64,000 bases of DNA from NCBI RefSeq assembly GCF_001457795.1, contig NZ_LN898211.1, forward strand, positions 627,038-691,037, read 5' to 3'. Made by a program: the position numbers and the translations under genes. The notes below the pieces were generated by a model. It was not told the origin of the DNA and did no database searches. It worked only from the letters and a program-made list of their open reading frames with translations. Source of the DNA: Olsenella massiliensis (lineage in GTDB: Bacteria; Actinomycetota; Coriobacteriia; Coriobacteriales; Atopobiaceae). Each line of letters starts with the position of its first letter. Positions within the stretch are counted from its first letter, which is position 1. Shown here one piece after another: positions 1 through 64,000 of the stretch.

Positions 1-512
1 CGCCGCCCAAAAGGCCAGCTGCGGGGGTCATACCCGGGCGCTTCGTCTGCCTGGCGAGGCGCCTTCTGCTTGAAGGGACGTGCGGTATGCAACGTCTATC
101 GGGCTGGGTGGCGTAAAGTCGGCATTACTCGACCATTTTTCCCGAAATCGACAGAAAAAGTGCGAGTAATGCTGACTCGGTCCGCCTCCTCAAAATATGA
201 CGTGCATACTTTCAAGTTTTATATGCATATGAAAGGGTGGTATGACGTCCAGGGGCAACGTTGGCGCACGGCATGCTGCCCACGACCGAGTCCCACGGCT
301 CATGACCCACGATTCATGGCACATAACCCACGGTTGACACCTGCGGCCCACAACGGCGACGGTCGCTGCAACACATTGTTTGGCGTTGGTTGCGGCACAA
401 CCCTGGGCACACACAAGTCCGCCGCCCTAAAGGGCGGCGGACAGCTGGAAAACTCATGTGCACGGACGCTCCTGCAGACGTGGCGCACGCGTACGTCGTC
501 ACAAGCCCGACG
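1..512. other. window-edge region without a supported gene
   Basis: No convincing coding sequence is visible here. Open frames in this stretch either run antisense through the neighbouring GGGtGRT gene or have no ribosome binding site. Positions 191-240 are AT-rich and hold a short ATATGCATAT palindrome. Positions 280-350 hold loose repeats of a CCCACG word. A strong hairpin at 417-442 probably ends the minus-strand operon that begins at 2229. Confidence 0.4.
417..442 (-). terminator. hairpin terminator downstream of the GGGtGRT gene
   Basis: A perfect 12-bp inverted repeat, GTCCGCCGCCCT and its complement, with a 2-base centre. It lies 70 bp beyond the stop codon of the minus-strand gene ending at 513. 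In the minus direction it is followed by TTGTGTGTG, so the U-tract is weak, but the stem is GC-rich. Confidence 0.6.
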
Positions 513-1517
513 TTACTTGCCAAGCGCCTGCTCAACGGCGACGGCGCAGGCCACGGTGCAGCCGACCATGGGGTTGTTGCCCATGCCGATGAGGCCCATC
601 ATGTCCACGTGTGCGGGCACGGACGAGGAGCCGGCAAACTGCGCGCTCGAGTGCATGCGCCCCATGGTGTCGGTCATGCCGTAGGAGGCGGGGCCGGCGC
701 CCATGTTGTCCGGGTGCAGGGTGCGGCCGGTGCCGCCGCCGGAGGCGACGGAGAAGTACTTCTTGCCGGCGAGCACGCGCTCCTTGAAGTAGGTGCCGGC
801 GACGGGATGCTGGAAGCGCGTGGGGTTGGTGGAGTTGCCGGTGATGGAGATGTCAACGTTCTCCGCCCACATGATGGCGACGCCCTCGCGGACGTCATCG
901 GCCCCGTAGCACTTGACGGCGGCGCGCGGACCGTCGGAGTAGGCGATCTCCTCGACGACCTTGAGCTCGCCCGTGAAGTAGTCAAACTGCGTCTTGACGT
1001 AGGTGAAGCCGTTGATGCGAGCGATGATCTGCGCGGCGTCCTTGCCAAGGCCGTTCAGGATGACGCGCAGGGGCTTCTTGCGGGCCTTGTTGGCGTTGTT
1101 GGCGATGCCGATGGCGCCCTCGGCGGCCGCGAACGACTCATGGCCGGCCAAAAACGCGAAGCACTCGGTGTCCTCGCCCAGGAGCATGGCCCCCAGGTTG
1201 CCGTGGCCCAGGCCCACCTTGCGGTCCTCGGCGACGGAGCCGGGGACGCAGAAGGCCTGCAGGCCCTCGCCGATGGCCGCCGCGGCCTCGGAGGCGGTCT
1301 TGGTGCCCTTCTTCACGGCGATCGCGCAGCCCAGGACATAGGCCCACTTGGCGTTCTCGAACGCGATGGACTGGATGTCCGCCGTGATGTCGTAGGGGTT
1401 AAAGCCAAGGTCGGTGCAGATCTTGAGGGCATCCTCCAGGTCAGCGATGCCGTACTGCTCGCACGCCTTGGTGATCTTGTCGATGCGGCGCTCGTAGCCT
1501 TCGAACGTAACTGCCAC
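513..1517 (-). CDS. GGGtGRT protein (conserved, function unknown)
   Basis: A 334-residue protein of the family named for its GGGTGRT motif, which is present here as SGGGTGRTLHPDNMG near residue 275. The C-terminus is rich in Gly and Met (GMTDTMGRMHSSAQF, GLIGMGNNPMVGC). The family is typical of strict anaerobes and has no established activity. The start is taken as GTG at 1517 because a GGGAG ribosome binding site lies 9 bases upstream and the longer reading frame runs into the preceding gene. It sits 19 bp after the Fe-S scaffold-like gene, so the two are surely one operon. That pairing recurs in anaerobes and suggests a shared metal- or cluster-related role, which is inference. Three conserved-looking cysteines (FCVPG, KCYGAD, VGCTVAC) could bind a cofactor. 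Confidence 0.9.
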   Translation of the reverse strand: MAVTFEGYERRIDKITKACEQYGIADLEDALKICTDLGFNPYDITADIQSIAFENAKWAYVLGCAIAVKKGTKTASEAAAAIGEGLQAFCVPGSVAEDRKVGLGHGNLGAMLLGEDTECFAFLAGHESFAAAEGAIGIANNANKARKKPLRVILNGLGKDAAQIIARINGFTYVKTQFDYFTGELKVVEEIAYSDGPRAAVKCYGADDVREGVAIMWAENVDISITGNSTNPTRFQHPVAGTYFKERVLAGKKYFSVASGGGTGRTLHPDNMGAGPASYGMTDTMGRMHSSAQFAGSSSVPAHVDMMGLIGMGNNPMVGCTVACAVAVEQALGK

Positions 1518-1536
1518 TATGCTCAGCTCCCTTCTT

Positions 1537-2229
1537 CTACTCTTGGCGCGGGTCGATGACCTTGGCGGGGTTGTCCCACTGGCCATAGCGGCCCATGGCG
1601 TCGTCAACGGCCTGCTTGGGATCGACGCCCTTCTTGATGGCGTCAGTGAACTTGCCCAGGTTGAGGTACTCAAAGCCAATGATCTCGTTCTGTGCGTTAA
1701 GGGCCAGGTGGGTGATGTAGCCCTGCGTGAGCTCCAGGTAGCGGGCGCCCTTCTCCTTGGTGCCGTAGGTGGTGCCCACCATGGAGCGCAGGCCCTTGCC
1801 AAGGTCGTCAAGGCCGGTGCCCACGGGCAGCCCGTCCTCAGAGAAGGCCGTCTGGGTGCGACCGTAGACGATCTGGAGGAAGAGCTCGCGCATGGCCACG
1901 TTGATGGCGTCGCAGACGAGGTCGGTGTTGAGCGCCTCGAGGATGGTCTTGCCGGGGAGGATCTCGGCGGCCATGGCGGCGGAGTGCGTCATGCCCGAGC
2001 AGCCGATGGTCTCCACCAGGCACTCCTCGATCACACCCTCCTTCACGTTGAGGCTGAGCTTGCAGGCGCCCTGCTGGGGAGCGCACCAGCCCACGCCATG
2101 CGTGTAGCCGGAGATGTCAGAGATCTCCTTGGCCTGGACCCACTTTCCCTCCTCGGGAATGGGCGCAGGTCCGTGGTATGCGCCCTTGGCCACCGGGCAC
2201 ATCCGTTCCACTTCTGCGGAATACTGCAT
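1537..2229 (-). CDS. iron-sulfur cluster assembly scaffold-like protein (NifU/IscU-N type)
   Basis: A 230-residue protein with a NifU/IscU-like core. Cysteines occur at the spacing expected of a scaffold: GWCAPQQGACK, then ETIGCSGMTHSAAMAAE, then LVCDAIN. It is longer than a standalone IscU (about 130 residues). The extra C-terminal part is of unknown fold and ends in WDNPAKVIDPRQE. The start at 2229 has a good GGAGAGGAG site; the upstream extension of the frame has no support. It is the first gene of a two-gene operon with the GGGtGRT protein. No IscS, SUF or other assembly gene is nearby, so it may serve the GGGtGRT protein specifically rather than general cluster assembly. The scaffold fold is fairly sure; the client is inference. 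Confidence 0.88.
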   Translation of the reverse strand: MQYSAEVERMCPVAKGAYHGPAPIPEEGKWVQAKEISDISGYTHGVGWCAPQQGACKLSLNVKEGVIEECLVETIGCSGMTHSAAMAAEILPGKTILEALNTDLVCDAINVAMRELFLQIVYGRTQTAFSEDGLPVGTGLDDLGKGLRSMVGTTYGTKEKGARYLELTQGYITHLALNAQNEIIGFEYLNLGKFTDAIKKGVDPKQAVDDAMGRYGQWDNPAKVIDPRQE

Positions 2230-2381
2230 GATTCTCCTCTCCACCACGTTGGGCGCCGCGGTCCCATTCCGCAGGCGCACGTCTTCGGTGTTGCCGGCGC
2301 ATCTGCGCAGCACCCCCATTTTACGGCACAAAGGGCGGTCGGGCCGGGGCGAGGGACAAGTTTCCGCTCACCAAGGCAGCC

Positions 2382-2472
2382 GGTCGCCGCGACGGGCGAG
2401 GGCGAGACGGGCGGCAGTCGGTCGCCGCGACGGGCGGTCACTGCGACGGGCGGCAGGCCGCCGCGACGGACG
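2382..2472. repeat. four copies of a 17-bp GC-rich word in a divergent promoter region
   Basis: Within the 404-bp gap 2230-2633 the word GGTCGCCGCGACGGGCG occurs exactly at 2382-2398 and 2420-2436, and with 2-3 changes at 2436-2452 and 2456-2472. The gap lies between two divergent genes. A TAAAAT at 2318-2323 (minus strand) could be the -10 box of the scaffold operon, but no good -35 is seen. No gene is supported in the gap. Confidence 0.55.
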
Positions 2473-2633
2473 ACCATCCCTGCCCTGCGCCGACCCCCCA
2501 CGTGGGAGAGGGGTGATCGTCCGCCGAGAGCGCCATCTGCCTGCTGGGGGGTGGCGGCCACAGATCGGGCGGGCGGCGCAGGGCGCCACAAGGACATACT
2601 TCTTGTCGGTGGGCCACGGGAGGGAGCATTGCC

Positions 2634-3596
2634 ATGTCGGGCATGGGTTGCACCGAGAACGTCGAGTTTTCGTCAACGGACGGCTCAAGCGTCATCCACG
2701 CCACCATCTGGTGGCCGGCGCTCGATTTGAAAGAGACGCCCCGCGGCGTCGTGCTGCTCGTGCATGGCATGGCCGAGCACATCTCGCGCTATGACGAATT
2801 TGCCCGTCATCTCTGCGGGCATGGCTTTGTCGTGGCCGGGCACGACCAGCTGGGCCACGGCAGGTCGTGCGACCCGTCCCGCTGGGGCTGCCTGCCGCTT
2901 GCAAACGGCGGCGAGCTGCTCATTGGTGACGTTGCCAAGCTCAGGGCCAGCATGGACGAGCGCGTGTCGCCCGAGCTCCCGCGCTTCGTCTTTGGTCACT
3001 CCCTGGGCAGCTTCATCACGCGCTGTTACATCTCGCGGCAGGGGGAGGGCCTGGCCGGCGCCGTCATGTGCGGAACGGGCACGGTCACCGCAGGCCTGGC
3101 GCGGGCCACCCGCGGCATCTGCAAGGCCGTCGCCCTCGTGCGCGGCGAGGACCATCGCTCCGCGTTCGTGGACTCCCTGGGCGTCGGCGCCTATGCCAAG
3201 GCCATCGCCGACCGGCGGACGGACCTCGACTGGCTCTCGTACGACCGGGACAACGTCGATTGCTACATTGCCGACGAGGCCTGCGGCTTCACGTTTTCGG
3301 TGGGCGGCTATGCGACGGTGGGGGCCCTCGCGGGCGAGGCCTGCAGCGCCTCCTGCGCGGCCAAGGTTCCCCACGATCTGCCGCTGCTCTATATCGCCGG
3401 CGACGGCGACCCGGTGGGAGGCAACGGCGCGGGCGTGCGGGCGGCGGCCCAGCTGGCGCGCGACGCGGGATCAACGGACGTCACGTGCACCATCTACGAG
3501 CACATGCGTCACGAGATTCTCAACGAGGCGGATCGAGGGCGAGTCTATGACGACGTCGTCTCCTGGCTCATGGCGCACATGCCGCACGAGACCTGA
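2634..3596 (+). CDS. alpha/beta hydrolase, lysophospholipase/monoacylglycerol lipase type
   Basis: A 320-residue serine hydrolase of the Hydrolase_4 type. Near residue 44 is the oxyanion-hole strand VLLVHGMAEHISRYDEF. The nucleophile elbow is GHSLG near residue 122. An acid candidate lies in YIAGDGDPVGG and the catalytic His in YEHMRHEIL close to the C-terminus, so the triad looks complete. No signal peptide or membrane segment is seen, so it should be cytosolic. The substrate is probably a monoacylglycerol, lysophospholipid or other small ester. The ATG at 2634 has a GGGAGGGAG site. It stands alone, 84 bp ahead of an EamA transporter gene. Confidence 0.87.
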   Translation: MSGMGCTENVEFSSTDGSSVIHATIWWPALDLKETPRGVVLLVHGMAEHISRYDEFARHLCGHGFVVAGHDQLGHGRSCDPSRWGCLPLANGGELLIGDVAKLRASMDERVSPELPRFVFGHSLGSFITRCYISRQGEGLAGAVMCGTGTVTAGLARATRGICKAVALVRGEDHRSAFVDSLGVGAYAKAIADRRTDLDWLSYDRDNVDCYIADEACGFTFSVGGYATVGALAGEACSASCAAKVPHDLPLLYIAGDGDPVGGNGAGVRAAAQLARDAGSTDVTCTIYEHMRHEILNEADRGRVYDDVVSWLMAHMPHET

Positions 3597-3680
3597 CGGC
3601 CTCGGAAGCGCGCGCCGCACGGGGCGGCCTGCGCGACGGCGTGCCCGGCACGCCGCGCCGAGGGTGGTAAGCTGTTCCTT

Positions 3681-4619
3681 ATGAGATTTTTTTCCAACAT
3701 CCCCGTGTGGGCCTACGAGCTTGCCATCACCTTGTCCGCCATGATCTGGGGCGGGTCCTTTGTGGTGCTCAAGGGAGCCGTCAACGCCATGCCCCCCGGC
3801 TGGCTGCTCGCGCTGCGCTTTGCCGCCTCGTCGCTGGTTGTCGCGGTCGCCTTTCGCGCTCGCGTGACCGGGAGCCTCGACGGCAGCCATCTGCTCGCCG
3901 GCGTGCTCGTCGGCCTTCCCCTGGGCGTGGGCTACCTCATCCAGAACATTGGGCTCATCGAGATCTCGCCAGGTCGCAACGCCTTTCTCACGGCCACCTA
4001 TTGCGTCATGGTCCCGTTTCTCAACTGGGCGGCGACGCACGTCCGGCCCAGGGCCAACAACCTGCTTGCCGCGCTGGTCGTGCTCGCGGGCGTGGGCCTG
4101 CTCTCGATGGACGGCGAGCTGGGCCCCTCCCTCTCGCGCGGAGACCTGCTCACGCTTGCCTCGGCGCTCATGTTTGCCACCAACATCGTGCTCGTGGGGC
4201 GCCTGGGCAGCGCCCATGACGCGGTGACCATCACCGTGGTGTCTTTGGCCACGTCGTCGCTGGTGTGCCTAGGCTACGCGCTGCACGCCGAGGCCCTGCC
4301 CGCGCCTGGGGCCTTGCCGCTGGGGTTCTGGGGACAAATGCTATACCTGGTGTTTCTCTCCACCATCTTTGCCACGCTCGCCCAGAACGTGGGGCAGCGT
4401 CACGTTGACCCCTCAAAGACGGCCCTGCTGCTCTCGCTGGAGAGCGTGTTCGCCGTGCTGTTCAGCGTCATCTTCTACGGGGAGCTCCTGACGCCGCGCC
4501 TGGTGCTGGGCTTTGCCCTCATCTTTGCTGCCGTGCTGGTGAGCGAGCTCATGGTGCCGCGCGTGCGCGAGCGATCCGCGGACCCCGTTGCCGAGTCGTC
4601 CGATAGGGGCCGCAGGTGA
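3681..4619 (+). CDS. EamA/DMT family transporter
   Basis: A 312-residue membrane protein with about ten hydrophobic helices in two EamA repeats. The first begins ELAITLSAMIWGGSFVVLKG. The second follows LLTLASALMFATNIVLVGRL and ends in LVLGFALIFAAVLVSELMV. The drug/metabolite transporter superfamily usually exports amino acids or small metabolites, but the substrate cannot be read from the sequence. The stop overlaps the GTG start of the helicase gene by 4 bases (GTGA), so the two are translationally coupled. A functional link between exporter and helicase is not obvious. Confidence 0.88.
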   Translation: MRFFSNIPVWAYELAITLSAMIWGGSFVVLKGAVNAMPPGWLLALRFAASSLVVAVAFRARVTGSLDGSHLLAGVLVGLPLGVGYLIQNIGLIEISPGRNAFLTATYCVMVPFLNWAATHVRPRANNLLAALVVLAGVGLLSMDGELGPSLSRGDLLTLASALMFATNIVLVGRLGSAHDAVTITVVSLATSSLVCLGYALHAEALPAPGALPLGFWGQMLYLVFLSTIFATLAQNVGQRHVDPSKTALLLSLESVFAVLFSVIFYGELLTPRLVLGFALIFAAVLVSELMVPRVRERSADPVAESSDRGRR

Positions 4620-7600
4620 TTTCCGAGGTCGCGCTGAGCAGGTCATGTCGGCCGGCGGTCTTCAGTCGTGGGCGCATCATAGCGCGGCGTCCCGGTCGTA
4701 TCTGGCGGCGCGAGGTACGGTTCGAAGGCGCGCTCACCAAGGTTTTTGCGCGCGTGGACTCCACGAGCGGCTACGCCGACCACTACCTTGCCTCCGTCGC
4801 CCTTGACGAGACCGCCGACGAGCTCGTCGACTACGACTGCAGCTGCCTCTCGCATGGGCGCCATCCGGGGCCGTGCAAGCATTGCGTCGCGCTGGTCCTT
4901 GACTACAACAGGAACCCCACGTCGTTCGAGGGCTTTGAGGACCACCGTCACGCGGGCACCTCGCAGGCCCTGGGCGCGTATCTTGAGCGGGTGCGGACGC
5001 GCTCGCATCGGCGTCTCGTGGCGTCACGCGACCAGGCCGACCAGGACGGCGCCATAGGTCTGGAGCCCATGCTGGTGCTGACGTCCGCCCAGCGCAGGCT
5101 TCTGCGCCTGCGGGTGTCCGGAAGGCGCGGGTCGTATGCGATCAGGGATGTCGCGGCCTTTGCCCAGAGCGTGCAGGCTGGCGCCTGGGTCGAGTATGGC
5201 AAGAATCTGGCGTTTACTCACGAGCTCGGCGCGTTTGACCCGAGCGCGCGTGCGCTCGTCACCTTCCTGACGCGCGCGGTGCAGAATCGTCAGGCCTACG
5301 CGCCGGGGCCGGGGGCGCCGGGCGAGCTCGGTCGTCGCGCGTCATGGGGTGCCGTCGGACCGTCCTCTGCCCGTGACCTTCCTCTCTCTGACCCCGAGAC
5401 GGACGAGCTCATGGGTCTTATGGCGGGGCGCCGCCTGGCCGTGGAGGCGTCGCCGGCGATCGCCCCTGTCGGCGGCTGCGCGCAGGCGGTGGAGGTCGTT
5501 CAGGGAGACCCCGAGGTCGTCTTGGACGTCGTCGAGGCAGGGGAGGGCGGGTTTTTGCTGCGCCCCGCCTCGCGACTGACGTTCTTCGCCACGGCGACGC
5601 GGCTCTATGCCCTGGGAGCCACCAAGCTCTGGTGCTGCTCGTCGCAACTGTCGCGTGCGTCTGACTTTCTGACGAGCGTGTGGCGCCCGTCGCAGGACCA
5701 GCATCTCTCGCGAGAGGACGCCCCCGCCTTTGCCGCCGCGCTCCCGCCGTTGCGAGAGTGCGTCAAGATCCGCCTTCCTGACGCCCTCAGGGCGCTCGAG
5801 CCTTGCCCGGCGAGCTTTCAGCTCTATCTTGACCGCCGTCGCTCTGGGGTGACCTGCAGCGTCGTGGCATCCTATGGAGACAGGCGCTTTGACGTGCTCG
5901 ACCATGCGGTGGGGGAGCGCATGGACGTGACGCGCGACGCCCTGGCCGAGGCTGCCATGCGCCAGCTCGTGGGACGCTACTTTCCCGTCACGAGGACGCT
6001 CAAGGGCAAGGTGCAGGCGATGCTTTCGACCTCGTCGCACGACGACGTGGCGCGCCTGGTGTTTGAGGGCGTCCCCGAGCTTGCGCAAAAAGGCGAGCTT
6101 CTCGTCACGGACGCCTTCTCGCGGCTTGCGAGCACGGCGCGCCCTCGGGTGCGCGTGGGCGCTGCCGTGCGATCTGGGCTCCTTGAGGTCACGATCTCGA
6201 CGGACGACCTGCCCCTCGACGAGCTGCCGGCGTTGCTTGCGAGCTGTCGGCAGAGGCGGCGCTACCATCGCCTGAGGGACGGGTCGTTTCTCGACCTGAG
6301 CACGCTTGACCTTGGCGGCGCCGGCGAGCTCTTGGACGAGCTGGGCCTGGGCGCGCGCGAGCTTGCGTCGGGCCGGGTGCAGATTCCCGCCTACAAGGCG
6401 TTTTTGCTCGATGGCCTCCTGGACGACGACCAGAGGGACGCCTCGCTTGAGGAGTATCTCGCGCACGTTCGATCGCTGGACCTTGCCAGCTTCCTGCCGC
6501 CCACCGAACTTGCGCCCCGGCTGCGCGGCTATCAGCTTGAGGGCTTCCAGTGGCTCTCGGCGCTCTGCGAGATGGGCATGGGCGGCATCTTGGCGGACGA
6601 GATGGGCCTGGGCAAGTCGGTCCAGCTCATCGGTCTCATCGAGGCGCGCCATGCCGAGGGCCCCAGCCTGGTGGTCTGCCCCGCCTCCCTGGTCTATAAC
6701 TGGCAGGCGGAGTTTGAGAAGTTTGCGCCCGGGCTCGACGTCGTCGTGGTGGCGGGAGGCGCCTCCCAGCGGGCCAGCCTTCGCCAGGAGTCGCACGAGG
6801 TGTACGTGACGTCCTATGACCTGCTTCGTCGTGACGTCAAAGGCTGGTCACAGAAGCCGCTCTGGCTGGTGGCGCTCGACGAGGCGCAGTACATCAAGAA
6901 CCACGAGACGCTGGTGGCCCGTGCCACCAAGGCGCTCGACGCCCGGCATCGCTTTGCTCTCACCGGCACGCCCGTCGAGAACCGCCTCGCGGAGCTATGG
7001 AGCATCTTTGACTTTCTGATGCCGGGGCTCCTGGGCGCCTATGAACGCTTTCGTGACCGCTACGAGCAGCCCATCGCCGACGGCGACGCGGACGTCGCGG
7101 AGCGCCTGCGGCGGGCGGTGGGCCCCTTCATCCTGCGCCGCCGCAAGACGGACGTGCTCAAGGACCTGCCTGACAAGCTCGAGCAGGTGGTGCACGCCCA
7201 TATGGACAGGGCTCAGTCGCGCCTCTATCACGCCCACGAGCAGGCTCTCAGGCTCTCGCTCGCCAACAGGGACGAGGGCGGCCTTGCCGCAGACAAGATC
7301 CAGGTCCTGGCGGAGCTCACCAGGCTGCGGCAGATCTGTTGCGACCCGCGCCTGCTTTTGGACGACTATCGCGGCGGGTCCTGCAAGCTCGACACCATCA
7401 TGGAGCTCGTGACGGCGGCTATCGACGCCCAGCAGAAGGTGCTGGTGTTCTCGCAGTTCACGAGCTATCTGACCCTGATTGAGGGGCGTCTGGTCGAGCA
7501 GGGGGTCGCCTTCTTCAGGATTGACGGGTCAACGCCCAAGCGTCGGCGGGTTGAGCTGGTGGATGCGTTCAACGCGGACGAGACCCCCGTGTTTCTCGTG

Positions 7601-7915
7601 TCGCTCAAGGCGGGCGGAACGGGGCTCAACCTCGTTGGGGCGTCGGTGGTCATCCATGCCGACCCCTGGTGGAACGCCGCGGCGCAGAACCAGGCCACGG
7701 ACCGCGCGCACCGCATTGGGCAGACGCGGGCGGTGAGCGTGTACAAGGTCATCGCCGCGGACACCATCGAGGAGAGGATCATGGCCCTGCAGGAGTCCAA
7801 GAGCAAGCTTGCCGACCAGGTCGTGGGCGAGGGCGCGGGACTCTCGCTCGCGGGCCTCAGGAGGGAGGACCTGCTCGAGCTTTTGGGGGAGCAGACGGCG
7901 GCGCCCTGCGGCTGA
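4616..7915 (+). CDS. SNF2-family DEAD/DEAH helicase with N-terminal SWIM zinc finger
   Basis: A 1099-residue SWI2/SNF2-type ATPase. A SWIM finger lies near residues 75-100 (CSCLSHGRHPGPCKHC). After a long middle region of unknown fold, the ATPase core starts near residue 640. It has DEMGLGKS (Walker A) near residue 661, LDEAQ (motif II) near 755 and TGTPVENR (motif III), then the second RecA lobe with QATDRAHRIGQT (motif VI) near 1025. Family members use ATP to translocate on double-stranded DNA and remodel bound protein. In bacteria the SWIM-SNF2 form is widespread but poorly understood. The GTG start at 4616 overlaps the EamA stop by 4 bases. All helicase motifs look intact. Confidence 0.92.
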   Translation: MISEVALSRSCRPAVFSRGRIIARRPGRIWRREVRFEGALTKVFARVDSTSGYADHYLASVALDETADELVDYDCSCLSHGRHPGPCKHCVALVLDYNRNPTSFEGFEDHRHAGTSQALGAYLERVRTRSHRRLVASRDQADQDGAIGLEPMLVLTSAQRRLLRLRVSGRRGSYAIRDVAAFAQSVQAGAWVEYGKNLAFTHELGAFDPSARALVTFLTRAVQNRQAYAPGPGAPGELGRRASWGAVGPSSARDLPLSDPETDELMGLMAGRRLAVEASPAIAPVGGCAQAVEVVQGDPEVVLDVVEAGEGGFLLRPASRLTFFATATRLYALGATKLWCCSSQLSRASDFLTSVWRPSQDQHLSREDAPAFAAALPPLRECVKIRLPDALRALEPCPASFQLYLDRRRSGVTCSVVASYGDRRFDVLDHAVGERMDVTRDALAEAAMRQLVGRYFPVTRTLKGKVQAMLSTSSHDDVARLVFEGVPELAQKGELLVTDAFSRLASTARPRVRVGAAVRSGLLEVTISTDDLPLDELPALLASCRQRRRYHRLRDGSFLDLSTLDLGGAGELLDELGLGARELASGRVQIPAYKAFLLDGLLDDDQRDASLEEYLAHVRSLDLASFLPPTELAPRLRGYQLEGFQWLSALCEMGMGGILADEMGLGKSVQLIGLIEARHAEGPSLVVCPASLVYNWQAEFEKFAPGLDVVVVAGGASQRASLRQESHEVYVTSYDLLRRDVKGWSQKPLWLVALDEAQYIKNHETLVARATKALDARHRFALTGTPVENRLAELWSIFDFLMPGLLGAYERFRDRYEQPIADGDADVAERLRRAVGPFILRRRKTDVLKDLPDKLEQVVHAHMDRAQSRLYHAHEQALRLSLANRDEGGLAADKIQVLAELTRLRQICCDPRLLLDDYRGGSCKLDTIMELVTAAIDAQQKVLVFSQFTSYLTLIEGRLVEQGVAFFRIDGSTPKRRRVELVDAFNADETPVFLVSLKAGGTGLNLVGASVVIHADPWWNAAAQNQATDRAHRIGQTRAVSVYKVIAADTIEERIMALQESKSKLADQVVGEGAGLSLAGLRREDLLELLGEQTAAPCG

Positions 7916-8119
7916 GAGGGTGCGCCGCACGTTTGGGAGGGTGTACCTTTCCGCCGCAGACGTGCTCAAGCGCGTGGCCCGCGCATGCTCCGTGGCTCGT
8001 CAGCATATGCTCTGGGCCGGCTTTTAGGACTATCATCGTGCCTGGAAGGATGCGTGCGGCTGACGTCGCGCGCCGGTCGCTTGGTCGCCCGGAACTTGGA
8101 CGAAGGGTGGGGGATTGGC

Positions 8120-8425
8120 ATGCAGGACAGGAGCTTTACGTTCGAGGACGGTGTCATCCGCTGCCGGGACGCTCATGGCGTCGAGCTGGGCCACATCGAG
8201 TTCGAGCCGTGCGGCGTCGGCGACCCCAACGACGACGGCGTCGTAAACGTGACGCACACCTTCGTGGAGCCTGCGGGCAGGGGGCGGGGCGTCGCGGCCG
8301 CGCTCTGCGCCGAGCTTGCTGGCCATCTGCGCCGCGCGGGGCTCAAGGCGCGCCTTACCTGCACGTATGCGCAGAGGTGGTTCGGGGAGCACCTCGACGC
8401 GGCGGATGTCGTTGCCGATGCGTAG
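8120..8425 (+). CDS. small GNAT-like N-acetyltransferase (YjdJ type)
   Basis: A 101-residue protein with the acetyl-CoA pyrophosphate-binding loop VEPAGRGRGVAAALC. The C-terminal strand CTYAQRWFGEH is typical of the short YjdJ/DUF-type GNATs. The start is set at ATG 8120, preceded by GGGTGGGGG; the 45-residue upstream extension of the frame has no family resemblance. The acetyl acceptor is unknown. It is monocistronic as far as the sequence shows, between the helicase and a DUF554 membrane protein. Confidence 0.8.
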   Translation: MQDRSFTFEDGVIRCRDAHGVELGHIEFEPCGVGDPNDDGVVNVTHTFVEPAGRGRGVAAALCAELAGHLRRAGLKARLTCTYAQRWFGEHLDAADVVADA

Positions 8426-8500
8426 CTGGGTTGCCGCCATGGCGCGGGAGGCCTCTCACGACGCTTGGGGCGCGACCAACCCATCAGGAAAGAGACGAGC

Positions 8501-9241
8501 ATGATTGTTCTGGGCGCCCTCATCAACGGCCTCGAGGCGTTTCTCGGCGGCGTCATCGGCCTGCTCTTCAAGCGGGGCGTCTCCGACGAGCTGGGCGACT
8601 TCCTGCTCAAGGGTCAGGGACTCTGCGTGGTGCTCGTGGGCGTGCAGGGCATGGCAACCGGCGGAAGCGTCGTCGTGGTCACGGTCGCCATGGCGCTGGG
8701 CTGTCTTGTTGGATGGCGGCTGGACATAGACGCGCAGGTGAGGCGTCTGGGAGCCTGGGCGCAACGACGCATCGACGCGTTGGTGGGGAGAGGGGACACC
8801 CAACGCCACCCCGCCCTGGGTCGGCTGGGCGACTTCTCGCAGGGGTTCGTGATCGCCACGCTCTTCACCTGCACCGGCGCCATGGCCATTGTGGGCTCTC
8901 TGGCGAGCGGCATCCAGCTCGATCACTCCACGCTCGTCGCCAAGGGCGTCATTGACATGGTGGTGTGCGTTCCGCTCGCGGCGACGATGGGCGTAGGCGT
9001 CCCGTTCTGCGGGGTGAGCCTTGTGGTGTACGAGGGAGCGCTCTCGGTGCTCTCGGCGCTTATGGGGAGCGTCCTCACCGACGCCATCATCGGCGAGGTC
9101 GCCGTCACGGGGTCGTTGCTGCTGCTGGCGGTTGGCACCAATCTCCTCAAGGTGACTGACCTCAAGGTCGCCAACATGCTGCCCGCGGCCTTCATGCCCA
9201 TCCTCATCGTGCCGGCCTTCTCGGCCCTGGGGCTGCTGTAG
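8501..9241 (+). CDS. DUF554 family membrane protein (YdfK/YqgA type)
   Basis: A 246-residue polytopic protein with about seven hydrophobic segments. It has the family's characteristic start, IVLGALINGLEAFLGGVIGLLFK, and the segment TLFTCTGAMAIVGSLASG. DUF554 members are inner-membrane proteins of unknown function, possibly transporters. The start is ATG 8501 with a GGAAAGAGACGAGC leader; the 12-residue longer form lacks a ribosome binding site. It converges with a TetR gene. Confidence 0.87.
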   Translation: MIVLGALINGLEAFLGGVIGLLFKRGVSDELGDFLLKGQGLCVVLVGVQGMATGGSVVVVTVAMALGCLVGWRLDIDAQVRRLGAWAQRRIDALVGRGDTQRHPALGRLGDFSQGFVIATLFTCTGAMAIVGSLASGIQLDHSTLVAKGVIDMVVCVPLAATMGVGVPFCGVSLVVYEGALSVLSALMGSVLTDAIIGEVAVTGSLLLLAVGTNLLKVTDLKVANMLPAAFMPILIVPAFSALGLL

Positions 9242-9362
9242 GCGCTCGCCCAGGGGCACCTCAAACGAAGGTGGGCATTTCGGATGACGTCCCTCAGTCA
9301 GTGGCGCTCGATCTCCTTGGTCGCGCCAGATCCGCCGCCCCTTCCGATGGACGCGGATTCGC

Positions 9363-9926
9363 TCAGCATGCGTACAGGGTCCTGCGGACGATTTCGAGCA
9401 CGGGCGCCGGGTCATAGTCGCCGCGCAGCATCGCGGACAGCATCAACGAGAGCAGCACGTTGGCAAACTGCTCGACCGTGAACCGTTCCGTGAAGGCGTC
9501 CGGGCGAACGCTTGGGTCGTGTCGTATGACCGTCTTGAATCCGTCCACTATGTGCAGCCACGTCTTTTGCATGCGGAACTTGCCGTCCGGCTGCGCCTCG
9601 TGCATGAATCCCGCCGAATGGAGCGTGAGGAAGCCCGGGTAGGCCACGCTCCCGCGTCTCATGCGGTCGTACATCCATATCACGCAGGATTGGACGTCCT
9701 TGAACGCTTCGCCGTCATCCGATTGATGGAAGATCTCGCGCCAGATGCTCTCGACCGTATCGCTTACCAGCGACGTCTTGGAGTCATAGTAGGTATAGAC
9801 CGACCCTATCGAGATGCCGCAGGCGGCAGCCACCGAACGGATGCTCACGCCCGCCCAGCCGTGCTCCTTGACGAGCCTCTTGCTGGCGGACAGGATCTTC
9901 TCCTTGGACGTGACGACGGTGCTCAA
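9363..9926 (-). CDS. TetR/AcrR family transcriptional regulator (probably self-regulated)
   Basis: A 187-residue repressor. The N-terminal TetR helix-turn-helix is clear (VSIRSVAAACGISIGSVYTYYDSKTSLV, residues 26-53). The C-terminal ligand domain is not assignable. The start is taken as TTG at 9926, because a full AAGGAGG site lies 5 bases upstream. An in-frame ATG further upstream (9954) would place the Shine-Dalgarno sequence and the operator-like palindrome inside the gene. The palindrome at 9941-9957 lies immediately upstream of the ribosome binding site, which strongly suggests autorepression. The regulated partner is not clear: the convergent DUF554 gene or a distant gene is possible. 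Confidence 0.87.
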   Translation of the reverse strand: MSTVVTSKEKILSASKRLVKEHGWAGVSIRSVAAACGISIGSVYTYYDSKTSLVSDTVESIWREIFHQSDDGEAFKDVQSCVIWMYDRMRRGSVAYPGFLTLHSAGFMHEAQPDGKFRMQKTWLHIVDGFKTVIRHDPSVRPDAFTERFTVEQFANVLLSLMLSAMLRGDYDPAPVLEIVRRTLYAC

Positions 9927-9940
9927 CGCTGCCTCCTTTG

Positions 9941-9957
9941 TATGAACATTGTTCATA
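9941..9957. promoter_or_regulatory. 17-bp palindromic operator in front of the TetR gene
   Basis: TATGAACATTGTTCATA is a perfect inverted repeat with 8-bp arms around one base. It lies 2 bp upstream of the AAGGAGG site of the minus-strand TetR gene. Its size and symmetry fit TetR dimer binding. Confidence 0.72.
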
Positions 9958-10057
9958 CTAGGCGAGCCGCCACCTCGCGTCAACGATCTTGCGGGGGATG
10001 TCTCTGAGCGGGGACGGCATGTGTCTCATTGCGGAACGTCCCGGCCTTGGCGCCCCT

Positions 10058-10103
10058 CATTATTTCTCACACTGTGCACTACTGCTCATGTTGTGCAATA
10101 ATG
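10058..10103. promoter_or_regulatory. imperfect dyad upstream of the second TetR gene
   Basis: CATTATT at 10058 and AATAATG ending at 10103 form the outer arms of an imperfect dyad (about 10 of 13 positions pair, around a centre near 10080). It lies in the AT-rich 250-bp gap ahead of the TetR-activase operon. It could be an operator for the downstream TetR protein; this is a guess from position. Confidence 0.3.
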
Positions 10104-10179
10104 TCTCGACCTGTCACGGCGTCCCTCACGTGCCAGTCGCGTGACGGCGCCCCATCGCATCTCAGGAGGTCACCACATA

Positions 10180-10896
10180 ATGCGCTCCGCCTTCCCCGAC
10201 CGTGCCACCGCGCCCGCGCCCGTCGTCAGGCGAGACCGCCGCGCGCTGCGCACCCGCGCGGCCCTGCGTGACGCCCTGGCCGCCGAGATCGCAGCCACCG
10301 GCGACCTCTCGCAGGTCACGGTCACGGCCGTCACCGATTGCGCCGGCGTCACCCGACGCACGTTCTACTCGCACTTTCGCGACATCACTGACCTCGTCAA
10401 CCAGATCGAGGCCGAGACGATCGCCGACATGCGAGGCCTCGTGGCGAACGTCGCCGCCACCCACCTGAGCGACCTCCAGGACGCGCTCGATGACTTTGCG
10501 CCCTGTCCCGGGGCCGAGGAGCTGCTGCGCTACTTCAAGGACCGCGGACGCTACCTTGCCGCGCTCCTGGGCGACGGGGGAGACCCCGCCTTCGCCAACC
10601 GTCTTCAGCGGGTGGCGCGCGAGGCGGTGGCCGCCCGCGCCGCCGACGGGCTTGACGTCGACCTGCTGGGGCCCGTCTTTGACTACTACCTCACCTTTGC
10701 CATCTCGGCCGAGGTGGGCGTCCTCGTCCGGTGGCTCACCGGCGGCATGAACGAATCCGTCGCCATGATGGCGCGCGTCATGACCACGCTGATGTTCGTG
10801 CGTCCCGGCGACCTCTACGGCCGGACCATGGACGTCAAGATACCCAGCATACCTCGGCACCTGCAGACGCATCCTAAGGAGACGAGCAATGACTAA
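10180..10896 (+). CDS. TetR/AcrR family regulator coupled to the activase gene
   Basis: A 238-residue regulator with a TetR-type N-terminal domain near residues 20-65 (VTVTAVTDCAGVTRRTFYSHFRDITDLV). The C-terminus resembles the TetR_C group found with DhaS-type regulators (YYLTFAISAEVGVLVRWLTGG). ATG 10180 has an AGGAGGT site 9 bases upstream, which decides the start. Its last 8 bases overlap the start of the 1568-residue activase-like gene (ATGACTAA), so the two are co-translated. This is unusual for a repressor and its target, and implies that the regulator controls the whole unit. Confidence 0.87.
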   Translation: MRSAFPDRATAPAPVVRRDRRALRTRAALRDALAAEIAATGDLSQVTVTAVTDCAGVTRRTFYSHFRDITDLVNQIEAETIADMRGLVANVAATHLSDLQDALDDFAPCPGAEELLRYFKDRGRYLAALLGDGGDPAFANRLQRVAREAVAARAADGLDVDLLGPVFDYYLTFAISAEVGVLVRWLTGGMNESVAMMARVMTTLMFVRPGDLYGRTMDVKIPSIPRHLQTHPKETSND

Positions 10897-13800
10897 CCAC
10901 GCAGACTCCATCCGGGCGCAGGTTGCCGCCGCCCGGCCCGTCACGCTCAGGCAGCTGGGGGCGGAGCTGTATCCCGCTCATCCCATCGACCTGTCGCACG
11001 CGCGTCTTCGCCTGGGCATCGACGTTGGATCGACCACGGTGAAGCTGGCGGTCATCGACGAGGGCGGCACGCTCATCTATGCCAACTACGAGCGTCATCA
11101 CACTGACGTGCGCGCCACCGCCAGGGAGCTCTTCCAGCGCGCCCAGTCCGTCATCGGCGACCCCCCCATGCGCGTGTCCATCACGGGGTCGGGCGGCATG
11201 CTGCTTGCCAAGTGGCTCGGCCTTGAGTTCGTCCAGGAGGTCATCGCCTCCAAGCGCGCCGTGGAGTCTCTCATCCCCAACACGGACTGCGCCATCGAGC
11301 TGGGCGGCGAGGACGCCAAGATCATCTATTTTGACAACGGCATCGAGCAGCGCATGAACGGCACCTGCGCCGGCGGCACGGGAGCCTTCATCGACCAGAT
11401 GGCCTCGCTCATGAAGACGGACGCCTCGGGTCTCAACGAGCTTGCCAAGGAGGCCACGCACATCTACCCCATCGCGTCACGCTGCGGCGTCTTTGCCAAG
11501 TCCGACGTGCAGCCGCTGCTCAACGAGGGCGCCGCCCCCGCCGACGTGGCCGCCTCCATCTTCCAGGCCGTGGCCAACCAGACGGTGTCGGGGCTCGCCT
11601 GCGGGCACCCCATCCGCGGCTACGTGGCCTTCTTGGGCGGTCCCCTTCAGTACCTCTCCGAACTGCGGGAGCGCTTCTACGTGACGCTCAGGCTCGACGA
11701 GGAGCACCGCATTCTCCCCGAGAACGCCCATCTCTTCGTGGCGACGGGGGCGGCCCTTGCCGGCGAGTCGGACAGGCGCGTGACCTTTGGCGAGGTCATC
11801 GGCGCGCTTGCCAACCTCAGGGACACCCAGGGCTCGGAGGTCGCCCGCCTTGACCCGCTCTTTGCCACCGACGAGGAGTACCGCCGCTTCAAGGAGCGCC
11901 ACGACGGCCAGGTGGTGCCCAAGGGTTCGCTCGAGGACTACCGAGGCCGCGTGTTCATCGGCATCGACGCCGGCTCCACCACCATGAAGGCCGCCGTCGT
12001 GGGCGAGGACGGCCAGCTCCTCTACACCTGGTACGACAACAACAACGGCGACGTCCTGGGCACCGCCCGCAGGATTATGGACGACATCTACGACCATCTG
12101 CCCGAAGGCTGCGCCATAGGGCACGTGACCACCACGGGCTACGGCGAGGGCATCCTCATCGAGGCGCTGCGCGCCGACTCCGGAGAGATCGAGACGGTCG
12201 CCCACCTGCGCGGCGCCAAGGCCTTCGTGCCCGACGTGGAGTTCATCCTGGACATCGGCGGCCAGGACATGAAGTGCCTCCAGGTCAAGGGCGGCGTCAT
12301 CGAGCACATCATGCTCAACGAGGCCTGCTCGGCGGGTTGCGGCTCCTTCATCGCCAACTTCGCCGACTCCATGGGCATGACCGTCCAGGAGTTCGCGCAG
12401 GCGGCGGTCAGGGGCTCCAAGCCCATCGATTTGGGAAGCCGCTGCACCGTGTTCATGAACTCCCGCGTCAAGCAGGCTCAGAAGGAGGGCGCCACCATCG
12501 GGGACGTCGCCGCGGGCCTCTCGTACTCGGTCATCAAGAACGCGCTCTTCAAGGTCATCAAGCTGCGTGACTACGACGAGATCGGCAAGTACGTGGTCGT
12601 GCAGGGCGGCACGTTCATGAGCGACGCCACGCTGCGCGCCTTTGAGCTGCTCACGGGACGCGACGTGATTCGGCCGGACATCGCGGGCGTCATGGGCGCC
12701 TACGGGGCGGCGCTTCTCGCCCGTGACAGGGCCGGGGCCGCGGGCCTCTCGCAGCTGCTCACCAAGGACCAGATCGACGGCCTCAAGGTAAGGCGCACCA
12801 ACGCCCATTGCGGGCGCTGCTCCAACAACTGTCAGCTCACCATCAATGACTTTGGGGGCGGCCGGCGCTTCATCACGGGCAATCGCTGCGAGAAGGGTTC
12901 GGGCAAGTCGCGCAAGGAGCAGTCTCAGGCGCCCAACCTCTTTGAGTTCAAGAACCGCCTGCTCTTTGACCGCGCGGGCCTCTCGGCACAGGAGGCGCCT
13001 CGTGGCACCGTGGGCATCCCGCGCGCGCTCAACCTGTACGAGAACTATCCCTTCTGGCACACCTTCTTCACCAAGCTGGGCTTCTCGGTGGTTCTTAGCG
13101 ACAAGACCACCAAGGCCACCTATGAGGCGGGCATCGAGTCGATGCCGTCCGAGTCGGTGTGCTATCCGGCCAAGCTCTCGCACGGCCACGTCATGAACCT
13201 CCTGGCCAAGGACCCCGACTTCATCTGGATGCCCTGCATTCGCTGGGAGCGCAAGGAGGACGACTCGGCCACCAACCATTACAACTGCCCCATCGTCATG
13301 AGCTATCCCCAGTCGCTCAGGCTCAACATGGACGAGCTCGCCGCGCCGGGCGTGGAATACCTGGACCCCTTCCTGCCCTACGACGACAAGAGGGAGCTCA
13401 AGCGGCGCCTGTACGAGGTCGTCGCCGTCCAGCGCGCCACGGACGCGCGTGCGGGCAAGGGGCGCTTCAAAGGCGAGCCCATCACGCGCAGGGAGATCGA
13501 CGAGGCCGTCAACGCCGCCTGGGAGGAAGACCTTGCCTTTAAGGAGGCCATGCACCGCAAGGGGGACGAGACGCTCAAGTGGATCGAGGACCACGACGCC
13601 CACGGCATCGTGCTCGCGGGGCGACCCTACCACAACGACGGCGAGATCAACCATGCCATCCCCGAGCTGCTACATGGCTTTGACCTGGCCGTGCTGACCG
13701 AGGACTCCGTCTCGCACAAGATGCTGCCCGAGCGTCCCATCCGCGTCGTGGACCAGTGGATGTACCATAGCCGCCTGTATCGCGCCGCCCGCTTTGTGGC

Positions 13801-15595
13801 GTCGCGCAACGACCTTGACCTCATCCAGCTGCAGAGCTTTGGCTGCGGGCTCGACGCCCTCACCACCGACCAGGTGGAGGAGATCCTCGAGGCGTCCGGC
13901 AAGATCTACACCGTGCTCAAGATCGACGAGGTGAGCAACCTGGGCGCCGCCCGCATTCGCGTGCGCTCGCTCATGGCGGCGCTCAAGGAGCAGCGCGCCG
14001 AGCTTGAGCGTCAGACGGCCGCGGGCGTCGCCACCGAGGTGTCACCCGTGGGCGTGCGCCTGGCCGACGGCTCTCTGGAACACGCGCGCCAGACCGACCT
14101 CAGCCGTCGGACCCCGGTGTATCGCGAGGCCAAGAGCGCCGCGTTTGCCAAGCACAACTACACCAAACGCATGCAGGAGGAGGGCTACACCATCCTCGTG
14201 CCGCAGATGGCGCCCATCCACTTTGACATCGTGGAGGCGCTGCTCAGGAGCGAGGGGTACAACTGCGTGCTGTTGCCCTCCGTGGACCACCGCGCCGTGG
14301 ACGCGGGCCTCAAGTACGTGAACAATGACATCTGCTACCCGTCGATTCTGGTCACGGGACAGATCATGGAGGCGGTGCTCTCGGGCGAGTATGACCTCAC
14401 GCGCACGGCGGTGCTCATCTCGCAGACGGGCGGGGGATGTCGCGCCACCAACTACATCGCCCTCATCCGCAAGGCCCTCAAGGACGCCGGGCACGAGGAG
14501 GTCCCCGTGATCTCGCTCTCGGCCGCGAGCGGCCTGGGCGAGTCGTCCCCGGGATTCAACATCTTTAAGCCCGGGCTCATCGTGAAGGCGGTCTACGCCC
14601 TGCTCTTTGGCGACCTCATCATGCAGCTGCTGTACCGCACGCGCCCGTACGAGACGGTGCCGGGCTCGGCAAACGCGCTCTTTGAGTCTCTGATGAGCCG
14701 CGCCAAGACCCTGATTCCGCGCACCGACCGCAAGAGCTTCTATCGGCTGTGCCAGGACGCCATCGACCGCTTTGACGCGCTGCCCCTGACGAACGACCGC
14801 TCCAAGCCGCGCGTGGGCGTGGTGGGCGAGATCCTGGTCAAGTTTCATCCCACGGCCAACAATCAGGTGGTGGAGGTCATCGAGGGCGAAGGCTGCGAGG
14901 CGGACGTCCCAGGACTTGTGGACTTCTTCCTCTTTGGCATGTCCAACGCCATCAACACCAACGCTGAGCTGGGCACCAGGGCGCACAGCCGCCTTACGCA
15001 CCTGGCGGGCATCAAGATGGTCAACGCCATGAGGAGACCGCTTAACAAGATGCTCGCCGCCTCCTCGCGCTTTCAGCCATACGAGGACATCTTTGAGCTG
15101 GCGGACAAGGCCAGCAAGATCCTGTCGCTGTGCAACACCATGGGCGAGGGCTGGCTTCTGACCGCCGAGATGGCCGATCTCATCCAGCACGGCACGCCCA
15201 ACATCGTGTGCTGCTCTCCCTTTGCGTGTCTGCCTAACCATGTGGTGGGCAAGTCCGTCATCAAGCGGCTGCGGCAGCTGCATCCCGAGAGCAACATCGT
15301 CGCCGTGGACTATGACCCCGGCGCGTCCGAGGTCAACCAGCTCAACCGCATCAAGCTCATGATCAGCGTCGCCAAGGAGAACCATCGGGCGGGCGGTGAG
15401 TTCAAGATCGTGAACCCCAACGACCCTACGACGAAGGTGGTGGCGCCGTACGTGGACGAAACGCGGCGGCACGGCACCTTTGGCGACGTGGAGCTCAACG
15501 AGCGCGAGGCGGGCGCCCGCGTTCACGGCATCAGGCTTTCGCCCGAGCAGCTGGCCGCCATCGAGCGCGCCCGGCAGAAGGCCGGCGTCAAGTAG
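10889..15595 (+). CDS. giant acyl-CoA dehydratase activase-related protein (two activase domains, DUF2229, dehydratase-like C-terminus)
   Basis: A 1568-residue fusion. Two BadF/BadG/HgdC-type ASKHA ATPase domains come first. One is at about residues 40-310 (GIDVGSTTVKLAV, NGTCAGGTGAFID). The other is at about 355-620 (GIDAGSTTMKAAV, NEACSAGCGSFIA). Each has the cysteine that in activases bridges a [4Fe-4S] cluster between subunits. A Cys-rich link (HCGRCSNNCQL) follows near 640. A DUF2229 domain starts near 705 (GIPRALNLYENYPFWHTFF). A long C-terminal part resembles 2-hydroxyacyl-CoA dehydratase subunits. Known activases inject an electron, driven by ATP, into dehydratases of amino-acid fermentation. 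Such four-part fusions are common in Coriobacteriia and Clostridia, but their substrate is unknown. Translation is coupled to the preceding TetR gene. Confidence 0.9.
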   Translation: MTNHADSIRAQVAAARPVTLRQLGAELYPAHPIDLSHARLRLGIDVGSTTVKLAVIDEGGTLIYANYERHHTDVRATARELFQRAQSVIGDPPMRVSITGSGGMLLAKWLGLEFVQEVIASKRAVESLIPNTDCAIELGGEDAKIIYFDNGIEQRMNGTCAGGTGAFIDQMASLMKTDASGLNELAKEATHIYPIASRCGVFAKSDVQPLLNEGAAPADVAASIFQAVANQTVSGLACGHPIRGYVAFLGGPLQYLSELRERFYVTLRLDEEHRILPENAHLFVATGAALAGESDRRVTFGEVIGALANLRDTQGSEVARLDPLFATDEEYRRFKERHDGQVVPKGSLEDYRGRVFIGIDAGSTTMKAAVVGEDGQLLYTWYDNNNGDVLGTARRIMDDIYDHLPEGCAIGHVTTTGYGEGILIEALRADSGEIETVAHLRGAKAFVPDVEFILDIGGQDMKCLQVKGGVIEHIMLNEACSAGCGSFIANFADSMGMTVQEFAQAAVRGSKPIDLGSRCTVFMNSRVKQAQKEGATIGDVAAGLSYSVIKNALFKVIKLRDYDEIGKYVVVQGGTFMSDATLRAFELLTGRDVIRPDIAGVMGAYGAALLARDRAGAAGLSQLLTKDQIDGLKVRRTNAHCGRCSNNCQLTINDFGGGRRFITGNRCEKGSGKSRKEQSQAPNLFEFKNRLLFDRAGLSAQEAPRGTVGIPRALNLYENYPFWHTFFTKLGFSVVLSDKTTKATYEAGIESMPSESVCYPAKLSHGHVMNLLAKDPDFIWMPCIRWERKEDDSATNHYNCPIVMSYPQSLRLNMDELAAPGVEYLDPFLPYDDKRELKRRLYEVVAVQRATDARAGKGRFKGEPITRREIDEAVNAAWEEDLAFKEAMHRKGDETLKWIEDHDAHGIVLAGRPYHNDGEINHAIPELLHGFDLAVLTEDSVSHKMLPERPIRVVDQWMYHSRLYRAARFVASRNDLDLIQLQSFGCGLDALTTDQVEEILEASGKIYTVLKIDEVSNLGAARIRVRSLMAALKEQRAELERQTAAGVATEVSPVGVRLADGSLEHARQTDLSRRTPVYREAKSAAFAKHNYTKRMQEEGYTILVPQMAPIHFDIVEALLRSEGYNCVLLPSVDHRAVDAGLKYVNNDICYPSILVTGQIMEAVLSGEYDLTRTAVLISQTGGGCRATNYIALIRKALKDAGHEEVPVISLSAASGLGESSPGFNIFKPGLIVKAVYALLFGDLIMQLLYRTRPYETVPGSANALFESLMSRAKTLIPRTDRKSFYRLCQDAIDRFDALPLTNDRSKPRVGVVGEILVKFHPTANNQVVEVIEGEGCEADVPGLVDFFLFGMSNAINTNAELGTRAHSRLTHLAGIKMVNAMRRPLNKMLAASSRFQPYEDIFELADKASKILSLCNTMGEGWLLTAEMADLIQHGTPNIVCCSPFACLPNHVVGKSVIKRLRQLHPESNIVAVDYDPGASEVNQLNRIKLMISVAKENHRAGGEFKIVNPNDPTTKVVAPYVDETRRHGTFGDVELNEREAGARVHGIRLSPEQLAAIERARQKAGVK

Positions 15596-15623
15596 GGCGA
15601 CGTCGCGGACACGAACGAGCGCG

Positions 15624-15654
15624 CGCCTGCGGTCCGGGAGTCGGACCGCAGGCG
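15624..15654 (+). terminator. hairpin terminator after the activase gene
   Basis: CGCCTGCGGTCCG and its exact complement form a 13-bp stem with a 5-base loop, 28 bp past the stop codon. It is followed by TGTTGCCCCT, so the U-tract is poor, but the stem is strong and the position is right. Confidence 0.7.
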
Positions 15655-15720
15655 TGTTGCCCCTGATACGTTGGGGGCCTTGCTTAACGTGCGCGTTTGG
15701 ACGGGTCGCAAAAAACGAAT

Positions 15721-15732
15721 CCTGGGCAAACG
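15721..15732. repeat. isolated copy of the core word of the 31-bp repeat elements
   Basis: CCTGGGCAAACG occurs here in the nrdA upstream region and also in the cores of the two 31-bp-period elements (37191-37202, and inverted at 19888-19899). A CGTTTG 20-30 bp earlier gives partial dyad symmetry. A chance match is possible. Confidence 0.35.
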
Positions 15733-15893
15733 TCAAAGGTACCCTTCGCAACGTACACGTTGAACGGGGCCCCTCAAGTAGCCGGCCCGATTTTGGCCGC
15801 CTTCGCCACCCGGACCCGCCCTCCCATCCGCTCGTCCTAAAGCACGGGGCGTCGCCCCGCCCCGCCCTTCGGCCGACGAAACGACTTTCTCAA

Positions 15894-15921
15894 TTGATAC
15901 TCGCAGGGCAGCTGTTACCAT
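15894..15921 (+). promoter_or_regulatory. candidate promoter of nrdAB
   Basis: TTGATA (15894-15899) and TACCAT (15916-15921) are spaced by 16 bp in the 426-bp gap between the activase gene and nrdA. The NrdR-like box lies 16 bp downstream of the -10, at or just after the expected start of transcription. Nothing else is recognised in the gap apart from the terminator and the repeat word. Confidence 0.45.
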
Positions 15922-15937
15922 GGAACCCGTTTGGGCA

Positions 15938-15950
15938 CCACATATTGTGG
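15938..15950. promoter_or_regulatory. NrdR-like box upstream of nrdA
   Basis: CCACATATTGTGG has 5-bp inverted arms (CCACA/TGTGG) around TAT. It resembles the AT-centred palindrome bound by NrdR and the boxes found upstream of nrdD in this window. Only one clear box is seen here, whereas NrdR usually uses two. Confidence 0.5.
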
Positions 15951-16021
15951 ACTCATACTTCACAGGATACTAAATGTACTAAGAGCGGAGCAATTTGCTC
16001 GAGGATGCGAATGGGGCGGAC

Positions 16022-18553
16022 ATGCTGGTTACCAAGCGTGACGGACGCAAGGAAGGCTACGACGGAGCAAAGATCGTCGCGGCTATGAGGAAGTCGTTCG
16101 TGGAGACTGGGACCAAGGCTGCGGACGAAGACCTACGTGCGCTGCTCGAGAAGGTCGAGGCGGCAATCTCCGGCGGCCACGTCTCCACGGTGGAGGGCAT
16201 CCAGGACATCGTCGAGCGCTCCCTCATGGAGGGTGGCTACTACGACGCCGCCAAGGCGTACATCCTGTACCGTCATCGCCGCAGCGAGCAGCGTGCCTGT
16301 CGCATGGACATCTGCCTGCAGGCCGGCATGGCCGGCGATGACGCGCGCCAGCTGGGGGAGGTCCTCTCAGGCGTCGAGCGCGACTTTCCCGAGGGCGAGT
16401 ACGCGCTCTCGGCCCTCGCGGCGAAGCTGCGCGGCTTCGCCAAGCAGTCCATGGGCGCCACGGAGCGCCTTGAGGCGCTCGTGCGAGCCGCCGTCGAGCT
16501 CACGACGCAGGACGCGCCGCGGTGGGAGTACATCGCGGGGCGCCTCCTGGCCTTTCAGAACCGCCGCGCCCTGACCCAGGTGGAGCGCGAGCAGGGCGTC
16601 ACGAGCTTCTACGGCAAGATGCGCCATCTTACTGATCTGGGGCTGTACGGCGAGTACATCCTTCAGAGCTACAGCAAAGACGAGATTGACGAGGCCGCCA
16701 GCCTCATGGACCCGACCCGCGACGACCTCTTCACCTATTCGGGTCTTGACCTCCTCCTCAAGCGTTACGTCATCTGCTCGCATCATCATGTGCCCCTGGA
16801 GAGCCCGCAGGAGATGTTCCTTGGCATCGCGCTGCATCTGGCCATGCGGGAGAAGCATGACCGCCTGGCCTGGGTGCGCCGCTTTTACGACATGCTGAGC
16901 CTGCTTGAGGTCACCATGGCGACGCCCACCCTGGCCAACGCCCGCAAGCCTCACCATCAGCTTTCGAGCTGCTTCGTCGACACCGTGCCCGACAGCCTCG
17001 AGGGCATCTATCGCAGCGTGGACAACTTTGCCAAGGTCTCCAAGTATGGCGGAGGCATGGGCATGTACCTGGGAAAAGTCCGTGCCAAGGGCGGGTCAAT
17101 CCGCGGCTTTGAGGGGGCGGCCGGCGGCGTCATCCGCTGGATTCGCGTTATCAACGACACCGCCGTCGCCGTGGACCAGCTGGGCGTGCGGTCGGGCGCC
17201 GTCGCGGTCTACCTCGACGCCTGGCATCGCGACCTTCCCGAGTTCCTCCAGCTGCGCACCAACAACGGTGACGATCGCATGAAGGCCCACGACGTCTTCC
17301 CGGCGGTGTGCTATCCGGACCTCTTCTGGCGGCTCGCCGAGCAGGACCTCAACCAGGAGTGGAACCTCATGTGCCCGCATGACGTCCTCACCGTCAAGGG
17401 CTACGCCCTGGAGGACTACTTTGGCGAGGAGTGGGAGCGCCGCTATCTGGAGTGCGTGGCCGACCCGCGCATTCCCAAGCGCACCGTCCTCGTCAAGGAC
17501 ATCGTCCGCCTGGTCATCAAGAGCGCCGTCGAGACGGGCACGCCCTTCGCCTTCATGCGCGACACCGTCAACCGCGCAAACCCCAACCCGCAGGCGGGCG
17601 TCATCTACTGCTCGAACCTCTGCACCGAGATCGCGCAGAACATGAGTCCCATAGAGACCGTCTCGCAGGAGGTCAAGAGCGAGGACGGCGACACCGTGGT
17701 CGTCACCACCACGCGCCCGGGCGACTTCGTGGTCTGCAATCTCGCGTCCCTCTCGCTGGGACACATTCCCGTGGAGGACGACGAGCGCCTGGGCTCCATC
17801 GTGGAGGCGGCGGTCCGCGCCCTGGACAACGTCATCGACCTCAACTTCTATGCGCTGCCCTACGCCAAGATCACCAACCATCGCTATCGTTCCGTGGGCC
17901 TGGGCGTCTCGGGCTATCACCACATGCTGGCCAAGCGCCACATCAAGTGGGAGAGCGAGGAGCATCTGGCCTTTGCCGACGAGGTCTTTGAGCGCATCAA
18001 CCGTCACGCCGTCGAGGCCTCGTCCAAGCTGGCGGTCGAGAGGGGCAGCTACGAGCTGTTCGAGGGTTCCGACTGGCAGACGGGCGCCTATTTTGACAAG
18101 CGCGGCTACACCTCGCCCGCATGGCAGGCCGTGCGCGAGCGGGTGGCCAGCCAGGGCATGCGCAACGCCTACCTCATGGCCGTCGCCCCCACGAGCTCGA
18201 CCTCGATCATCGCGGGCACCACGGCCGGCCTGGACCCCGTCATGCGCCGCTTCTTCCTCGAGGAGAAGAAGGGCTCCATGCTCCCGCGCGTGGCGCCCGA
18301 GCTGTCTCCGGCCACCTGGTGGTACTACAAGCCCGCCCACCTGATCGACCAGACCTGGAGCATGAGGGCCGCCGGCGTGCGCCAGCGACATGTTGACCAG
18401 GCCCAGTCGGTCAACCTCTACATCACCAATGACTTCACCATGCGCCAGGTGCTCGGCCTCTATCTGGAGGCCTGGCGCGACGGGGTCAAGAGCCTCTACT
18501 ACGTGCGCAGCAAGTCGCTCGAGGTCGAGGAGTGCGAAAGCTGCGCCAGCTAG
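16022..18553 (+). CDS. nrdA: class I ribonucleoside-diphosphate reductase, alpha subunit
   Basis: An 843-residue NrdA-type catalytic subunit, which reduces ribonucleoside diphosphates to deoxy forms. An ATP-cone starts at residue 1 (LVTKRDGRKEGYDGAKI). The barrel carries PTLANARKPHHQLSSCF with the substrate-site Cys, the glycine-rich KYGGGMGMYLG, and CSNLCTEI with the NxCxE-like active site. The C-terminus ends ECESCAS, a CxxC pair for thioredoxin/glutaredoxin re-reduction. ATG 16022 is chosen because the ATP cone begins right there. An in-frame TTG at 15995 preceded by GCGGAG is the alternative. nrdB follows 86 bp later. Radical generation by the NrdB partner implies some tolerance of oxygen beside the anaerobic NrdD also found here. 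Confidence 0.94.
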   Translation: MLVTKRDGRKEGYDGAKIVAAMRKSFVETGTKAADEDLRALLEKVEAAISGGHVSTVEGIQDIVERSLMEGGYYDAAKAYILYRHRRSEQRACRMDICLQAGMAGDDARQLGEVLSGVERDFPEGEYALSALAAKLRGFAKQSMGATERLEALVRAAVELTTQDAPRWEYIAGRLLAFQNRRALTQVEREQGVTSFYGKMRHLTDLGLYGEYILQSYSKDEIDEAASLMDPTRDDLFTYSGLDLLLKRYVICSHHHVPLESPQEMFLGIALHLAMREKHDRLAWVRRFYDMLSLLEVTMATPTLANARKPHHQLSSCFVDTVPDSLEGIYRSVDNFAKVSKYGGGMGMYLGKVRAKGGSIRGFEGAAGGVIRWIRVINDTAVAVDQLGVRSGAVAVYLDAWHRDLPEFLQLRTNNGDDRMKAHDVFPAVCYPDLFWRLAEQDLNQEWNLMCPHDVLTVKGYALEDYFGEEWERRYLECVADPRIPKRTVLVKDIVRLVIKSAVETGTPFAFMRDTVNRANPNPQAGVIYCSNLCTEIAQNMSPIETVSQEVKSEDGDTVVVTTTRPGDFVVCNLASLSLGHIPVEDDERLGSIVEAAVRALDNVIDLNFYALPYAKITNHRYRSVGLGVSGYHHMLAKRHIKWESEEHLAFADEVFERINRHAVEASSKLAVERGSYELFEGSDWQTGAYFDKRGYTSPAWQAVRERVASQGMRNAYLMAVAPTSSTSIIAGTTAGLDPVMRRFFLEEKKGSMLPRVAPELSPATWWYYKPAHLIDQTWSMRAAGVRQRHVDQAQSVNLYITNDFTMRQVLGLYLEAWRDGVKSLYYVRSKSLEVEECESCAS

Positions 18554-18639
18554 CGGGCCGTATGGGCAGGGCGCCGCAGCCGGCGGCGCGGCCAGGGCGC
18601 CGGGTGGGCGTCATCGGCATCATCGAAGGGAGCACGCAC

Positions 18640-19698
18640 ATGGGCATTGACATGACGAGGCCGCTCGAGAGGAACCCCCTCTTCAACCCCGACGGGGACA
18701 CCGACGTCCTCGACCGGCGCATGATCGGCGGCAACACCACCAACCTCAACGACTTCAACAACATGAAGTACCCCTGGGTCAGCGACTGGTATCGCCAGGC
18801 CATGAACAACTTCTGGATCCCCGAGGAGATCAACCTCTCCCAGGACGTCAAGGACTATCCGCATCTGCTCGCCCAGGAGCGCGTCGCCTATGACAAGATC
18901 CTCTCGTTTTTGATCTTTCTCGACTCTCTGCAGAGCGCCAACCTCCCCAACGTCAGCGAGTACGTGACGGCCAACGAGGTCAACCTCTGCCTGCGCATTC
19001 AGACGTTCCAGGAGTCCATCCATTCCCAGAGCTACTCCTACATGCTCGACACCATCTGCTCGCCCGAGGAGCGCGACGCAATTCTCTTCCAGTGGAAGGA
19101 CGACGAGCATCTTCTGCGCCGCAACAAGTTCATCGGCGACCTGTACAACGAGTTCCTCGAGGACCGGCGCCCCCTCACCCTGCTCAAGGTCATGATGGCA
19201 AACTACATCCTTGAGGGCGTGTACTTTTACTCCGGCTTCATGTTCTTCTACAACCTGGCGCGCAACGGCAAGATGCCGGGCAGCGCCCAGGAGATTCGCT
19301 ACATCAACCGCGACGAGAACACCCATCTCTGGCTGTTCCGCAGCATCATCCTTGAGCTGCAGAAGGAGGAGCCCGAGCTCTTCTCGGACAGGAACGTGGC
19401 CATGCTCGGGGAGATGCTCGAGGAGGGCGTGCGCCAGGAGGTGGCCTGGGGCCGCTACGTCATCGGCGACGACGTGCCGGGCCTCACGAGTCGGCAGGTG
19501 AGCGACTACATCCACTATCTGGGTAACCTGCGTTGGTCGAGCCTGGGATACGGACAGCTGTACGAGGGGTTCTCAAGCGAGCCAGCCGACATGGCGTGGG
19601 TGTCGCAGTACTCCAACGCCAACATGGTCAAGACGGATTTCTTTGAGGCGCGCTCCACGGCCTACGCCAAGTCAACGGCGCTGGTGGACGACCTGTAG
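18640..19698 (+). CDS. nrdB: class I ribonucleoside-diphosphate reductase, beta subunit
   Basis: A 352-residue radical-generating subunit. The dimetal ligands are visible: Asp in FLDSLQ, Glu and His in FQESIHSQSY, Glu in YILEGVYFYSG, and Glu/His in RDENTHLWLF. The tyrosine four residues after the first His (HSQSY) is at the radical position, so this looks like a tyrosyl-radical enzyme and not a radical-less variant. The start at ATG 18640 has a GAAGGGAG site; the longer frame overlaps the 3' end of nrdA without support. It forms an operon with nrdA. Confidence 0.94.
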   Translation: MGIDMTRPLERNPLFNPDGDTDVLDRRMIGGNTTNLNDFNNMKYPWVSDWYRQAMNNFWIPEEINLSQDVKDYPHLLAQERVAYDKILSFLIFLDSLQSANLPNVSEYVTANEVNLCLRIQTFQESIHSQSYSYMLDTICSPEERDAILFQWKDDEHLLRRNKFIGDLYNEFLEDRRPLTLLKVMMANYILEGVYFYSGFMFFYNLARNGKMPGSAQEIRYINRDENTHLWLFRSIILELQKEEPELFSDRNVAMLGEMLEEGVRQEVAWGRYVIGDDVPGLTSRQVSDYIHYLGNLRWSSLGYGQLYEGFSSEPADMAWVSQYSNANMVKTDFFEARSTAYAKSTALVDDL

Positions 19699-19719
19699 GA
19701 GAGCTGCGCGGCAGCGGGC

Positions 19720-19747
19720 GCCTGGCGGCGGACGCCTGGCGGCGGAC
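19720..19747. repeat. two tandem copies of a 14-bp GC-rich word
   Basis: GCCTGGCGGCGGAC occurs twice head to tail just past nrdB, with a degenerate third copy following. It lies immediately upstream of the larger 31-bp-period element. Confidence 0.55.
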
Positions 19748-19810
19748 GGCTGGCAGCTGGCGGCATGCGGCGAGATTCGATGCGCCTGCACCACCAAAAG
19801 ACGTTGGCCT

Positions 19811-20109
19811 GAGGCCGCCGGGCAGACACGCCTATATGTTTGAGGCCGCCGGACAGACACGCCTATAAGTTTGAGGAATCGGTGCTGCGTTTGCCCAGGT
19901 ACTTTTTTCCTCGAACCCTCAAACCTATAGGTATCAAAAGGATTGGCTCTCAAACGTATTGGTACGCAAGCTCCCCGCCCTCAAACTTATAGGTACTGCG
20001 GGTACATCCTCAAACGTATTGGTACTCAGGGAAATTCACCTAGGAGAGACTCTCAAGTTTATAGGTGCAAGGAGACGCCCCCGCGCGGAGCTCTCAAACG
20101 TATTGGTAC
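19811..20109. repeat. 31-bp-period intergenic repeat element, copy 1
   Basis: Eight motif copies lie between the convergent nrdB and methyltransferase genes. Two read CCTATA(T/A)GTTTGAGG (19831 and 19862) inside a 31-bp tandem repeat (19811-19872). A core GCGTTTGCCCAGGTA lies at 19887-19901. Six inverted copies of CTCAAACNTAT(A/T)GGTAC start at 19918, 19949, 19980, 20009, 20052 and 20093. The first steps are exactly 31 bp, later ones 29, 43 and 41. The motif-core distances (25 and 31 bp) are the same as in copy 2 at 36972-37261. A degraded further copy may precede at about 19800. No coding frame is supported. Confidence 0.85.
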
Positions 20110-20175
20110 TTGGGAATAGTCCGCGTAATCGTCGTGAGCACGCAGCAATGGCGCGATCGGCGGGGAATGGCGACC

Positions 20176-21036
20176 TCAGCACGAGGAGCGCATTGCCGAT
20201 CCACCATCTGTGCGCCTCAATATGAGGTACTCGTTGAGCGCGCCGCCTCGGCCGTCCGCGCGAAAGCGCCCCACGAGCTCAGCCGCACCGCTCACCGCCT
20301 CCACCAGATCATCGATCTCCGCCGTCGAGAAGCTGTGGCAGTAGCGCCAGGTGTCCCTTCGCCCCTCCCAGCCCAACAGGCGATCGCCCGTCTCGAGCGC
20401 CGTAGCCGAAAGTCCCAACGCCGATAGGCCCTGGCGCGTTGTCGTCTCCGCGGCGCTCGCGAGTCTCGGGTCATCCAAGAATCTCCAGAGGGACACGCAG
20501 GTCACGCCGCCTGGGACCGTCTGCTCGACAAGGGCTCTCATCAGGCGCCGTCGGGCGGCGGCGGTGGGCACGTGGTGCAGGAGCCCAAAGCAGGCGACGG
20601 CATCGGCCGTGGGAAGGTCGCCCAGGGGAGAGGGGGACCTCTTACCCGCGCTCGCGAACAGCCAGACGATGAGCTCGCGGTTGATTCCCCTCGCCGAGGC
20701 GAGCCCCTCCCGGGCCACCGTGCCGTCCTCGACCAGCCTCACGCAGCCGTCAACGCCGAGGTAGTCGATGCGCTGGACGCAGCCAAAAGGCAGCTTGCGC
20801 CCCAGGTAGCGGGCAAGTCGCATGTTGCCGCAGGCGACGTCGAGCACGGTAGCCCGTTTGTCCTTGCCAACGCCCTGCGGCCTGCCGCAGGTCTCGCCAA
20901 GCGCCCGGACAGCCACCCGCAGCGCTCGCTCCCACCCCCGCCAACCGCCCTGCCTGGTCCGGGAAAACGACGTGGCGTTGACCCGGTAGAAGTCACGGTT
21001 GAGCTCGACCAGCAGACGTGCGGTCGATGGGCCCAT
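20176..21036 (-). CDS. class I SAM-dependent methyltransferase (Trm9/ALKBH8-like)
   Basis: A 286-residue protein with the SAM-binding motif I VLDVACGNMRLARYL near residue 67 and the post-I acidic strand YLGVDGC. The N-terminal FYRVNATSFSRTRQGGWRGWE resembles the region ahead of the Rossmann domain in Trm9/ALKBH8-type tRNA wobble-uridine methyltransferases. The next gene encodes Elp3, which makes the 5-carboxymethyl-uridine that Trm9 methylates in eukaryotes. A shared tRNA role is therefore attractive but is inference. The start ATG 21036 has a GGGGCGAGG site; an ATG 33 bp further upstream has none. It is divergent from elp3. Confidence 0.8.
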   Translation of the reverse strand: MGPSTARLLVELNRDFYRVNATSFSRTRQGGWRGWERALRVAVRALGETCGRPQGVGKDKRATVLDVACGNMRLARYLGRKLPFGCVQRIDYLGVDGCVRLVEDGTVAREGLASARGINRELIVWLFASAGKRSPSPLGDLPTADAVACFGLLHHVPTAAARRRLMRALVEQTVPGGVTCVSLWRFLDDPRLASAAETTTRQGLSALGLSATALETGDRLLGWEGRRDTWRYCHSFSTAEIDDLVEAVSGAAELVGRFRADGRGGALNEYLILRRTDGGSAMRSSC

Positions 21037-21174
21037 CGTCACCTCGCCCCTTAGTCTCGTCCCTTCCATGGGGACATTCTAGGTCTTGCGCGGCCCTCAC
21101 CTGCCTGGCTCCCACGGGCAGCGTCCGCCCTCCGCGCATCTTCTCCCCCGTGCGCCCGTTCCTCGCCGCGCCCT

Positions 21175-21180
21175 TATAAT
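21175..21180 (+). promoter_or_regulatory. -10 box of elp3, giving a near-leaderless mRNA
   Basis: A consensus TATAAT ends 8 bases before the ATG of elp3. Transcription would start at or within 2 bases of the initiation codon. No ribosome binding site precedes the ATG, which agrees with a leaderless message. No clear -35 is seen. Confidence 0.6.
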
Positions 21181-21188
21181 TGCTTTTC

Positions 21189-23036
21189 ATGGAGGAGCTG
21201 CTTCTTGACATCATCGCCCGCCTGCGCGAGCACCCCGAAACCCCTCACGACGGGAGGCTGGTGGAGCGAGCCGTGCGGCGGCACAACCGCGACGTCCCCA
21301 AAAGCGCCCGACACCTCTCCAAGCGTCATATCCTGCCGTTCTACCTGCGCGTCAAGGAGCAGGAACCCGAGCGCTGGCGCTCGTGGGGCGTGAGCGGCGA
21401 GCTGGAGCGACGTCTGGTTGCGGAGCTCAGGATGAAGCCTCGGCGCACCGCCTCGGGCGTGGCCACGATCACGGTCATCACTCGTCCCGCGCCCTGCTCG
21501 GGCAGCTGCGTCTATTGCCCCTCCGACCTGCGGATGCCCAAGAGCTACCTTGCCTCCGAGCCAGCCTGTCAGCGTGCCGAGAAGAACTTCTTCGACCCCT
21601 ACCTGCAGGCGTCGATGCGCCTGAGGGCCCTTGACCAGATGGGCCACGCCACCGACAAGGTCGAGCTCATCGTCCTCGGCGGCAGCTGGACCGACTATCC
21701 GCAGGGCTACCAGCGCTGGTTCGTGCGCGAGCTCTTTCGGGCGCTCAACGAGTGGCCCAGCCCGGAGGAGACCCTGCGCGAGCGCTACGCCCTCTACCGA
21801 AAGGCGGGCGTCCCCAGCACGGCGGAGGCTGCCGCGCGCTTCGTCGCCAGAGAGCAGGACCAGGTAAGTGCCGGCTCCCTGACCTACAACGAGGCGGTCG
21901 CGCGTCTGTATGGCGCCCGTGGCGTCGCGCCCTCGCCCTACCGGCGCGTCCTTCCGCAGATGAGCGCCACTCTTGAGGAGCTCGCGTGCGAGCAGCGTCG
22001 CAACGAGGCGGCCGACCATCGCGTGGTGGGTCTCGTCATCGAGACGCGTCCCGACGCCGTCACCCCCCAGAGCCTGCTGGGCATCCGCGAGCTTGGCTGC
22101 ACCAAGGTTCAGCTGGGCGTTCAGTCCACGCGTCAGGAGGTGCTTGACGCCTGCAAACGTCAGATGAGAACGTCCCAGGTGAGGAGGGCCTTCTCGCTCG
22201 CCCGCCTCTTTGGCTTCAAGATCCACGCCCACCTCATGCTCAACCTGCCCACCGCCACGCCCGAGCTTGACAAGGAGGACTACGCCACCTTCGTCAGCGA
22301 TTCCGGCTTCCTTCCCGACGAGGTCAAGCTCTACCCCTGCTCCCTGGTGGCTGGCACAAAGCTCGTGGACAGCTACCAAAGCGGCCGCTGGCGCCCCTAC
22401 ACCGAGGACGAGCTCCTGGACGTTCTTGAGGCAGACGTGCTTGCCACCCCTCCGTACGTGCGAATCTCGCGCATGATTCGCGACATAGGGGCGGGCGACA
22501 TCCTCGTGGGCAACAAGAAGGCCAACCTCCGCCAGCTGGTGGACCGTCGCCTTGCCGAGAGGGGCGTCCAGGGCAGGGTCCAGGACGTCCGCTTTCGCGA
22601 GATCGCGCTTTCTGACGTCGAGCTGGCGACCTTGCGCATCGAGGACGTCCGCTACCAGACTGCCGTCACCGTGGAGCACTTTCTTCAGTGGGTCACGCCC
22701 GACGGCCGCATCGCGGGCTTCCTCAGGCTCTCGCTCCCGCGCTGGGACGAGCTGCGCGCGGGCGGCCTTGATGCGGCGGCCCATGAGCTTCCCACGCGTC
22801 CGGGCGAGGCCATGATTCGCGAGGTCCACGTGTACGGCCAGGCTGCGCACCTGGGCAGGGAGGATTCCCCCTCGCAGCACCAGGGGCTTGGTCGCGCCCT
22901 GGTGGAGCGTGCCGCAGACGTCGCGCGCGAGGCGGGCTTTGACGCCCTTACCGTCATCAGCGCGGTGGGCACGCGGGGCTACTATCGTCGCCTGGGCTTT
23001 GACGATGCGGGCCTGTACCAGCGACGCGACCTGTAG
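21189..23036 (+). CDS. elp3: Elp3-family tRNA uridine(34) acetyltransferase (radical SAM + GNAT)
   Basis: A 615-residue bacterial Elp3. The radical SAM cluster motif is APCSGSCVYCPSD near residue 100, followed by the family signature SYLASEPACQRAEKNFFDPY. The barrel continues with KVQLGVQSTRQEVLD and KIHAHLMLNLP. The C-terminal GNAT domain has HQGLGRALVERA near residue 560 and the end RGYYRRLGF. Elp3 attaches a carboxymethyl precursor at C5 of tRNA wobble uridine using acetyl-CoA and a radical. ATG 21189 is preferred over a TTG 9 bases earlier, since a TATAAT ends just upstream. Its divergent neighbour is a Trm9-like methyltransferase. Confidence 0.92.
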   Translation: MEELLLDIIARLREHPETPHDGRLVERAVRRHNRDVPKSARHLSKRHILPFYLRVKEQEPERWRSWGVSGELERRLVAELRMKPRRTASGVATITVITRPAPCSGSCVYCPSDLRMPKSYLASEPACQRAEKNFFDPYLQASMRLRALDQMGHATDKVELIVLGGSWTDYPQGYQRWFVRELFRALNEWPSPEETLRERYALYRKAGVPSTAEAAARFVAREQDQVSAGSLTYNEAVARLYGARGVAPSPYRRVLPQMSATLEELACEQRRNEAADHRVVGLVIETRPDAVTPQSLLGIRELGCTKVQLGVQSTRQEVLDACKRQMRTSQVRRAFSLARLFGFKIHAHLMLNLPTATPELDKEDYATFVSDSGFLPDEVKLYPCSLVAGTKLVDSYQSGRWRPYTEDELLDVLEADVLATPPYVRISRMIRDIGAGDILVGNKKANLRQLVDRRLAERGVQGRVQDVRFREIALSDVELATLRIEDVRYQTAVTVEHFLQWVTPDGRIAGFLRLSLPRWDELRAGGLDAAAHELPTRPGEAMIREVHVYGQAAHLGREDSPSQHQGLGRALVERAADVAREAGFDALTVISAVGTRGYYRRLGFDDAGLYQRRDL

Positions 23037-23197
23037 CTCACGTTTGCGACCGGTTGGCGGCCGCGTTTGGGTTTGCCTGCCGGCCCTGGCGGGTACAGCA
23101 GACACATGGGCGCACCGCAACCGTTTCAAGGGTCGCCCCAACGTGCCATGCGCCCTTGCGTGCGACCGTCGCCGCTCCTCATGAAAGGTGGTCCGGT

Positions 23198-24259
23198 ATG
23201 TCAACCTCTCCCATCCGCCTGGCAACCATCGGGTCAAGCGCCATCACCGAGCGCTTTCTTGACGCGGTGCGCCACACCGAGGGCGTGACCTATGGTGCGG
23301 CCTACTCGCGCGACCTTGACCGCGCGCATGCCTTTGGGGAGCCCCGTGGTGCGACGGCCTTCTATGACGATCTTGGCGCGCTTGCGCAGAGTGACGAGGT
23401 TGACGCCGTGTACGTTGCCTCCCCCAACGGCCTCCATGCCGAGCAGGCCCTGACGATGATCGCGGGCGGCAAGCACGTGCTGATAGAGAAGGCCCTGGCC
23501 TCCAACGAACGGGCGGGGCGCGAGGTCCTCTCGGCAGCCGCCGAGAGGGGCGTCGTATGCCTGGAGGCCATGCGCAACCTGCACACCCAGGGTTTTGCCA
23601 ACATCCAAAGGACCCTTCCCGAGCTTGGCGCCATCTCGCAGGCGTCGCTGCGCTTTGGCAAGGTGACCTCCCGCATTGCCAGGCTCAACGCTCGCGAGTA
23701 CGTGAGTCAGTTTGACCCCGAGCTCTCCGAGGGCGCCCTCATGGACATCGGCGTCTATGTGGTCGAGCTGGCGGTGGCCCTCTTTGGCCGGCCCCAGTCC
23801 GTCCTGGCGTCGCTGCTCGCGCGGGAGCTGGCCTGGGAGGCCAAGGAGGGTCGCGACATCATTGACGTCGCCGGCAGCCTGTCGCTGCGCTACGCGGACA
23901 AGATCGTTGACCTCTCCTACAGCAAGGTGGGGGATGACCTCGTAGACTCTCAGGTCATGGGCGACGGAGGCACGCTCCTCATTCCCAACGCAAACGTCCC
24001 GCGCGACATCGCGCTCGTGCGCCACGAGGACAAGGGCATGGTGTACGCCACCGTCAGCGGCGAGCGCGAGACCATCAAGGCGGACGTTCCCGACAATGAC
24101 ATGATCTGCGAGCTGTCGCTCTTCAGGGATGCGGTCCGGGGCGACGCGGCGGCGCGCGAGGCCGTGGCGCACTTTGCGCAGGTCACGCTCTGCTCGCTTA
24201 ACATCATGGACGAGGCGCGCCGTCAGGCGGGGGTGCGCTTCCCCGCAGACAAGGCGTAG
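23198..24259 (+). CDS. Gfo/Idh/MocA family NAD(P)-dependent oxidoreductase
   Basis: A 353-residue sugar- or polyol-type dehydrogenase. The N-terminal Rossmann start is RLATIGSSAITERFL, a variant lacking the usual GxGxxG. The family segment is YVASPNGLHAEQALTMIAGGKHVLIEKALA, where EK carries the conserved catalytic-site lysine. The C-terminal domain includes GALMDIGVYVVELAVALFG. The substrate cannot be told. ATG 23198 has an AAAGGTGG site. The 160-bp gap before it holds nothing recognised. It is followed after 81 bp by an iron alcohol dehydrogenase. Confidence 0.87.
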   Translation: MSTSPIRLATIGSSAITERFLDAVRHTEGVTYGAAYSRDLDRAHAFGEPRGATAFYDDLGALAQSDEVDAVYVASPNGLHAEQALTMIAGGKHVLIEKALASNERAGREVLSAAAERGVVCLEAMRNLHTQGFANIQRTLPELGAISQASLRFGKVTSRIARLNAREYVSQFDPELSEGALMDIGVYVVELAVALFGRPQSVLASLLARELAWEAKEGRDIIDVAGSLSLRYADKIVDLSYSKVGDDLVDSQVMGDGGTLLIPNANVPRDIALVRHEDKGMVYATVSGERETIKADVPDNDMICELSLFRDAVRGDAAAREAVAHFAQVTLCSLNIMDEARRQAGVRFPADKA

Positions 24260-24340
24260 GCGCGGCGCGGACGCGCCAGGGCGGGCGAGAAGAGGCGGCG
24301 AGGCACGGGGCGTGCGCCCCAGCAACAGAATCGAGGAGAC

Positions 24341-25522
24341 GTGCCACAGCTCACGTACCAGTTCTGGGGTCCCACGAAGGTCCTCTTTGGGGCAGGTCAG
24401 CTCAACCACCTGCATGAGCAGCAGCTTCCGGGCACCAAGGCGCTCGTGGTCATCTCCAGCGGCACGTCAGCTCGCGCCAACGGCTACCTGGACCGCGCCC
24501 TTGCCGAGCTCGCCCAGGCGGGCGTCAAGACGGTCGTCTTTGACAAGGTGCAGGCCAACCCCACCAAGGAGCAGGTCGAGGAGGGCGCGTTTGTCATCCG
24601 CGAGCAGGGCTGCGACCTGGTGGTGGGGCTCGGCGGCGGCTCGGTGCTGGACTCCGCCAAGGTCATGGCGATGTTCGCGCCGCAGCCCTCCGACGACCTC
24701 TGGGACTATGCGGGCGGATCCACGGGCAGGCGCCTTCCGCTCGCCAATCCTGGGCTGCCCTGGGTCGCCATCACCACCACGGCCGGCACCGGCTCCGAGG
24801 TGGACTCGTCGGGCGTCATCACCAAGCTTGACACCAGGGAGAAGATCGACGTGGGGTCGCCCAACGGCTTTGCCGCCATCGCCGTCGTGGATCCCGAGCT
24901 CATGCTTTCGGTTCCGCCCGCGTTTACGGCCTACCAGGGCTTTGACGCGCTCTTCCATAGTTTGGAGGGGCACATCTCCAGGCTGTCGAATCCTTTTTCG
25001 GACATGGTGCAGCTTGCGGCCATCACCAACGTGGGCGCATATCTCGCCCGAGCCGTCGTTGACGGCTCCGACCTCGAGGCGCGCACGTTTCTCGCCTTTG
25101 CCAACACGATGAGCGGCTATTCCATGTGTACGAGCGACTGCACGTCCGAGCATGCCATGGAGCACGCCATGAGCGCCCATCATCCCGCTCTGCCGCATGG
25201 CGCCGGCCTCATCATGCTGAGCCGTTCCTACTTTCAGTTCTGGATTGACAGGCATGTGTGTGACGCCCGCTTTGTCACCATGGCGCGCGCCCTGGGCAAG
25301 GCTGACGCGAGCGAGCCCCAGGACTTCATTGAGGCGCTGGTCAGCCTTCAGGAGGCCTGCGGCGTCGCCAACCTGAGGATGAGCGACTACGGCATCAGGC
25401 GCGAGGACGCCCTAACCCTGGCACAAAACGCCCGCGCGACCATGGGCGGGTCCTTTCCCTGTGACCCCGCCGAGACCACGGACGAGGAGATTGCCGGCAT
25501 CTACGAGGCCGCCTGGCGCTAG
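24341..25522 (+). CDS. iron-containing alcohol dehydrogenase
   Basis: A 393-residue group III Fe-ADH. The NAD-binding segment is GLGGGSVLDSAKVMA near residue 97 and the family segment is TTAGTGSEVDSSGVI. Metal ligands are visible in GFDALFHSLEGH, SEHAMEHAMSAHH and LPHGAGL. Members reduce aldehydes such as butyraldehyde or lactaldehyde during fermentation. The start is GTG 24341 with a GAGGAG site. It is probably an independent unit or weakly linked to the Gfo/Idh/MocA gene ahead. Confidence 0.9.
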   Translation: MPQLTYQFWGPTKVLFGAGQLNHLHEQQLPGTKALVVISSGTSARANGYLDRALAELAQAGVKTVVFDKVQANPTKEQVEEGAFVIREQGCDLVVGLGGGSVLDSAKVMAMFAPQPSDDLWDYAGGSTGRRLPLANPGLPWVAITTTAGTGSEVDSSGVITKLDTREKIDVGSPNGFAAIAVVDPELMLSVPPAFTAYQGFDALFHSLEGHISRLSNPFSDMVQLAAITNVGAYLARAVVDGSDLEARTFLAFANTMSGYSMCTSDCTSEHAMEHAMSAHHPALPHGAGLIMLSRSYFQFWIDRHVCDARFVTMARALGKADASEPQDFIEALVSLQEACGVANLRMSDYGIRREDALTLAQNARATMGGSFPCDPAETTDEEIAGIYEAAWR

Positions 25523-25579
25523 GGGAGAGGGGCGCACGCATCGTCGGCCGTCCAGCGTGAGCACGGCACCGGCGCCCCC

Positions 25580-26455
25580 TCAGTCCATGACCGGGTGACC
25601 CGGAAGCCAGGTGATCTGGGGCAGTCTGGTGTAACCCGGATCCCCGGGGTCGCCCGCGCCGTCCCAGCGCTCGAGCCTGTCCGATCCGAGATCAATCTGG
25701 CTATCCCTGACTTCCTGCTCTATATAGTCGAGGGAGGGGGGCTTGGGGCCGCGGCCAGAGGGTACGGTCTGGGAGACGTCGAGGGTGAAGAGGTTTCCCC
25801 ACTCGTACGGGACGAAGCCTTCCATGCCCGCGTACACGTCCATCCGCCTGCCGAGCCCCCACACGGCCCCGAGGAACGACCTCACCGCCCCCGCCCAGGA
25901 GCTCGCCGAGCCGTCCCGTGGGAGCATGAGTGTGACGGCCAGGCCAGGGCGGGTGTAGCCGTTGTGGAGGTACGCCTCGAGCTCGGAGGGTCGCCAGTCG
26001 CGCTCGCCCATGTAGGGCTCCGAGAGTCGGGCACTGTAGCCGGCGAGCCCGTCCGTCCCCCGCGCCGCCTCGAGGAAGGGTTCCTCGAGCTGCGGCTTAA
26101 ACCGGTACTGGGTATAGTCGTCCATGAGTGGGTAGCTGAGCCTGCGCGTGTCGGCGTGCGTCGCCACGGTGCAGCCGAAGGGCTTCTTGGGGTCGGCCGC
26201 GGGACGGGCGCACAGCTCGTACTCCAGGTGCCGGGAGTCCGGCTCGTACGGTGTCACCCCGGTCCCTGGCTCCTGCTCGAACTCCTCTCCGTAGCGCCCG
26301 CCGAGCTCGCCGAGCGCCCAGGCCAGAGCGTCCTCGGGGCCGCCGATTGTGACGTCGGGAACCTCCCCGCGACGCCCCGAGCAGCCCTGGGCGAGCGCGC
26401 CGCCCGCGAGCAGAAGCGACGCGCGGAGGAGGCCCCGTCTGGTCATGGTCACCAT
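25580..26455 (-). CDS. putative lipoprotein, last gene of the type VII-like module (candidate immunity protein)
   Basis: A 291-residue protein with a signal peptide and lipobox-like end (LLLAGGALAQGC). The leading TRRGLLR is a possible twin-arginine motif. After the Cys comes a soluble domain I do not recognise, with repeated Trp/Tyr/Pro-rich stretches (DWRPSELEAYLHNGYTRPG, VPYEWGNLF). It starts 3 bp after the LXG-like effector gene, so it is in the same operon. In known LXG systems an immunity gene follows the toxin, and some immunity proteins (for example TipC) sit on the outer face of the membrane. A lipid-anchored immunity protein would imply an envelope-acting toxin; that is inference. 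An alternative start is the ATG 9 bases downstream. Confidence 0.7.
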   Translation of the reverse strand: MVTMTRRGLLRASLLLAGGALAQGCSGRRGEVPDVTIGGPEDALAWALGELGGRYGEEFEQEPGTGVTPYEPDSRHLEYELCARPAADPKKPFGCTVATHADTRRLSYPLMDDYTQYRFKPQLEEPFLEAARGTDGLAGYSARLSEPYMGERDWRPSELEAYLHNGYTRPGLAVTLMLPRDGSASSWAGAVRSFLGAVWGLGRRMDVYAGMEGFVPYEWGNLFTLDVSQTVPSGRGPKPPSLDYIEQEVRDSQIDLGSDRLERWDGAGDPGDPGYTRLPQITWLPGHPVMD

Positions 26456-26458
26456 TCC

Positions 26459-28105
26459 CTACCTTTCCCAGTTGATTTTGAGCGCTCCATCCTCCTGGAG
26501 CCGTGCGTCCACGCCGTGCTCCTTGAGGGCGTATTCCATGGCATCCTGCAAGCCTTTGTCCTCAAAGCGCATCTCGCCCGTTACAGAAAGGTCCTCTTGT
26601 CGATATCCGGGCATATAACCTCCATTTGGCTTGGTTGGAACAAAACCACTTAAGAAAACCCAGTAACCTTTGCCCACATATCGCTCGAGATGCTTCGTTC
26701 CTCGCGTGTTGACGGTGATTTTCTTATAGGGCGCGTCGCTTCCCGTGACTGCCTCATAGGTGGTGAAGATGCTCTTTGTCTGCTGCGCTGACAGCGTGTC
26801 CAAATTATCCCTGACTTCCTGTGGGGTGAGATTGATGTGTTGCTCGCTCTTTGTGGTCGGCAAATCCCGCGCATAGAGCGCAATCTCACCACCGTAGGTG
26901 AGCCCTGCGGCATAGGTGCCGTCCCACGTTTGGAGACGATATTCCTTTTTTCCATAAGAAAAGGTCGTGACGTGCGTGTCTAGGTCCATGCCCAAGAATG
27001 GTCCCGCAAACTCGATCCAGTCACCGTATCCGTTTTTCTTTTGGACGCTGCCATCAACATCTTTCGAATAGAAGACTCCATCATCTGCCGTGAACGAGAG
27101 GAGGGAAGTTACCGGTCCAAGACTTTGTCCGTTGACCAGATTAGTGCCATTTTCAACAAAATCCTCCAGTTGCGAGGCAGTGCCCAAGTGACCCAAGGAA
27201 AAAATGCCAGATAGATTCGAAAGGAGTGAGCTGAGCGCCTCGTGTTCGATTCTGTCAACCACTGGGGATTCCTTGACCATCATGTACAGGAGCGCATAAC
27301 GCTCGTCAGGAGTCAATCGTATGATTTCGTTGGGGGCACCATCGTCGAGCAGTGACCTAAGGGCAATGCCAAGAAGATCCTTCATGCGCCCCTCACCACC
27401 CAGGCGAAATCCCACGATGTTGCCCCGATCATCCAACATGAAATAGCGCTCAAGCGTGGCGCGATTACGTTTTCGCTGCCATGACTCGTCGTGTTGGATG
27501 ACCCAAGAAAGGTCAATCTGGGAAATGTCAAACGCTCCGACGGAGCCCCTCCGGATGACGGCAGAGAGCGCCTGCCGCTGTTGGGCAAGTAGGGTGCAAT
27601 ATGCGTAGCTGTTGGCGTAGATGCCGCCATCATGGAAGTATTCAATGGCAACGCGAAGCTTCTCTTCCAATTGGCGCGCCTGGTCAGCAAGAAGGTCGCC
27701 AAAGGAACGCATTCCCTGTGCCACGACAGGGCTATGTATGCTCAGCCTGCTTGCCTCGTCATACAGGGAGGACGCCCAGCGCCGCCTTTCGTCAACCGCC
27801 TGAGATATGGCGTCAGTGTCGATGGTGGCACCTAGCGGCAGGAGCTTGGCCGCGACGTTCTCTCGATCATGGGAAAGGTCGCTGATAAACGCAAGCAGGA
27901 AGTCTCTATGCAGAGAGATGGAGGGCATTCTCACTCGTGCAAGATAGTCCCTCAAGGAGGCATATGCCTGAGACTCTCCCGCAGACACGTCCATGATGAC
28001 GCACGAAAGGGCCTCTTCCTGCCTCCCTGCGTCATCCGTTGCCTTGTTTGCGGTCATGAGGTCATGCGAGATGTCGGTAAGAAGCTGAGTGACATCAGCT
28101 CTCAT
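26459..28105 (-). CDS. LXG-like type VII effector with DUF4474-like domain
   Basis: A 548-residue protein. The first 200 or so residues are predicted helical with long amphipathic stretches (QLLTDISHDLMTANKATDD, DERRRWASSLYDEASRL). This, with two small helical genes ahead, matches the LXG targeting domain plan. A region at about residues 339-415 resembles DUF4474 (DGVFYSKDVDGSVQKKNGYG, YGKKEYRLQTWDGTYAAGLT, GGEIALYARD), a domain seen in secreted Firmicutes proteins. The C-terminal 130 residues are unassigned. No signal peptide is seen, as expected for a type VII substrate. ATG 28105 overlaps the stop of the small gene ahead by 4 bases (ATGA). No EssC or other secretion-channel gene is in the window. 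Confidence 0.65.
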   Translation of the reverse strand: MRADVTQLLTDISHDLMTANKATDDAGRQEEALSCVIMDVSAGESQAYASLRDYLARVRMPSISLHRDFLLAFISDLSHDRENVAAKLLPLGATIDTDAISQAVDERRRWASSLYDEASRLSIHSPVVAQGMRSFGDLLADQARQLEEKLRVAIEYFHDGGIYANSYAYCTLLAQQRQALSAVIRRGSVGAFDISQIDLSWVIQHDESWQRKRNRATLERYFMLDDRGNIVGFRLGGEGRMKDLLGIALRSLLDDGAPNEIIRLTPDERYALLYMMVKESPVVDRIEHEALSSLLSNLSGIFSLGHLGTASQLEDFVENGTNLVNGQSLGPVTSLLSFTADDGVFYSKDVDGSVQKKNGYGDWIEFAGPFLGMDLDTHVTTFSYGKKEYRLQTWDGTYAAGLTYGGEIALYARDLPTTKSEQHINLTPQEVRDNLDTLSAQQTKSIFTTYEAVTGSDAPYKKITVNTRGTKHLERYVGKGYWVFLSGFVPTKPNGGYMPGYRQEDLSVTGEMRFEDKGLQDAMEYALKEHGVDARLQEDGALKINWER

Positions 28106-28527
28106 GAGATATGTCCTCTCCCTGCCGCAAGATTGCTCCAACGTCTGTTGAAGGAGACTATCTCCTCGCCCTTTTGACGTCTTGTTCGTGCAAGCTCGCG
28201 GGCCATTCGCTCCTGTTCCTCCTCGACGTTCTCAGAGAGCTTGCGGGCGGTTGCCTGGACGTCTTCGAGCAGTCTTTGCGTCATGGCAGCTCCTTGCAAG
28301 AAAGCCAGCTCATCCATGACGGCTATGCGGTCCAGAGCGACGCGAAGCGTCTCTTGGCCCTCCTGCATCGCACGTACGCCCCTGCGCAGGCCGTCCTCCC
28401 TTCCTTCAAGCTCCAGCATGCATTGGTTATGACGTCGAGCGAGCGCCTCGGCTTGTTGTACGGACGCATGGCAGGAAAAGCCAGCCTTGTCGTCGGGAGG
28501 CATGCATGTGCGTGACAAAGCGCTCAT
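28102..28527 (-). CDS. small coiled-coil protein, LXG-associated helper type (DUF3958-like)
   Basis: A 141-residue protein, almost wholly helical, with heptad-like stretches (LELEGREDGLRRGVRAMQEG, RLLEDVQATARKLSENVEEE). It is chained by 4-base overlaps to both the WXG100-size gene before it and the LXG-like gene after it. Its position and size match the second helical partner (Lap2/DUF3958 type) of LXG effectors, which binds the targeting domain. The family call rests on context and predicted helicity only. ATG 28527 has a GGGGGAG site. Confidence 0.6.
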   Translation of the reverse strand: MSALSRTCMPPDDKAGFSCHASVQQAEALARRHNQCMLELEGREDGLRRGVRAMQEGQETLRVALDRIAVMDELAFLQGAAMTQRLLEDVQATARKLSENVEEEQERMARELARTRRQKGEEIVSFNRRWSNLAAGRGHIS

Positions 28528-28823
28528 GGAAGCTCCCCCATGCCCACGGTCAGCTTGTTCGCGACTTCCTGGTCGACTTCTCCCAACACCTCGGCGACTT
28601 CACGCAGGGCGCTGGCGTCTTGCTTCACGGCCTGCACATAGCTCTTGGCAGCGTCAAGATAGGAGGATCTAGCTTGGTCGTGCGCACTTGGAGGAAGTCC
28701 GTCAGCGGCACCTGCGAGGGAGGAAAAGCGCACCGCGTCATAGGACGACGTCGCAGTCTCAAGCTGCGAGGCCTGGCGGCACGCTGCCGTGCGGTTGGAT
28801 GTGATGGTACCCGGCAGTCCCAT
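28524..28823 (-). CDS. WXG100-size helical protein (DUF3130/TIGR04197-like type VII partner)
   Basis: A 99-residue helical protein with two long helices ([20 protein letters not shown] and [20 protein letters not shown]). It resembles the small DUF3130/SACOL2603-type proteins that open LXG operons. No canonical WXG is present. ATG 28823 is preceded by GGGGG; an ATG 15 bases earlier has no site. It is the first gene of the four-gene operon, 21 bp from a strong dyad in the promoter region. Confidence 0.6.
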
Positions 28824-28843
28824 GCGGCCCCCAGCCATGCATG

Positions 28844-28890
28844 ACGTATGTCAGAAAAGATACGCTATATACATGCTATCTGACACACGT
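28844..28890. promoter_or_regulatory. long dyad over the promoter of the type VII-like operon
   Basis: ACGTATGTCAGA (28844-28855) and TCTGACACACGT (28879-28890) are inverted copies that agree at 11 of 12 positions, centred at 28867. The 23 bp between them are AT-rich and include TATATA. It lies 21 bp ahead of the operon's first ATG and also within the divergent xpt leader. It is probably an operator that acts by blocking the promoter. Confidence 0.6.
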
Positions 28891-28932
28891 AGTACCGACA
28901 TCAGGGGAATGTCATGGCTTTGTTTGGTCGTC

Positions 28933-28966
28933 CTGCCGTGGTCGTCAACAGGGGCGACCACGGCAG
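28933..28966 (+). promoter_or_regulatory. strong hairpin in the xpt leader
   Basis: CTGCCGTGGTCG and its exact complement form a 12-bp stem with a 10-base loop, 80 bp ahead of the xpt start. No U-tract follows, so it is not a standard terminator. The conserved bases of a purine riboswitch are not seen in the leader. Confidence 0.5.
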
Positions 28967-29046
28967 CCTCATCGTCCCACACGCCAGGCGCCCAAATGGC
29001 GTATCGTAGCCATACCTCATTTCAAGCGGACGGCGGGAGGTCGCGG

Positions 29047-29631
29047 GTGAAGCTGCTAGAGGAGCGCATCAGCAGGGACGGCGTGGTCAAGAGCGGCCAG
29101 GTGCTCAAGGTTGACTCGTTCTTGAATCATCAGATGGACATTGGTCTCTTCAGGGAGATGGCCCGCCAGTGGCGCAGGGACTTCTCGGACGTCCCCATCA
29201 ACAAGGTGCTCACGATCGAGGCGAGCGGCATTGCCATCGCGGCGATCGTCGCGGAGGAGTTTGGCGTGCCCTGCGTCTTTGCCAAGAAGAGCCAGAGCGT
29301 CAACCTCGACGGCACCGTGTATGCCACGCGCATCACGTCCTTCACGCACAAGCGCGTGTACGACGTGATCGTCTCCTCCAAGTATCTGGGCGAGGGCGAC
29401 CACGTGCTCATCATTGACGACTTCATGGCCAACGGCTGCGCCATGGACGGCCTGGTGGAGATCTGCCGGGCGGCCGGCGCCGTCATCGAGGGCATCGGCA
29501 TCGCCGTGGAGAAGGGCTTTCAGCCTGGCGGTGAAAAGCTGAGGTCACAGGGCTATCGGGTGGACTCGCTCGCCATCGTGGACGAGATGGACCCCGACAC
29601 GGGCGCCATCGTGTTTCGTCCCCAGGCGTAG
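29047..29631 (+). CDS. xpt: xanthine phosphoribosyltransferase
   Basis: A 194-residue type I phosphoribosyltransferase that salvages xanthine to XMP using PRPP. It starts [12 protein letters not shown], typical of Xpt. The PRPP-binding loop [17 protein letters not shown] is near residue 120, and the family segment is [15 protein letters not shown]. The start is GTG 29047 with GGGAGG upstream; longer upstream frames contain the hairpin and dyad. It is transcribed away from the type VII-like operon and shares a 220-bp gap with it. Confidence 0.9.
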
Positions 29632-29675
29632 CCTGAGCGAACGTCCCCAGAACGTCCGTATCACGTTCGCGCTAA

Positions 29676-29738
29676 CGCAAGGCCCCGCCGCGCCACGGCC
29701 AGCAGAAGCCGGCCATGACGCGGCGGGGTTGCGCTTTT
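29676..29738. terminator. bidirectional terminator between xpt and the OPT gene
   Basis: CCCCGCCGCG and CGCGGCGGGG pair across a GGCC/GGCC inner stem, with CGCAA and TTGCG extending the base. CTTTT follows on the plus strand. It separates two convergent genes. Confidence 0.75.
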
Positions 29739-29773
29739 GAGCGAGGTCGCGCCCTCGCCCGGCTGAGGTCATG

Positions 29774-31456
29774 CTAGCCGGCGAGCGACGCCAGGATGGT
29801 GACGGCCGCGATCACGACGCCGACGATGGACTCGCCGCCCAGCACGCCGGAGGCAAGCACGATGCCGCTTTCCTGGTCCCGCGCCTCGGCGACGGCCGCG
29901 TCACCCTCAGACAGCCCCGCGCGCCGCGCCGCCTTGACCTTGTCGTACGCCAGCTTGGCGACGGCACCCAAAAAGGCCGAGGAGGTCATGAAGAAGGGCA
30001 GGTAGACGCCAAGGCCCACCATGATGGCCGGCAGCCCCAGCAGGTAGAGCGCGATGCCCCCGAAAAGCCCGATGACGAAGGCAGGCATGCTGGGTATGCC
30101 CGACACCATGGTCGCGACGACGCTCGCCTGGGTGGCGACGAAGGTCTTGCCCAGGCCAAAGGCGTCGGGGCCGTAGGCACGCTCAAGGGCGACCATCGTC
30201 ACCACGGCGACCACCACGCCGATGAGGGCGCCCAGCGCCTGCGCCTTCCAGAGCGTGCGGGGGTTGTTGCCCAGGATGGCGCCGGTCTTGAAGTCGCTCA
30301 TCACGTCACCGGCAAGTCCGCAGGCGCAGGTGATGATGCCGGCGACAAAGAAGAGGCTCAGCTGCGAGAGGTCGGACACGAGCGCCACCAGCAGCAGCAC
30401 GATGAGGCCAAAGACCTCCATGGGGTCGATGCCCGTCTGCCCCACGGACTGGGCGCTCATGATGGTGGTCACAAACGCGAGGAGCACGATGATGAGGGTG
30501 GGCAGGGGTCCCAGCCCCAGCCCCACGCCCGCCACGAGGGCGGCGACGGCAACGAGCAGGGCGAGGAACCCGCCGTCGCGCCTAGAGGTCACGTCGCTGT
30601 CCCAGCCCCGCTGCCCCGCGTCGGCCTGGCGTCCCTGGCGCAGGAGCCGCGGGATGACGTCCTTGATGACGACGGCGACGCCGGCGCCCATCATGAGGCC
30701 CATGCCCAGGCTCCTGACGACGCTCTGTGCCGTCTCGACCGTCCAGATCCCCGCTGCCGTGCCTCCCACGACGAGGCCAAAGTTGGCGACGAGGGCGCCG
30801 CCGAACCAGAAGGCGACGGGCACGAAGCCCACGAGGAAGCCTACGGACAGCAGCATGGGCGAGTTGTAGATGCCAAAGGCCACGCCAGGAACGGGCAGGG
30901 CGAGCAGCAGCTGCGGCAGCAGGCCCAGAGCGTCCCTCAGCACGCAGTAGACGCCCGCCAGCGCCATGGACCCAAAGAGGCGCTTGCCGGTGGAGCCTCC
31001 CACGCGCGCCGCCTCGAGCGTCTCGGCGGCGGCGGTGCCGATGGGATACTCCAGGTCGGAGTGGTCAACAAAGCGCCGACGGATGAGCGCCGTGCACACA
31101 AGGCCCAGCAGGGTGCCAGCGAGGGCGACAAAGAGCAGCTGCCACCAGCTCACCTCGTCGGCCAGCCCCAGCATCCAGATGCCCGGGATCGTGAAGGCGA
31201 GGCCGCCCGCGACCATGGACCCCGCCGACATGACGATCTGCGTGACGTTTGCCTCGCCGATGTCCGTGCGTCCGCAGGCCCGCAGGAGCAGCAGCGACGC
31301 GATGGAGGTAAATATCGTGGGCCAGGGGAGCGACCCCAGCTTGAGGGCCGTGTAGGCCGACGCCGCCGTCAGGATGACGCAGCCGATGACGCCAATCACA
31401 AATCCCGGCACGCTCAGCTCGTCGCGGAGCCTGCCGGCTCCCGTCCGTTCGTCCAT
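29774..31456 (-). CDS. OPT family oligopeptide/metal-chelate transporter
   Basis: A 560-residue membrane protein with about 14-16 hydrophobic segments. OPT features include PGFVIGVIGCVILTAASAYT near the N-terminus, the DLEYPIGTAAAETLEA segment near residue 135, and PSMPAFVIGLFGGIALYLL. The family imports oligopeptides or metal-peptide complexes with protons. ATG 31456 has an AAGGAG site 7 bases upstream; the longer frame, reaching 31600, is not supported. It is a single gene divergent from coaX. Confidence 0.9.
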   Translation of the reverse strand: MDERTGAGRLRDELSVPGFVIGVIGCVILTAASAYTALKLGSLPWPTIFTSIASLLLLRACGRTDIGEANVTQIVMSAGSMVAGGLAFTIPGIWMLGLADEVSWWQLLFVALAGTLLGLVCTALIRRRFVDHSDLEYPIGTAAAETLEAARVGGSTGKRLFGSMALAGVYCVLRDALGLLPQLLLALPVPGVAFGIYNSPMLLSVGFLVGFVPVAFWFGGALVANFGLVVGGTAAGIWTVETAQSVVRSLGMGLMMGAGVAVVIKDVIPRLLRQGRQADAGQRGWDSDVTSRRDGGFLALLVAVAALVAGVGLGLGPLPTLIIVLLAFVTTIMSAQSVGQTGIDPMEVFGLIVLLLVALVSDLSQLSLFFVAGIITCACGLAGDVMSDFKTGAILGNNPRTLWKAQALGALIGVVVAVVTMVALERAYGPDAFGLGKTFVATQASVVATMVSGIPSMPAFVIGLFGGIALYLLGLPAIMVGLGVYLPFFMTSSAFLGAVAKLAYDKVKAARRAGLSEGDAAVAEARDQESGIVLASGVLGGESIVGVVIAAVTILASLAG

Positions 31457-31561
31457 ACGTATGCTCCTTCTCATATCCGCTTTTCCTGGTGCCAGGCGCG
31501 TCGGGCGCCGGGCGAAAAGTCGGGTTGATGGACGTCTGCCCCTGGATCGCGGGGTAGACTT

Positions 31562-31574
31562 GCTACAGTGTAGC
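31562..31574. promoter_or_regulatory. palindrome between the OPT gene and coaX
   Basis: GCTACAGTGTAGC is a perfect 6-bp inverted repeat around one base, 38 bp upstream of the coaX ATG. It could be an operator; the cognate regulator is unknown. Confidence 0.4.
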
Positions 31575-31612
31575 GTAGAGGCCGGCAGGACGGGCGACAA
31601 GGGGAGGCGAAC

Positions 31613-32443
31613 ATGGCGTCAGGGTCGCGTCACGAGGGGGACGTTGCGCGTGCGTGCGGCGTCGTGGCCGTTGACGTGGGCAACACGGTGACGTCGGTGG
31701 GGGTCTTTGCCGCCGGCGCGCAGGCCCATGACGACCCCGTGCTCCGCTGGGACCTCAGCACCCCGCGCAGCCTCACCGCCGACGAGGCGTTCCTGACGCT
31801 GGCGTCGCTTCCCGGCGTGGGCGAGGGGGAAGGGCGCGCCGTCGGGGCGTCCATCCTCTCCTGCGTGGTGCCGACGCACGCCCAGGCCTGGCAGGGGGCG
31901 TTGGCGCGGCTGAGCGCCACGCGGCCCCTGGTGGTGGGCCCGGGGCTCAGGACGGGCCTTAAGATGCGCTACCGCGATCCGGCCGAGATCGGCCCCGACC
32001 GCATCGCCGACGCCGTGGCGACGCGCGAGCGCTATGAGCTGCCTGCCGTGGCCATAGACTTTGGCACGACCGTGAACATGGAGGTCATCGGACGGGACGG
32101 GACCTTCCTGGGAGGGCTCATAGCCCCGGGCATCGCCCTGGGCGCTCGCTCGCTGAGCGAGTGGGCGGCGCGCCTGCCCCTCATCAGGCTTGAGGTGCCC
32201 CGCGAGGTCATCGGGCGCTCGACGCGCGAGGCCATGCTGTCGGGCGTCGTCCTGGGTGAGGCCGCGCGCCTTGACGGGCTCATCGACCTCATCTGTGAGG
32301 AGCTGGGAGAGAGGGCCACCGTGGTCATGACCGGGGAGCGCGCGGCGCAGATGGCCGCGCTCGTCTCGCACGAGGCCACGGTGGACGCGACGCTGACGCT
32401 GCGCGGCCTTCATCAGCTGTGCCTGCAGAATCGTCGAGGGTAG
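31613..32443 (+). CDS. coaX: type III pantothenate kinase
   Basis: A 276-residue ASKHA kinase catalysing the first step of CoA synthesis. The phosphate-1 motif is AVDVGNTVTSVGV, preceded by an extra 16-residue tail. GPDRIADAVA lies near residue 125, and IDFGTTVNMEVI and GGLIAPGIALG follow, as in CoaX. ATG 31613 has AGGGGAGG upstream. CoaX-type enzymes need a monovalent cation and are not inhibited by CoA. It is monocistronic. Confidence 0.92.
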   Translation: MASGSRHEGDVARACGVVAVDVGNTVTSVGVFAAGAQAHDDPVLRWDLSTPRSLTADEAFLTLASLPGVGEGEGRAVGASILSCVVPTHAQAWQGALARLSATRPLVVGPGLRTGLKMRYRDPAEIGPDRIADAVATRERYELPAVAIDFGTTVNMEVIGRDGTFLGGLIAPGIALGARSLSEWAARLPLIRLEVPREVIGRSTREAMLSGVVLGEAARLDGLIDLICEELGERATVVMTGERAAQMAALVSHEATVDATLTLRGLHQLCLQNRRG

Positions 32444-32567
32444 GAACCGTCGCGGGCAACACGGGCCTGGCCGCGATGTGGGCCTGGCCGTTGGGCCGAT
32501 TCCCCCTCGGAGGCCGTCGCATGCCCCGGCTGGGTCGGCCCTGCCGTCCGCGCCGCGCCGCGCTCTC

Positions 32568-32819
32568 CTACGACAGTGGCCCCTTGTCCGCCTTGTCGAT
32601 GGAGCGCAGCAGGTACGTCTCGGCCCAGATCACGCCGACGAGAATGACGCCCAACCCCAGCCGCTCGCCGTCCTCAAGGTCGGGAAGGGCCAGAAACGCC
32701 GCGACGACGGCAAATCCCACCACGGCAAGCAGGATGGCGGCGGCGCCCCGGGGCGTCCTGGGGTCAAACGAGCCCAGGCGGTTGATGTAGGTGGGCTCCT
32801 TGAGGTCGGAGAGTCTCAT
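32568..32819 (-). CDS. small two-helix membrane protein, hypothetical
   Basis: An 83-residue protein with two hydrophobic helices (AAAILLAVVGFAVVAAFLAL and LGLGVILVGVIWAETYLL) between a charged N-terminus and a lysine-rich tail. I do not recognise a family. ATG 32819 has a GAAAGG site. It lies between coaX and nrdG, on the same strand as the latter, but about 90 bp beyond the nrdG stop. Confidence 0.6.
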   Translation of the reverse strand: MRLSDLKEPTYINRLGSFDPRTPRGAAAILLAVVGFAVVAAFLALPDLEDGERLGLGVILVGVIWAETYLLRSIDKADKGPLS

Positions 32820-32910
32820 GTGCGGCCTTTCGCGGGGTGCTTGTCTTAGGGTGCTTGCCTTTCATGGGGGGCGGTCTGTGCGCGCCGTCGCGCTCATGCG
32901 CGGGTGACGG

Positions 32911-33480
32911 TCAGAGCGCGTGGGTCTCAAACAGGGGGTCGTCCCTCCACAGGATAACCTCGCCTGCGGCACGGCTCTTCCGGACATCGATGAGCCGCTG
33001 GTTGGACGACCCCCTAAAGCGCAGTGATATGTCGTGCAGCGCCTGCACGAAGGGGCCGTCCACGAGAACGTCTACCAGCTCCAGCAGTCGGTCGGTGTTC
33101 TCGGTGCGCGGCGAGGCGGCGTAGGGTGCGGCCACGGGCGCCGCGCCCGTGAGCTCCTCCCAGGTGAAGCCCGAGTAGAGCCAGACGCCCTTGTCCGGCT
33201 GCCGCCGGCGCACAAGCTCAAGGAAGTCGGCAAGCGGACCCTGGTTCTCCACCTCCATGGGCTCCCCGCCCAGGATGGTGATGCCGTCCACGTAGGCGGG
33301 GGAGAGGCTCTCCATGAGCTCCTCCTGGGCGGCGGCGTCAAAGGGCCTGCCGGCCCCAAAGTCCGCCGCCTGCTGGTTAAAGCAGAAGGGGCAATGCCGC
33401 CGGCAGCCGGACACGAAGAGTGAGCTGCGCACTCCGGGGCCGTTGGCTATGTCGCAGGTCTTGATGGCCGAAACGTTCAT
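32911..33480 (-). CDS. nrdG: anaerobic ribonucleoside-triphosphate reductase activating protein
   Basis: A 189-residue radical SAM activase that installs the glycyl radical on NrdD. The cluster motif CRRHCPFC lies near residue 26. It is followed by FNQQAADFGAGRPFD and the SAM-binding GGEPMEVENQGPL. ATG 33480 has a GGGAAGGAAG site; the longer frame reads back into the nrdD-nrdG gap. It follows nrdD by 89 bp, which contains a hairpin. Confidence 0.93.
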   Translation of the reverse strand: MNVSAIKTCDIANGPGVRSSLFVSGCRRHCPFCFNQQAADFGAGRPFDAAAQEELMESLSPAYVDGITILGGEPMEVENQGPLADFLELVRRRQPDKGVWLYSGFTWEELTGAAPVAAPYAASPRTENTDRLLELVDVLVDGPFVQALHDISLRFRGSSNQRLIDVRKSRAAGEVILWRDDPLFETHAL

Positions 33481-33501
33481 GCTTCCTTCCCTGGTCAGCA
33501 A

Positions 33502-33537
33502 ACGGGACGACGCCTGCACAAGCCTGCGCCGTCCCGT
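33502..33537 (-). promoter_or_regulatory. intercistronic hairpin between nrdD and nrdG
   Basis: ACGGGACG (33502-33509) and CGTCCCGT (33530-33537) form an 8-bp stem, with CGC/GCG inside. It could protect the nrdD 3' end or attenuate nrdG, whose product is needed in smaller amounts. There is no U-tract on the transcribed strand. Confidence 0.45.
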
Positions 33538-33569
33538 CGTGTGGTCATGCGTGCCGCTGCGGCGTCGCG

Positions 33570-35792
33570 CTACAGGTGCAGCACGCGGTCCTTGATCTCC
33601 TCGGTGCGCCCCTGGTTCCAGAACTGCGTCCCAATGTAGCCGCAGGTGCGACGCGCAACGTTCATCTTGGATTGGTCGCGGTTGTGGCAGTGGGGGCACT
33701 CCCACACGAGCTTGCCGTCGTCCTCCACGACCTGTATCTCGCCGTCGTAGCCGCAGACCTGGCAGTAGTCGCTCTTGGTGTTGAGCTCGGCATACATGAT
33801 GTTGTCGTAGATGTACTGCATGAGCTTGATGACCGCGGGGATGTTGTCCTGCATGTTGGGCACCTCGACGTAGCTGATGGCGCCGCCGGGCGAGAGGCGC
33901 TGGAACTCGCTCTCAAACTTGAGCTTCGTGAAGGCGTCTATGTCCTCGCGGACGTTGACGTGGTAGGAGTTCGTGATGTACCCGTGGTCCGTGATGCCCT
34001 TGACCGTGCCAAACCGGCGCTGGAGGCACTTGGCGAACTTGTAGGTGGTCGATTCGAGCGGGGTCCCGTAGAGGGAGTAGTCGATGTTCTCGGCCGCCTT
34101 CCACTCGCTGCACTTGTCGTTCATGCGCTGCATCACGGCGAGGGCAAACGGCGTGGCCTCCTCGTCGGTGTGGCTGTGCCCCGTCATGTACTTGACGCAC
34201 TCGTACAGGCCGGCGTAGCCCAGGCTGATGGTGGAGTAGCCGCCGTAGAGCAGCTTGTCGATGGTCTCGCCCTTCTTGAGGCGGGCCAGCGCCCCGTACT
34301 GCCAGAGGATGGGGGCGGCGTCCGAGAGCGTGCCGCGGAGGCGGTCGTGGCGGTAGCGCAGGGCCTTGTGGCAGAGCTCGAGGCGCTCCTCAAAGACCTC
34401 CCAGAAGCGCTCCATGTCCCCGTCGGACGAGAGCGCGACGTCGGGCAGGTTGATGGTCACGACGCCCTGGTTAAAGCGACCGTAGTACTTGGGCCTGCCC
34501 GGCTCCCAGTTGCCGGCGTTGGCCACGTTGCCAAAGCCGTCGCCCGAGCGGTCGGGCGTGAGGAAGGAGCGGCAGCCCATGCAGGTGTAGACGTCGCCCT
34601 GCCCCTCGACCTCGCCCTTCGACAGCTTGTACTCACGCATCTTCTTCTCGGAGATGTAGTCGGGCACCATGCGGCGGGCCGTGCACTTTGCCGCCAGCTT
34701 GGTGAGATAGAAGTACGCGCCGTCCTCGCGCACGTTGTCAGGTTCGAGCACGTAGATGAGCTTGGGGAAGGCGGGGGTGATCCAGACGCCGTCCTCGTTC
34801 TTGACGCCCTGGTAGCGCTGGCGCAGCATCTCCTCGATGCACAGCGCCAGGTCGCGCCGCTCCTGCTCGTCCTTGGCCTCGCCCAGGTACATGAAGACCG
34901 TGATGAAGGGGGCCTGGCCGTTGGTGGTCATGAGCGTGACCACCTGGTACTGGATGGTCTGGACGCCGCGGGAGACCTCGTCGCGCAGGCGCTTCTCGAC
35001 GATCTTGGAGATCGTGCCCTCGTCGGGATGGGCGCCGATGGTCTCCAGCTCGGCGTAGACCTGGCGGCGAATCTTCTTGCGGCTCACGTCCACGAAGGGC
35101 GCCAGGTGCGCGAGGCTGATGGACTGGCCGCCATACTGGCAGCTGGCCACCTGGGCGATGATCTGCGTGGCGATGTTGCAGGCGGTCGAGAAGCTGTGGG
35201 GCTTCTCGATCATGGTGCCGCTGATGACCGTGCCGTTCTGGAGCATGTCCTCGAGGTTGACGAGGTCGCAGTTATGCATGTGCTGCGCGTAATAGTCGGC
35301 GTCATGAAAGTGAAGGATGCCCTCGTTGTGCGCCGCGACGACGTCGGCGGGCAAGAGCTCGCGCATGGCCAGGTCCTTGGAGACCTCGCCGGCCATGTAG
35401 TCGCGCTGGACGGAGACCACGCTGGGGTTCTTGTTGGAGTTCTCCTGCTTGACCTCCTCGTTGTTGGACTCGATCAGCGAGAGGATCTTGTCGTCCGTGG
35501 TGTTCTTGTGGCGCTTCTGGTTCTGCACGTAGCGGTAGATGATGTACTTGCGGGCTACGGCAAAGCGGTCCAGGGCCATGAGCTGGTCCTCGACGAGGTC
35601 CTGAATCTCCTCGACCGTGACGGTGTGACCCGCCTGGGCGCATGCGTCCTGCACGTTGAGGGCCGCAAAGCTCACCTCGCGCTCGCTGAGCCGGTCCGCC
35701 TCGGGAACCTCCCGGTTGGCCGCCTTGATGGCGTTGACGATCTTCTGAAGGTCAAAGGAGACCTCCGAGCCATTGCGCTTGATAATCTTCAT
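33570..35792 (-). CDS. nrdD: anaerobic (class III) ribonucleoside-triphosphate reductase
   Basis: A 740-residue glycyl radical enzyme making dNTPs without oxygen. An N-terminal ATP cone starts at residue 1 (KIIKRNGSEVSFDLQKIV). The catalytic barrel has VYTCMGCRSFLTP. The C-terminus has a four-Cys zinc site (CQVCGYDGE and CPHCHNRD), followed by the glycyl radical loop RTCGYIG about 23 residues from the end. ATG 35792 is preferred because the cone begins there. NrdR-like boxes lie upstream and nrdG follows. With nrdAB at 16-19.7 kb this gives the cell both oxygen-dependent and anaerobic enzymes. Confidence 0.95.
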   Translation of the reverse strand: MKIIKRNGSEVSFDLQKIVNAIKAANREVPEADRLSEREVSFAALNVQDACAQAGHTVTVEEIQDLVEDQLMALDRFAVARKYIIYRYVQNQKRHKNTTDDKILSLIESNNEEVKQENSNKNPSVVSVQRDYMAGEVSKDLAMRELLPADVVAAHNEGILHFHDADYYAQHMHNCDLVNLEDMLQNGTVISGTMIEKPHSFSTACNIATQIIAQVASCQYGGQSISLAHLAPFVDVSRKKIRRQVYAELETIGAHPDEGTISKIVEKRLRDEVSRGVQTIQYQVVTLMTTNGQAPFITVFMYLGEAKDEQERRDLALCIEEMLRQRYQGVKNEDGVWITPAFPKLIYVLEPDNVREDGAYFYLTKLAAKCTARRMVPDYISEKKMREYKLSKGEVEGQGDVYTCMGCRSFLTPDRSGDGFGNVANAGNWEPGRPKYYGRFNQGVVTINLPDVALSSDGDMERFWEVFEERLELCHKALRYRHDRLRGTLSDAAPILWQYGALARLKKGETIDKLLYGGYSTISLGYAGLYECVKYMTGHSHTDEEATPFALAVMQRMNDKCSEWKAAENIDYSLYGTPLESTTYKFAKCLQRRFGTVKGITDHGYITNSYHVNVREDIDAFTKLKFESEFQRLSPGGAISYVEVPNMQDNIPAVIKLMQYIYDNIMYAELNTKSDYCQVCGYDGEIQVVEDDGKLVWECPHCHNRDQSKMNVARRTCGYIGTQFWNQGRTEEIKDRVLHL

Positions 35793-35843
35793 TGGAAGCC
35801 CCCGGATGCCGCTCGACGTGTCCCTGCGCGATGCGCGCAAAGA

Positions 35844-35871
35844 TAACTATGCCACAACTTGCGCCGTTCAA
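35844..35871 (-). promoter_or_regulatory. candidate promoter of nrdD-nrdG
   Basis: On the minus strand TTGAAC (35866-35871) and TAGTTA (35844-35849) are spaced by 16 bp, about 50 bp ahead of the nrdD ATG. The NrdR-like boxes lie directly upstream of the -35. Confidence 0.4.
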
Positions 35872-35881
35872 GCGCGTGAAC

Positions 35882-35929
35882 ACCACAATTGGTGGTACAG
35901 AAAGGCTCAATTCACCACAAGATATAGGT
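35882..35929. promoter_or_regulatory. pair of NrdR-like boxes upstream of nrdD
   Basis: Box 1 is ACCACAATTGGTGGT (35882-35896) with 5-bp inverted arms. Box 2 is ACCACAAGATATAGGT (35914-35929), close to the known NrdR pattern. Their centres are about 32 bp apart, three helical turns, which is the usual NrdR arrangement. They sit in the 327-bp gap between nrdD and the divergent HAD gene. The rest of the gap (35930-36060) is AT-rich with a repeated GTTGAAA word. Confidence 0.6.
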
Positions 35930-36119
35930 AAAAACTGGTCGAAAACCTTGTTGAAACCGTGTTGAAAGCATGGTAGGCGCAGCTAGGAAATTGCATGTAG
36001 ATAGGAAACAAAGCAAAAAAATGGCTACATTGGTCAGCAGGGGAGATTCGACGAAACGACACGTCTTGCACGCGAACGGTTCGCCCGGGGCGCGCGAGGC
36101 CGGACACACGAGGAGCACC

Positions 36120-36911
36120 ATGGCCATCTGGAACCCACCAGCCGACATAAAAGCCGCCTTCTTTGACGTGGACGGCACGCTGCTCTCGTTTGCGACGCAC
36201 ATGGTCCCCGAGACGACCCTCATGGCCCTGGCCGAGCTCAAGAAGCTGGGCGTGAAGTGCTTCATCGCCACGGGGCGCCCCCCTTATCAGCTCGACGAGA
36301 TCTCCATCGACACCTTCGAGGGCTTCATCCTGTTCAACGGCCAGCTCTGCCTCACGCGTGACGAGGTCTACTACGACGAGCACATCGACCGCGAGGACGT
36401 CAGGGCCATCGTCCAGCAGGTCAAGGAAGGTCGCTACAACGCCCTCTTCATGGAGAAGGGGCGCTGCTACCTGAGCGGCCATGACGATCATGTGCGCGCC
36501 ATAGAGGAGTCCGTGGCCATGACCTTTCCCGAGGGCGACATCGAGCAGGCGCTCGAGAACGACATCTACCAGCTCAACATCTATCTGGGGCCCGGTGAGA
36601 CGGGCATCGTCAGCGAGGTCACCAGCAACATCAAGATGACCCGCTGGAGCGAGCACTTCGTCGACGCGTTTCCCAGGTACGGCGGCAAGCACGCGGCGGT
36701 TCGCAGGACGCTCGAGCGCTACGGCATCGCTCCCGAGCAGGCCGTCGCCTTTGGTGACGGCGGCAACGACCTCTCCATGTTCGGCGTGGTGGGCACGTCC
36801 GTGGCCATGGGCAACGGCAACGACGACGTCAAGCTCCAGGCGGACTTCGTGACGGATGACGTTGACCACGACGGCATCTACAACGCCTTCGTGAGGCTGG
36901 GCGTCCTGTAG
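36120..36911 (+). CDS. HAD-superfamily (Cof-type) phosphatase
   Basis: A 263-residue HAD-IIB hydrolase. Motif I is FFDVDGTLLSF near residue 16, motif II ATGRPPYQL near residue 47, a lysine in GGKHAAVRRTLERYG is motif III, and GDGGNDLSMFGVVG is motif IV. The cap domain between II and III is of the C2 type. Cof-type enzymes dephosphorylate sugar or cofactor phosphates; the substrate is not evident. ATG 36120 has AGGAGCACC right before it. The 31-bp-period repeat element starts 61 bp after the stop. Confidence 0.88.
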   Translation: MAIWNPPADIKAAFFDVDGTLLSFATHMVPETTLMALAELKKLGVKCFIATGRPPYQLDEISIDTFEGFILFNGQLCLTRDEVYYDEHIDREDVRAIVQQVKEGRYNALFMEKGRCYLSGHDDHVRAIEESVAMTFPEGDIEQALENDIYQLNIYLGPGETGIVSEVTSNIKMTRWSEHFVDAFPRYGGKHAAVRRTLERYGIAPEQAVAFGDGGNDLSMFGVVGTSVAMGNGNDDVKLQADFVTDDVDHDGIYNAFVRLGVL

Positions 36912-36971
36912 AGGGAGCCGTAGGTCGGTGCCACGGGGTGCCGCAGGGGCATCTGGGGCATCCGGTGGGGG

Positions 36972-37261
36972 ACCTATAGGCTTGAGACCGCCGCCGCTGG
37001 ATTCCTATACGTTTGAGGGTGCCGCTGCTTGATTCCTATAGGTTCGAGAGTGTCGTAGGCGAAAACCTATAGGTTTGGGGACGTGGCAACTGGATTCCTA
37101 TAAGCTTGAGGAAGCGGCAACTGGATTCCTATAAGCTTGAGGAAGCGGCAACTGGATTCCTATAAGCTTGAGGAAGCGAGCCGATTTTTACCTGGGCAAA
37201 CGCGGCGACACATCCTCAAACGTATTAATTTGTGTTTCTGAAACTCTCAAACGCATAGGAA
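36972..37261. repeat. 31-bp-period intergenic repeat element, copy 2
   Basis: Seven motifs (CCTATANGNTTGAGG type) have CCTATA starting at 36973, 37004, 37035, 37066, 37097, 37128 and 37159, an exact 31-bp period. The last three sit in perfect 31-bp tandem units (37085-37177). The core TACCTGGGCAAACGC is at 37189-37203. Two inverted copies start at 37215 and 37246, again 31 bp apart. Read on the minus strand this is two motifs, core, seven motifs, with the same 25- and 31-bp distances as copy 1. It lies between the convergent HAD and lysozyme genes. The remaining gap to 37515 holds an 18-bp minisatellite and no supported gene. Confidence 0.88.
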
Positions 37262-37433
37262 TCGGTGCCAGGTGAGCGGCGTGGGCAAGCGGCTCCGGCG
37301 GGCGGCTCCAGACAAGCTGGGCAAGCCAGACGGGTCATGGGAGAGACGCGTCTTTCGTCCACCGCATCAAAGCCGCAAAGGCGCGCGAGAGATGCGCTTG
37401 AAACTCCCCGCGATCACCCGTCCGGCCACACAA

Positions 37434-37500
37434 GGGACAAGCGCTGCACATGGGACAGGCGCCGCGCACGGAACAGGCGCAGTTCCCGGAACAGGCGCGG
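37434..37500. repeat. 18-bp minisatellite, 3.7 copies
   Basis: Units of the type GGGACAGGCGCCGCGCAC start at 37434, 37452, 37470 and 37488, with several substitutions between copies. It lies just past the 3' end of the lysozyme gene. Both strands stay open through it: the plus strand would encode GTGAAH-like repeats and the minus strand a Cys-rich peptide. Neither has a ribosome binding site. Confidence 0.6.
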
Positions 37501-37515
37501 AGAAAGCCGTGGCTG

Positions 37516-38607
37516 CTACCGCTGGGCGTCCTCCGCGTCGAGCGCGCCTGACAGGTCAAGGTCAAGGTCAACCTTGCCGTCGATGCCCGGTATCGTTCCC
37601 GTCTTCGTGTACTGCCAGAGCCTGAAGCGCAGGCGGCTCGTGGGCGTCGTCCCGTACTCCGCGTACCAGAAGCCGTGGCGTGCAAGCTCGGCCTGGTCGT
37701 ACTGGGAGAGGTCATATTGGTTGCCGTATACGACGGCATGGTAGCCGTTCTTCTCGCACTGGTCGCAGAAGGACCTGGCCGCCGTGGTCAGCTCCTGGCC
37801 GGAAAGCGTGCTCACGCGGTCGGACCCTGCGGCGTCCGGCTCCATGTCAAAGGCGACGGGATAGTCAACGTCGGCGCCGCCGAGCTTGCTTGTGGCGAAG
37901 TCCGCCTCCTCGCGGGCCTCGCCCTCGGTCTTGGCCTGTGAGAAGAAGTACACGCCCACCTTGACGCCGGCAGATCGCGCCTCGGCCATGTTGCGGGCAA
38001 AGCGGGCGTCCTCGACGATGTTGCCGGCGATGGACCCACGATAGCCCACGCGGATGTAGGCAAACTCCACGCCCGCCTCGCGGACCTTCTTCCAGTCGAT
38101 GTCGCCGTTGTGCTCGGAGACGTCGATGCCAAAGGAGGAGAGGGTCTCGCCGTCGCGCACGTAGGCGAGGCGCCCGTTGACCTTCTTGACGTTGTCCCAG
38201 GAATAGGGAGACAGGTTCAGGGACTCGACGTCAGATATGCCCAGCGACTTACCTTTGAGGCGTCCCGTTTCGGCGGCGTTCCAGGAGGTCGCTGCGCCCC
38301 CGCAGACGGTGAGCCTGAGGCCCAGGACGAGCACGATGACGAGGGTCGCCACGATGAGGGCGCGTCGCGCGAGCCCGCCGTGGCGCCGTGGCGTCCGTGC
38401 GCGACGGCGCACGTCGCGGCGGGGGCGTCCTTGGGCGTTTGCGTGTCGTCGAGGGCTGCGGGAGGAAGCCCCCGGGCGAGAGGCCCCCCGCCGCGTCCCT
38501 TGGGGGCTGCGCGTCGTAGGGGCAGAAGACGCCGCCCCTCGGCGCCCCGTGGGTCGCGAGGGCCGCCGTCCCGCCTGTGAGATGCCCCGTGCCGTCAAAG
38601 GAATCAC
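37516..38607 (-). CDS. membrane-anchored GH25 lysozyme
   Basis: A 363-residue protein. An Arg/Ser/Pro-rich disordered N-terminal tail (residues 1-79) precedes one membrane helix (ALIVATLVIVLVLGLRLTV). An external glycosyl hydrolase 25 domain runs from about residue 160. Its catalytic-barrel features are FGIDVSEHNGDIDWKKV (first Asp), the DxE pair in VAFDMEP, and YAEYG and LWQYTKTGTIPG near the end. GH25 enzymes cut peptidoglycan between MurNAc and GlcNAc. The GTG start at 38607 lacks a clear ribosome binding site, so the true start may lie a little downstream. A TATACT on the same strand at 38714-38719 could be its -10. Confidence 0.88.
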   Translation of the reverse strand: MIPLTARGISQAGRRPSRPTGRRGAASSAPTTRSPQGTRRGASRPGASSRSPRRHANAQGRPRRDVRRRARTPRRHGGLARRALIVATLVIVLVLGLRLTVCGGAATSWNAAETGRLKGKSLGISDVESLNLSPYSWDNVKKVNGRLAYVRDGETLSSFGIDVSEHNGDIDWKKVREAGVEFAYIRVGYRGSIAGNIVEDARFARNMAEARSAGVKVGVYFFSQAKTEGEAREEADFATSKLGGADVDYPVAFDMEPDAAGSDRVSTLSGQELTTAARSFCDQCEKNGYHAVVYGNQYDLSQYDQAELARHGFWYAEYGTTPTSRLRFRLWQYTKTGTIPGIDGKVDLDLDLSGALDAEDAQR

Positions 38608-38823
38608 ACCGTCAAGCTAGGAGTATGAGCCGAGGAGCAAGACATGCCCACATGTGTCACGACATCCCCCGAACGTACGCTGCCTCAACAAAGATATCCA
38701 AAACGAGCTGCTCAGTATACATCAGGCCGCACGACGGCCTCGGGAGCGGTCTCCTGGAGGTCATGGGGACCTGTCGCCATGAGGGGCGCCCGTGCGATCG
38801 TGCCGTCCGCGCGGCGGTGGCGA

Positions 38824-39972
38824 CTACGCTCGTTGCGCCACGGCCTCAGCGACCACGTCGGCCACGCCCTTGTCGAGGGCGGACGGGATGATGTAATCCG
38901 GGGCGAGCCGCTCGTCGGGCACGCAGGCGGCGATGGCACGGGCGGCAGCGACCTCCATCTCGTCGGTGATGCGCGGGGCACGTGCCCTGAGGGCGCCCTT
39001 GAAAATGCCGGGAAAGACAAGGACGTTGTTGATCTGGTTGGGAAAGTCCGAGCGACCCGTGCCCACGACCGCGGCACCGCCCTCGCGGGCCAGGTCGGGC
39101 ATGATCTCGGGCGTGGGGTTGGCCATGGCGAAGACGATGCCCTCGCGCATGCTCGACACCATCTGCGGCGTCACGAGGTTGGGGCGCGAGACGCCCACGA
39201 AGGCGTCGGCCCCGCGCAGGGCGTCGGCGAGGGAGCCGCGCTCGTGCTCGGCGTTGGTGACGTGCGAGAGTTCCTCCTGTCGAGAGGTCAGGCCGGCGTC
39301 TCCCTCGCAGATGATCCCGCGCACGTCGCAGAGGATCACGTTGCCAAAGCCCATGCGACAGAGCAGCTCGGCAATGGCGCAGCCGGCCGCCCCGGCCCCG
39401 TTGAGGACGATCTTGAGGGTCCCCATGGCCTTCCCGGTCAGCTTCACGGCGTTGAGGAGCGCCGCCGCGACGACGATGGCCGTGCCGTGCTGGTCGTCGT
39501 GGAACACGGGCACGTCGCAGAGCTCCCTGAGCCTCCGCTCGATCTCAAAGCAGCGCGGGGCGGCTATGTCCTCGAGGTTGATGCCGCCAAAGCTCTTTGA
39601 GATGAGCTGGACCGTCCGCACGAACTCGTCCGTGTCATGCGTGTCCACGCAGATGGGAAACGCGTCCACGTCGCCGAACTCCTTGAAGAGGGCGCACTTG
39701 CCCTCCATGACCGGCATGCCCGCCGCGGCGCCGATGTCGCCCAGGCCGAGCACCGCGGTGCCGTCCGTGACGACCGCCACCAGATGGGAGCGTCGGGTGA
39801 GGGACCAGGACGTTTGGTAGTCCGCCTGAATCTGTCGGCAGGGCTCGGCCACGCCGGGCGTGTACAGCAGCGCCAGGTCCTCGCGCGTCTCCACCCTCTT
39901 GCGGGAGATCACCTCGATCTTGCCCTCGAGCTCCTCGTGGAGCCTCAGGCTTCGTGCGCTCGTCTCGTCCAC
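38824..39972 (-). CDS. NAD(P)-dependent malic enzyme
   Basis: A 382-residue short bacterial malic enzyme, decarboxylating malate to pyruvate. Recognisable are LALLYTPGVAEPC near residue 37, the TDGTAVLGLGDIGAAAGMPV segment, the lysine of MEGKCALFKEF, the metal-binding Glu/Asp in VFHDDQHGTAIV, and the NAD fold IVLNGAGAAGCAIAELL. The start is taken as GTG 39972, which has GAGGAG upstream. A longer frame would overlap the fumarase gene by 44 bp. It begins 1 bp after the fumarase stop codon, so fumarate, malate and pyruvate are linked in one operon. Confidence 0.9.
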   Translation of the reverse strand: MDETSARSLRLHEELEGKIEVISRKRVETREDLALLYTPGVAEPCRQIQADYQTSWSLTRRSHLVAVVTDGTAVLGLGDIGAAAGMPVMEGKCALFKEFGDVDAFPICVDTHDTDEFVRTVQLISKSFGGINLEDIAAPRCFEIERRLRELCDVPVFHDDQHGTAIVVAAALLNAVKLTGKAMGTLKIVLNGAGAAGCAIAELLCRMGFGNVILCDVRGIICEGDAGLTSRQEELSHVTNAEHERGSLADALRGADAFVGVSRPNLVTPQMVSSMREGIVFAMANPTPEIMPDLAREGGAAVVGTGRSDFPNQINNVLVFPGIFKGALRARAPRITDEMEVAAARAIAACVPDERLAPDYIIPSALDKGVADVVAEAVAQRA

Positions 39973-39973
39973 G

Positions 39974-41380
39974 CTAGACCATCTCCTCTGGCTTGTAGAG
40001 CTCGTCAAACTGCTCACCCGTCAGGTAGCCCAGCCGCACGCAGGCCTCGCGCAGGTCAAGCCCGTCGGCGTGGGCGCGCTGAGCCACCTTTGCGGCGCGC
40101 TCGTAGCCTAGGTGGGGGCTGAGCGCCGTCACGTTCATGAGCGAGCGATGCAGGTTGTCATGCATGCGCTGGCGATTGGCCGTGACGCCGCGCATGCAGC
40201 GCAAATCAAAGCTCACCGTCGCGTCGGCGAGCAGGCGCACGCTCTGCAAGAAGTCGTACGCGATGACGGGCATGAACACGTTGAGCTCGAAGTTGCCCTG
40301 GCTCGCGGCGAGGCCGATGGTGACGTCGTTGCCCATGACCTGCGCCGCGACCATGGTCAGAGCCTCGCACTGCGTGGGATTGACCTTGCCCGGCATGATG
40401 GAGCTGCCCGGCTCGTTGGCGGGGATGCTGATCTCGCCCAGGCCCAGACGTGGCCCCGAGGCCAGCCACCTGACGTCGTTGGCCAGCTTCATGAGGTTGG
40501 CGGCAAGGGTCTTGACGGCGCCGTGAGCAAAGACGACGGCGTCCTTGCTGGTGAGGGCATGAAACTTGTTGGGCGCGCTGACGAAGTCGCCGCCCGTGAG
40601 CGCGCACAGGCGCCTGGCGACGAGCTCGTCAAAGCCCTCGGGCGCGTTGAGCCCCGTCCCCACGGCCGTGCCTCCCAGGGCGAGCCTGCCCAGGAAGGGA
40701 AGGGCCGCCTCCATCTGCGCCAGCGGCTCTTCCACGAGCCCCCGCCAGCCGCGAATCTCCTGGCTGAAGGCTATGGGCACGGCGTCCTGCAGGTGCGTGC
40801 GACCGCTCTTGACCACGCCCTCGTTGTCCCGCTCCAGCCGTCGGAGCGTGTCCGCAAGCTGACGGGCCGCCGGCATCAGGCGTTGCGTGAGGGCCAGGTA
40901 CGCCGCCACGTGCAGGGCGGTGGGAAAGGTGTCGTTGGAGCTCTGGCTGCAGTTGACGTGGTCGTTGGGGTGGATGGGGCGCTCTGGTGCGGCGCCGCGT
41001 CTCGCGCGGGCGCGCTCGTTGGCAACGTGGGCGAGAACCTCGTTCATGTTCATGTTTGACTGGGTTCCCGAACCCGTCTGCCAGACCTTGAGGGGGAAGG
41101 CGTCCGCATGGCGGCCCGCCAGCACCTCGTCGGCGGCGTCGGCGATGAGCGAGGCCACCTCATGGTCAAGGACCCCCAGCTCGTCGTTGGCCTGGGCGGC
41201 CGCCTTCTTGATGAGGGCAAACGCGTGAATGATGCCCTCGGGCATGGTCTCGGTGCCGATGGGGAAGTTCTCCAGGGAGCGCTGGGTCTGGGCGCCCCAG
41301 GCGGCGTTGCGGGCAACGAGCACGTCTCCCAGGGAGTCATGCTCAAGGCGATAGCCCTCGGAAGGCTCGGTGTCTGACAT
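39974..41380 (-). CDS. fumC: class II fumarate hydratase
   Basis: A 468-residue FumC-type lyase. The N-terminus is RLEHDSLGDVLVARNAAWGAQTQRS. Substrate-site segments are GSGTQSNMNMNEV and the family signature GSSIMPGKVNPTQCEA near residue 315. It lacks an Fe-S cluster and interconverts fumarate and malate. ATG 41380 has a GGGAGGAG site; a longer frame adds 17 residues without support. It is the first gene of the operon with malic enzyme, probably serving fermentative malate or fumarate handling. Confidence 0.93.
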   Translation of the reverse strand: MSDTEPSEGYRLEHDSLGDVLVARNAAWGAQTQRSLENFPIGTETMPEGIIHAFALIKKAAAQANDELGVLDHEVASLIADAADEVLAGRHADAFPLKVWQTGSGTQSNMNMNEVLAHVANERARARRGAAPERPIHPNDHVNCSQSSNDTFPTALHVAAYLALTQRLMPAARQLADTLRRLERDNEGVVKSGRTHLQDAVPIAFSQEIRGWRGLVEEPLAQMEAALPFLGRLALGGTAVGTGLNAPEGFDELVARRLCALTGGDFVSAPNKFHALTSKDAVVFAHGAVKTLAANLMKLANDVRWLASGPRLGLGEISIPANEPGSSIMPGKVNPTQCEALTMVAAQVMGNDVTIGLAASQGNFELNVFMPVIAYDFLQSVRLLADATVSFDLRCMRGVTANRQRMHDNLHRSLMNVTALSPHLGYERAAKVAQRAHADGLDLREACVRLGYLTGEQFDELYKPEEMV

Positions 41381-41681
41381 CGTCTCTCCTCCCTGCCTCA
41401 CGCGCGGCGTGCCTGGTGTCGTCATCCCCATGATACGCGCCTCGAGGACAAAGGCCTGGCGCGATGGCCTGAGCCTGGCAGACGGCCTTGGCCTGGCAGG
41501 ACGGCCGTATGACGGGATGCGCGCATCCCAGCTGCGAGCTGGTGTGAGCGACCTGCCGCCCGCCGAGAACGCGCAGCACTGAGCGGTCGGGTCCCTCTTC
41601 CGCAGGAAAGTGCGCTATCCTAAGGAAGTCCTGCCCTGCGGCGGGGCACCAACCTCAGAGACGCGAGCCACATGAGACGAC

Positions 41682-41733
41682 GAGCATGGCTTGGATGTAC
41701 GGCGGTGAGCCACATCCGGTCATGCTCTTTTTT
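41682..41733 (+). terminator. intrinsic terminator in the glp leader (likely GlpP-controlled)
   Basis: GAGCATG (41682-41688) pairs exactly with CATGCTC (41721-41727), GGATGT with ACATCC inside, and six Ts follow (41728-41733). It lies 95 bp upstream of glpP in a 447-bp gap, facing into the glp operon. A terminator inside the leader of an operon that encodes a GlpP antiterminator fits the known B. subtilis logic. A possible -10 TATCCT lies at 41617-41622. Confidence 0.75.
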
Positions 41734-41827
41734 CTCTATCGAGCTTCCGGGGACGACCAGCGCGGCAGGTCTGGTGGCAGGAGTGCGCGAGCGCCGCGCG
41801 TGACACGACAGAGCGGGGAGAGCAGAC

Positions 41828-42403
41828 ATGAGAACGGCTGACTTTGTCGCCGAGGTACGCAAGAATCCCGTCATCGCAGCCGTGAAGGATGACGAGAGCC
41901 TCGGGAAGGCGCTTGCGTCGTCGAGCGGCATCATCTTCGTCCTCTACGGGGACGCCTGCACGATCGCCGACGTCGTTCGGCGCGTCAAGGCGGCGGGAAA
42001 GATCGCCATGGTCCACGTTGACCGCATCGTGGGACTCACGGCCCAACCCATCGTCTGTGACTTCATCAAGGAGGGCACCCAGGCGGACGGCATCATCTCC
42101 ACCCATCCCTCCCTCATCCTCCGCGCCCGGGAGCTGGGGCTCAACACGATGCTGCGCTTCTTCATGATTGACTCCATCGCCTTTGAGAACGTCATACGTC
42201 AGGCACGTCGAGACGTGCAGCCCGACCTCATCGAGGTGCTGCCCGCCGTCCTCATGCCCGAGGTCTATCGCGAGATCGTGCGGGTCTCCAAGGTGCCCGT
42301 CATGGCGGGCGGCCTGCTTTCGGACAGGCGCCAGGTGACGAGCGCCCTCAAGAGCGGGTGCGTGTCGGTATCCACCACCAACCAGGACGTGTGGTCCGCC
42401 TAG
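41828..42403 (+). CDS. glpP: glycerol-3-phosphate-responsive antiterminator
   Basis: A 191-residue GlpP-family protein. It has the barrel segments PVIAAVKDDESLGKAL, VHVDRIVGLTAQP, FFMIDSIAFENV and VPVMAGGLLSDRRQV. GlpP binds leader RNA when glycerol-3-phosphate is present and lets transcription pass a terminator. The gene is first in the operon, directly after such a terminator, so it would control its own synthesis as well as glpK and the dehydrogenase genes. ATG 41828 has GGGGAGAG upstream. Confidence 0.9.
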   Translation: MRTADFVAEVRKNPVIAAVKDDESLGKALASSSGIIFVLYGDACTIADVVRRVKAAGKIAMVHVDRIVGLTAQPIVCDFIKEGTQADGIISTHPSLILRARELGLNTMLRFFMIDSIAFENVIRQARRDVQPDLIEVLPAVLMPEVYREIVRVSKVPVMAGGLLSDRRQVTSALKSGCVSVSTTNQDVWSA

Positions 42404-43939
<1,536 letters not shown>

Positions 43940-43981
43940 CGAATGGAAGGACAGGGCAATGGACGGGGAAGGGACGAGCGA

Positions 43982-45436
43982 ATGACGTACGACGTAATCG
44001 TCATCGGCGCTGGCGTGTCGGGGTCTGCCGTCGCGCGCGAGCTCTCGCGCTACGAGGCGGATGTCCTGGTCATGGACCGCGCCGACGACGTGTGCTGCGG
44101 GACCTCAAAGGCCAACAGCGCCATCGTCCACGCGGGGTACGACTGCATGCCCGGCTCGATGATGGCCCGGATGAACGTCCGGGGCAACGAGATGATGGAG
44201 CCGCTCGCACGTGACCTCGACGTTCCCTTTGAGCGCACGGGGTCGCTTCTCGTCTGCACGAGCAAGGAGCGGCTGGGCGGCCTCAGGGACCTCTTTGAGC
44301 GAGGGGCCGCCAACGGGGTCCCCGGGCTCAAGATCATCTCGGGCGACGAGGCCCGCGCGATGGAGCCGCAGCTGACCGATGCGGTCGTCGGCGCCCTCTG
44401 GGCCCCCTCGGCGGGAATCATCAACGTGTTCCTCCTCAACATCGCCCTGGCCGAGAACGCCTTCACCAACGGCGTGGACTTTCACTTCAACACCCGCGCC
44501 GAGAGGCTCTGGCAGGACGAGGGCGGCGTCTGGCACATTCGCACGAACAACGGCGAATACCGCGCCCGCGCCGTCGTCAACGCCGCCGGCGTGTATGCGG
44601 ACCGCCTTCACAACATGGTGTCGGCGACCAGGATTCACATCACGCCCCGACGCGGCGAGTACTTCCTGCTCGACCGCACGACCGCCGGCTACGTGCGCCA
44701 CGTGGTCTTTCCCCAACCCACCGAACTGGGCAAGGGCGTGCTCGTGACGCCTACGGTGGACGGCAACACCCTCGTGGGCCCGACGGCCCTCGACTTGGCG
44801 GATGACCAGCGCGACGACGTCGAGACGACGCAGGTTGGCCTGGACACGATTCGCGAGAAGGCCTCAGAGAACCTTCGTGACCTGCCGCTGCGCCAGGTCA
44901 TCACGAGCTTTGCGGGCCTGCGCGCCCACGAGGACCGCCACGAGTTCGTCCTGGGGCACGTGGAGGGCGCCCCGGGCTTCTATGACTGCGCGGGCATAGA
45001 GTCGCCAGGTCTCACGAGCGCTCCCGCCATTGGGGAGTACCTGGGCGGCATGGTCAAGGACGACCTGGGGCTTTCACCCAAGGACGCCTGGGTGCAAACG
45101 CGTACGGGGACCGTCGACCCCTCCCTGCTCACCCTTGCGGAGAGAAACGAGCTCATCAGGCGTGAGCCGGCCTATGGGCAGATCGTCTGCCGCTGCGAGT
45201 CGGTGAGCGAGGGCGAGATCCTGGACGCCATCCGCAGGCCCCTGGGAGCGCGCGACCTCGACGGCGTCAAGCGGAGGGTCCGCGCCGGCGCCGGTCGCTG
45301 CCAGGCAGGCTTCTGCAGCCCTCGCGTCATGGACATCCTCTCGCGCGAGCTGGGGCTGCCTTTGGAGGAGATTGGCAAGAGAGGCGGCGCCTCGAGGATC
45401 GTGGTGGGGCGCACGAAGGAGGTCCAGGGGCAATGA
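43982..45436 (+). CDS. FAD-dependent glycerol-3-phosphate dehydrogenase (GlpA-like) with BFD [2Fe-2S] domain
   Basis: A 484-residue flavoprotein. The FAD fold is YDVIVIGAGVSGSAVAREL at the N-terminus. The DAO domain runs to about residue 370 (LRAHEDRHEFVLGHVEG, CAGIESPGLTSAPAIGEYL). A C-terminal BFD-like domain has four Cys (VCRCESVSEGEI and GRCQAGFC). This is the anaerobic short form found with glpK, a second FAD protein and DUF1667 in Firmicutes and Actinobacteria. It oxidises G3P to DHAP, with the final electron acceptor uncertain. ATG 43982 is chosen over 43943 because GGGGAAGGGA precedes it. Its stop overlaps the next start by 4 bases. Confidence 0.88.
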   Translation: MTYDVIVIGAGVSGSAVARELSRYEADVLVMDRADDVCCGTSKANSAIVHAGYDCMPGSMMARMNVRGNEMMEPLARDLDVPFERTGSLLVCTSKERLGGLRDLFERGAANGVPGLKIISGDEARAMEPQLTDAVVGALWAPSAGIINVFLLNIALAENAFTNGVDFHFNTRAERLWQDEGGVWHIRTNNGEYRARAVVNAAGVYADRLHNMVSATRIHITPRRGEYFLLDRTTAGYVRHVVFPQPTELGKGVLVTPTVDGNTLVGPTALDLADDQRDDVETTQVGLDTIREKASENLRDLPLRQVITSFAGLRAHEDRHEFVLGHVEGAPGFYDCAGIESPGLTSAPAIGEYLGGMVKDDLGLSPKDAWVQTRTGTVDPSLLTLAERNELIRREPAYGQIVCRCESVSEGEILDAIRRPLGARDLDGVKRRVRAGAGRCQAGFCSPRVMDILSRELGLPLEEIGKRGGASRIVVGRTKEVQGQ

Positions 45437-46737
45437 GCGGCAGCAACGACCTGAGGAGCGTGGACGTCGTCATCATCGGTGGCGGGCCGGCGGGCCTCTC
45501 CGCCGCCGTCGCCGCCCATGAGGAGGGATGCGACTCCATCCTCGTCCTCGAGCGCGACAACTGCTTGGGCGGCATCCTCAACCAGTGCATCCACAACGGC
45601 TTCGGCCTGCATCGCTTCAAGGAGGAGCTCACGGGTCCCGAGTATGCCCACCGCTTCGTCAGGCGGGTGGAAGAGGAGGGGATTCCCTACAAGCTCAACA
45701 CCATGGTCATGGACGTCTCGCCCGAGCGCGTCGTCACGGCCATGAACCGCGATGACGGCATGTTCCAGGTCCAGGCGGGCGCCGTCGTCCTCGCCATGGG
45801 CTGCCGCGAGCGCCCGCGCGGCGCCCTCAACATCCCGGGCTGCCGGCCGGCGGGCATCTACACGGCCGGCACCGCCCAGCGCCTCGTGAACGTCGAGGGC
45901 TACCTGCCGGGGCGCGAGGTCGTCATCCTGGGCTCCGGTGACATAGGGCTCATCATGGCCCGCCGCATGACGCTCGAGGGCGCCAAGGTCAAGGTCGTCG
46001 CCGAGCTGCTGCCCTACTCCGGCGGGCTCAAGCGCAACATCGTCCAGTGCCTGGACGACTTTGGCATTCCCCTCAAGCTCTCGCACACCGTCGTGGACAT
46101 CGAGGGCGCGGAGCGCGTCAAGGCCGTGACCATCGCCCGGGTGGGGCCCGACCGCCGTCCCATCCCGGGCACCGAGGAGCGCTACGCCTGCGACACCCTG
46201 CTGCTGTCGTGCGGGCTCATCCCCGAGAACGAGCTCTCGAGCGCGTGCGGCGTCAGGCTGAGTCCCGTGACGAGCGGGCCTGTGGTCAACGAGAGCTTTG
46301 AGACCTCCGTTCTGGGCATCTTCGCCTGCGGCAACGTCCTGCACGTTCATGATCTCGTCGATTATGTGAGCGAGGAGGCCGACGAGGCGGGCAGGCGCGC
46401 CGTCGCCTTCGTGCACGGCGAGCTGGGCCCTGCCGGCGCCGGCCAGCGCGATGCGGCGCACGCAAGGATCGCCGTGCGCGCCACGGGGGGCGTCCGCTAC
46501 ACGGTGCCCTCTACGATCGACCCCGTGCGCATGGCGGACAAGCTGACCGTGCGCTTTCGCGTGGGGGACGTCTGCCAGGACGCCTACGTGAGCGTGTACC
46601 TGGACGGCGAGCGCGTGCAGCATCGCCGGAAGCAGATCATGGCGCCGGGCGAGATGGAGCAGGTCATCTTGCGCAAGGCAGACCTCGTCGGGCGCCCGGG
46701 CCTCTCCAGCGTCACCGTGGCCGTCGAGCGGGAGTAG
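45433..46737 (+). CDS. NAD(P)/FAD-dependent oxidoreductase, second subunit of the anaerobic G3P dehydrogenase
   Basis: A 434-residue two-dinucleotide-fold flavoprotein. The FAD motif is VDVVIIGGGPAGLSAAVAA. The redox-type segment LERDNCLGGILNQCIHNGFG carries two cysteines eight residues apart. The second Rossmann motif is VVILGSGDIGLIMARRM. VLGIFACGNVLHVHDLVDYV is typical of the flavin-binding end. It overlaps the GlpA-like gene by ATGA and probably passes its electrons to NAD or to another carrier. The assignment as partner subunit rests on the conserved neighbourhood. Confidence 0.85.
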   Translation: MSGSNDLRSVDVVIIGGGPAGLSAAVAAHEEGCDSILVLERDNCLGGILNQCIHNGFGLHRFKEELTGPEYAHRFVRRVEEEGIPYKLNTMVMDVSPERVVTAMNRDDGMFQVQAGAVVLAMGCRERPRGALNIPGCRPAGIYTAGTAQRLVNVEGYLPGREVVILGSGDIGLIMARRMTLEGAKVKVVAELLPYSGGLKRNIVQCLDDFGIPLKLSHTVVDIEGAERVKAVTIARVGPDRRPIPGTEERYACDTLLLSCGLIPENELSSACGVRLSPVTSGPVVNESFETSVLGIFACGNVLHVHDLVDYVSEEADEAGRRAVAFVHGELGPAGAGQRDAAHARIAVRATGGVRYTVPSTIDPVRMADKLTVRFRVGDVCQDAYVSVYLDGERVQHRRKQIMAPGEMEQVILRKADLVGRPGLSSVTVAVERE

Positions 46738-46747
46738 GGAGCGAGCA

Positions 46748-47116
46748 ATGGAGACAAGAAGGCTCACGTGCATCAACTGCCCCATGGGCTGCCAGCTTGA
46801 GGTGACGGTCGGCGACGGCGGAAAGGTCGTGTCCGTCACGGGCAACGGCTGCAGGCGGGGGGACGTCTATGGCCGCAAGGAGGTGACCAACCCCACACGC
46901 ACCGTCACGAGCACGGTGGTGGTGAGGGACGGCGCAAGCGAGCGCGTCTCGGTGAAGACGAAAGAAGACGTGCCCAAGCGACTCATCTTTGACGTGATGG
47001 ACGTCATCAACAGGACGACGGTCACGGCTCCCGTGCATGTGGGAGACGTTCTCGTGGACGACGTGTGCGGCACGGGCGTGCCCCTCGTCGCCACGGCTGA
47101 GGTGGGGGTGCGGTAG
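46748..47116 (+). CDS. DUF1667 protein of the glycerol operon
   Basis: A 122-residue protein with an N-terminal CINCPMGCQLEV motif and a third pair around NGCRRG, giving four Cys that could hold an Fe-S cluster. The rest matches DUF1667 (RTVTSTVVV, PKRLIFDVMDVIN). The family always accompanies the two flavoprotein genes ahead and may be an electron-transfer subunit of the same complex. ATG 46748 follows the preceding stop by 10 bp. Confidence 0.88.
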   Translation: METRRLTCINCPMGCQLEVTVGDGGKVVSVTGNGCRRGDVYGRKEVTNPTRTVTSTVVVRDGASERVSVKTKEDVPKRLIFDVMDVINRTTVTAPVHVGDVLVDDVCGTGVPLVATAEVGVR

Positions 47117-47133
47117 CACCTGTTGCCAGGTGC
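47116..47133 (+). terminator. small hairpin at the end of the glp operon
   Basis: GCACCTG and CAGGTGC form a 7-bp stem with a TTGC loop starting at the last base of the DUF1667 stop codon. It has no U-tract, so it is a weak terminator at best. Confidence 0.4.
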
Positions 47134-47420
47134 GTCTCACGCGCGATGTGGCATATATCCTGCTCATGACGGCAGATACCAGGTAGTACAGCGGCGTTCT
47201 CCTTGCTGGGTTCGCGTGGCCTGGATTCCTTTAGCCGGCGTAGTGTAGGCCACACCCCTTGCATCGGCCCTGCGCGAGCTCACTGCCAGGGGCCGGCCGG
47301 CCGCTACAGTGGCTCCGAGCATAGCTCGCCGCTGCGCCGCAGTCTTCCTGGCCGTATTGGGGACAGGTGTTTATGTCTACTTTGCTCTCACAGAGACATG
47401 CAAGCGAATCTCACTTGGTT

Positions 47421-47466
47421 ATTGGCGTCAGGGGCCGCAGAGATTTCTGCGGCCCCTGACGCCAAT
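47421..47466. repeat. perfect 21-bp inverted repeat ahead of PTS operon I
   Basis: Arms at 47421-47441 and 47446-47466 are exact complements (starting ATTGGCGTCAGGGG) with a GATT loop. It lies in the 527-bp gap between the glp and PTS operons. It has no U-tract on either strand. It may be a factor-independent barrier between operons or the relic of a mobile element end. The rest of the gap (47134-47420) holds nothing recognised. Confidence 0.7.
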
Positions 47467-47493
47467 CGCTGGTGTGCGGACGCTACATGAAAG

Positions 47494-47518
47494 AAGGAGA
47501 GATATGGTCAACCGCTGA
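47494..47518 (+). other. strong ribosome binding site with a four-codon open frame
   Basis: AAGGAGA at 47494-47500 is followed 3 bases later by ATG GTC AAC CGC TGA. It may be a leader peptide or the truncated start of a lost gene. It lies upstream of an A-rich stretch and of the PTS operon I start. Confidence 0.25.
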
Positions 47519-47643
47519 ACCAGAAAAACCATCCATTAATTGAAAAAAAAGACTTATACGGTTCAAATCCGGCTGAATTGTGCGACTATAACATCGAAGG
47601 CCCTTCAGAGTCACTGTAGCCGGAATTGGAGAGGAGCACAGGT

Positions 47644-48129
47644 TTGATTGCTCATTACCGCGTCGACAGCCGTGTGGTGCATGGCCAGACCACAACGAGG
47701 GTGACCAAAGAGAACCCCGTTGACGGTGTGATCATCATTGATGACCAGATTGCCCAGGATAAGTTCATGCTCAGGGTGTTCGCGAATACTCTCGGTTCGA
47801 TTCGCGTGTTCGGGTTTTCCATCAGCAAAGCCCTCGTCAAGCTGCCCGAGGCCGTCGCGTCGAAGAAGCGCTACCTCGTCATCTTCAAGACGCCCGAGAC
47901 CGCCCGCGCCCTTGTGGAACAGGGCTTCACATTCGACGGCGTTTTGAATTGCGGCCCACAGCCGAATTGCGAGGGCGCGAGGCTCGTCGAAAAGATGCTC
48001 TACCTTACCCGCTCCCAGATCGACGCCCTTGACTTTCTGGATTCTCATGGGGTCAAGCTCGTCATAAACCCCGCGTTCACCACTCCGGACCTTACTTGGC
48101 CTGAGGCAAAGAGGAAGGCTGGCATCTAA
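47644..48129 (+). CDS. mannose-family PTS EIIB, operon I
   Basis: A 161-residue EIIB domain protein that transfers phosphate from EIIA to sugar. The phospho-His site is RVDSRVVHGQTT near residue 14. Later segments VIIIDDQIAQDKFML and LVIFKTPETARALVEQG fit the family. The start is TTG 47644, supported by AGAGGAG 6 bases upstream. It is the first gene of an operon with EIIC 1 bp later. The region ahead has a possible -10 TATAAC at 47587-47592. Confidence 0.9.
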   Translation: MIAHYRVDSRVVHGQTTTRVTKENPVDGVIIIDDQIAQDKFMLRVFANTLGSIRVFGFSISKALVKLPEAVASKKRYLVIFKTPETARALVEQGFTFDGVLNCGPQPNCEGARLVEKMLYLTRSQIDALDFLDSHGVKLVINPAFTTPDLTWPEAKRKAGI

Positions 48130-48130
48130 G

Positions 48131-48949
48131 ATGGCATATTTCATCCAAGTGCTTCTCGTGGCGCTGCTCTATCACCTTACGAACACCTTTGCCTCCTTCG
48201 GGGGCATGGTCTTTGGCCGCTACACATGTCAAAGGCCGCTCGTCGGCGGACTCCTTGTCGGCCTGATCTTCGGCGACTTGCAGAAGGGTCTTGAGCTCGG
48301 CATTGCATTCCAGCTTGCGTACATGGGCGCCTTCGCGGTCGGCGGGGCAGTCTCCGTCGACGTGGGCGTCGTCTCCTATCCAATCATGGCCATGTCGATC
48401 ATCAACGGGCTTGATACCGGAACCGCCCTCGCCATCGCGGCGCCGATCTCCATCCTCACCGCGAACCTGACCCACGTGATGCGCGCCTTCAACACCGTCT
48501 GCACGGGGATCGTCCGCAAGGGCATCAAGGAAGTCGACTACAAGAAGATTGAAGTCGGCAACGTCATCCTTCCCCAGGTCTTCTTGGCGGCAATGAACTT
48601 TGCTGTCGTTTTTGTCCTGATGTACCTTGGCACCGGTGCGGTCGACAGCCTCCTTGCCGTTGTCCCGCAGAACGTCCTGCACGCGCTCGGCCTCCTCGGC
48701 GGCATCCTGCCTGCCGTGGGCATGGCAATGCTGCTCAAGTACAACATCGTGGGGAACTGGATGTTCATCTTCTTCGTTCTTGGTTTCATGATGGTCTCCT
48801 CCATGCAGATGGGCTTCATCCCCATCGCCATCTTTGCCGCGGCGCTGGCATTCCTGTACTGGAAGATTGACTCGCGTCCCGAGACGGCTGCCGAAAGCGC
48901 AAGTGCAGGCGTAAATGTGTTCACCGATGACGACGATGTGGAGATGTAG
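48131..48949 (+). CDS. mannose-family PTS EIIC, operon I
   Basis: A 272-residue membrane component with about seven hydrophobic segments. Family segments are RPLVGGLLVGLIFGDLQKGL, IAFQLAYMGAFAVGGAVSVD and ILPQVFLAAMNFAVVF. With EIID it forms the sugar channel. The C-terminus is acidic (FTDDDDVEM), as in EIIC of operon II. The stop is separated from EIID by 2 bp. Confidence 0.92.
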   Translation: MAYFIQVLLVALLYHLTNTFASFGGMVFGRYTCQRPLVGGLLVGLIFGDLQKGLELGIAFQLAYMGAFAVGGAVSVDVGVVSYPIMAMSIINGLDTGTALAIAAPISILTANLTHVMRAFNTVCTGIVRKGIKEVDYKKIEVGNVILPQVFLAAMNFAVVFVLMYLGTGAVDSLLAVVPQNVLHALGLLGGILPAVGMAMLLKYNIVGNWMFIFFVLGFMMVSSMQMGFIPIAIFAAALAFLYWKIDSRPETAAESASAGVNVFTDDDDVEM

Positions 48950-48951
48950 AA

Positions 48952-49818
48952 ATGAGCAAAGCCACTGAGAATGAGGCCATCGAGAGCCCGAAGGCTATCT
49001 GCGACGAGCCGCTGACTAAGAAGGAGCTTGACCGTCTGTTCTGGCGCTACCAGGTCAGGTACCTCACCTGCTGCAACCTCGAGAACTGGCACGGCAACTG
49101 CTACGCCTACGATATGATTCCCCTCTACAAGAAGTACTACGACAAGGACGGCCAGCGCGCGGGCATGCTCCGCATGTTCGACTTCATCAACACGGAGCAG
49201 ACGACGGCCAGTGTGCTGTGGGGAATCCTCGTCAGCATGGAGGAGCAGAAGGCCTTGGGCAAGCCGGTGAGCGACGACATGATCCGAACGGTTAAGTCCT
49301 CGCTGATGGGGCCCCTTGCCGGCGTGGGCGACTCTCTGGTCCAGGCGACAATCCTCCCGCTGCTCACCACGATTGCCATTTCGCTTACCGGCACGGGCGA
49401 CGCTCTGAGCCCGCTCGGCGCGACCCTCTTCATCATCGCTACGCCCATCCTGTTGTGGACGTATGCCCGGGCCCTGTTCAATAGCGGATACGGCCTCGGC
49501 AAGGACGCCGTCTCGACGCTCATGGGCTCCGCGATGGACCGCATCAAGATTGCCATTCAGCTCTTCGGAATCGTCGTTATCGGCGCGCTCTCGGCGAGCT
49601 ATGTGAAGGTGTCTACCCCGCTGTCCTTCGCTGCCTCGGCGGATGCCACCCCCGTGGTGCTGCAGGACGTCATCAACGGCATCTTCCCCAACCTGCTGAG
49701 CCTGCTGCTCGTTGTCGGCTGCTGGTTCCTGCTGTCCAAGAAGGGCGTCTCGATTACAAAGATGATCTTCGGCCTCATGGGCGTCGTGCTCGTGCTCGGC
49801 CTCGTGGGAATCCTTTAA
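48952..49818 (+). CDS. mannose-family PTS EIID, operon I
   Basis: A 288-residue component. The N-terminal part is cytosolic (FWRYQVRYLTCCNLENWHGN, IPLYKKYYDKDGQRAGMLRM). The conserved SSLMGPLAGVGDSLVQATI precedes the membrane part, which ends in MIFGLMGVVLVLGLVGIL. It completes the permease with EIIC. The closely packed order EIIB-EIIC-EIID is intact. Confidence 0.92.
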   Translation: MSKATENEAIESPKAICDEPLTKKELDRLFWRYQVRYLTCCNLENWHGNCYAYDMIPLYKKYYDKDGQRAGMLRMFDFINTEQTTASVLWGILVSMEEQKALGKPVSDDMIRTVKSSLMGPLAGVGDSLVQATILPLLTTIAISLTGTGDALSPLGATLFIIATPILLWTYARALFNSGYGLGKDAVSTLMGSAMDRIKIAIQLFGIVVIGALSASYVKVSTPLSFAASADATPVVLQDVINGIFPNLLSLLLVVGCWFLLSKKGVSITKMIFGLMGVVLVLGLVGIL

Positions 49819-49827
49819 GGGCGTAGC

Positions 49828-50790
49828 ATGGAGATAAACAAAAAAACCATTTTCCGCATCGAGCCAGTGTACAAGTCCTTTGTGTGGGCAGGGCGTAAGC
49901 TGATTGACCGCTTCGGGCTGAAGACCGATCTGGACACCGTCGGCACGATCTATTCCGTGCTCGCTCTGCCCGGCGAGATCGACAACCCCGTGACCGGGGC
50001 GGGCATGACTCTCTCGGAGCTTTACCGTGTGCATCGCGAGCTTTTCGGGACTTCTGACGAGGTGTTTCCCGTGAGGATGACGATCACCTGCAACGAGGGG
50101 TTCCAGTCTTACCAGTCGCACCCCGACGATGCCTACGCGATGGAGCACGAGGGTTGTCGTGGCAAGGTCTCGGGCGCGGTGGCCCTGGACGAGTCCGACG
50201 AGAAGGACACATGGCTCTTCGGCCACAAGCCCATGGACGCTGCAGAGTTCAGGCGCTGCATCGAAGAGAAAGAGTGGGACGCGCTGTTCTCGACGCTCGA
50301 GGTCAAGGGCGGTGATTTCGTCCACACGCCCGCCGGCGTGATCCACGGCGGCTGGGGGTCCGGCAAGGTCAGCGCGACCTTTGGCACGAACAGCGACATC
50401 ACGTACCGCTTTTATGATAACGACCGCAACGACCCCAACCGCCCGCTCAGCATCGACGACGTCTGCGCCTGCGCAAGCTTCCCGGAGCTTCCCTTCGCGG
50501 CCGAGCGTGCGGAGGGCGTCAAGATTGGTGGCGTGACTCGCTACGTCTACCACGATGTTCCCGGCGAATACACCGCTCTGCGGTTCAAGGCCGCCGGCGA
50601 GGCGTCTTTCGACTTCGACAGCTTCCTCTTCGTGACCTGCGTGGAGGGTGGTGGCACGGTGTGTGGCGAGCCGATTTCGCCGGGGGAGACCCTGTTCATT
50701 CCGTTGGGGTATGGACCGGTGGCTTTCTCGGGGCAGATGGACTGCATCGCCATCAGCTATCACGAGAAGAAGAGGGCGGAAAATGAGTAA
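49828..50790 (+). CDS. manA: class I mannose-6-phosphate isomerase-like protein
   Basis: A 320-residue cupin of the short bacterial ManA group. It begins IFRIEPVYKSFVWAGRKLID. The metal-site segment is SYQSHPDDAYAMEHEG near residue 95, with a further His in DFVHTPAGVIHGG. The GKTE motif usual after HPDD is not evident, so the metal site or substrate may differ. It would convert mannose-6-phosphate to fructose-6-phosphate. It overlaps the next gene by 8 bases. Its place between the permease and a mannitol-1-phosphate dehydrogenase-like gene leaves the true sugar open. Confidence 0.8.
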   Translation: MEINKKTIFRIEPVYKSFVWAGRKLIDRFGLKTDLDTVGTIYSVLALPGEIDNPVTGAGMTLSELYRVHRELFGTSDEVFPVRMTITCNEGFQSYQSHPDDAYAMEHEGCRGKVSGAVALDESDEKDTWLFGHKPMDAAEFRRCIEEKEWDALFSTLEVKGGDFVHTPAGVIHGGWGSGKVSATFGTNSDITYRFYDNDRNDPNRPLSIDDVCACASFPELPFAAERAEGVKIGGVTRYVYHDVPGEYTALRFKAAGEASFDFDSFLFVTCVEGGGTVCGEPISPGETLFIPLGYGPVAFSGQMDCIAISYHEKKRAENE

Positions 50791-52015
50791 AGTCACGATC
50801 ATCGGCGCAGGCCGCACGGGTCGTGGGATGTTCGGTGAGATGTTCTTCTCTGAGGGCGGGTTTGACCTCGCCTTCGGCGACATCAATCCCGAGCTGATCA
50901 GATCCCTTCGCGAGCAGGGTCACTACGTCGTCGAGCAGACTAACCTCGATTCCGGCATGTCGAAGGCGACTTGCGTCAGCGACTTCAAAGTTTATGACGC
51001 CAAGGCCGACCGAGAGGCGTATCTCAAGCGGCTGGCCGAGTCGGACTACATCGCGGTGGCCGTCTTCCCCTCCTCCTTCGATGACGTCGCCCGGGATTTG
51101 GCGGACATGGCCCGTCTTCGGAGGAAGAGCGGATCCGGTCAAAAGGCCGCCGTTATCCTCGGGGGCAACTTCGTCGGTCTCCGGAGCTACTTTAGCGGCG
51201 CGCTCCGCAAGCTCCTTGATGACGATGACTACGAAATCTTCGATGGACAGGTTGCCCTGGTCACCTCGAAGGCGAACCGAAAGATGACTTACTCGTCCAA
51301 GCCTGGCGCGAAGCCGCTCTCCCTTGAGGGGGACGACAAGCCCTTCCTGCCGGTCGAGGATAGGTTCCTCTTCGGCGATGGCTATGAGTACCCGTCGTTC
51401 TTCAAGCGTTCAGACGACGTCGAGCTGCGCATGGCTGAGAAGATTTGGAGCGAGAACCTCCTCCACTGCTCGCTCGGTTTTATGGGTGCCTACTATGGGT
51501 TCGCGACGATCAACGATGTGGCGTCCGACGAGTTCTGCGCAGATCTTGCCAGAAGGGCGTGGAAAGAAGGTCGAGCGGCGCTCGAGGCCGAGTACGGTAT
51601 TCCTGTGCCCGACGAGTCGTTTTTCAGGACGATGCTCGACAAGTTCAAGAGCCCCCATTTCCGCGATCGGATTGACCGCGTCGTCAGGCAGCCTATGCGT
51701 AAGCTTGGACGGCATGATCGCTTTCTGGGGCCCGCGCTGCTTTGTTTGAAGCATGACATCGTTCCCTTCTTTACCCTTCGGGCGGCGGCCTACGGGTTCC
51801 TCTTCTCCGACGAGAAGGACGAGCAGGTGGCGAAGATCGCAAAGATTCGTTCGGCTATGACCCTTGAGGACGCCGTTGTCAAAATCACCGGGCTGGATGC
51901 GTCCGTGTCGGAGGAGGCGACGGCCTGCGGGCTTCTGATTGGCTTTATCCAGGAGCTGCAGTGCCTCGAGAAGCAGGCTCCCCGCGTGCCTGCCTGCGAG
52001 GAGGGGGTCCGATGA
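50783..52015 (+). CDS. mannitol-1-phosphate dehydrogenase-like (MtlD family) polyol dehydrogenase
   Basis: A 410-residue dehydrogenase. The NAD-binding start is KVTIIGAGRTGRGMFGEMF, followed by FDLAFGDINPELIRSLREQG, as in MtlD. The C-terminal domain contains FMGAYYGF and RQPMRKLGRHDRFLGPALL, where the lysine-containing signature of polyol dehydrogenases is expected. It would oxidise a polyol phosphate to fructose-6-phosphate or a related ketose phosphate. ATG 50783 overlaps the stop of manA by 8 bases. The next gene, EIIA, overlaps its end by 4. Confidence 0.8.
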   Translation: MSKVTIIGAGRTGRGMFGEMFFSEGGFDLAFGDINPELIRSLREQGHYVVEQTNLDSGMSKATCVSDFKVYDAKADREAYLKRLAESDYIAVAVFPSSFDDVARDLADMARLRRKSGSGQKAAVILGGNFVGLRSYFSGALRKLLDDDDYEIFDGQVALVTSKANRKMTYSSKPGAKPLSLEGDDKPFLPVEDRFLFGDGYEYPSFFKRSDDVELRMAEKIWSENLLHCSLGFMGAYYGFATINDVASDEFCADLARRAWKEGRAALEAEYGIPVPDESFFRTMLDKFKSPHFRDRIDRVVRQPMRKLGRHDRFLGPALLCLKHDIVPFFTLRAAAYGFLFSDEKDEQVAKIAKIRSAMTLEDAVVKITGLDASVSEEATACGLLIGFIQELQCLEKQAPRVPACEEGVR

Positions 52016-52431
52016 GACTGATAGCGGTAGGCCACGGTCGTTACGCCTCTGGCCTGAAGTCCGCCGTCGACATGCTTTCGGGCGACGGTGAGAAGCTCTC
52101 TTCAATTGACTTCGCTGCCGATGTCTCCCCAGATGAATTCGAGCGGCTGCTCAGGGAGGCGGTCGATGGTGACGAGGCTGTCATTATCTGCGACTTGGTC
52201 GGCGGCACCCCCTATAACCGTGCTTGTCTCCTTGCCCATGAGTCCGAGTCGGTCAGGGTCGTCGCCGGAATGAACCTTGCCGCGGCCCTTGAGGCGGTGC
52301 TTAGCCTGGAAGACGGGGCCCGGACTGCAGAGATCGCCGAGCGCCTGTGCTCATCAGTCCCCGACGGTGTGGGGCGTTTTGAGGAAGGTGCGTGTTCCGC
52401 GGACTCGGTTGATGAGGACGAGGACCTTTAG
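52012..52431 (+). CDS. mannose-family PTS EIIA, operon I
   Basis: A 139-residue EIIA protein. The phospho-His site is LIAVGHGRYASGLKSAVDML (His 8), with the family segment VIICDLVGGTPYNRACLLAH. It receives phosphate from HPr and passes it to EIIB. The acidic C-terminus (SADSVDEDEDL) is an extra tail, mirrored in the EIIA of operon II. Having EIIA last, after the two metabolic genes, is less usual. Confidence 0.9.
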   Translation: MRLIAVGHGRYASGLKSAVDMLSGDGEKLSSIDFAADVSPDEFERLLREAVDGDEAVIICDLVGGTPYNRACLLAHESESVRVVAGMNLAAALEAVLSLEDGARTAEIAERLCSSVPDGVGRFEEGACSADSVDEDEDL

Positions 52432-52455
52432 TGCTGCGTTGAGCACTATACTTTT

Positions 52456-52491
52456 GCCGGGGAGGGGTCGACCTCCCCGGCTTTCTATTTC
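52456..52491 (+). terminator. terminator between EIIA and the RpiR regulator
   Basis: GCCGGGGAGG and CCTCCCCGGC form a 10-bp stem with a 6-base loop and a following TTTCTATTTCT. A small dyad AGTGCT/AGCACT (52430-52447) overlaps the EIIA stop just before it. It may let the regulator be made separately or at a lower level than the PTS genes. Confidence 0.75.
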
Positions 52492-52499
52492 TATAGGCG

Positions 52500-53339
52500 G
52501 TGATTGCGCTGTTTACCACGAGGGTCAAGAGCCTGTATCCCAAGTTCACTATGGCGGAGAGGAAAGTAGCCGATTACCTCATCATGAACGGCGACGATGT
52601 CGGCGAAGTGACCTCGCATGAACTTGCGAAACGGCTCGACGTGGGGCAGTCGACCGTCATGCGCTTCTCGAAAAAGATGGGCTACTCGATGTTCGGCGAG
52701 ATGATCGCGGACATAAGCAGTTCGGCGGATGGGCCCTGCACCGAGATCAAGGATGAGGACAGCCCATTGATGGTGATGGGTAAGCTCGAAGGCAGGTATT
52801 GCGATCTTCTGAGGGCGGCCATCGCGAGCAATCGGGAGGAGTCCCTTGAGGAGGCCGCCCGAATGGTCGACGAGGCGGGCAATATTCTCTGCTATGGGTA
52901 TATGGAGAGCTTCCTTTTGGCCTCTCGCCTGTGCTGGTCGCTGGTCGGCCTGGGCAAAAACGCGGTTTGCGACGAAGACTTGATCCAGACGAAGCGTCGC
53001 CTGAGGTTGCTCGGCCCGGAAAAGGGCCTCGTCATCGTTCTCTCTAAGTCCGGCGAGAAGGCGGAGTCGGTAGGAGTCGCCAAAGCTGCGATCGATAAGA
53101 GGGTGCCAGTTCTGGCGATTTGCGACGCGTCGGATAACCCGCTCTCCAAATTGGCGACGTCGTGCCTGCGTGTCGTCGAGGTGGCCGACCGCTCCACACC
53201 GATGACCTCCATGGGGGTGGATGCCAGCGTGATGTTGGTCATTGACACCCTGATCGCTAGCGTTTACCAGCGTGATCGCAGGGGTTATGCGGGCACGTAC
53301 CGAGAGGGCCTCGTGGCCGCGCTTTCTGAGCGCCGATGA
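52500..53339 (+). CDS. MurR/RpiR family transcriptional regulator
   Basis: A 279-residue regulator. An N-terminal HTH_6 domain (FTMAERKVADYLIMNGDDVG, DVGQSTVMRFSKKMGY) is followed by a SIS sugar-phosphate-binding domain at about residues 105-240 (ILCYGYMESFLLASRL, LVIVLSKSGEKAESVGVAKA). It probably senses a sugar phosphate and controls the PTS operon ahead of it. The GTG start at 52500 has a weak site (ATAGGCG). An ATG at codon 18 lacks one too. Confidence 0.88.
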   Translation: MIALFTTRVKSLYPKFTMAERKVADYLIMNGDDVGEVTSHELAKRLDVGQSTVMRFSKKMGYSMFGEMIADISSSADGPCTEIKDEDSPLMVMGKLEGRYCDLLRAAIASNREESLEEAARMVDEAGNILCYGYMESFLLASRLCWSLVGLGKNAVCDEDLIQTKRRLRLLGPEKGLVIVLSKSGEKAESVGVAKAAIDKRVPVLAICDASDNPLSKLATSCLRVVEVADRSTPMTSMGVDASVMLVIDTLIASVYQRDRRGYAGTYREGLVAALSERR

Positions 53340-53490
53340 CGCCTTTTTGTGGTCTTTCGGGCTCCCAAGCTCCTCCGAGGCCCCACGGGCCCAAGAGACC
53401 CTGTTTGGCGTCGCATATAGGCGTCGAAACGGACGCGTCCCAAAACTTGGTGTAAGCAGCCACGCGGTCCGCGTCTAGGAGGGCGCCGCC

Positions 53491-54013
53491 GCCCTCCTAG
53501 AACCGTGAGTTGCCACACAGACGATTCCAACGGAAGGGACGGCCGCTATGGAGGCTTTACACGAGGAGGCGCTCGCGAGGGCGGGCTACCGGCGCACGTG
53601 CGACTTGCTGGCCGCCGTCGACCCCCGGACGCGGAGCTGCTCGAGGACGCGGCGTCCTCGGCGCTTGCCTACCTCGACTTCCCCCGCGAGCACGTGACGT
53701 GGGCGCGCACGAACAACGTGCAGGAGCGGATGAACTGCGAGGCCAAACGCCGCACGAGGGTGGTCCAGGCGTTCCCCTCGTTCGGCTCTCTCGTCAGGCT
53801 GGTGGGCGCCGTGTGCTGCGACCAGAACGACGCGTGGTTGGCCTCGAGGAACTTCATCGGCGTCAGGTCGCTCGACCCCGGCTACGGGTGCAAGCCGCTG
53901 CCGGAGGAGCCGGGCGGCGTCGACAGGGCGCTGAGGCTCGTCGGAGAGGCGTTCGACAGGAAGAGGAGGGTGGCGTAGCACCGGGGGTGGACTCATGCCC
54001 CCTAGGAGGGGCC
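53491..54013 (+). mobile_element. internally deleted IS256-family element
   Basis: About 520 bp. At the left, CCTCCTAG plus five bases plus TGAGT (53493-53510) matches the inverted right end ACTCA plus six bases plus CTAGGAGG (53991-54009), giving short imperfect terminal inverted repeats. Between them is a transposase pseudogene. A full IS256-family element is about 1.3-1.5 kb, so most of the middle is gone. The hairpin TCTAGGAGGGC/GCCCTCCTAGA (53474-53501) overlaps the left end. Confidence 0.65.
53548..53978 (+). pseudogene. IS256-family transposase remnant
   Basis: The ATG at 53548 opens a frame (EALHEEALARAGYRRTCDLL) that soon leaves the frame of the conserved C-terminal part. That part reads LEDAASSALAYLDFPREHVT, ARTNNVQERMNCEAKRRTRV and SFGSLVRLVGAVCCDQ. 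The NNVQERMN-type segment holds the last acidic residue of the DDE site. The middle, with the first two catalytic Asp residues, is missing, so the element cannot move by itself. Confidence 0.75.
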
Positions 54014-54041
54014 CTGCACCACTTTACTTTTGGTCGGAAAT

Positions 54042-54075
54042 GGAGGGCCCAGTTCTGTCGATGACTGGGCCCTCC
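54042..54075. terminator. hairpin between the IS remnant and the AraL-like gene
   Basis: GGAGGGCCCAGT and its exact complement form a 12-bp stem with a 10-base loop. It lies 64 bp beyond the stop codon of the minus-strand AraL-like gene and could serve as that operon's terminator, although the minus-strand 3' side (GACCAAAAG after TTTCC) has no long U-tract. Confidence 0.6.
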
Positions 54076-54138
54076 TGCGTTTGTGCAAAAAACAGGGCGT
54101 CGCCTCCCTGTCGTAAGGATGGCTCTCTTTAATCAACA

Positions 54139-54975
54139 CTACATGCTCAGCGGTATCTCCTTTACCGATGTGAAGACATGGTTCGGAAGGTATGGGGAGC
54201 TTTGCGCATCATCCAGTGTTGACTCTCCCGAAAGAACCAATACTGAGACGAACCCCGCATTGTTTCCCGCAGCAATATCGGTATAGAGCCGATCGCCTAC
54301 CATGGCGATTTCGCCACGCTGGATTGATTCAAATCCCAGTTCCACGAGCCGCTCCATGAGATAATCCGTGATTGGCGTGTTGGGCTTTCCAATCACCGTG
54401 TCCGGCGTCCTGTTCGAAGACGCTTGGACGAAGGCCATTATCGCTCCGGCGTCGGGGATGAAGCCGCTGGATGTGGGACAATTCAGGTCCGGGTGGGTAG
54501 CGATGTACGGGAGTCCTGACCTAACGAAATCGCATGCCTTGGTCATACTTGAATAGGTAAGCTCGGTATCAAATCCAATGACTACAACTTCGGGGTTCAT
54601 GTCGTCGAGTACTATCCCGCTTGCAAGGAACTCATTCTTCAAGAGCTGGTTGCCGAGAAGAAACACCCGCTTGTTTTGATAGTGCTTGTTCAAATACCAA
54701 GTCGCAGCCTGTCCCGAGGTAATGATTTCTTCATCGCCTATCGCATAGCCCATTGTATGCAGCTTGGAGATATAGCTCGAGGGGTCTTTCGATGAGTTGT
54801 TGGTCAGGAGGATGAATCTCCTCCCACTTCGTTTGATACGATCGAGAAAATTTTTGGCCCCATCTATCCAGGTAGTGTCGAGATAGATTGTCCCATCCAT
54901 ATCCAAGACGAATACTTTCGTCCCGTCAAAGGTAGAGATGGGGCAGCTGTCGACAGGGGGGAGCGTGCTTCTCAC
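54139..54975 (-). CDS. HAD-IIA family phosphatase (AraL/NagD-like)
   Basis: A 278-residue HAD phosphatase. Motif I is VFVLDMDGTIYLD near residue 22, motif II ILLTNNSSKD, the lysine motif is IGKPNTPITDYL, and motif IV is MVGDRLYTDIAAGNNAG. NagD/AraL-type enzymes dephosphorylate small sugar or glycerol phosphates. The start is GTG 54975, with AAGGAG 5 bases upstream; a longer frame adds 23 residues without a site. It lies 75 bp after the AraM-type gene in the same direction, the same pair as araL-araM in B. subtilis, suggesting that it acts on glycerol-1-phosphate or a related product. Confidence 0.85.
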   Translation of the reverse strand: MRSTLPPVDSCPISTFDGTKVFVLDMDGTIYLDTTWIDGAKNFLDRIKRSGRRFILLTNNSSKDPSSYISKLHTMGYAIGDEEIITSGQAATWYLNKHYQNKRVFLLGNQLLKNEFLASGIVLDDMNPEVVVIGFDTELTYSSMTKACDFVRSGLPYIATHPDLNCPTSSGFIPDAGAIMAFVQASSNRTPDTVIGKPNTPITDYLMERLVELGFESIQRGEIAMVGDRLYTDIAAGNNAGFVSVLVLSGESTLDDAQSSPYLPNHVFTSVKEIPLSM

Positions 54976-55050
54976 GTAGACTCCTTCTGCGAAGATGGAA
55001 CGAATTGATGTGCCAGGAGGTGACGAATCGCCTCGTAGCTGCACGCAAAA

Positions 55051-56304
55051 CTACAGTTCTATCATTCTGCTTATCCTGTTGAAGGTTGCCCTTCTTCGTG
55101 CGCTTGGCGAGAACGAGATCAGATTCTTGGCATGAGAAGACGGAATGTCAATCGATTCGAGCGTCTGCTTCATTCCAATGCTGGAATAAAGTGACCGAAG
55201 CGAATCTGCTGTGGGAATGTCCTGCACAACGCCTCTGATGGCTGGCCATGCGGACACGAGCATCTCGGGAGATACCATCTCAATTTCGTCTACGCTGTTC
55301 TCCTGGGCAATCCCTTCGTAGAGTTCATTGCCCCAAAAACCTCGAAGCTCTTCTTCGGAGAAACGACGATATGGAATGACGTGGCTTGAAATATCCTCAA
55401 TCTTGGCGAGTCTGTGGTAGTACTCCGAGATTAGGATCGTGCCGACTCCCACCTTTTCCCCATGCAAGCCTGAAGAATGGATTCTGATGCTCGGCGGCTC
55501 CATCTCGATGGTGTGAGAAATATGATGCTCGGAACCGGAGGCTGGCCTTGAGTTTCCCATGAGCTGCATTGCCAGGCCGGATAGCAAGAGGGCATATATC
55601 AGGTTGGCCGTTGCGGCCTCGTCGCCCTTTGGCACTCGGTTGCAGCACTCAAAGACGGTGTTGACGGCATTCATGGTTAGGTCATTAATTCTCTTACAGA
55701 AATGCTCGCCATTCACGAGGTGAGTAATCTTCCAGTCCGCAAGGGCAGTGAACTTTCCGATGATATCGCCTATGCCAGACAAGGAAAGTCTGAGTGGTGC
55801 AGCGTTTATTACAGACGTATCCGCAATGACGAGTCTGGGCGCAATTCCTGGCATCGTGGTTTTTACGCCCTGCCAGGTCATGGCTGATACTGTCGAGCAG
55901 AAGCCATCGACACTTGCGGCGGTCGGGCAAGCCACAAAGGGAATGTTGAGCTTGTGCGCACAGTAGCGCGTCGTGTCATGAATGGTCCCGCTTCCAATGG
56001 CAACGAGATAGTCCACCTGGTGACCTGAGAGCTTCTCCAAGACCTCTTCGGTGGCATGCTCGTCCGCATGCAAGCCGGTGGGGTTCAGAATCACATCAAC
56101 CTGGGATTTTGGTCTTGTCAGATTACTGGCATCGTATGTGTTCTCGTCATAGATGGTGCCTCTGGTTCCAGAGATAGTGAACTCGTCCATAATGGAATCA
56201 AAGTTTGACATCAAGCCTGAATCAATGAGAGCTGCTTGGGTTGTCATCACATGGTTGGTGCCACATTCGCATTGTCCGCTGAGCTTGGTGCTGTCGATTT
56301 TCAC
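55051..56304 (-). CDS. sn-glycerol-1-phosphate dehydrogenase (AraM/EgsA family)
   Basis: A 417-residue metal-dependent dehydrogenase, interconverting DHAP and sn-glycerol-1-phosphate with NAD(P)H. Recognisable are the nucleotide-binding VAIGSGTIHDTTRYCAHKL near residue 102, FVACPTAASVDGFCSTVSA, the metal Asp in SGIGDIIGKFTALADW, and His ligands in GSEHHISHTIE and HGEKVGVGTI. The reaction is the archaeal lipid-glycerol route. In Bacillus AraM has the same activity. It starts the minus-strand operon with the AraL-like phosphatase and is divergent from PTS operon II. GC is clearly lower than in the left part of the window. Confidence 0.88.
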   Translation of the reverse strand: MKIDSTKLSGQCECGTNHVMTTQAALIDSGLMSNFDSIMDEFTISGTRGTIYDENTYDASNLTRPKSQVDVILNPTGLHADEHATEEVLEKLSGHQVDYLVAIGSGTIHDTTRYCAHKLNIPFVACPTAASVDGFCSTVSAMTWQGVKTTMPGIAPRLVIADTSVINAAPLRLSLSGIGDIIGKFTALADWKITHLVNGEHFCKRINDLTMNAVNTVFECCNRVPKGDEAATANLIYALLLSGLAMQLMGNSRPASGSEHHISHTIEMEPPSIRIHSSGLHGEKVGVGTILISEYYHRLAKIEDISSHVIPYRRFSEEELRGFWGNELYEGIAQENSVDEIEMVSPEMLVSAWPAIRGVVQDIPTADSLRSLYSSIGMKQTLESIDIPSSHAKNLISFSPSARRRATFNRISRMIEL

Positions 56305-56494
56305 TGCCGGCTCCTTTCGCGAGCTATGGCCATCGCAACCCTTTGCCTGTTTTTCAATGGCGCCAGAAGAAGACTCTCAAGCAGGGGAGGCTACCTATGT
56401 TCCATCCGGATGCCTCTCTCGTTCCGCGCGAGAGGAGCGACTCCTTGCAAAGGGCCATAGTAGAGACAGCAAAAGTATAGCTCCCATGAACTAG

Positions 56495-56525
56495 AAAAGA
56501 ACCAATTTGAGTAAAAAAGAACCAA
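56495..56525. promoter_or_regulatory. 11-bp direct repeat at 20-bp spacing, candidate operator
   Basis: AAAAGAACCAA occurs at 56495-56505 and 56515-56525, about two helical turns apart. It lies in the 672-bp gap between the divergent araM-type gene and PTS operon II. Such direct repeats suit regulators that bind in tandem on one face; the regulator is not identified. Confidence 0.45.
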
Positions 56526-56640
56526 GTGGTTTTTACACCCGCATAACTGAATTTATACGCCAGATTCAGGATGGCGATGAGGAATACACTAGAATCGACA
56601 CCACCGGACGAGGCGCGAGAAGGGGTTTCGTACTATAGGA

Positions 56641-56880
56641 CCAGTTGAATTAATTAATACAAAATTACTTAATAATGATATAAATATAGCTTCATATAAT
56701 GAAGAATCCTCTTTATATGGCTCATAGGACATATATAAACCACTCACTGACAAAAAACTACCATTCATAGCAATACCACTGGTACTAAATAATAACAATG
56801 TACTTATTTGTACTAATTGGAAGATTATATGTGATAGAGTCAATTCATAAATTGAAGGAATGTACACCTTAAAACCACTG
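56641..56880. other. very AT-rich intergenic island
   Basis: A hand count gives 66 G or C in 240 bases (27.5%), against about 65% in the left-hand genes. A 92-codon open frame crosses it on the minus strand (56867-56589), but its product is a hydrophobic, low-complexity sequence without a known family and without a convincing ribosome binding site. It may hold promoters for the divergent operons or be a foreign insert. Confidence 0.7.
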
Positions 56881-56976
56881 GAATTCTAAGAGCGATATCA
56901 GTGTGGTGGCTCACTGCGAAACCTAGGGGTTTTGTCAGGAAAAATTAGTGCTATTTCAGGGGGAGGGGCAATAGTG

Positions 56977-57420
56977 ATGAAATTTGTTTTGGTGTCGCAC
57001 GGAGATTTCGCGAAGGGATTGCTCAGCGCGGCAACCATGCTTCTCGGCCCACAGGCGGAAATAGAGGCTGTTGGTCTCTATCCGCAGGATGAACCAGAAT
57101 CGTTTCGCACAAGGTTGGAGGCAGTCCTCCTTCCGGAAGATGAGGGGAATGTCATCTTCTTCTCTGACTTATTCCACGGTACTCCCTTCAACGTAGTGAC
57201 TGACCTCTCGCGTGATCACGATATCTACCACGTCACCGGTGTGAACCTCGCCGTCCTTCTCGAGGCCCTACTTTGCAGGAGTGATCCTGGAATCTCGTGC
57301 CAGATCGTTTGTGACAACGCGATAACTGCTGCGAAGGAAAGCGTGCTCGATGTTCGAGAGCTTCTTTCAAGCAATATTGAAATTGAGGACGAAAACGAAA
57401 TCGAAAATGAGGAGTTCTAG
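56977..57420 (+). CDS. mannose-family PTS EIIA, operon II
   Basis: A 147-residue EIIA. The phospho-His site is FVLVSHGDFAKGLLSAATML (His 8), with FFSDLFHGTPFNVVTDL as in the family. The C-terminus is strongly acidic (EIEDENEIENEEF). ATG 56977 has a GGGGGAGGGG site; an in-frame TTG 45 bases earlier is unsupported. It opens the second PTS operon, where EIIA is first, unlike operon I. Confidence 0.9.
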   Translation: MKFVLVSHGDFAKGLLSAATMLLGPQAEIEAVGLYPQDEPESFRTRLEAVLLPEDEGNVIFFSDLFHGTPFNVVTDLSRDHDIYHVTGVNLAVLLEALLCRSDPGISCQIVCDNAITAAKESVLDVRELLSSNIEIEDENEIENEEF

Positions 57421-57451
57421 TTCGTCACAGCGTTGGAAGGGAGTGGAAGTA

Positions 57452-57952
57452 ATGAGAAATGTGGTCTGGTCTCGTGTCGACGATCGTCTGATTCATGGGG
57501 AGGTGGTCACGGCATGGACTCCCTCAATGAACGCCAATTGCATCTTGATTGTTGACGACGGAGTTGCCGCTGACACCTTTAATAAGCGTGTGATCAAATC
57601 TCTGGCACCTGCGGGTGTCAAGGTCTTCGTTATCACTGTCGAGAAGGCCGCCGAACGCCTTGTCGCAGAGGGAAGGCCCGGGGAGCGCATCATCGTTCTC
57701 ACTAAGTCTCCCATCGCCTTCGCCCAGCTTATTGACGCTGGCGTTCCCATTCGGCAGGTGAATCTCGGGGGAATGGGAATCAGGGGGAATCGCCGGCCCT
57801 TTGTTAAGAACGTATCTGCTTCCCCGGAAGAGGTGGATGCAATCGAGCGGATGAGGGAGAAAGGAGTGCGCGTTTTCTATCAGCTTGTTCCCGAGCAAGG
57901 GGTTACTGAAGTAGACGATGCAATTATCAAAAAGTATAGGTCGGAGGCATAA
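57452..57952 (+). CDS. mannose-family PTS EIIB, operon II
   Basis: A 166-residue EIIB. The phospho-His site is WSRVDDRLIHGEVVTAW (His 14). ILIVDDGVAADTFNKRVI and VRQVNLGGMGIRGNRRP-type segments follow (here IRQVNLGGMGIRG), as in fructose/sorbose-type IIB proteins. ATG 57452 follows GGGAGTGGAAG. EIIC begins 2 bp after the stop. Confidence 0.92.
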   Translation: MRNVVWSRVDDRLIHGEVVTAWTPSMNANCILIVDDGVAADTFNKRVIKSLAPAGVKVFVITVEKAAERLVAEGRPGERIIVLTKSPIAFAQLIDAGVPIRQVNLGGMGIRGNRRPFVKNVSASPEEVDAIERMREKGVRVFYQLVPEQGVTEVDDAIIKKYRSEA

Positions 57953-57954
57953 GA

Positions 57955-58743
57955 ATGGCACCAATTCAAGCTTTGCTGTGTGGCATTGTCTATTGGCTCG
58001 CAGTGGGAAACCTTCCCTTTGTTGGCCTGTGGTCCCTACAGCGCCCATTAGTCTGTGGCTTTGTTACAGGAATCATCCTTGGCGACCCCCTCCAAGGCGC
58101 GCTAATCGGCGGGACGATTAACCTTGTCTATCTCGGCTTCATCTCGGCAGGTGGATCAATGCCTGCGGACATGGCGCTCGCGGGTATTCTTGGCACGGCT
58201 TATGCGATCGTAGGCAATATGGGTGCCAATACGGCTCTCGCTCTTGCCGTTCCAATCGGCATTCTTGGAACTATCGTCTGGTATCTCCGTATGACCTTTG
58301 ACTCGATCTTTGTTCACATTGGCGATAGGTACATCGAGAACGAGCAATACAACAAGATCTGGCGAGCCAACGTGCTGTTCCCCCAGATGTTCTGTGCAGT
58401 TATCGCTGTGATTCCCTGTGCGTTGGCGGCATACTTTGGAGCTGCCTACATCCAGGGACTCCTTGACGTGGTTTCCGGTCGAATTCTGACGGTCTTTGAG
58501 GTTATCGGCGGTCTTATGCCTGCACTGGGAATCGGCATAACACTTCAGTATATCTATAAGGGGCCTGCTCGCGTGTTCCTGTTCATGGGCTTCATACTTG
58601 CGGTCTACTCAGGAATGGGATTGCTCCCGCTCGGTATCATCGCTGCGCTTGTTGCCATCATCTACGTGCAGGTAACTGCAACTGTTGGATCAGCTACCCC
58701 AGCCATTGAGGGCGCAACTGAGGATGACGAGGAGGAATTCTAA
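57955..58743 (+). CDS. mannose-family PTS EIIC, operon II
   Basis: A 262-residue membrane component. Family segments are RPLVCGFVTGIILGDPLQGA, INLVYLGFISAGGSMPAD and FPQMFCAVIAVIPCALAAY. The acidic C-terminus is EDDEEEF. The TAATG junction overlaps EIID by one base. It resembles sorbose/fructose-group IIC more than the classical mannose one by eye only. Confidence 0.91.
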   Translation: MAPIQALLCGIVYWLAVGNLPFVGLWSLQRPLVCGFVTGIILGDPLQGALIGGTINLVYLGFISAGGSMPADMALAGILGTAYAIVGNMGANTALALAVPIGILGTIVWYLRMTFDSIFVHIGDRYIENEQYNKIWRANVLFPQMFCAVIAVIPCALAAYFGAAYIQGLLDVVSGRILTVFEVIGGLMPALGIGITLQYIYKGPARVFLFMGFILAVYSGMGLLPLGIIAALVAIIYVQVTATVGSATPAIEGATEDDEEEF

Positions 58744-59600
58744 TGGCGCAGGACAACAATACCGTGATGGCCCGTGAAGGCGGACTCGTCACCAAGAAGG
58801 CCCTTTTGCATGCGTGGTTCAACTGGGAGACGTTCGTACAATGCTGCTATAACTACGAGAGGATGATGGGGCTGGCGTGCGCTCACGTTTTCGTCCCCAT
58901 TATCTACTGCCTGTATAAGGATGACCCATCGAAGCGCAAAGCCGTGATGCGGCGTGAAGCAGAGTTCTTCAACGTGCACATTGAGTTCGGTGCCTGCATC
59001 CTCGGTTTGGCGATTGCTCTCGAAGAGCAGATGGCAATGGGGGAGGATGTTCCTGGGGAGCTTATCACCAATCTCAAGACTGCTCTCATGGGTCCTCTGG
59101 CCGGCGTTGGCGACACCATTTGGCAGGGCGTCGTCATCCCCATTCTGTTAGGAATTTGCATAGACCTCACTTTGAAGGGCGCAGGAATATGGGGGCCGAT
59201 TCTCTACACCATTCTCATTTGCGGCGGCGCATATGCTTTTAGCTACATCAACTTCATGTTTGGCTATCGCGCAGGTAGCGAGGCGGTGCTGAACTTCATA
59301 GAGAGTGGGAAGCTGGACCAGGTTTTAACAGGCGCCTCCATCATGGGTTGCATGGTTATGGGTGGCCTCATCGTGAACTACGTCAAGGTCACATGCGGCA
59401 TTGATATCGTCACTTCGGGGTCCACGTTTAACATCCAGGCCGACTTCTTCGATCAGGTGCTGCCAAAGGCATTGCCACTGGCAGCCACTATGGGCATTTA
59501 CGCTCTTCTCAACAAGCGTTGGTCGTCCCTTAAGATCATCGGACTGATTGTCGCTGTCGGCATCGTCTTCGGTGCAACGGGCATTCTCACCTACGCGTAA
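58743..59600 (+). CDS. mannose-family PTS EIID, operon II
   Basis: A 285-residue component. The cytosolic part has HAWFNWETFVQCCYNYERMM. The family motif is LKTALMGPLAGVGDTIWQGV near residue 115, and a hydrophobic end is LKIIGLIVAVGIVFGATGIL. It completes the EIIA-EIIB-EIIC-EIID set in four adjacent genes. Confidence 0.92.
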   Translation: MAQDNNTVMAREGGLVTKKALLHAWFNWETFVQCCYNYERMMGLACAHVFVPIIYCLYKDDPSKRKAVMRREAEFFNVHIEFGACILGLAIALEEQMAMGEDVPGELITNLKTALMGPLAGVGDTIWQGVVIPILLGICIDLTLKGAGIWGPILYTILICGGAYAFSYINFMFGYRAGSEAVLNFIESGKLDQVLTGASIMGCMVMGGLIVNYVKVTCGIDIVTSGSTFNIQADFFDQVLPKALPLAATMGIYALLNKRWSSLKIIGLIVAVGIVFGATGILTYA

Positions 59601-59674
59601 CAATCTCTTCGTGGCGTGACGGGTCACCTCCGGTGGCTCGCTACGCCACGCTCTTGAGAAAGGATCATTCCAAC

Positions 59675-60727
59675 ATGAAGGCATGTTTAATGATTGCTCC
59701 GGGTAATGTGAAGGTCGAGGAAATCGAAATGCCTTCCATTGGAAGTAACCAGGTACTCATTGAGGTGAAGGCCGCTGGAATATGCACCAATGACATACGT
59801 GACTACCTTGGGGACTGCGATTACTCATACCCGCGCATTGGCGGTCACGAGTATGTCGGAGTGATTCACTCCATGGGCAGCCGCGTGAACACAAGTCGCT
59901 TTCATGTTGGGCAGAAGGTAGTCAACTACATCATTGACGATTGTAAGGAGTGCTACTTCTGTAAAACGGGCAATGAAAACATCTGCGAGGACTTCCCTCA
60001 CTCCAAGGTTTTTCACAATGAGGATGGAATTTCCGGCTATTGCGGGTTTGCCCAGTACGTCGCCGCAGATGCGAAGGATCTTGTGGGGTATGAGAAACAA
60101 GACTCCTGGGAGAGGATGGCTCTAACGGAGCCACTCGCGTGCGTTGTCAACAGTGTCAATCGAGCCAACATCGAGTTTGGTCAAGACGTCCTCGTCGTGG
60201 GCGGCGGGACAATGGGACTGCTGCACGTGATGCTTGCAGTCAGTCGTGGTGCTCGGGTGTTTTTGAGCGAACCAATGGCTGATCGTAGGAACAAGGCGCT
60301 TGAACTCGGCGCAAGTGATGCCTTTGACCCCACAAGTGTCAATCCGATTCAGACCATTAAGGACCTTACGGGCGGACGTGGGGCGGATGTGGTCTTTGAT
60401 ACCGTTGCGCTGCCGGAAATTGCCGGTCAGGCCATCGAGATGACGGCCCCCTGCGGGACCTGCATCCTGTTCAGCTCCATTCATCCCAATGAGTCCATCC
60501 CGGTTGCCATCAATGCCGTGCACGCTCAGCAAAAGACGATTACGGGCGCAGAAAGCCCAACCGTGCACTCCTTCTATCAAGCAGTGCAACTAATTGATAA
60601 GAAGATAATTGACCCTTTGCCGCTGGTTGAGAAGGTGTTTGACTACACGGACTTCCAGGCCGCCATCGACGAGGCGATGCGTCCCGACACTTATAAGGTC
60701 ATCGTAAAGTTTGGTATGTGGGAATGA
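59675..60727 (+). CDS. zinc-dependent medium-chain polyol/sugar-alcohol dehydrogenase
   Basis: A 350-residue MDR enzyme. Catalytic zinc ligands are Cys in GICTNDIRDYL and the GHE of RIGGHEYVG. The structural zinc site has four Cys (DCKECYFCKTGNENIC). The NAD fold is VLVVGGGTMGLLHVMLA. It resembles sorbitol, threonine or galactitol-phosphate dehydrogenases. In this operon it probably oxidises the polyol phosphate made by the PTS. ATG 59675 has AAAGGA upstream. Its last 4 bases overlap the FGGY kinase start. Confidence 0.87.
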   Translation: MKACLMIAPGNVKVEEIEMPSIGSNQVLIEVKAAGICTNDIRDYLGDCDYSYPRIGGHEYVGVIHSMGSRVNTSRFHVGQKVVNYIIDDCKECYFCKTGNENICEDFPHSKVFHNEDGISGYCGFAQYVAADAKDLVGYEKQDSWERMALTEPLACVVNSVNRANIEFGQDVLVVGGGTMGLLHVMLAVSRGARVFLSEPMADRRNKALELGASDAFDPTSVNPIQTIKDLTGGRGADVVFDTVALPEIAGQAIEMTAPCGTCILFSSIHPNESIPVAINAVHAQQKTITGAESPTVHSFYQAVQLIDKKIIDPLPLVEKVFDYTDFQAAIDEAMRPDTYKVIVKFGMWE

Positions 60728-62223
60728 AATACGTCGTCGGCATAGACCTAGGAACCTCATCAGTAAAGCTTGCGCTTGTCAGCAATGCTGGCGTGCTGGC
60801 GAAGGAGTGCCAACGAGAGTATGAGCCCACTCGTCCCCATCCTGGATGGAAGGAGATTGACCCAGCGCTCTGGTGGGATGCGACATTCGATGGTCTGCGC
60901 GAGCTTCTGTCGGGAGGTCCCGTTGATGTTGCCTGCATCGGAGTCACCGGTCAAATGCATACCACCGTTTTTTTAGATGCGCGTGGAAACAGTATCCGTC
61001 CAGCAATCATGTGGAACGACTCAAGGACCTCGGATATGGTCGGACGTGCCAGAAGGACTCTCGAAGACATCGGAGAGAAGTATCTATCTCAAATCATTTC
61101 CTGCGGGAGTCCCGCTCTGAACCTTCTTTGGCTCAAAGAGAATGAGGCAGAGAATTACCACAGGTTGTACAAGTTCCTCATTGGTCCGGATTGGCTTGTC
61201 CACCAGATGACCGGCTCGTATCTTGGGACGGACTACTGTGAGGCATCAACTTCGTCGCTATTCAATCTCTCAAAGAAAAAATGGTCATATGCGGCGATTG
61301 ACGCTCTCGGCCTTTCGCGTGCGCTCCTGCCGAACGTGAGGAGTAGTGCTGAGATTGCCGGGACACTACACGACGAGTATGCCAAGGCACTGGGGTTGTC
61401 TCGAGGAATCCCCGTCATTGTCGGTACGGGAGACAATCCGGCATCCGCCTTGGCAACAGGTTGTCTGCAGAATAACTTGCCCGTATTGTCACTTGGCACC
61501 TCGGGTGTCCTGATGTTCACACGCCCCCATTTTGACCCTGCATTCAAGGGGAAGAACATTCAGGTCTCACTTCAGGGCAATGACGTAATCAATCTCGTTC
61601 AGGGGACCGTTCAGGCCTGTGGCTTGAGCTTCAGTTGGTGGAACAAATCCATCCTGATGAGGGATAGTTTTGACGAGGTGGAGTCGGAGATTACAGCTGA
61701 ATTCGAACAATCTCCAACGAGAAAACCCCTCATCTACTATCCCCATATTTCCGGGGAAAAGACAATCTATGGAGACGCCTCCCTCACCGGGGCATTTATC
61801 GGCCTGACCAGCGACGTAACGAGAGCTCAAATGACGTTGGCTGTCATGGAGGGAGTTGCGTTCGGGGTATGTCAGCTCGCTGAGGAGATGCAGGTTTCCT
61901 TGACTGACTTTGACGCCCTCAAGGTAATCGGAGGCGGCTCAAAGAGCGACACATGGATGCGCGTCCTGTCGAGCGTCCTCAACGTGACAACGGTACGATC
62001 TGAATCATACGCAAGTGCCTCGTTTGGGGCTGCACTCCTTGCTCTGAGCGCCTTGAGGGGCAATTCATCGCTCGTGCAGCGTAACCTTCCCGTCGATACA
62101 ATGCAGCAGTTTCATCCCAACGAGGGGCTTTTGAGGCACTACGAATCGGTCTATTCAAAGTTTTTGCGTGTTCATGATGCAATCAAGCTTGTCCTTGGGG
62201 ATCGAAGCGAGGTGAGTTCTTGA
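60724..62223 (+). CDS. FGGY-family carbohydrate kinase (xylulokinase-like)
   Basis: A 499-residue kinase. It starts KYVVGIDLGTSSVKLALVS and has GVTGQMHTTVFLD and IMWNDSRTSDMV, as in XylB. ALKVIGGGSKSDTWMRVLSS matches the C-terminal FGGY signature region near residue 400. It would phosphorylate a ketose (xylulose type). Its partners are a PTS, which already makes phosphosugar, and a bisphosphate aldolase, so the order of steps is unclear. ATG 60724 overlaps the dehydrogenase stop (ATGA); a GTG 6 bases earlier is possible. Confidence 0.85.
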   Translation: MKYVVGIDLGTSSVKLALVSNAGVLAKECQREYEPTRPHPGWKEIDPALWWDATFDGLRELLSGGPVDVACIGVTGQMHTTVFLDARGNSIRPAIMWNDSRTSDMVGRARRTLEDIGEKYLSQIISCGSPALNLLWLKENEAENYHRLYKFLIGPDWLVHQMTGSYLGTDYCEASTSSLFNLSKKKWSYAAIDALGLSRALLPNVRSSAEIAGTLHDEYAKALGLSRGIPVIVGTGDNPASALATGCLQNNLPVLSLGTSGVLMFTRPHFDPAFKGKNIQVSLQGNDVINLVQGTVQACGLSFSWWNKSILMRDSFDEVESEITAEFEQSPTRKPLIYYPHISGEKTIYGDASLTGAFIGLTSDVTRAQMTLAVMEGVAFGVCQLAEEMQVSLTDFDALKVIGGGSKSDTWMRVLSSVLNVTTVRSESYASASFGAALLALSALRGNSSLVQRNLPVDTMQQFHPNEGLLRHYESVYSKFLRVHDAIKLVLGDRSEVSS

Positions 62224-62813
62224 GAGAGAAAGCTACCTGCGATATATGTGGAAAGAAGCTCGGTTTTAGGAAGTTTAAATATAGCACTGGGGTAATTTGC
62301 AAGGACTGCTATAAGCTCGCTTCCGAGAGCTACACAACGACTATTGCGGAGAAAACATTCGATGAGGTGATGGCTGCTTACGACAGGCGCAAGAGCCAAC
62401 TCGAGAGCGATGTGAATTTTTTGCCGACGAAGCGCGTCGCCAACTACCTTCAGATTGACGAGCGGCGCGAATTGATTTGCCTGCCCAACAATCGCTTGAT
62501 CGGATTGATAGCAGGCGATAAAGAGGGACTTTCTGCTCCAGAGTACATTAAGTGGGCGGATGTGTACGCCTGCTCAATCGTTACAACTCCCCGCCTGACT
62601 CAAAGTCAGATGCGTGGAGAGGGAATCGCCGAAGGAACCACCATCTCCTCGCTTTCGGTGGAAATCAAGACCCGTCGTCCCAAGGCCTCCCATGTCATTT
62701 GCTTCTTGAAAAACAAGACTAGAGTAAAGAGCTTTGCCTTCAGACACACGTTTGATTTGACAAAAAGGTGTGTGGATATGGTCAATCAGTACTGCATTGG
62801 CAAGGAGTCTTAG
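62220..62813 (+). CDS. DUF4428 zinc-ribbon protein in the PTS operon
   Basis: A 197-residue protein. An N-terminal DUF4428-type zinc ribbon (CDICGKKLGFRKFKYSTGVIC and CKDC, four Cys) is followed by a linker and a domain resembling short bacterial PH-like modules (RRELICLPNNRLIGLIAGDK). The start is TTG 62220, overlapping the kinase stop by TTGA, with GAGGTGAG upstream. No catalytic role is known. Its location inside a sugar operon is unusual and could mean a regulatory or sensing function. Confidence 0.75.
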   Translation: MREKATCDICGKKLGFRKFKYSTGVICKDCYKLASESYTTTIAEKTFDEVMAAYDRRKSQLESDVNFLPTKRVANYLQIDERRELICLPNNRLIGLIAGDKEGLSAPEYIKWADVYACSIVTTPRLTQSQMRGEGIAEGTTISSLSVEIKTRRPKASHVICFLKNKTRVKSFAFRHTFDLTKRCVDMVNQYCIGKES

Positions 62814-62902
62814 GCCGCGCATTCGGCTCCATCGGACGAGCAGCGCCGTAGCGCAAAAAAGAGCATGAGATTACAAGCGCGTTGTTGAAAATGGAGGACG
62901 CT

Positions 62903-63742
62903 ATGGCTTTGGTAGATATGAACGAACTCGTGACAATCGCAAAAAAGAACGATGTTCTTCTGCCGGCATTTAATACGACCAACCTTGAAATGACACTGGC
63001 AATCATGGACGCATTTGAGCGCGCCGGAATGCCGGGAATTATTCAAATCGCGCCAACAAACGTGAGGCTGTCGGGATATGAGTACATCTCTACTATTGTG
63101 CATATGGCGGACAAAAGCTATAGCGTCCCCTTTGCGCTCCATCTTGATCATGGCAAGACGATTGATGATGTCAGAAATGCTGTGAATGCGGGCTTCACAT
63201 CGGTAATGATTGATGGAGCGGCGCTGCCCTTTGAAGAGAATATCCTGTTCTCGCGACGCGCGGTCGACTACTGTCACTGCAAGGGCGTGCCGGTAGAGGC
63301 AGAGCTTGGGGCAATTAAGGGCAAAGAAGACGACCACGTATCCGAGGCGGATTTGAAGACTGATCCCAGCCAGGTGAAAGAGTTCGTTGAGGGGAGCGGC
63401 TGCGATCTTCTTGCAGTTTCCGTCGGAAATGTCCACGGTCTTGAGGACACCCCAAAAATCGATCTGCCCCTCTTGGAGAAGATATCCGCAGTTAGCCCCT
63501 GCCCGCTTGTTCTCCATGGTGGATCTGGGATTGAGTACTCGACAATCTTTGCTATGAAAAAGTACAACATGGTTAAGATTAACATCGCCAGCGATCTTCG
63601 CCGCGCCTTTATCAGCTCTGTCGGCAAAGCGTATGAGGCAAATGCTATGGAGCACAATCTTGCCAAGGTGCTTCTTGAGGCACGCTCGGCCGTAACCGAG
63701 GTTGCTTACAAGACCTTGCTTGCTATCAATGGCATGGAGTAA
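62903..63742 (+). CDS. class II ketose-bisphosphate aldolase (fructose/tagatose type)
   Basis: A 279-residue zinc aldolase. Metal and catalytic segments are FALHLDHGKTIDDVRNAV near residue 75, VEAELGAIKGKEDD near 137, VSVGNVHGLEDT near 177 and LVLHGGSGIEY near 205. It cleaves a ketose-1,6-bisphosphate to DHAP and glyceraldehyde-3-phosphate; tagatose versus fructose preference cannot be told. ATG 62903 has GGAGGACGCT upstream, which decides against the TTG at 62882. It closes the operon, 89 bp after the DUF4428 gene. Confidence 0.9.
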   Translation: MALVDMNELVTIAKKNDVLLPAFNTTNLEMTLAIMDAFERAGMPGIIQIAPTNVRLSGYEYISTIVHMADKSYSVPFALHLDHGKTIDDVRNAVNAGFTSVMIDGAALPFEENILFSRRAVDYCHCKGVPVEAELGAIKGKEDDHVSEADLKTDPSQVKEFVEGSGCDLLAVSVGNVHGLEDTPKIDLPLLEKISAVSPCPLVLHGGSGIEYSTIFAMKKYNMVKINIASDLRRAFISSVGKAYEANAMEHNLAKVLLEARSAVTEVAYKTLLAINGME

Positions 63743-63816
63743 GGGCAATTTTTTCGACAGAAGGCCACTACCATTCCGAGCTTAGGGACGAAGGATCGGT
63801 GCTGCTAGATTCGAAT

Positions 63817-63855
63817 TTTGCGTGATATGCGTGTCTGCACATTACATAACGCAAA
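63817..63855. promoter_or_regulatory. dyad in front of the last partial gene
   Basis: TTTGCGT (63817-63823) and ACGCAAA (63849-63855) are exact inverted copies 25 bp apart in an AT-rich part of the terminal gap. It is a possible operator for whatever begins at about 63911. Confidence 0.35.
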
Positions 63856-63910
63856 GTGATAGCAAGCTGACGCGAAGGGGTAGTAGGCACGAGGGAGCTG
63901 GAGCGTCTCA

Positions 63911-64000
63911 ATGGGCATCTTATCGAGTCAGGCTACGCCTGGAGACTATACGGCTGAGGTATTTAAGCCGATAGACTCTCGTGACATGTATATCTGGGAT
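63911..64000 (+). CDS. start of a possible gene cut by the window end
   Basis: An ATG at 63911 opens 30 codons that stay open to the last base (MGILSSQATPGDYTAEVFKP, then IDSRDMYIWD). GGAG lies 7 bases upstream. It is too short to assign. Confidence 0.35.
   Translation, partial: MGILSSQATPGDYTAEVFKPIDSRDMYIWD

What the first reader, a model, noticed from the sequence alone, without database searches (positions are those of the whole stretch)
25580..28823. Type VII LXG-like toxin module in an actinobacterial setting, with a lipoprotein as probable immunity protein
Four tightly linked minus-strand genes (two 4-base overlaps, one 3-bp gap) follow the LXG operon plan of Firmicutes: a WXG100-size protein, a helical helper, a long effector without signal peptide, and a final gene. 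The effector carries a DUF4474-like region and an unassigned C-terminus. A lipobox and possible twin-arginine signal on the final gene suggest an immunity protein outside the membrane and so an envelope target. LXG modules are mainly described from Firmicutes.
Basis: partly seen in the sequence, partly recalled or inferred. Interest (0 to 1): 0.75.

Follow-up and report, generated by a model that had tools for sequence, protein, structure and literature searches.

The report
Probable secreted toxin and immunity lipoprotein
A four-gene set in an actinobacterium most likely makes a protein weapon, two small escorts for its export and a surface-anchored antidote, and a similar set in distantly related Gram-positive bacteria suggests that an unnamed protein domain is a bacterial toxin that works outside the cell membrane.

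Summary
In detail: four intact minus-strand genes with two 4-base overlaps and one 3-base gap. The reading is largely right, with limits. About 90 kb away the genome carries a nearly complete T7SSd-type export locus. Gene 1 fits TIGR04197 (25.8 bits, cut-off 26; 2 of 5 coriobacterial relatives above it). Gene 3 has a divergent LXG-like N-terminus (no Pfam LXG hit, no L-X-G motif, but profile match 93.7% and best structural match TelA-LXG) and a DUF4474 C-terminus above cut-off. Gene 4 is a lipoprotein. In ten of ten DUF4474 toxin loci the next gene is a lipoprotein: g4-type in seven, probably in an eighth, other kinds in two. One locus, in Enterococcus termitis, shows the four-gene plan with a true LXG domain. 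I read DUF4474 as a toxin acting outside the membrane, neutralised by a surface lipoprotein. Its chemistry is unresolved; the modelled fold has no clear PDB match. LXG-like toxins with T7SSd are in print (PMC11217815); DUF4474 is named in no held paper.

The parts
28524..28823 (-). g1, WXG100-like targeting partner (Lap1-like, TIGR04197 type), 99 aa
   Evidence: TIGR04197 25.8 bits, cut-off 26, E 1.1e-5; ten-row profile A8, which includes two Hespellia rows, matches EsxA chains 2vs0/2vrz over positions 1-90, E 4.3e-4; L030 35.1 and L041 31.7 bits
28102..28527 (-). g2, helical second partner (Lap2-like) by position, 141 aa
   Evidence: No family above cut-off and no tblastn match better than E 0.33 in the loci searched; same position and 4-base overlaps in L030; aligned at 20-31% identity with candidates in L030, L026, L027, L033 (homology not tested)
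27476..28105 (-). g3 N-terminal LXG-like export domain, residues 1-210
   Evidence: hhalign 93.7%, E 2e-7 to a four-row Bacillota LXG set; VIA Z 9.6 to TelA-LXG; the same domain heads long RHS proteins in relatives
27143..27475 (-). g3 middle region, residues 211-321
   Evidence: Part of the stretch 198-548 shared with L038 (G330, 34% identity) although the N-termini differ
26459..27142 (-). g3 C-terminal DUF4474 domain, residues 322-548, probable toxin
   Evidence: PF14751 33.1 bits, cut-off 23; same domain ends an RHS protein in L026 and LXG-type genes in two Bacillota
25580..26455 (-). g4, lipoprotein, probable immunity protein, 291 aa
   Evidence: Signal sequence and lipobox by eye; a g4-family protein follows the DUF4474 toxin in 7 of 10 loci, probably in an eighth

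Best explanation
The four genes are an antibacterial toxin-immunity cassette of a T7SSd export system. g1 and g2 bind the LXG-like N-terminus of g3 and form the export signal (inferred from published Lap work). The T7SSd ATPase exports g3 (inferred). The C-terminal DUF4474 domain then acts on a neighbouring Gram-positive cell from outside its membrane, most likely by binding or altering an envelope component with a polar site around the invariant residues D362, D376 and E407 (inferred). g4 is exported, anchored at the outer face of the membrane as a lipoprotein, and binds the DUF4474 domain so that the producer and its kin survive (inferred from gene order and co-occurrence). Shown here: gene order, homologies, presence of the export genes, lipoprotein signals.
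For: Own genome has T7SSd genes: kinase, WXG100 protein (E 2.1e-21), FHA plus FtsK/SpoIIIE ATPase, Ig-like protein. In 150 relatives g3 or its N-terminus is matched in 7 and the ATPase in 25, and all 7 lie among the 25 (hypergeometric P 1.6e-6, kinship not corrected). N-terminus: profile match to LXG 74.1% and, with L029 added, 93.7%; the first profile against the g2 and g1 families gave 0.06% and 0.6%. The C-terminus swaps scaffold: short LXG-like proteins and an 1800-residue RHS protein both end in DUF4474. Enterococcus termitis has, by position and size, both partners, then LXG (1.1e-7) plus DUF4474 (4.4e-14), then a lipoprotein. Lipoprotein directly downstream in 10 of 10 DUF4474 toxin loci. 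In L021 a detached toxin C-terminus (64-column match) sits directly before a second g4 copy, as in polymorphic toxins. Five small genes downstream of long proteins that share the N-terminus but have another C-terminus (L024, L025, L028) have no lipobox, and the three measured have a strong membrane helix.
Against: No experiment. g3 fails Pfam LXG and lacks the L-X-G motif. g2 matches no Lap family. The full g3 model is weak (mean pLDDT 62, pTM 0.47), and TelA-LXG stands only just above unrelated helical folds (Z 9.6 against 9.2; Foldseek E about 1). The cassette is not at the T7SSd locus in this genome. The Enterococcus lipoprotein is not detectably related to g4 (2.9%). The downstream genes examined beside the other toxins were not in every case the very next gene (L024).
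Confidence: 0.73

Rival explanations
1. g3 is a type VII substrate but not a toxin: an envelope-binding or adhesion protein, with g4 as its lipoprotein receptor or partner.
For: DUF4474 has no known activity, and the C-terminal model resembles beta-sandwich domains only weakly.
Against: Detached C-terminus with its own g4 copy in L021, scaffold swapping with RHS, a second g4 copy in L033 and g4 fragments at T7SSd loci of G001 and G004, all usual for toxin-immunity pairs.
Confidence: 0.13
2. The toxin works inside the target cell and the lipoprotein is not its antidote but a neighbour or a delivery aid.
For: No biochemical link between g3 and g4; some LXG toxins have cytoplasmic targets, for example EsaD (PMC12744356, passages).
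Against: No other candidate antidote gene in the operon; a lipoprotein next to DUF4474 in 10 of 10 loci from two phyla.
Confidence: 0.1
3. The DUF4474 domain is a membrane-inserting, depolarising toxin like TspA or EsxX.
For: Extracytoplasmic immunity fits: TspA and extracellular EsxX are met by membrane-bound immunity proteins (PMC12744356, passages).
Against: No hydrophobic or glycine-zipper segment: the highest 19-residue Kyte-Doolittle mean in residues 322-548 is 0.67, against 1.67 in the glycine-rich protein at the T7SSd locus of the same genome; predicted mostly beta.
Confidence: 0.12
4. The operon is inactive or not linked to T7SSd.
For: It lies about 90 kb from the T7SSd locus; g3 has a lower G+C than its surroundings.
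Against: All four frames are intact; in L022 and L031 the related toxin gene starts within about 2.2 kb of the ATPase gene (the L031 ATPase is judged by its likeness to that of L022).
Confidence: 0.1

Closest known systems
LXG polymorphic toxins of T7SSb with Lap partners (TelA-LapA3-LapA4, PDB 8gmh)
   Same: Small helical partner genes, toxin with N-terminal helical domain, immunity gene, in this order; structural match of residues 1-218 to TelA-LXG
   Different: No Pfam LXG hit, no L-X-G motif, T7SSd instead of T7SSb, uncharacterised toxin domain
TslA-TilA, T7-secreted lipase with immunity lipoprotein (PMC10730906, abstract start and passages)
   Same: Lipoprotein as immunity protein, extracellular toxin action
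   Different: TslA has the toxin domain first and the LXG-like domain last; TilA is a DUF576 tandem lipoprotein; g3 has the usual order and no lipase domain hit
T7SSd of Olsenella uli and LXG-like toxin of Olsenella sp. HMSC062G07 (PMC11217815, abstract, passages, sections 9 and 15)
   Same: Same type of export system and the same kind of N-terminus
   Different: The toxin is only mentioned in the text seen; whether it carries DUF4474 was not checked
Enterococcus termitis LXG-DUF4474 operon (L035)
   Same: Two small genes, LXG-DUF4474 gene, lipoprotein gene in this order
   Different: True LXG domain; small genes matched no family; lipoprotein not detectably related to g4

Membership tests
LXG toxins (PF04740) | Pfam LXG domain at the N-terminus above cut-off | tested here: not met
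   No hit for g3 up to E 5 nor for residues 1-210 up to E 1; 3 of 9 family members match, best E 0.021
LXG toxins (PF04740) | L-X-G motif | tested here: not met
   By eye: g3 reads VSAGESQAY where the relative L029 reads RLSGEAY (sequences)
LXG toxins (PF04740) | Remote homology or shared fold of the N-terminal domain | tested here: met
   hhalign 93.7%, E 2e-7 with L029, 74.1% without; controls with the latter profile 0.06% and 0.6%. Of the four LXG rows two were confirmed by Pfam. VIA Z 9.6, rmsd 4.3, 197 aligned to 8gmh_B from a weak model. Against: no match to the single L041 LXG domain (0.5%)
LXG toxins (PF04740) | Lap1 gene upstream | tested here: met
   g1 TIGR04197 25.8 bits (cut-off 26), E 1.1e-5; 2 of 5 coriobacterial relatives above cut-off
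LXG toxins (PF04740) | Lap2 gene upstream (DUF3958 or similar) | tested here: inconclusive
   g2 has no such hit; L026 candidate DUF3958 14.6 bits, cut-off 26.3
LXG toxins (PF04740) | Export by a type VII system | not testable with these tools
   Export genes present
DUF4474 (PF14751) | Score over the curated cut-off | tested here: met
   33.1 bits, cut-off 23, profile positions 13-87 of 240
T7SSd | ATPase with FHA and FtsK/SpoIIIE domains | tested here: met
   FHA E 1.3e-13, FtsK_SpoIIIE E 1.8e-43
T7SSd | WXG100 protein, kinase and Ig-like envelope protein at the locus | tested here: met
   WXG100 E 2.1e-21, Pkinase E 8.2e-43, Big_13 E 3.4e-14; the Ig-like region appears in two overlapping ORFs
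T7SSd | TsdH, single-helix membrane protein | tested here: inconclusive
   195-aa ORF at the expected place, no family; helix not tested
Toxin-immunity pair | g4 blocks toxicity of g3 | not testable with these tools
   Gene order and co-occurrence only

The most novel reading that the evidence does not exclude
DUF4474 is an unrecognised toxin family that acts on the Gram-positive envelope from outside. It is paired with lipoprotein antidotes of apparently more than one origin, and it is shared by Bacillota LXG operons and Atopobiaceae T7SSd cassettes on two delivery scaffolds (LXG-like and RHS). T7SSd would then be an antibacterial weapon.
Probability: 0.55. Interest if true: 0.62.

Novelty: new variant of a known kind. 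Interest (0 to 1): 0.5.

Why it matters
It gives T7SSd, named in only one paper of the library searched, a concrete testable substrate with its partners and probable antidote, and it points to a function for an unnamed Pfam domain. The link between DUF4474 and surface lipoproteins predicts where the toxin works before its chemistry is known.

Tried and rejected
Viral contigs: 84 pattern matches, none a relative. Plasmids and phages: no match for the DUF4474 domain of the window (plasmids), of Enterococcus (plasmids) or of Hespellia (phages). PDB sequence search with the g3 profile: two weak matches to A49R, E 0.15 and 0.2; with the N-terminal profile nothing better than E 0.025. Fold of the toxin domain: Foldseek no match at E 0.001 or less; best VIA Z 6.5 to MspA, rmsd 4.9 over 101 residues, tied with other folds, so not used. 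P19/FetP matches of the full model (Z 6.0) likewise not used. The L041 LXG domain alone against the window N-terminal profile gave nothing (0.5%), although L041 matches the LXG set (97.7%). g4-family HMM: Hespellia lipoprotein only at E 0.057, below the inclusion threshold; Enterococcus lipoprotein not listed up to E 1. Insertion site: the neighbouring phosphoribosyltransferase has its only clear homologue in the other four same-genus genomes in G003 (54%), so no empty site was shown. Promoter and terminator scans: no more than chance. No second copy of the N-terminal domain in the own genome. DUF4474 in the phylum sample: 1 of 396 genomes, the own one; in the class sample 6 of 296, own included.

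Rows dropped: L022 and L023 come from contigs of the same lengths as L032 and L033 and were counted once; L027, whose RHS frame is broken, is not among the ten loci. L033 has a frame-broken g4 after the toxin and an intact second copy. In L026 the lipobox of the very next gene was read by eye. My notebook entry wrongly equates L030 with L021: they are 88% identical and from different genomes. In one search the matches in G017 and G044 are fragments without toxin, and that in G045 looks like a chance frame.
Full report
Observation. Four minus-strand genes lie at 28823-25580, between an iron-type alcohol dehydrogenase and a phosphoribosyltransferase. All frames are open; g1/g2 and g2/g3 overlap by four bases, g3/g4 are three bases apart. 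g3 has 53.9% G+C and g4 69.9%, against 62.9% for the window.

Organism and export system. The window lies at C13:627038-691037 of G000 (1,818,711 bases in 13 contigs, 97% complete). The family is probably Atopobiaceae: the same-family genome G089 has a contig of the same length, 196,264 bases, as the Atopobiaceae MAG record behind L032. About 90 kb after the cassette, C13 carries a kinase, a 195-aa gene, Ig-like protein ORFs, a 97-aa WXG100 protein and a large protein with FHA and FtsK/SpoIIIE domains. This is nearly the T7SSd set of PMC11217815 (abstract, passages, sections 9 and 15 seen); the TsdH identity is not settled. That paper finds T7SSd only in Actinomycetota and mentions an LXG-like toxin gene at the T7SSd locus of Olsenella sp. 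HMSC062G07.

g1. TIGR04197 at 25.8 bits, cut-off 26. Of eight further g1-type proteins scanned, four exceed the cut-off (L030, L041 and both Hespellia copies), three fall below it (L032, L033, L026), and the Enterococcus one has no match to it. A ten-row profile matches EsxA (2vs0) over its length at E 4.3e-4.

g2. No family above cut-off and no tblastn match better than E 0.33 in the loci searched. It is called a partner by position, size and overlaps only.

g3 N-terminus. Pfam LXG is silent for g3 (3 of 9 family members match, best E 0.021). With the relative L029, itself at LXG E 0.002, the family profile matches a four-row Bacillota LXG profile at 93.7%, E 2e-7; without it at 74.1%, E 2.8e-5. 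The latter profile against the g2 and g1 families gave 0.06% and 0.6%. In the AlphaFold model (mean pLDDT 62) residues 1-218 best match TelA-LXG 8gmh_B (Z 9.6, rmsd 4.3, 197 aligned; Foldseek probability 0.97 but E about 1). Unrelated helical folds follow at Z 9.2, so this supports but does not prove the LXG fold. I call the domain LXG-like.

g3 C-terminus and relatives. A search of 150 relatives matched g3 in 7, the own genome included: over most of its length in G000, G027, G087 and G089, in part in G001, G004 and G119. A scan of genome contigs gave six loci: Olsenella sp. Marseille-P4559 (53%), RUG440, RGIG5762 and RUG002 (42-39%), a Hespellia MAG (30%, residues 332-539) and Enterococcus termitis (23%, residues 95-537). 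The Enterococcus protein has Pfam LXG (1.1e-7) and DUF4474 (4.4e-14); the Hespellia gene, split in two frames, has LXG (4.6e-10) and DUF4474 (2.7e-14) in its two pieces. G330, of another family of the order, has an LXG N-terminus (97.7% to the LXG set) and the same C-terminus. L026 joins an LXG-like N-terminus, RHS repeats and DUF4474 in one 1800-residue protein. Thirteen residues are invariant in nine sequences, among them D362, D376, E407, W394, Y398, Y411 and W482. The domain model (mean pLDDT 70, pTM 0.70) is mostly beta, has no clear PDB relative and no hydrophobic segment.

g4. In ten of ten loci with a DUF4474 toxin (window, L021, L030, L031, L032, L033, L041, L034, L035, L026) the next gene has a lipoprotein signal (window and L026 read by eye). 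Seven are g4-family: window, L021, L030, L031, L032, L033 (frame-broken, with an intact second copy) and L041 (99.4%). The Hespellia one is probable (60%, E 8.7e-5 over 187 columns; HMM only E 0.057). The Enterococcus one is not detectably related (2.9%). The L026 one is of the kind read in its close relative L027, DUF5104 at 27.2 bits (cut-off 27), which matches g4 only in the signal region (9.4%). A lipoprotein of a neighbouring lipase gene as control gave 0.2%. So lipoproteins of at least two kinds without detectable relation accompany the same toxin domain. In L021 a second g4 copy (91.9% identical) follows a detached toxin C-terminus.

Co-occurrence. A g4 search of the 150 relatives matched 9: six are among the seven g3 genomes. 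G119, matched only by the N-terminus, has none. G017 and G044 have fragments without g3 or ATPase match; G045 is a likely chance match. In G001 and G004 the g4 matches are fragments at the T7SSd locus, not next to their DUF4474 proteins; they do not count for the pairing. Long proteins with the same N-terminus and another C-terminus (L024, L025, L028) have small genes downstream without lipobox (five looked at); the three measured have a strong membrane helix. Only L024 was scanned with Pfam (RHS, Amidase_6), and the L024 small gene is not its very next gene.

Mechanism. Inferred from Lap and TslA-TilA work (PMC10730906, start of abstract and passages): g1 and g2 escort g3 into the export channel, the DUF4474 domain attacks the envelope of a neighbour from outside, and the lipoprotein g4 protects. 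The exact target is open. Against a membrane-inserting toxin stands the lack of a hydrophobic segment.

Novelty. The kind (type VII toxin with partners and immunity gene) is known, its occurrence with T7SSd is in print, and lipoprotein immunity is in print for TslA. 'DUF4474' occurs in none of 5.39 million held papers, 'T7SSd' in one; a six-term search for coriobacterial LXG work showed nothing relevant among 12 listed of 409. New, as far as these searches reach, are the reading of DUF4474 as a toxin, its g4 immunity family and the two-phylum distribution. On recheck the best-explanation confidence was lowered from 0.74 to 0.73, because g2 homology and the downstream-gene contrast are weaker than first written.

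Noticed in passing
L008 1236-2687 and 5006-5275 (G000 C13 about 760736-762187 and 764506-764775): Second likely type VII effector at the T7SSd locus, 483 aa with a glycine-rich hydrophobic stretch; its last 35 residues recur exactly at the end of a small ORF about 2.6 kb downstream, as in detached toxin tips.
   Followed up: partly
L022 12489-14144, L023 5306-6934, L063 5122-6678: Mbeg1-like proteins, each preceded by a lipoprotein-like gene (lipobox by pattern in L022 and L023, by eye in L063). They recall the reverse-order TslA-TilA pair; the C-terminal domains were not tested.
   Followed up: partly
L008 4562-4837, L022 6166-6447, L031 7918-8199, L033 18051-18326, L063 7352-7633: A conserved gene of about 93 residues at or near T7SSd loci may be the ubiquitin-like YukD protein that PMC11217815 reports as absent from T7SSd. 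One of four scanned has a weak YukD match (14.3 bits, cut-off 27); no PDB match.
   Followed up: partly
L024 3522-8792, L025 3788-9011, L028 4943-9925: Long proteins with the LXG-like N-terminus; L024 has RHS repeats and Amidase_6. L025 and L028 are broken in frame. Small membrane-anchored proteins lie downstream and may be immunity proteins.
   Followed up: partly
L063 6710-7138, L064 11954-12373, L061 6085-6513: Fragments of g4-like genes without toxin, two of them inside T7SSd loci.
   Followed up: partly
L007 7847-10567 and 10374-13625: The Ig-like T7SSd component of this genome appears in two overlapping ORFs; frameshift or two genes not resolved.
   Followed up: no
window 54001-64000: G+C falls to 0.48-0.54 in the last 10 kb; possibly a foreign segment.
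   Followed up: no
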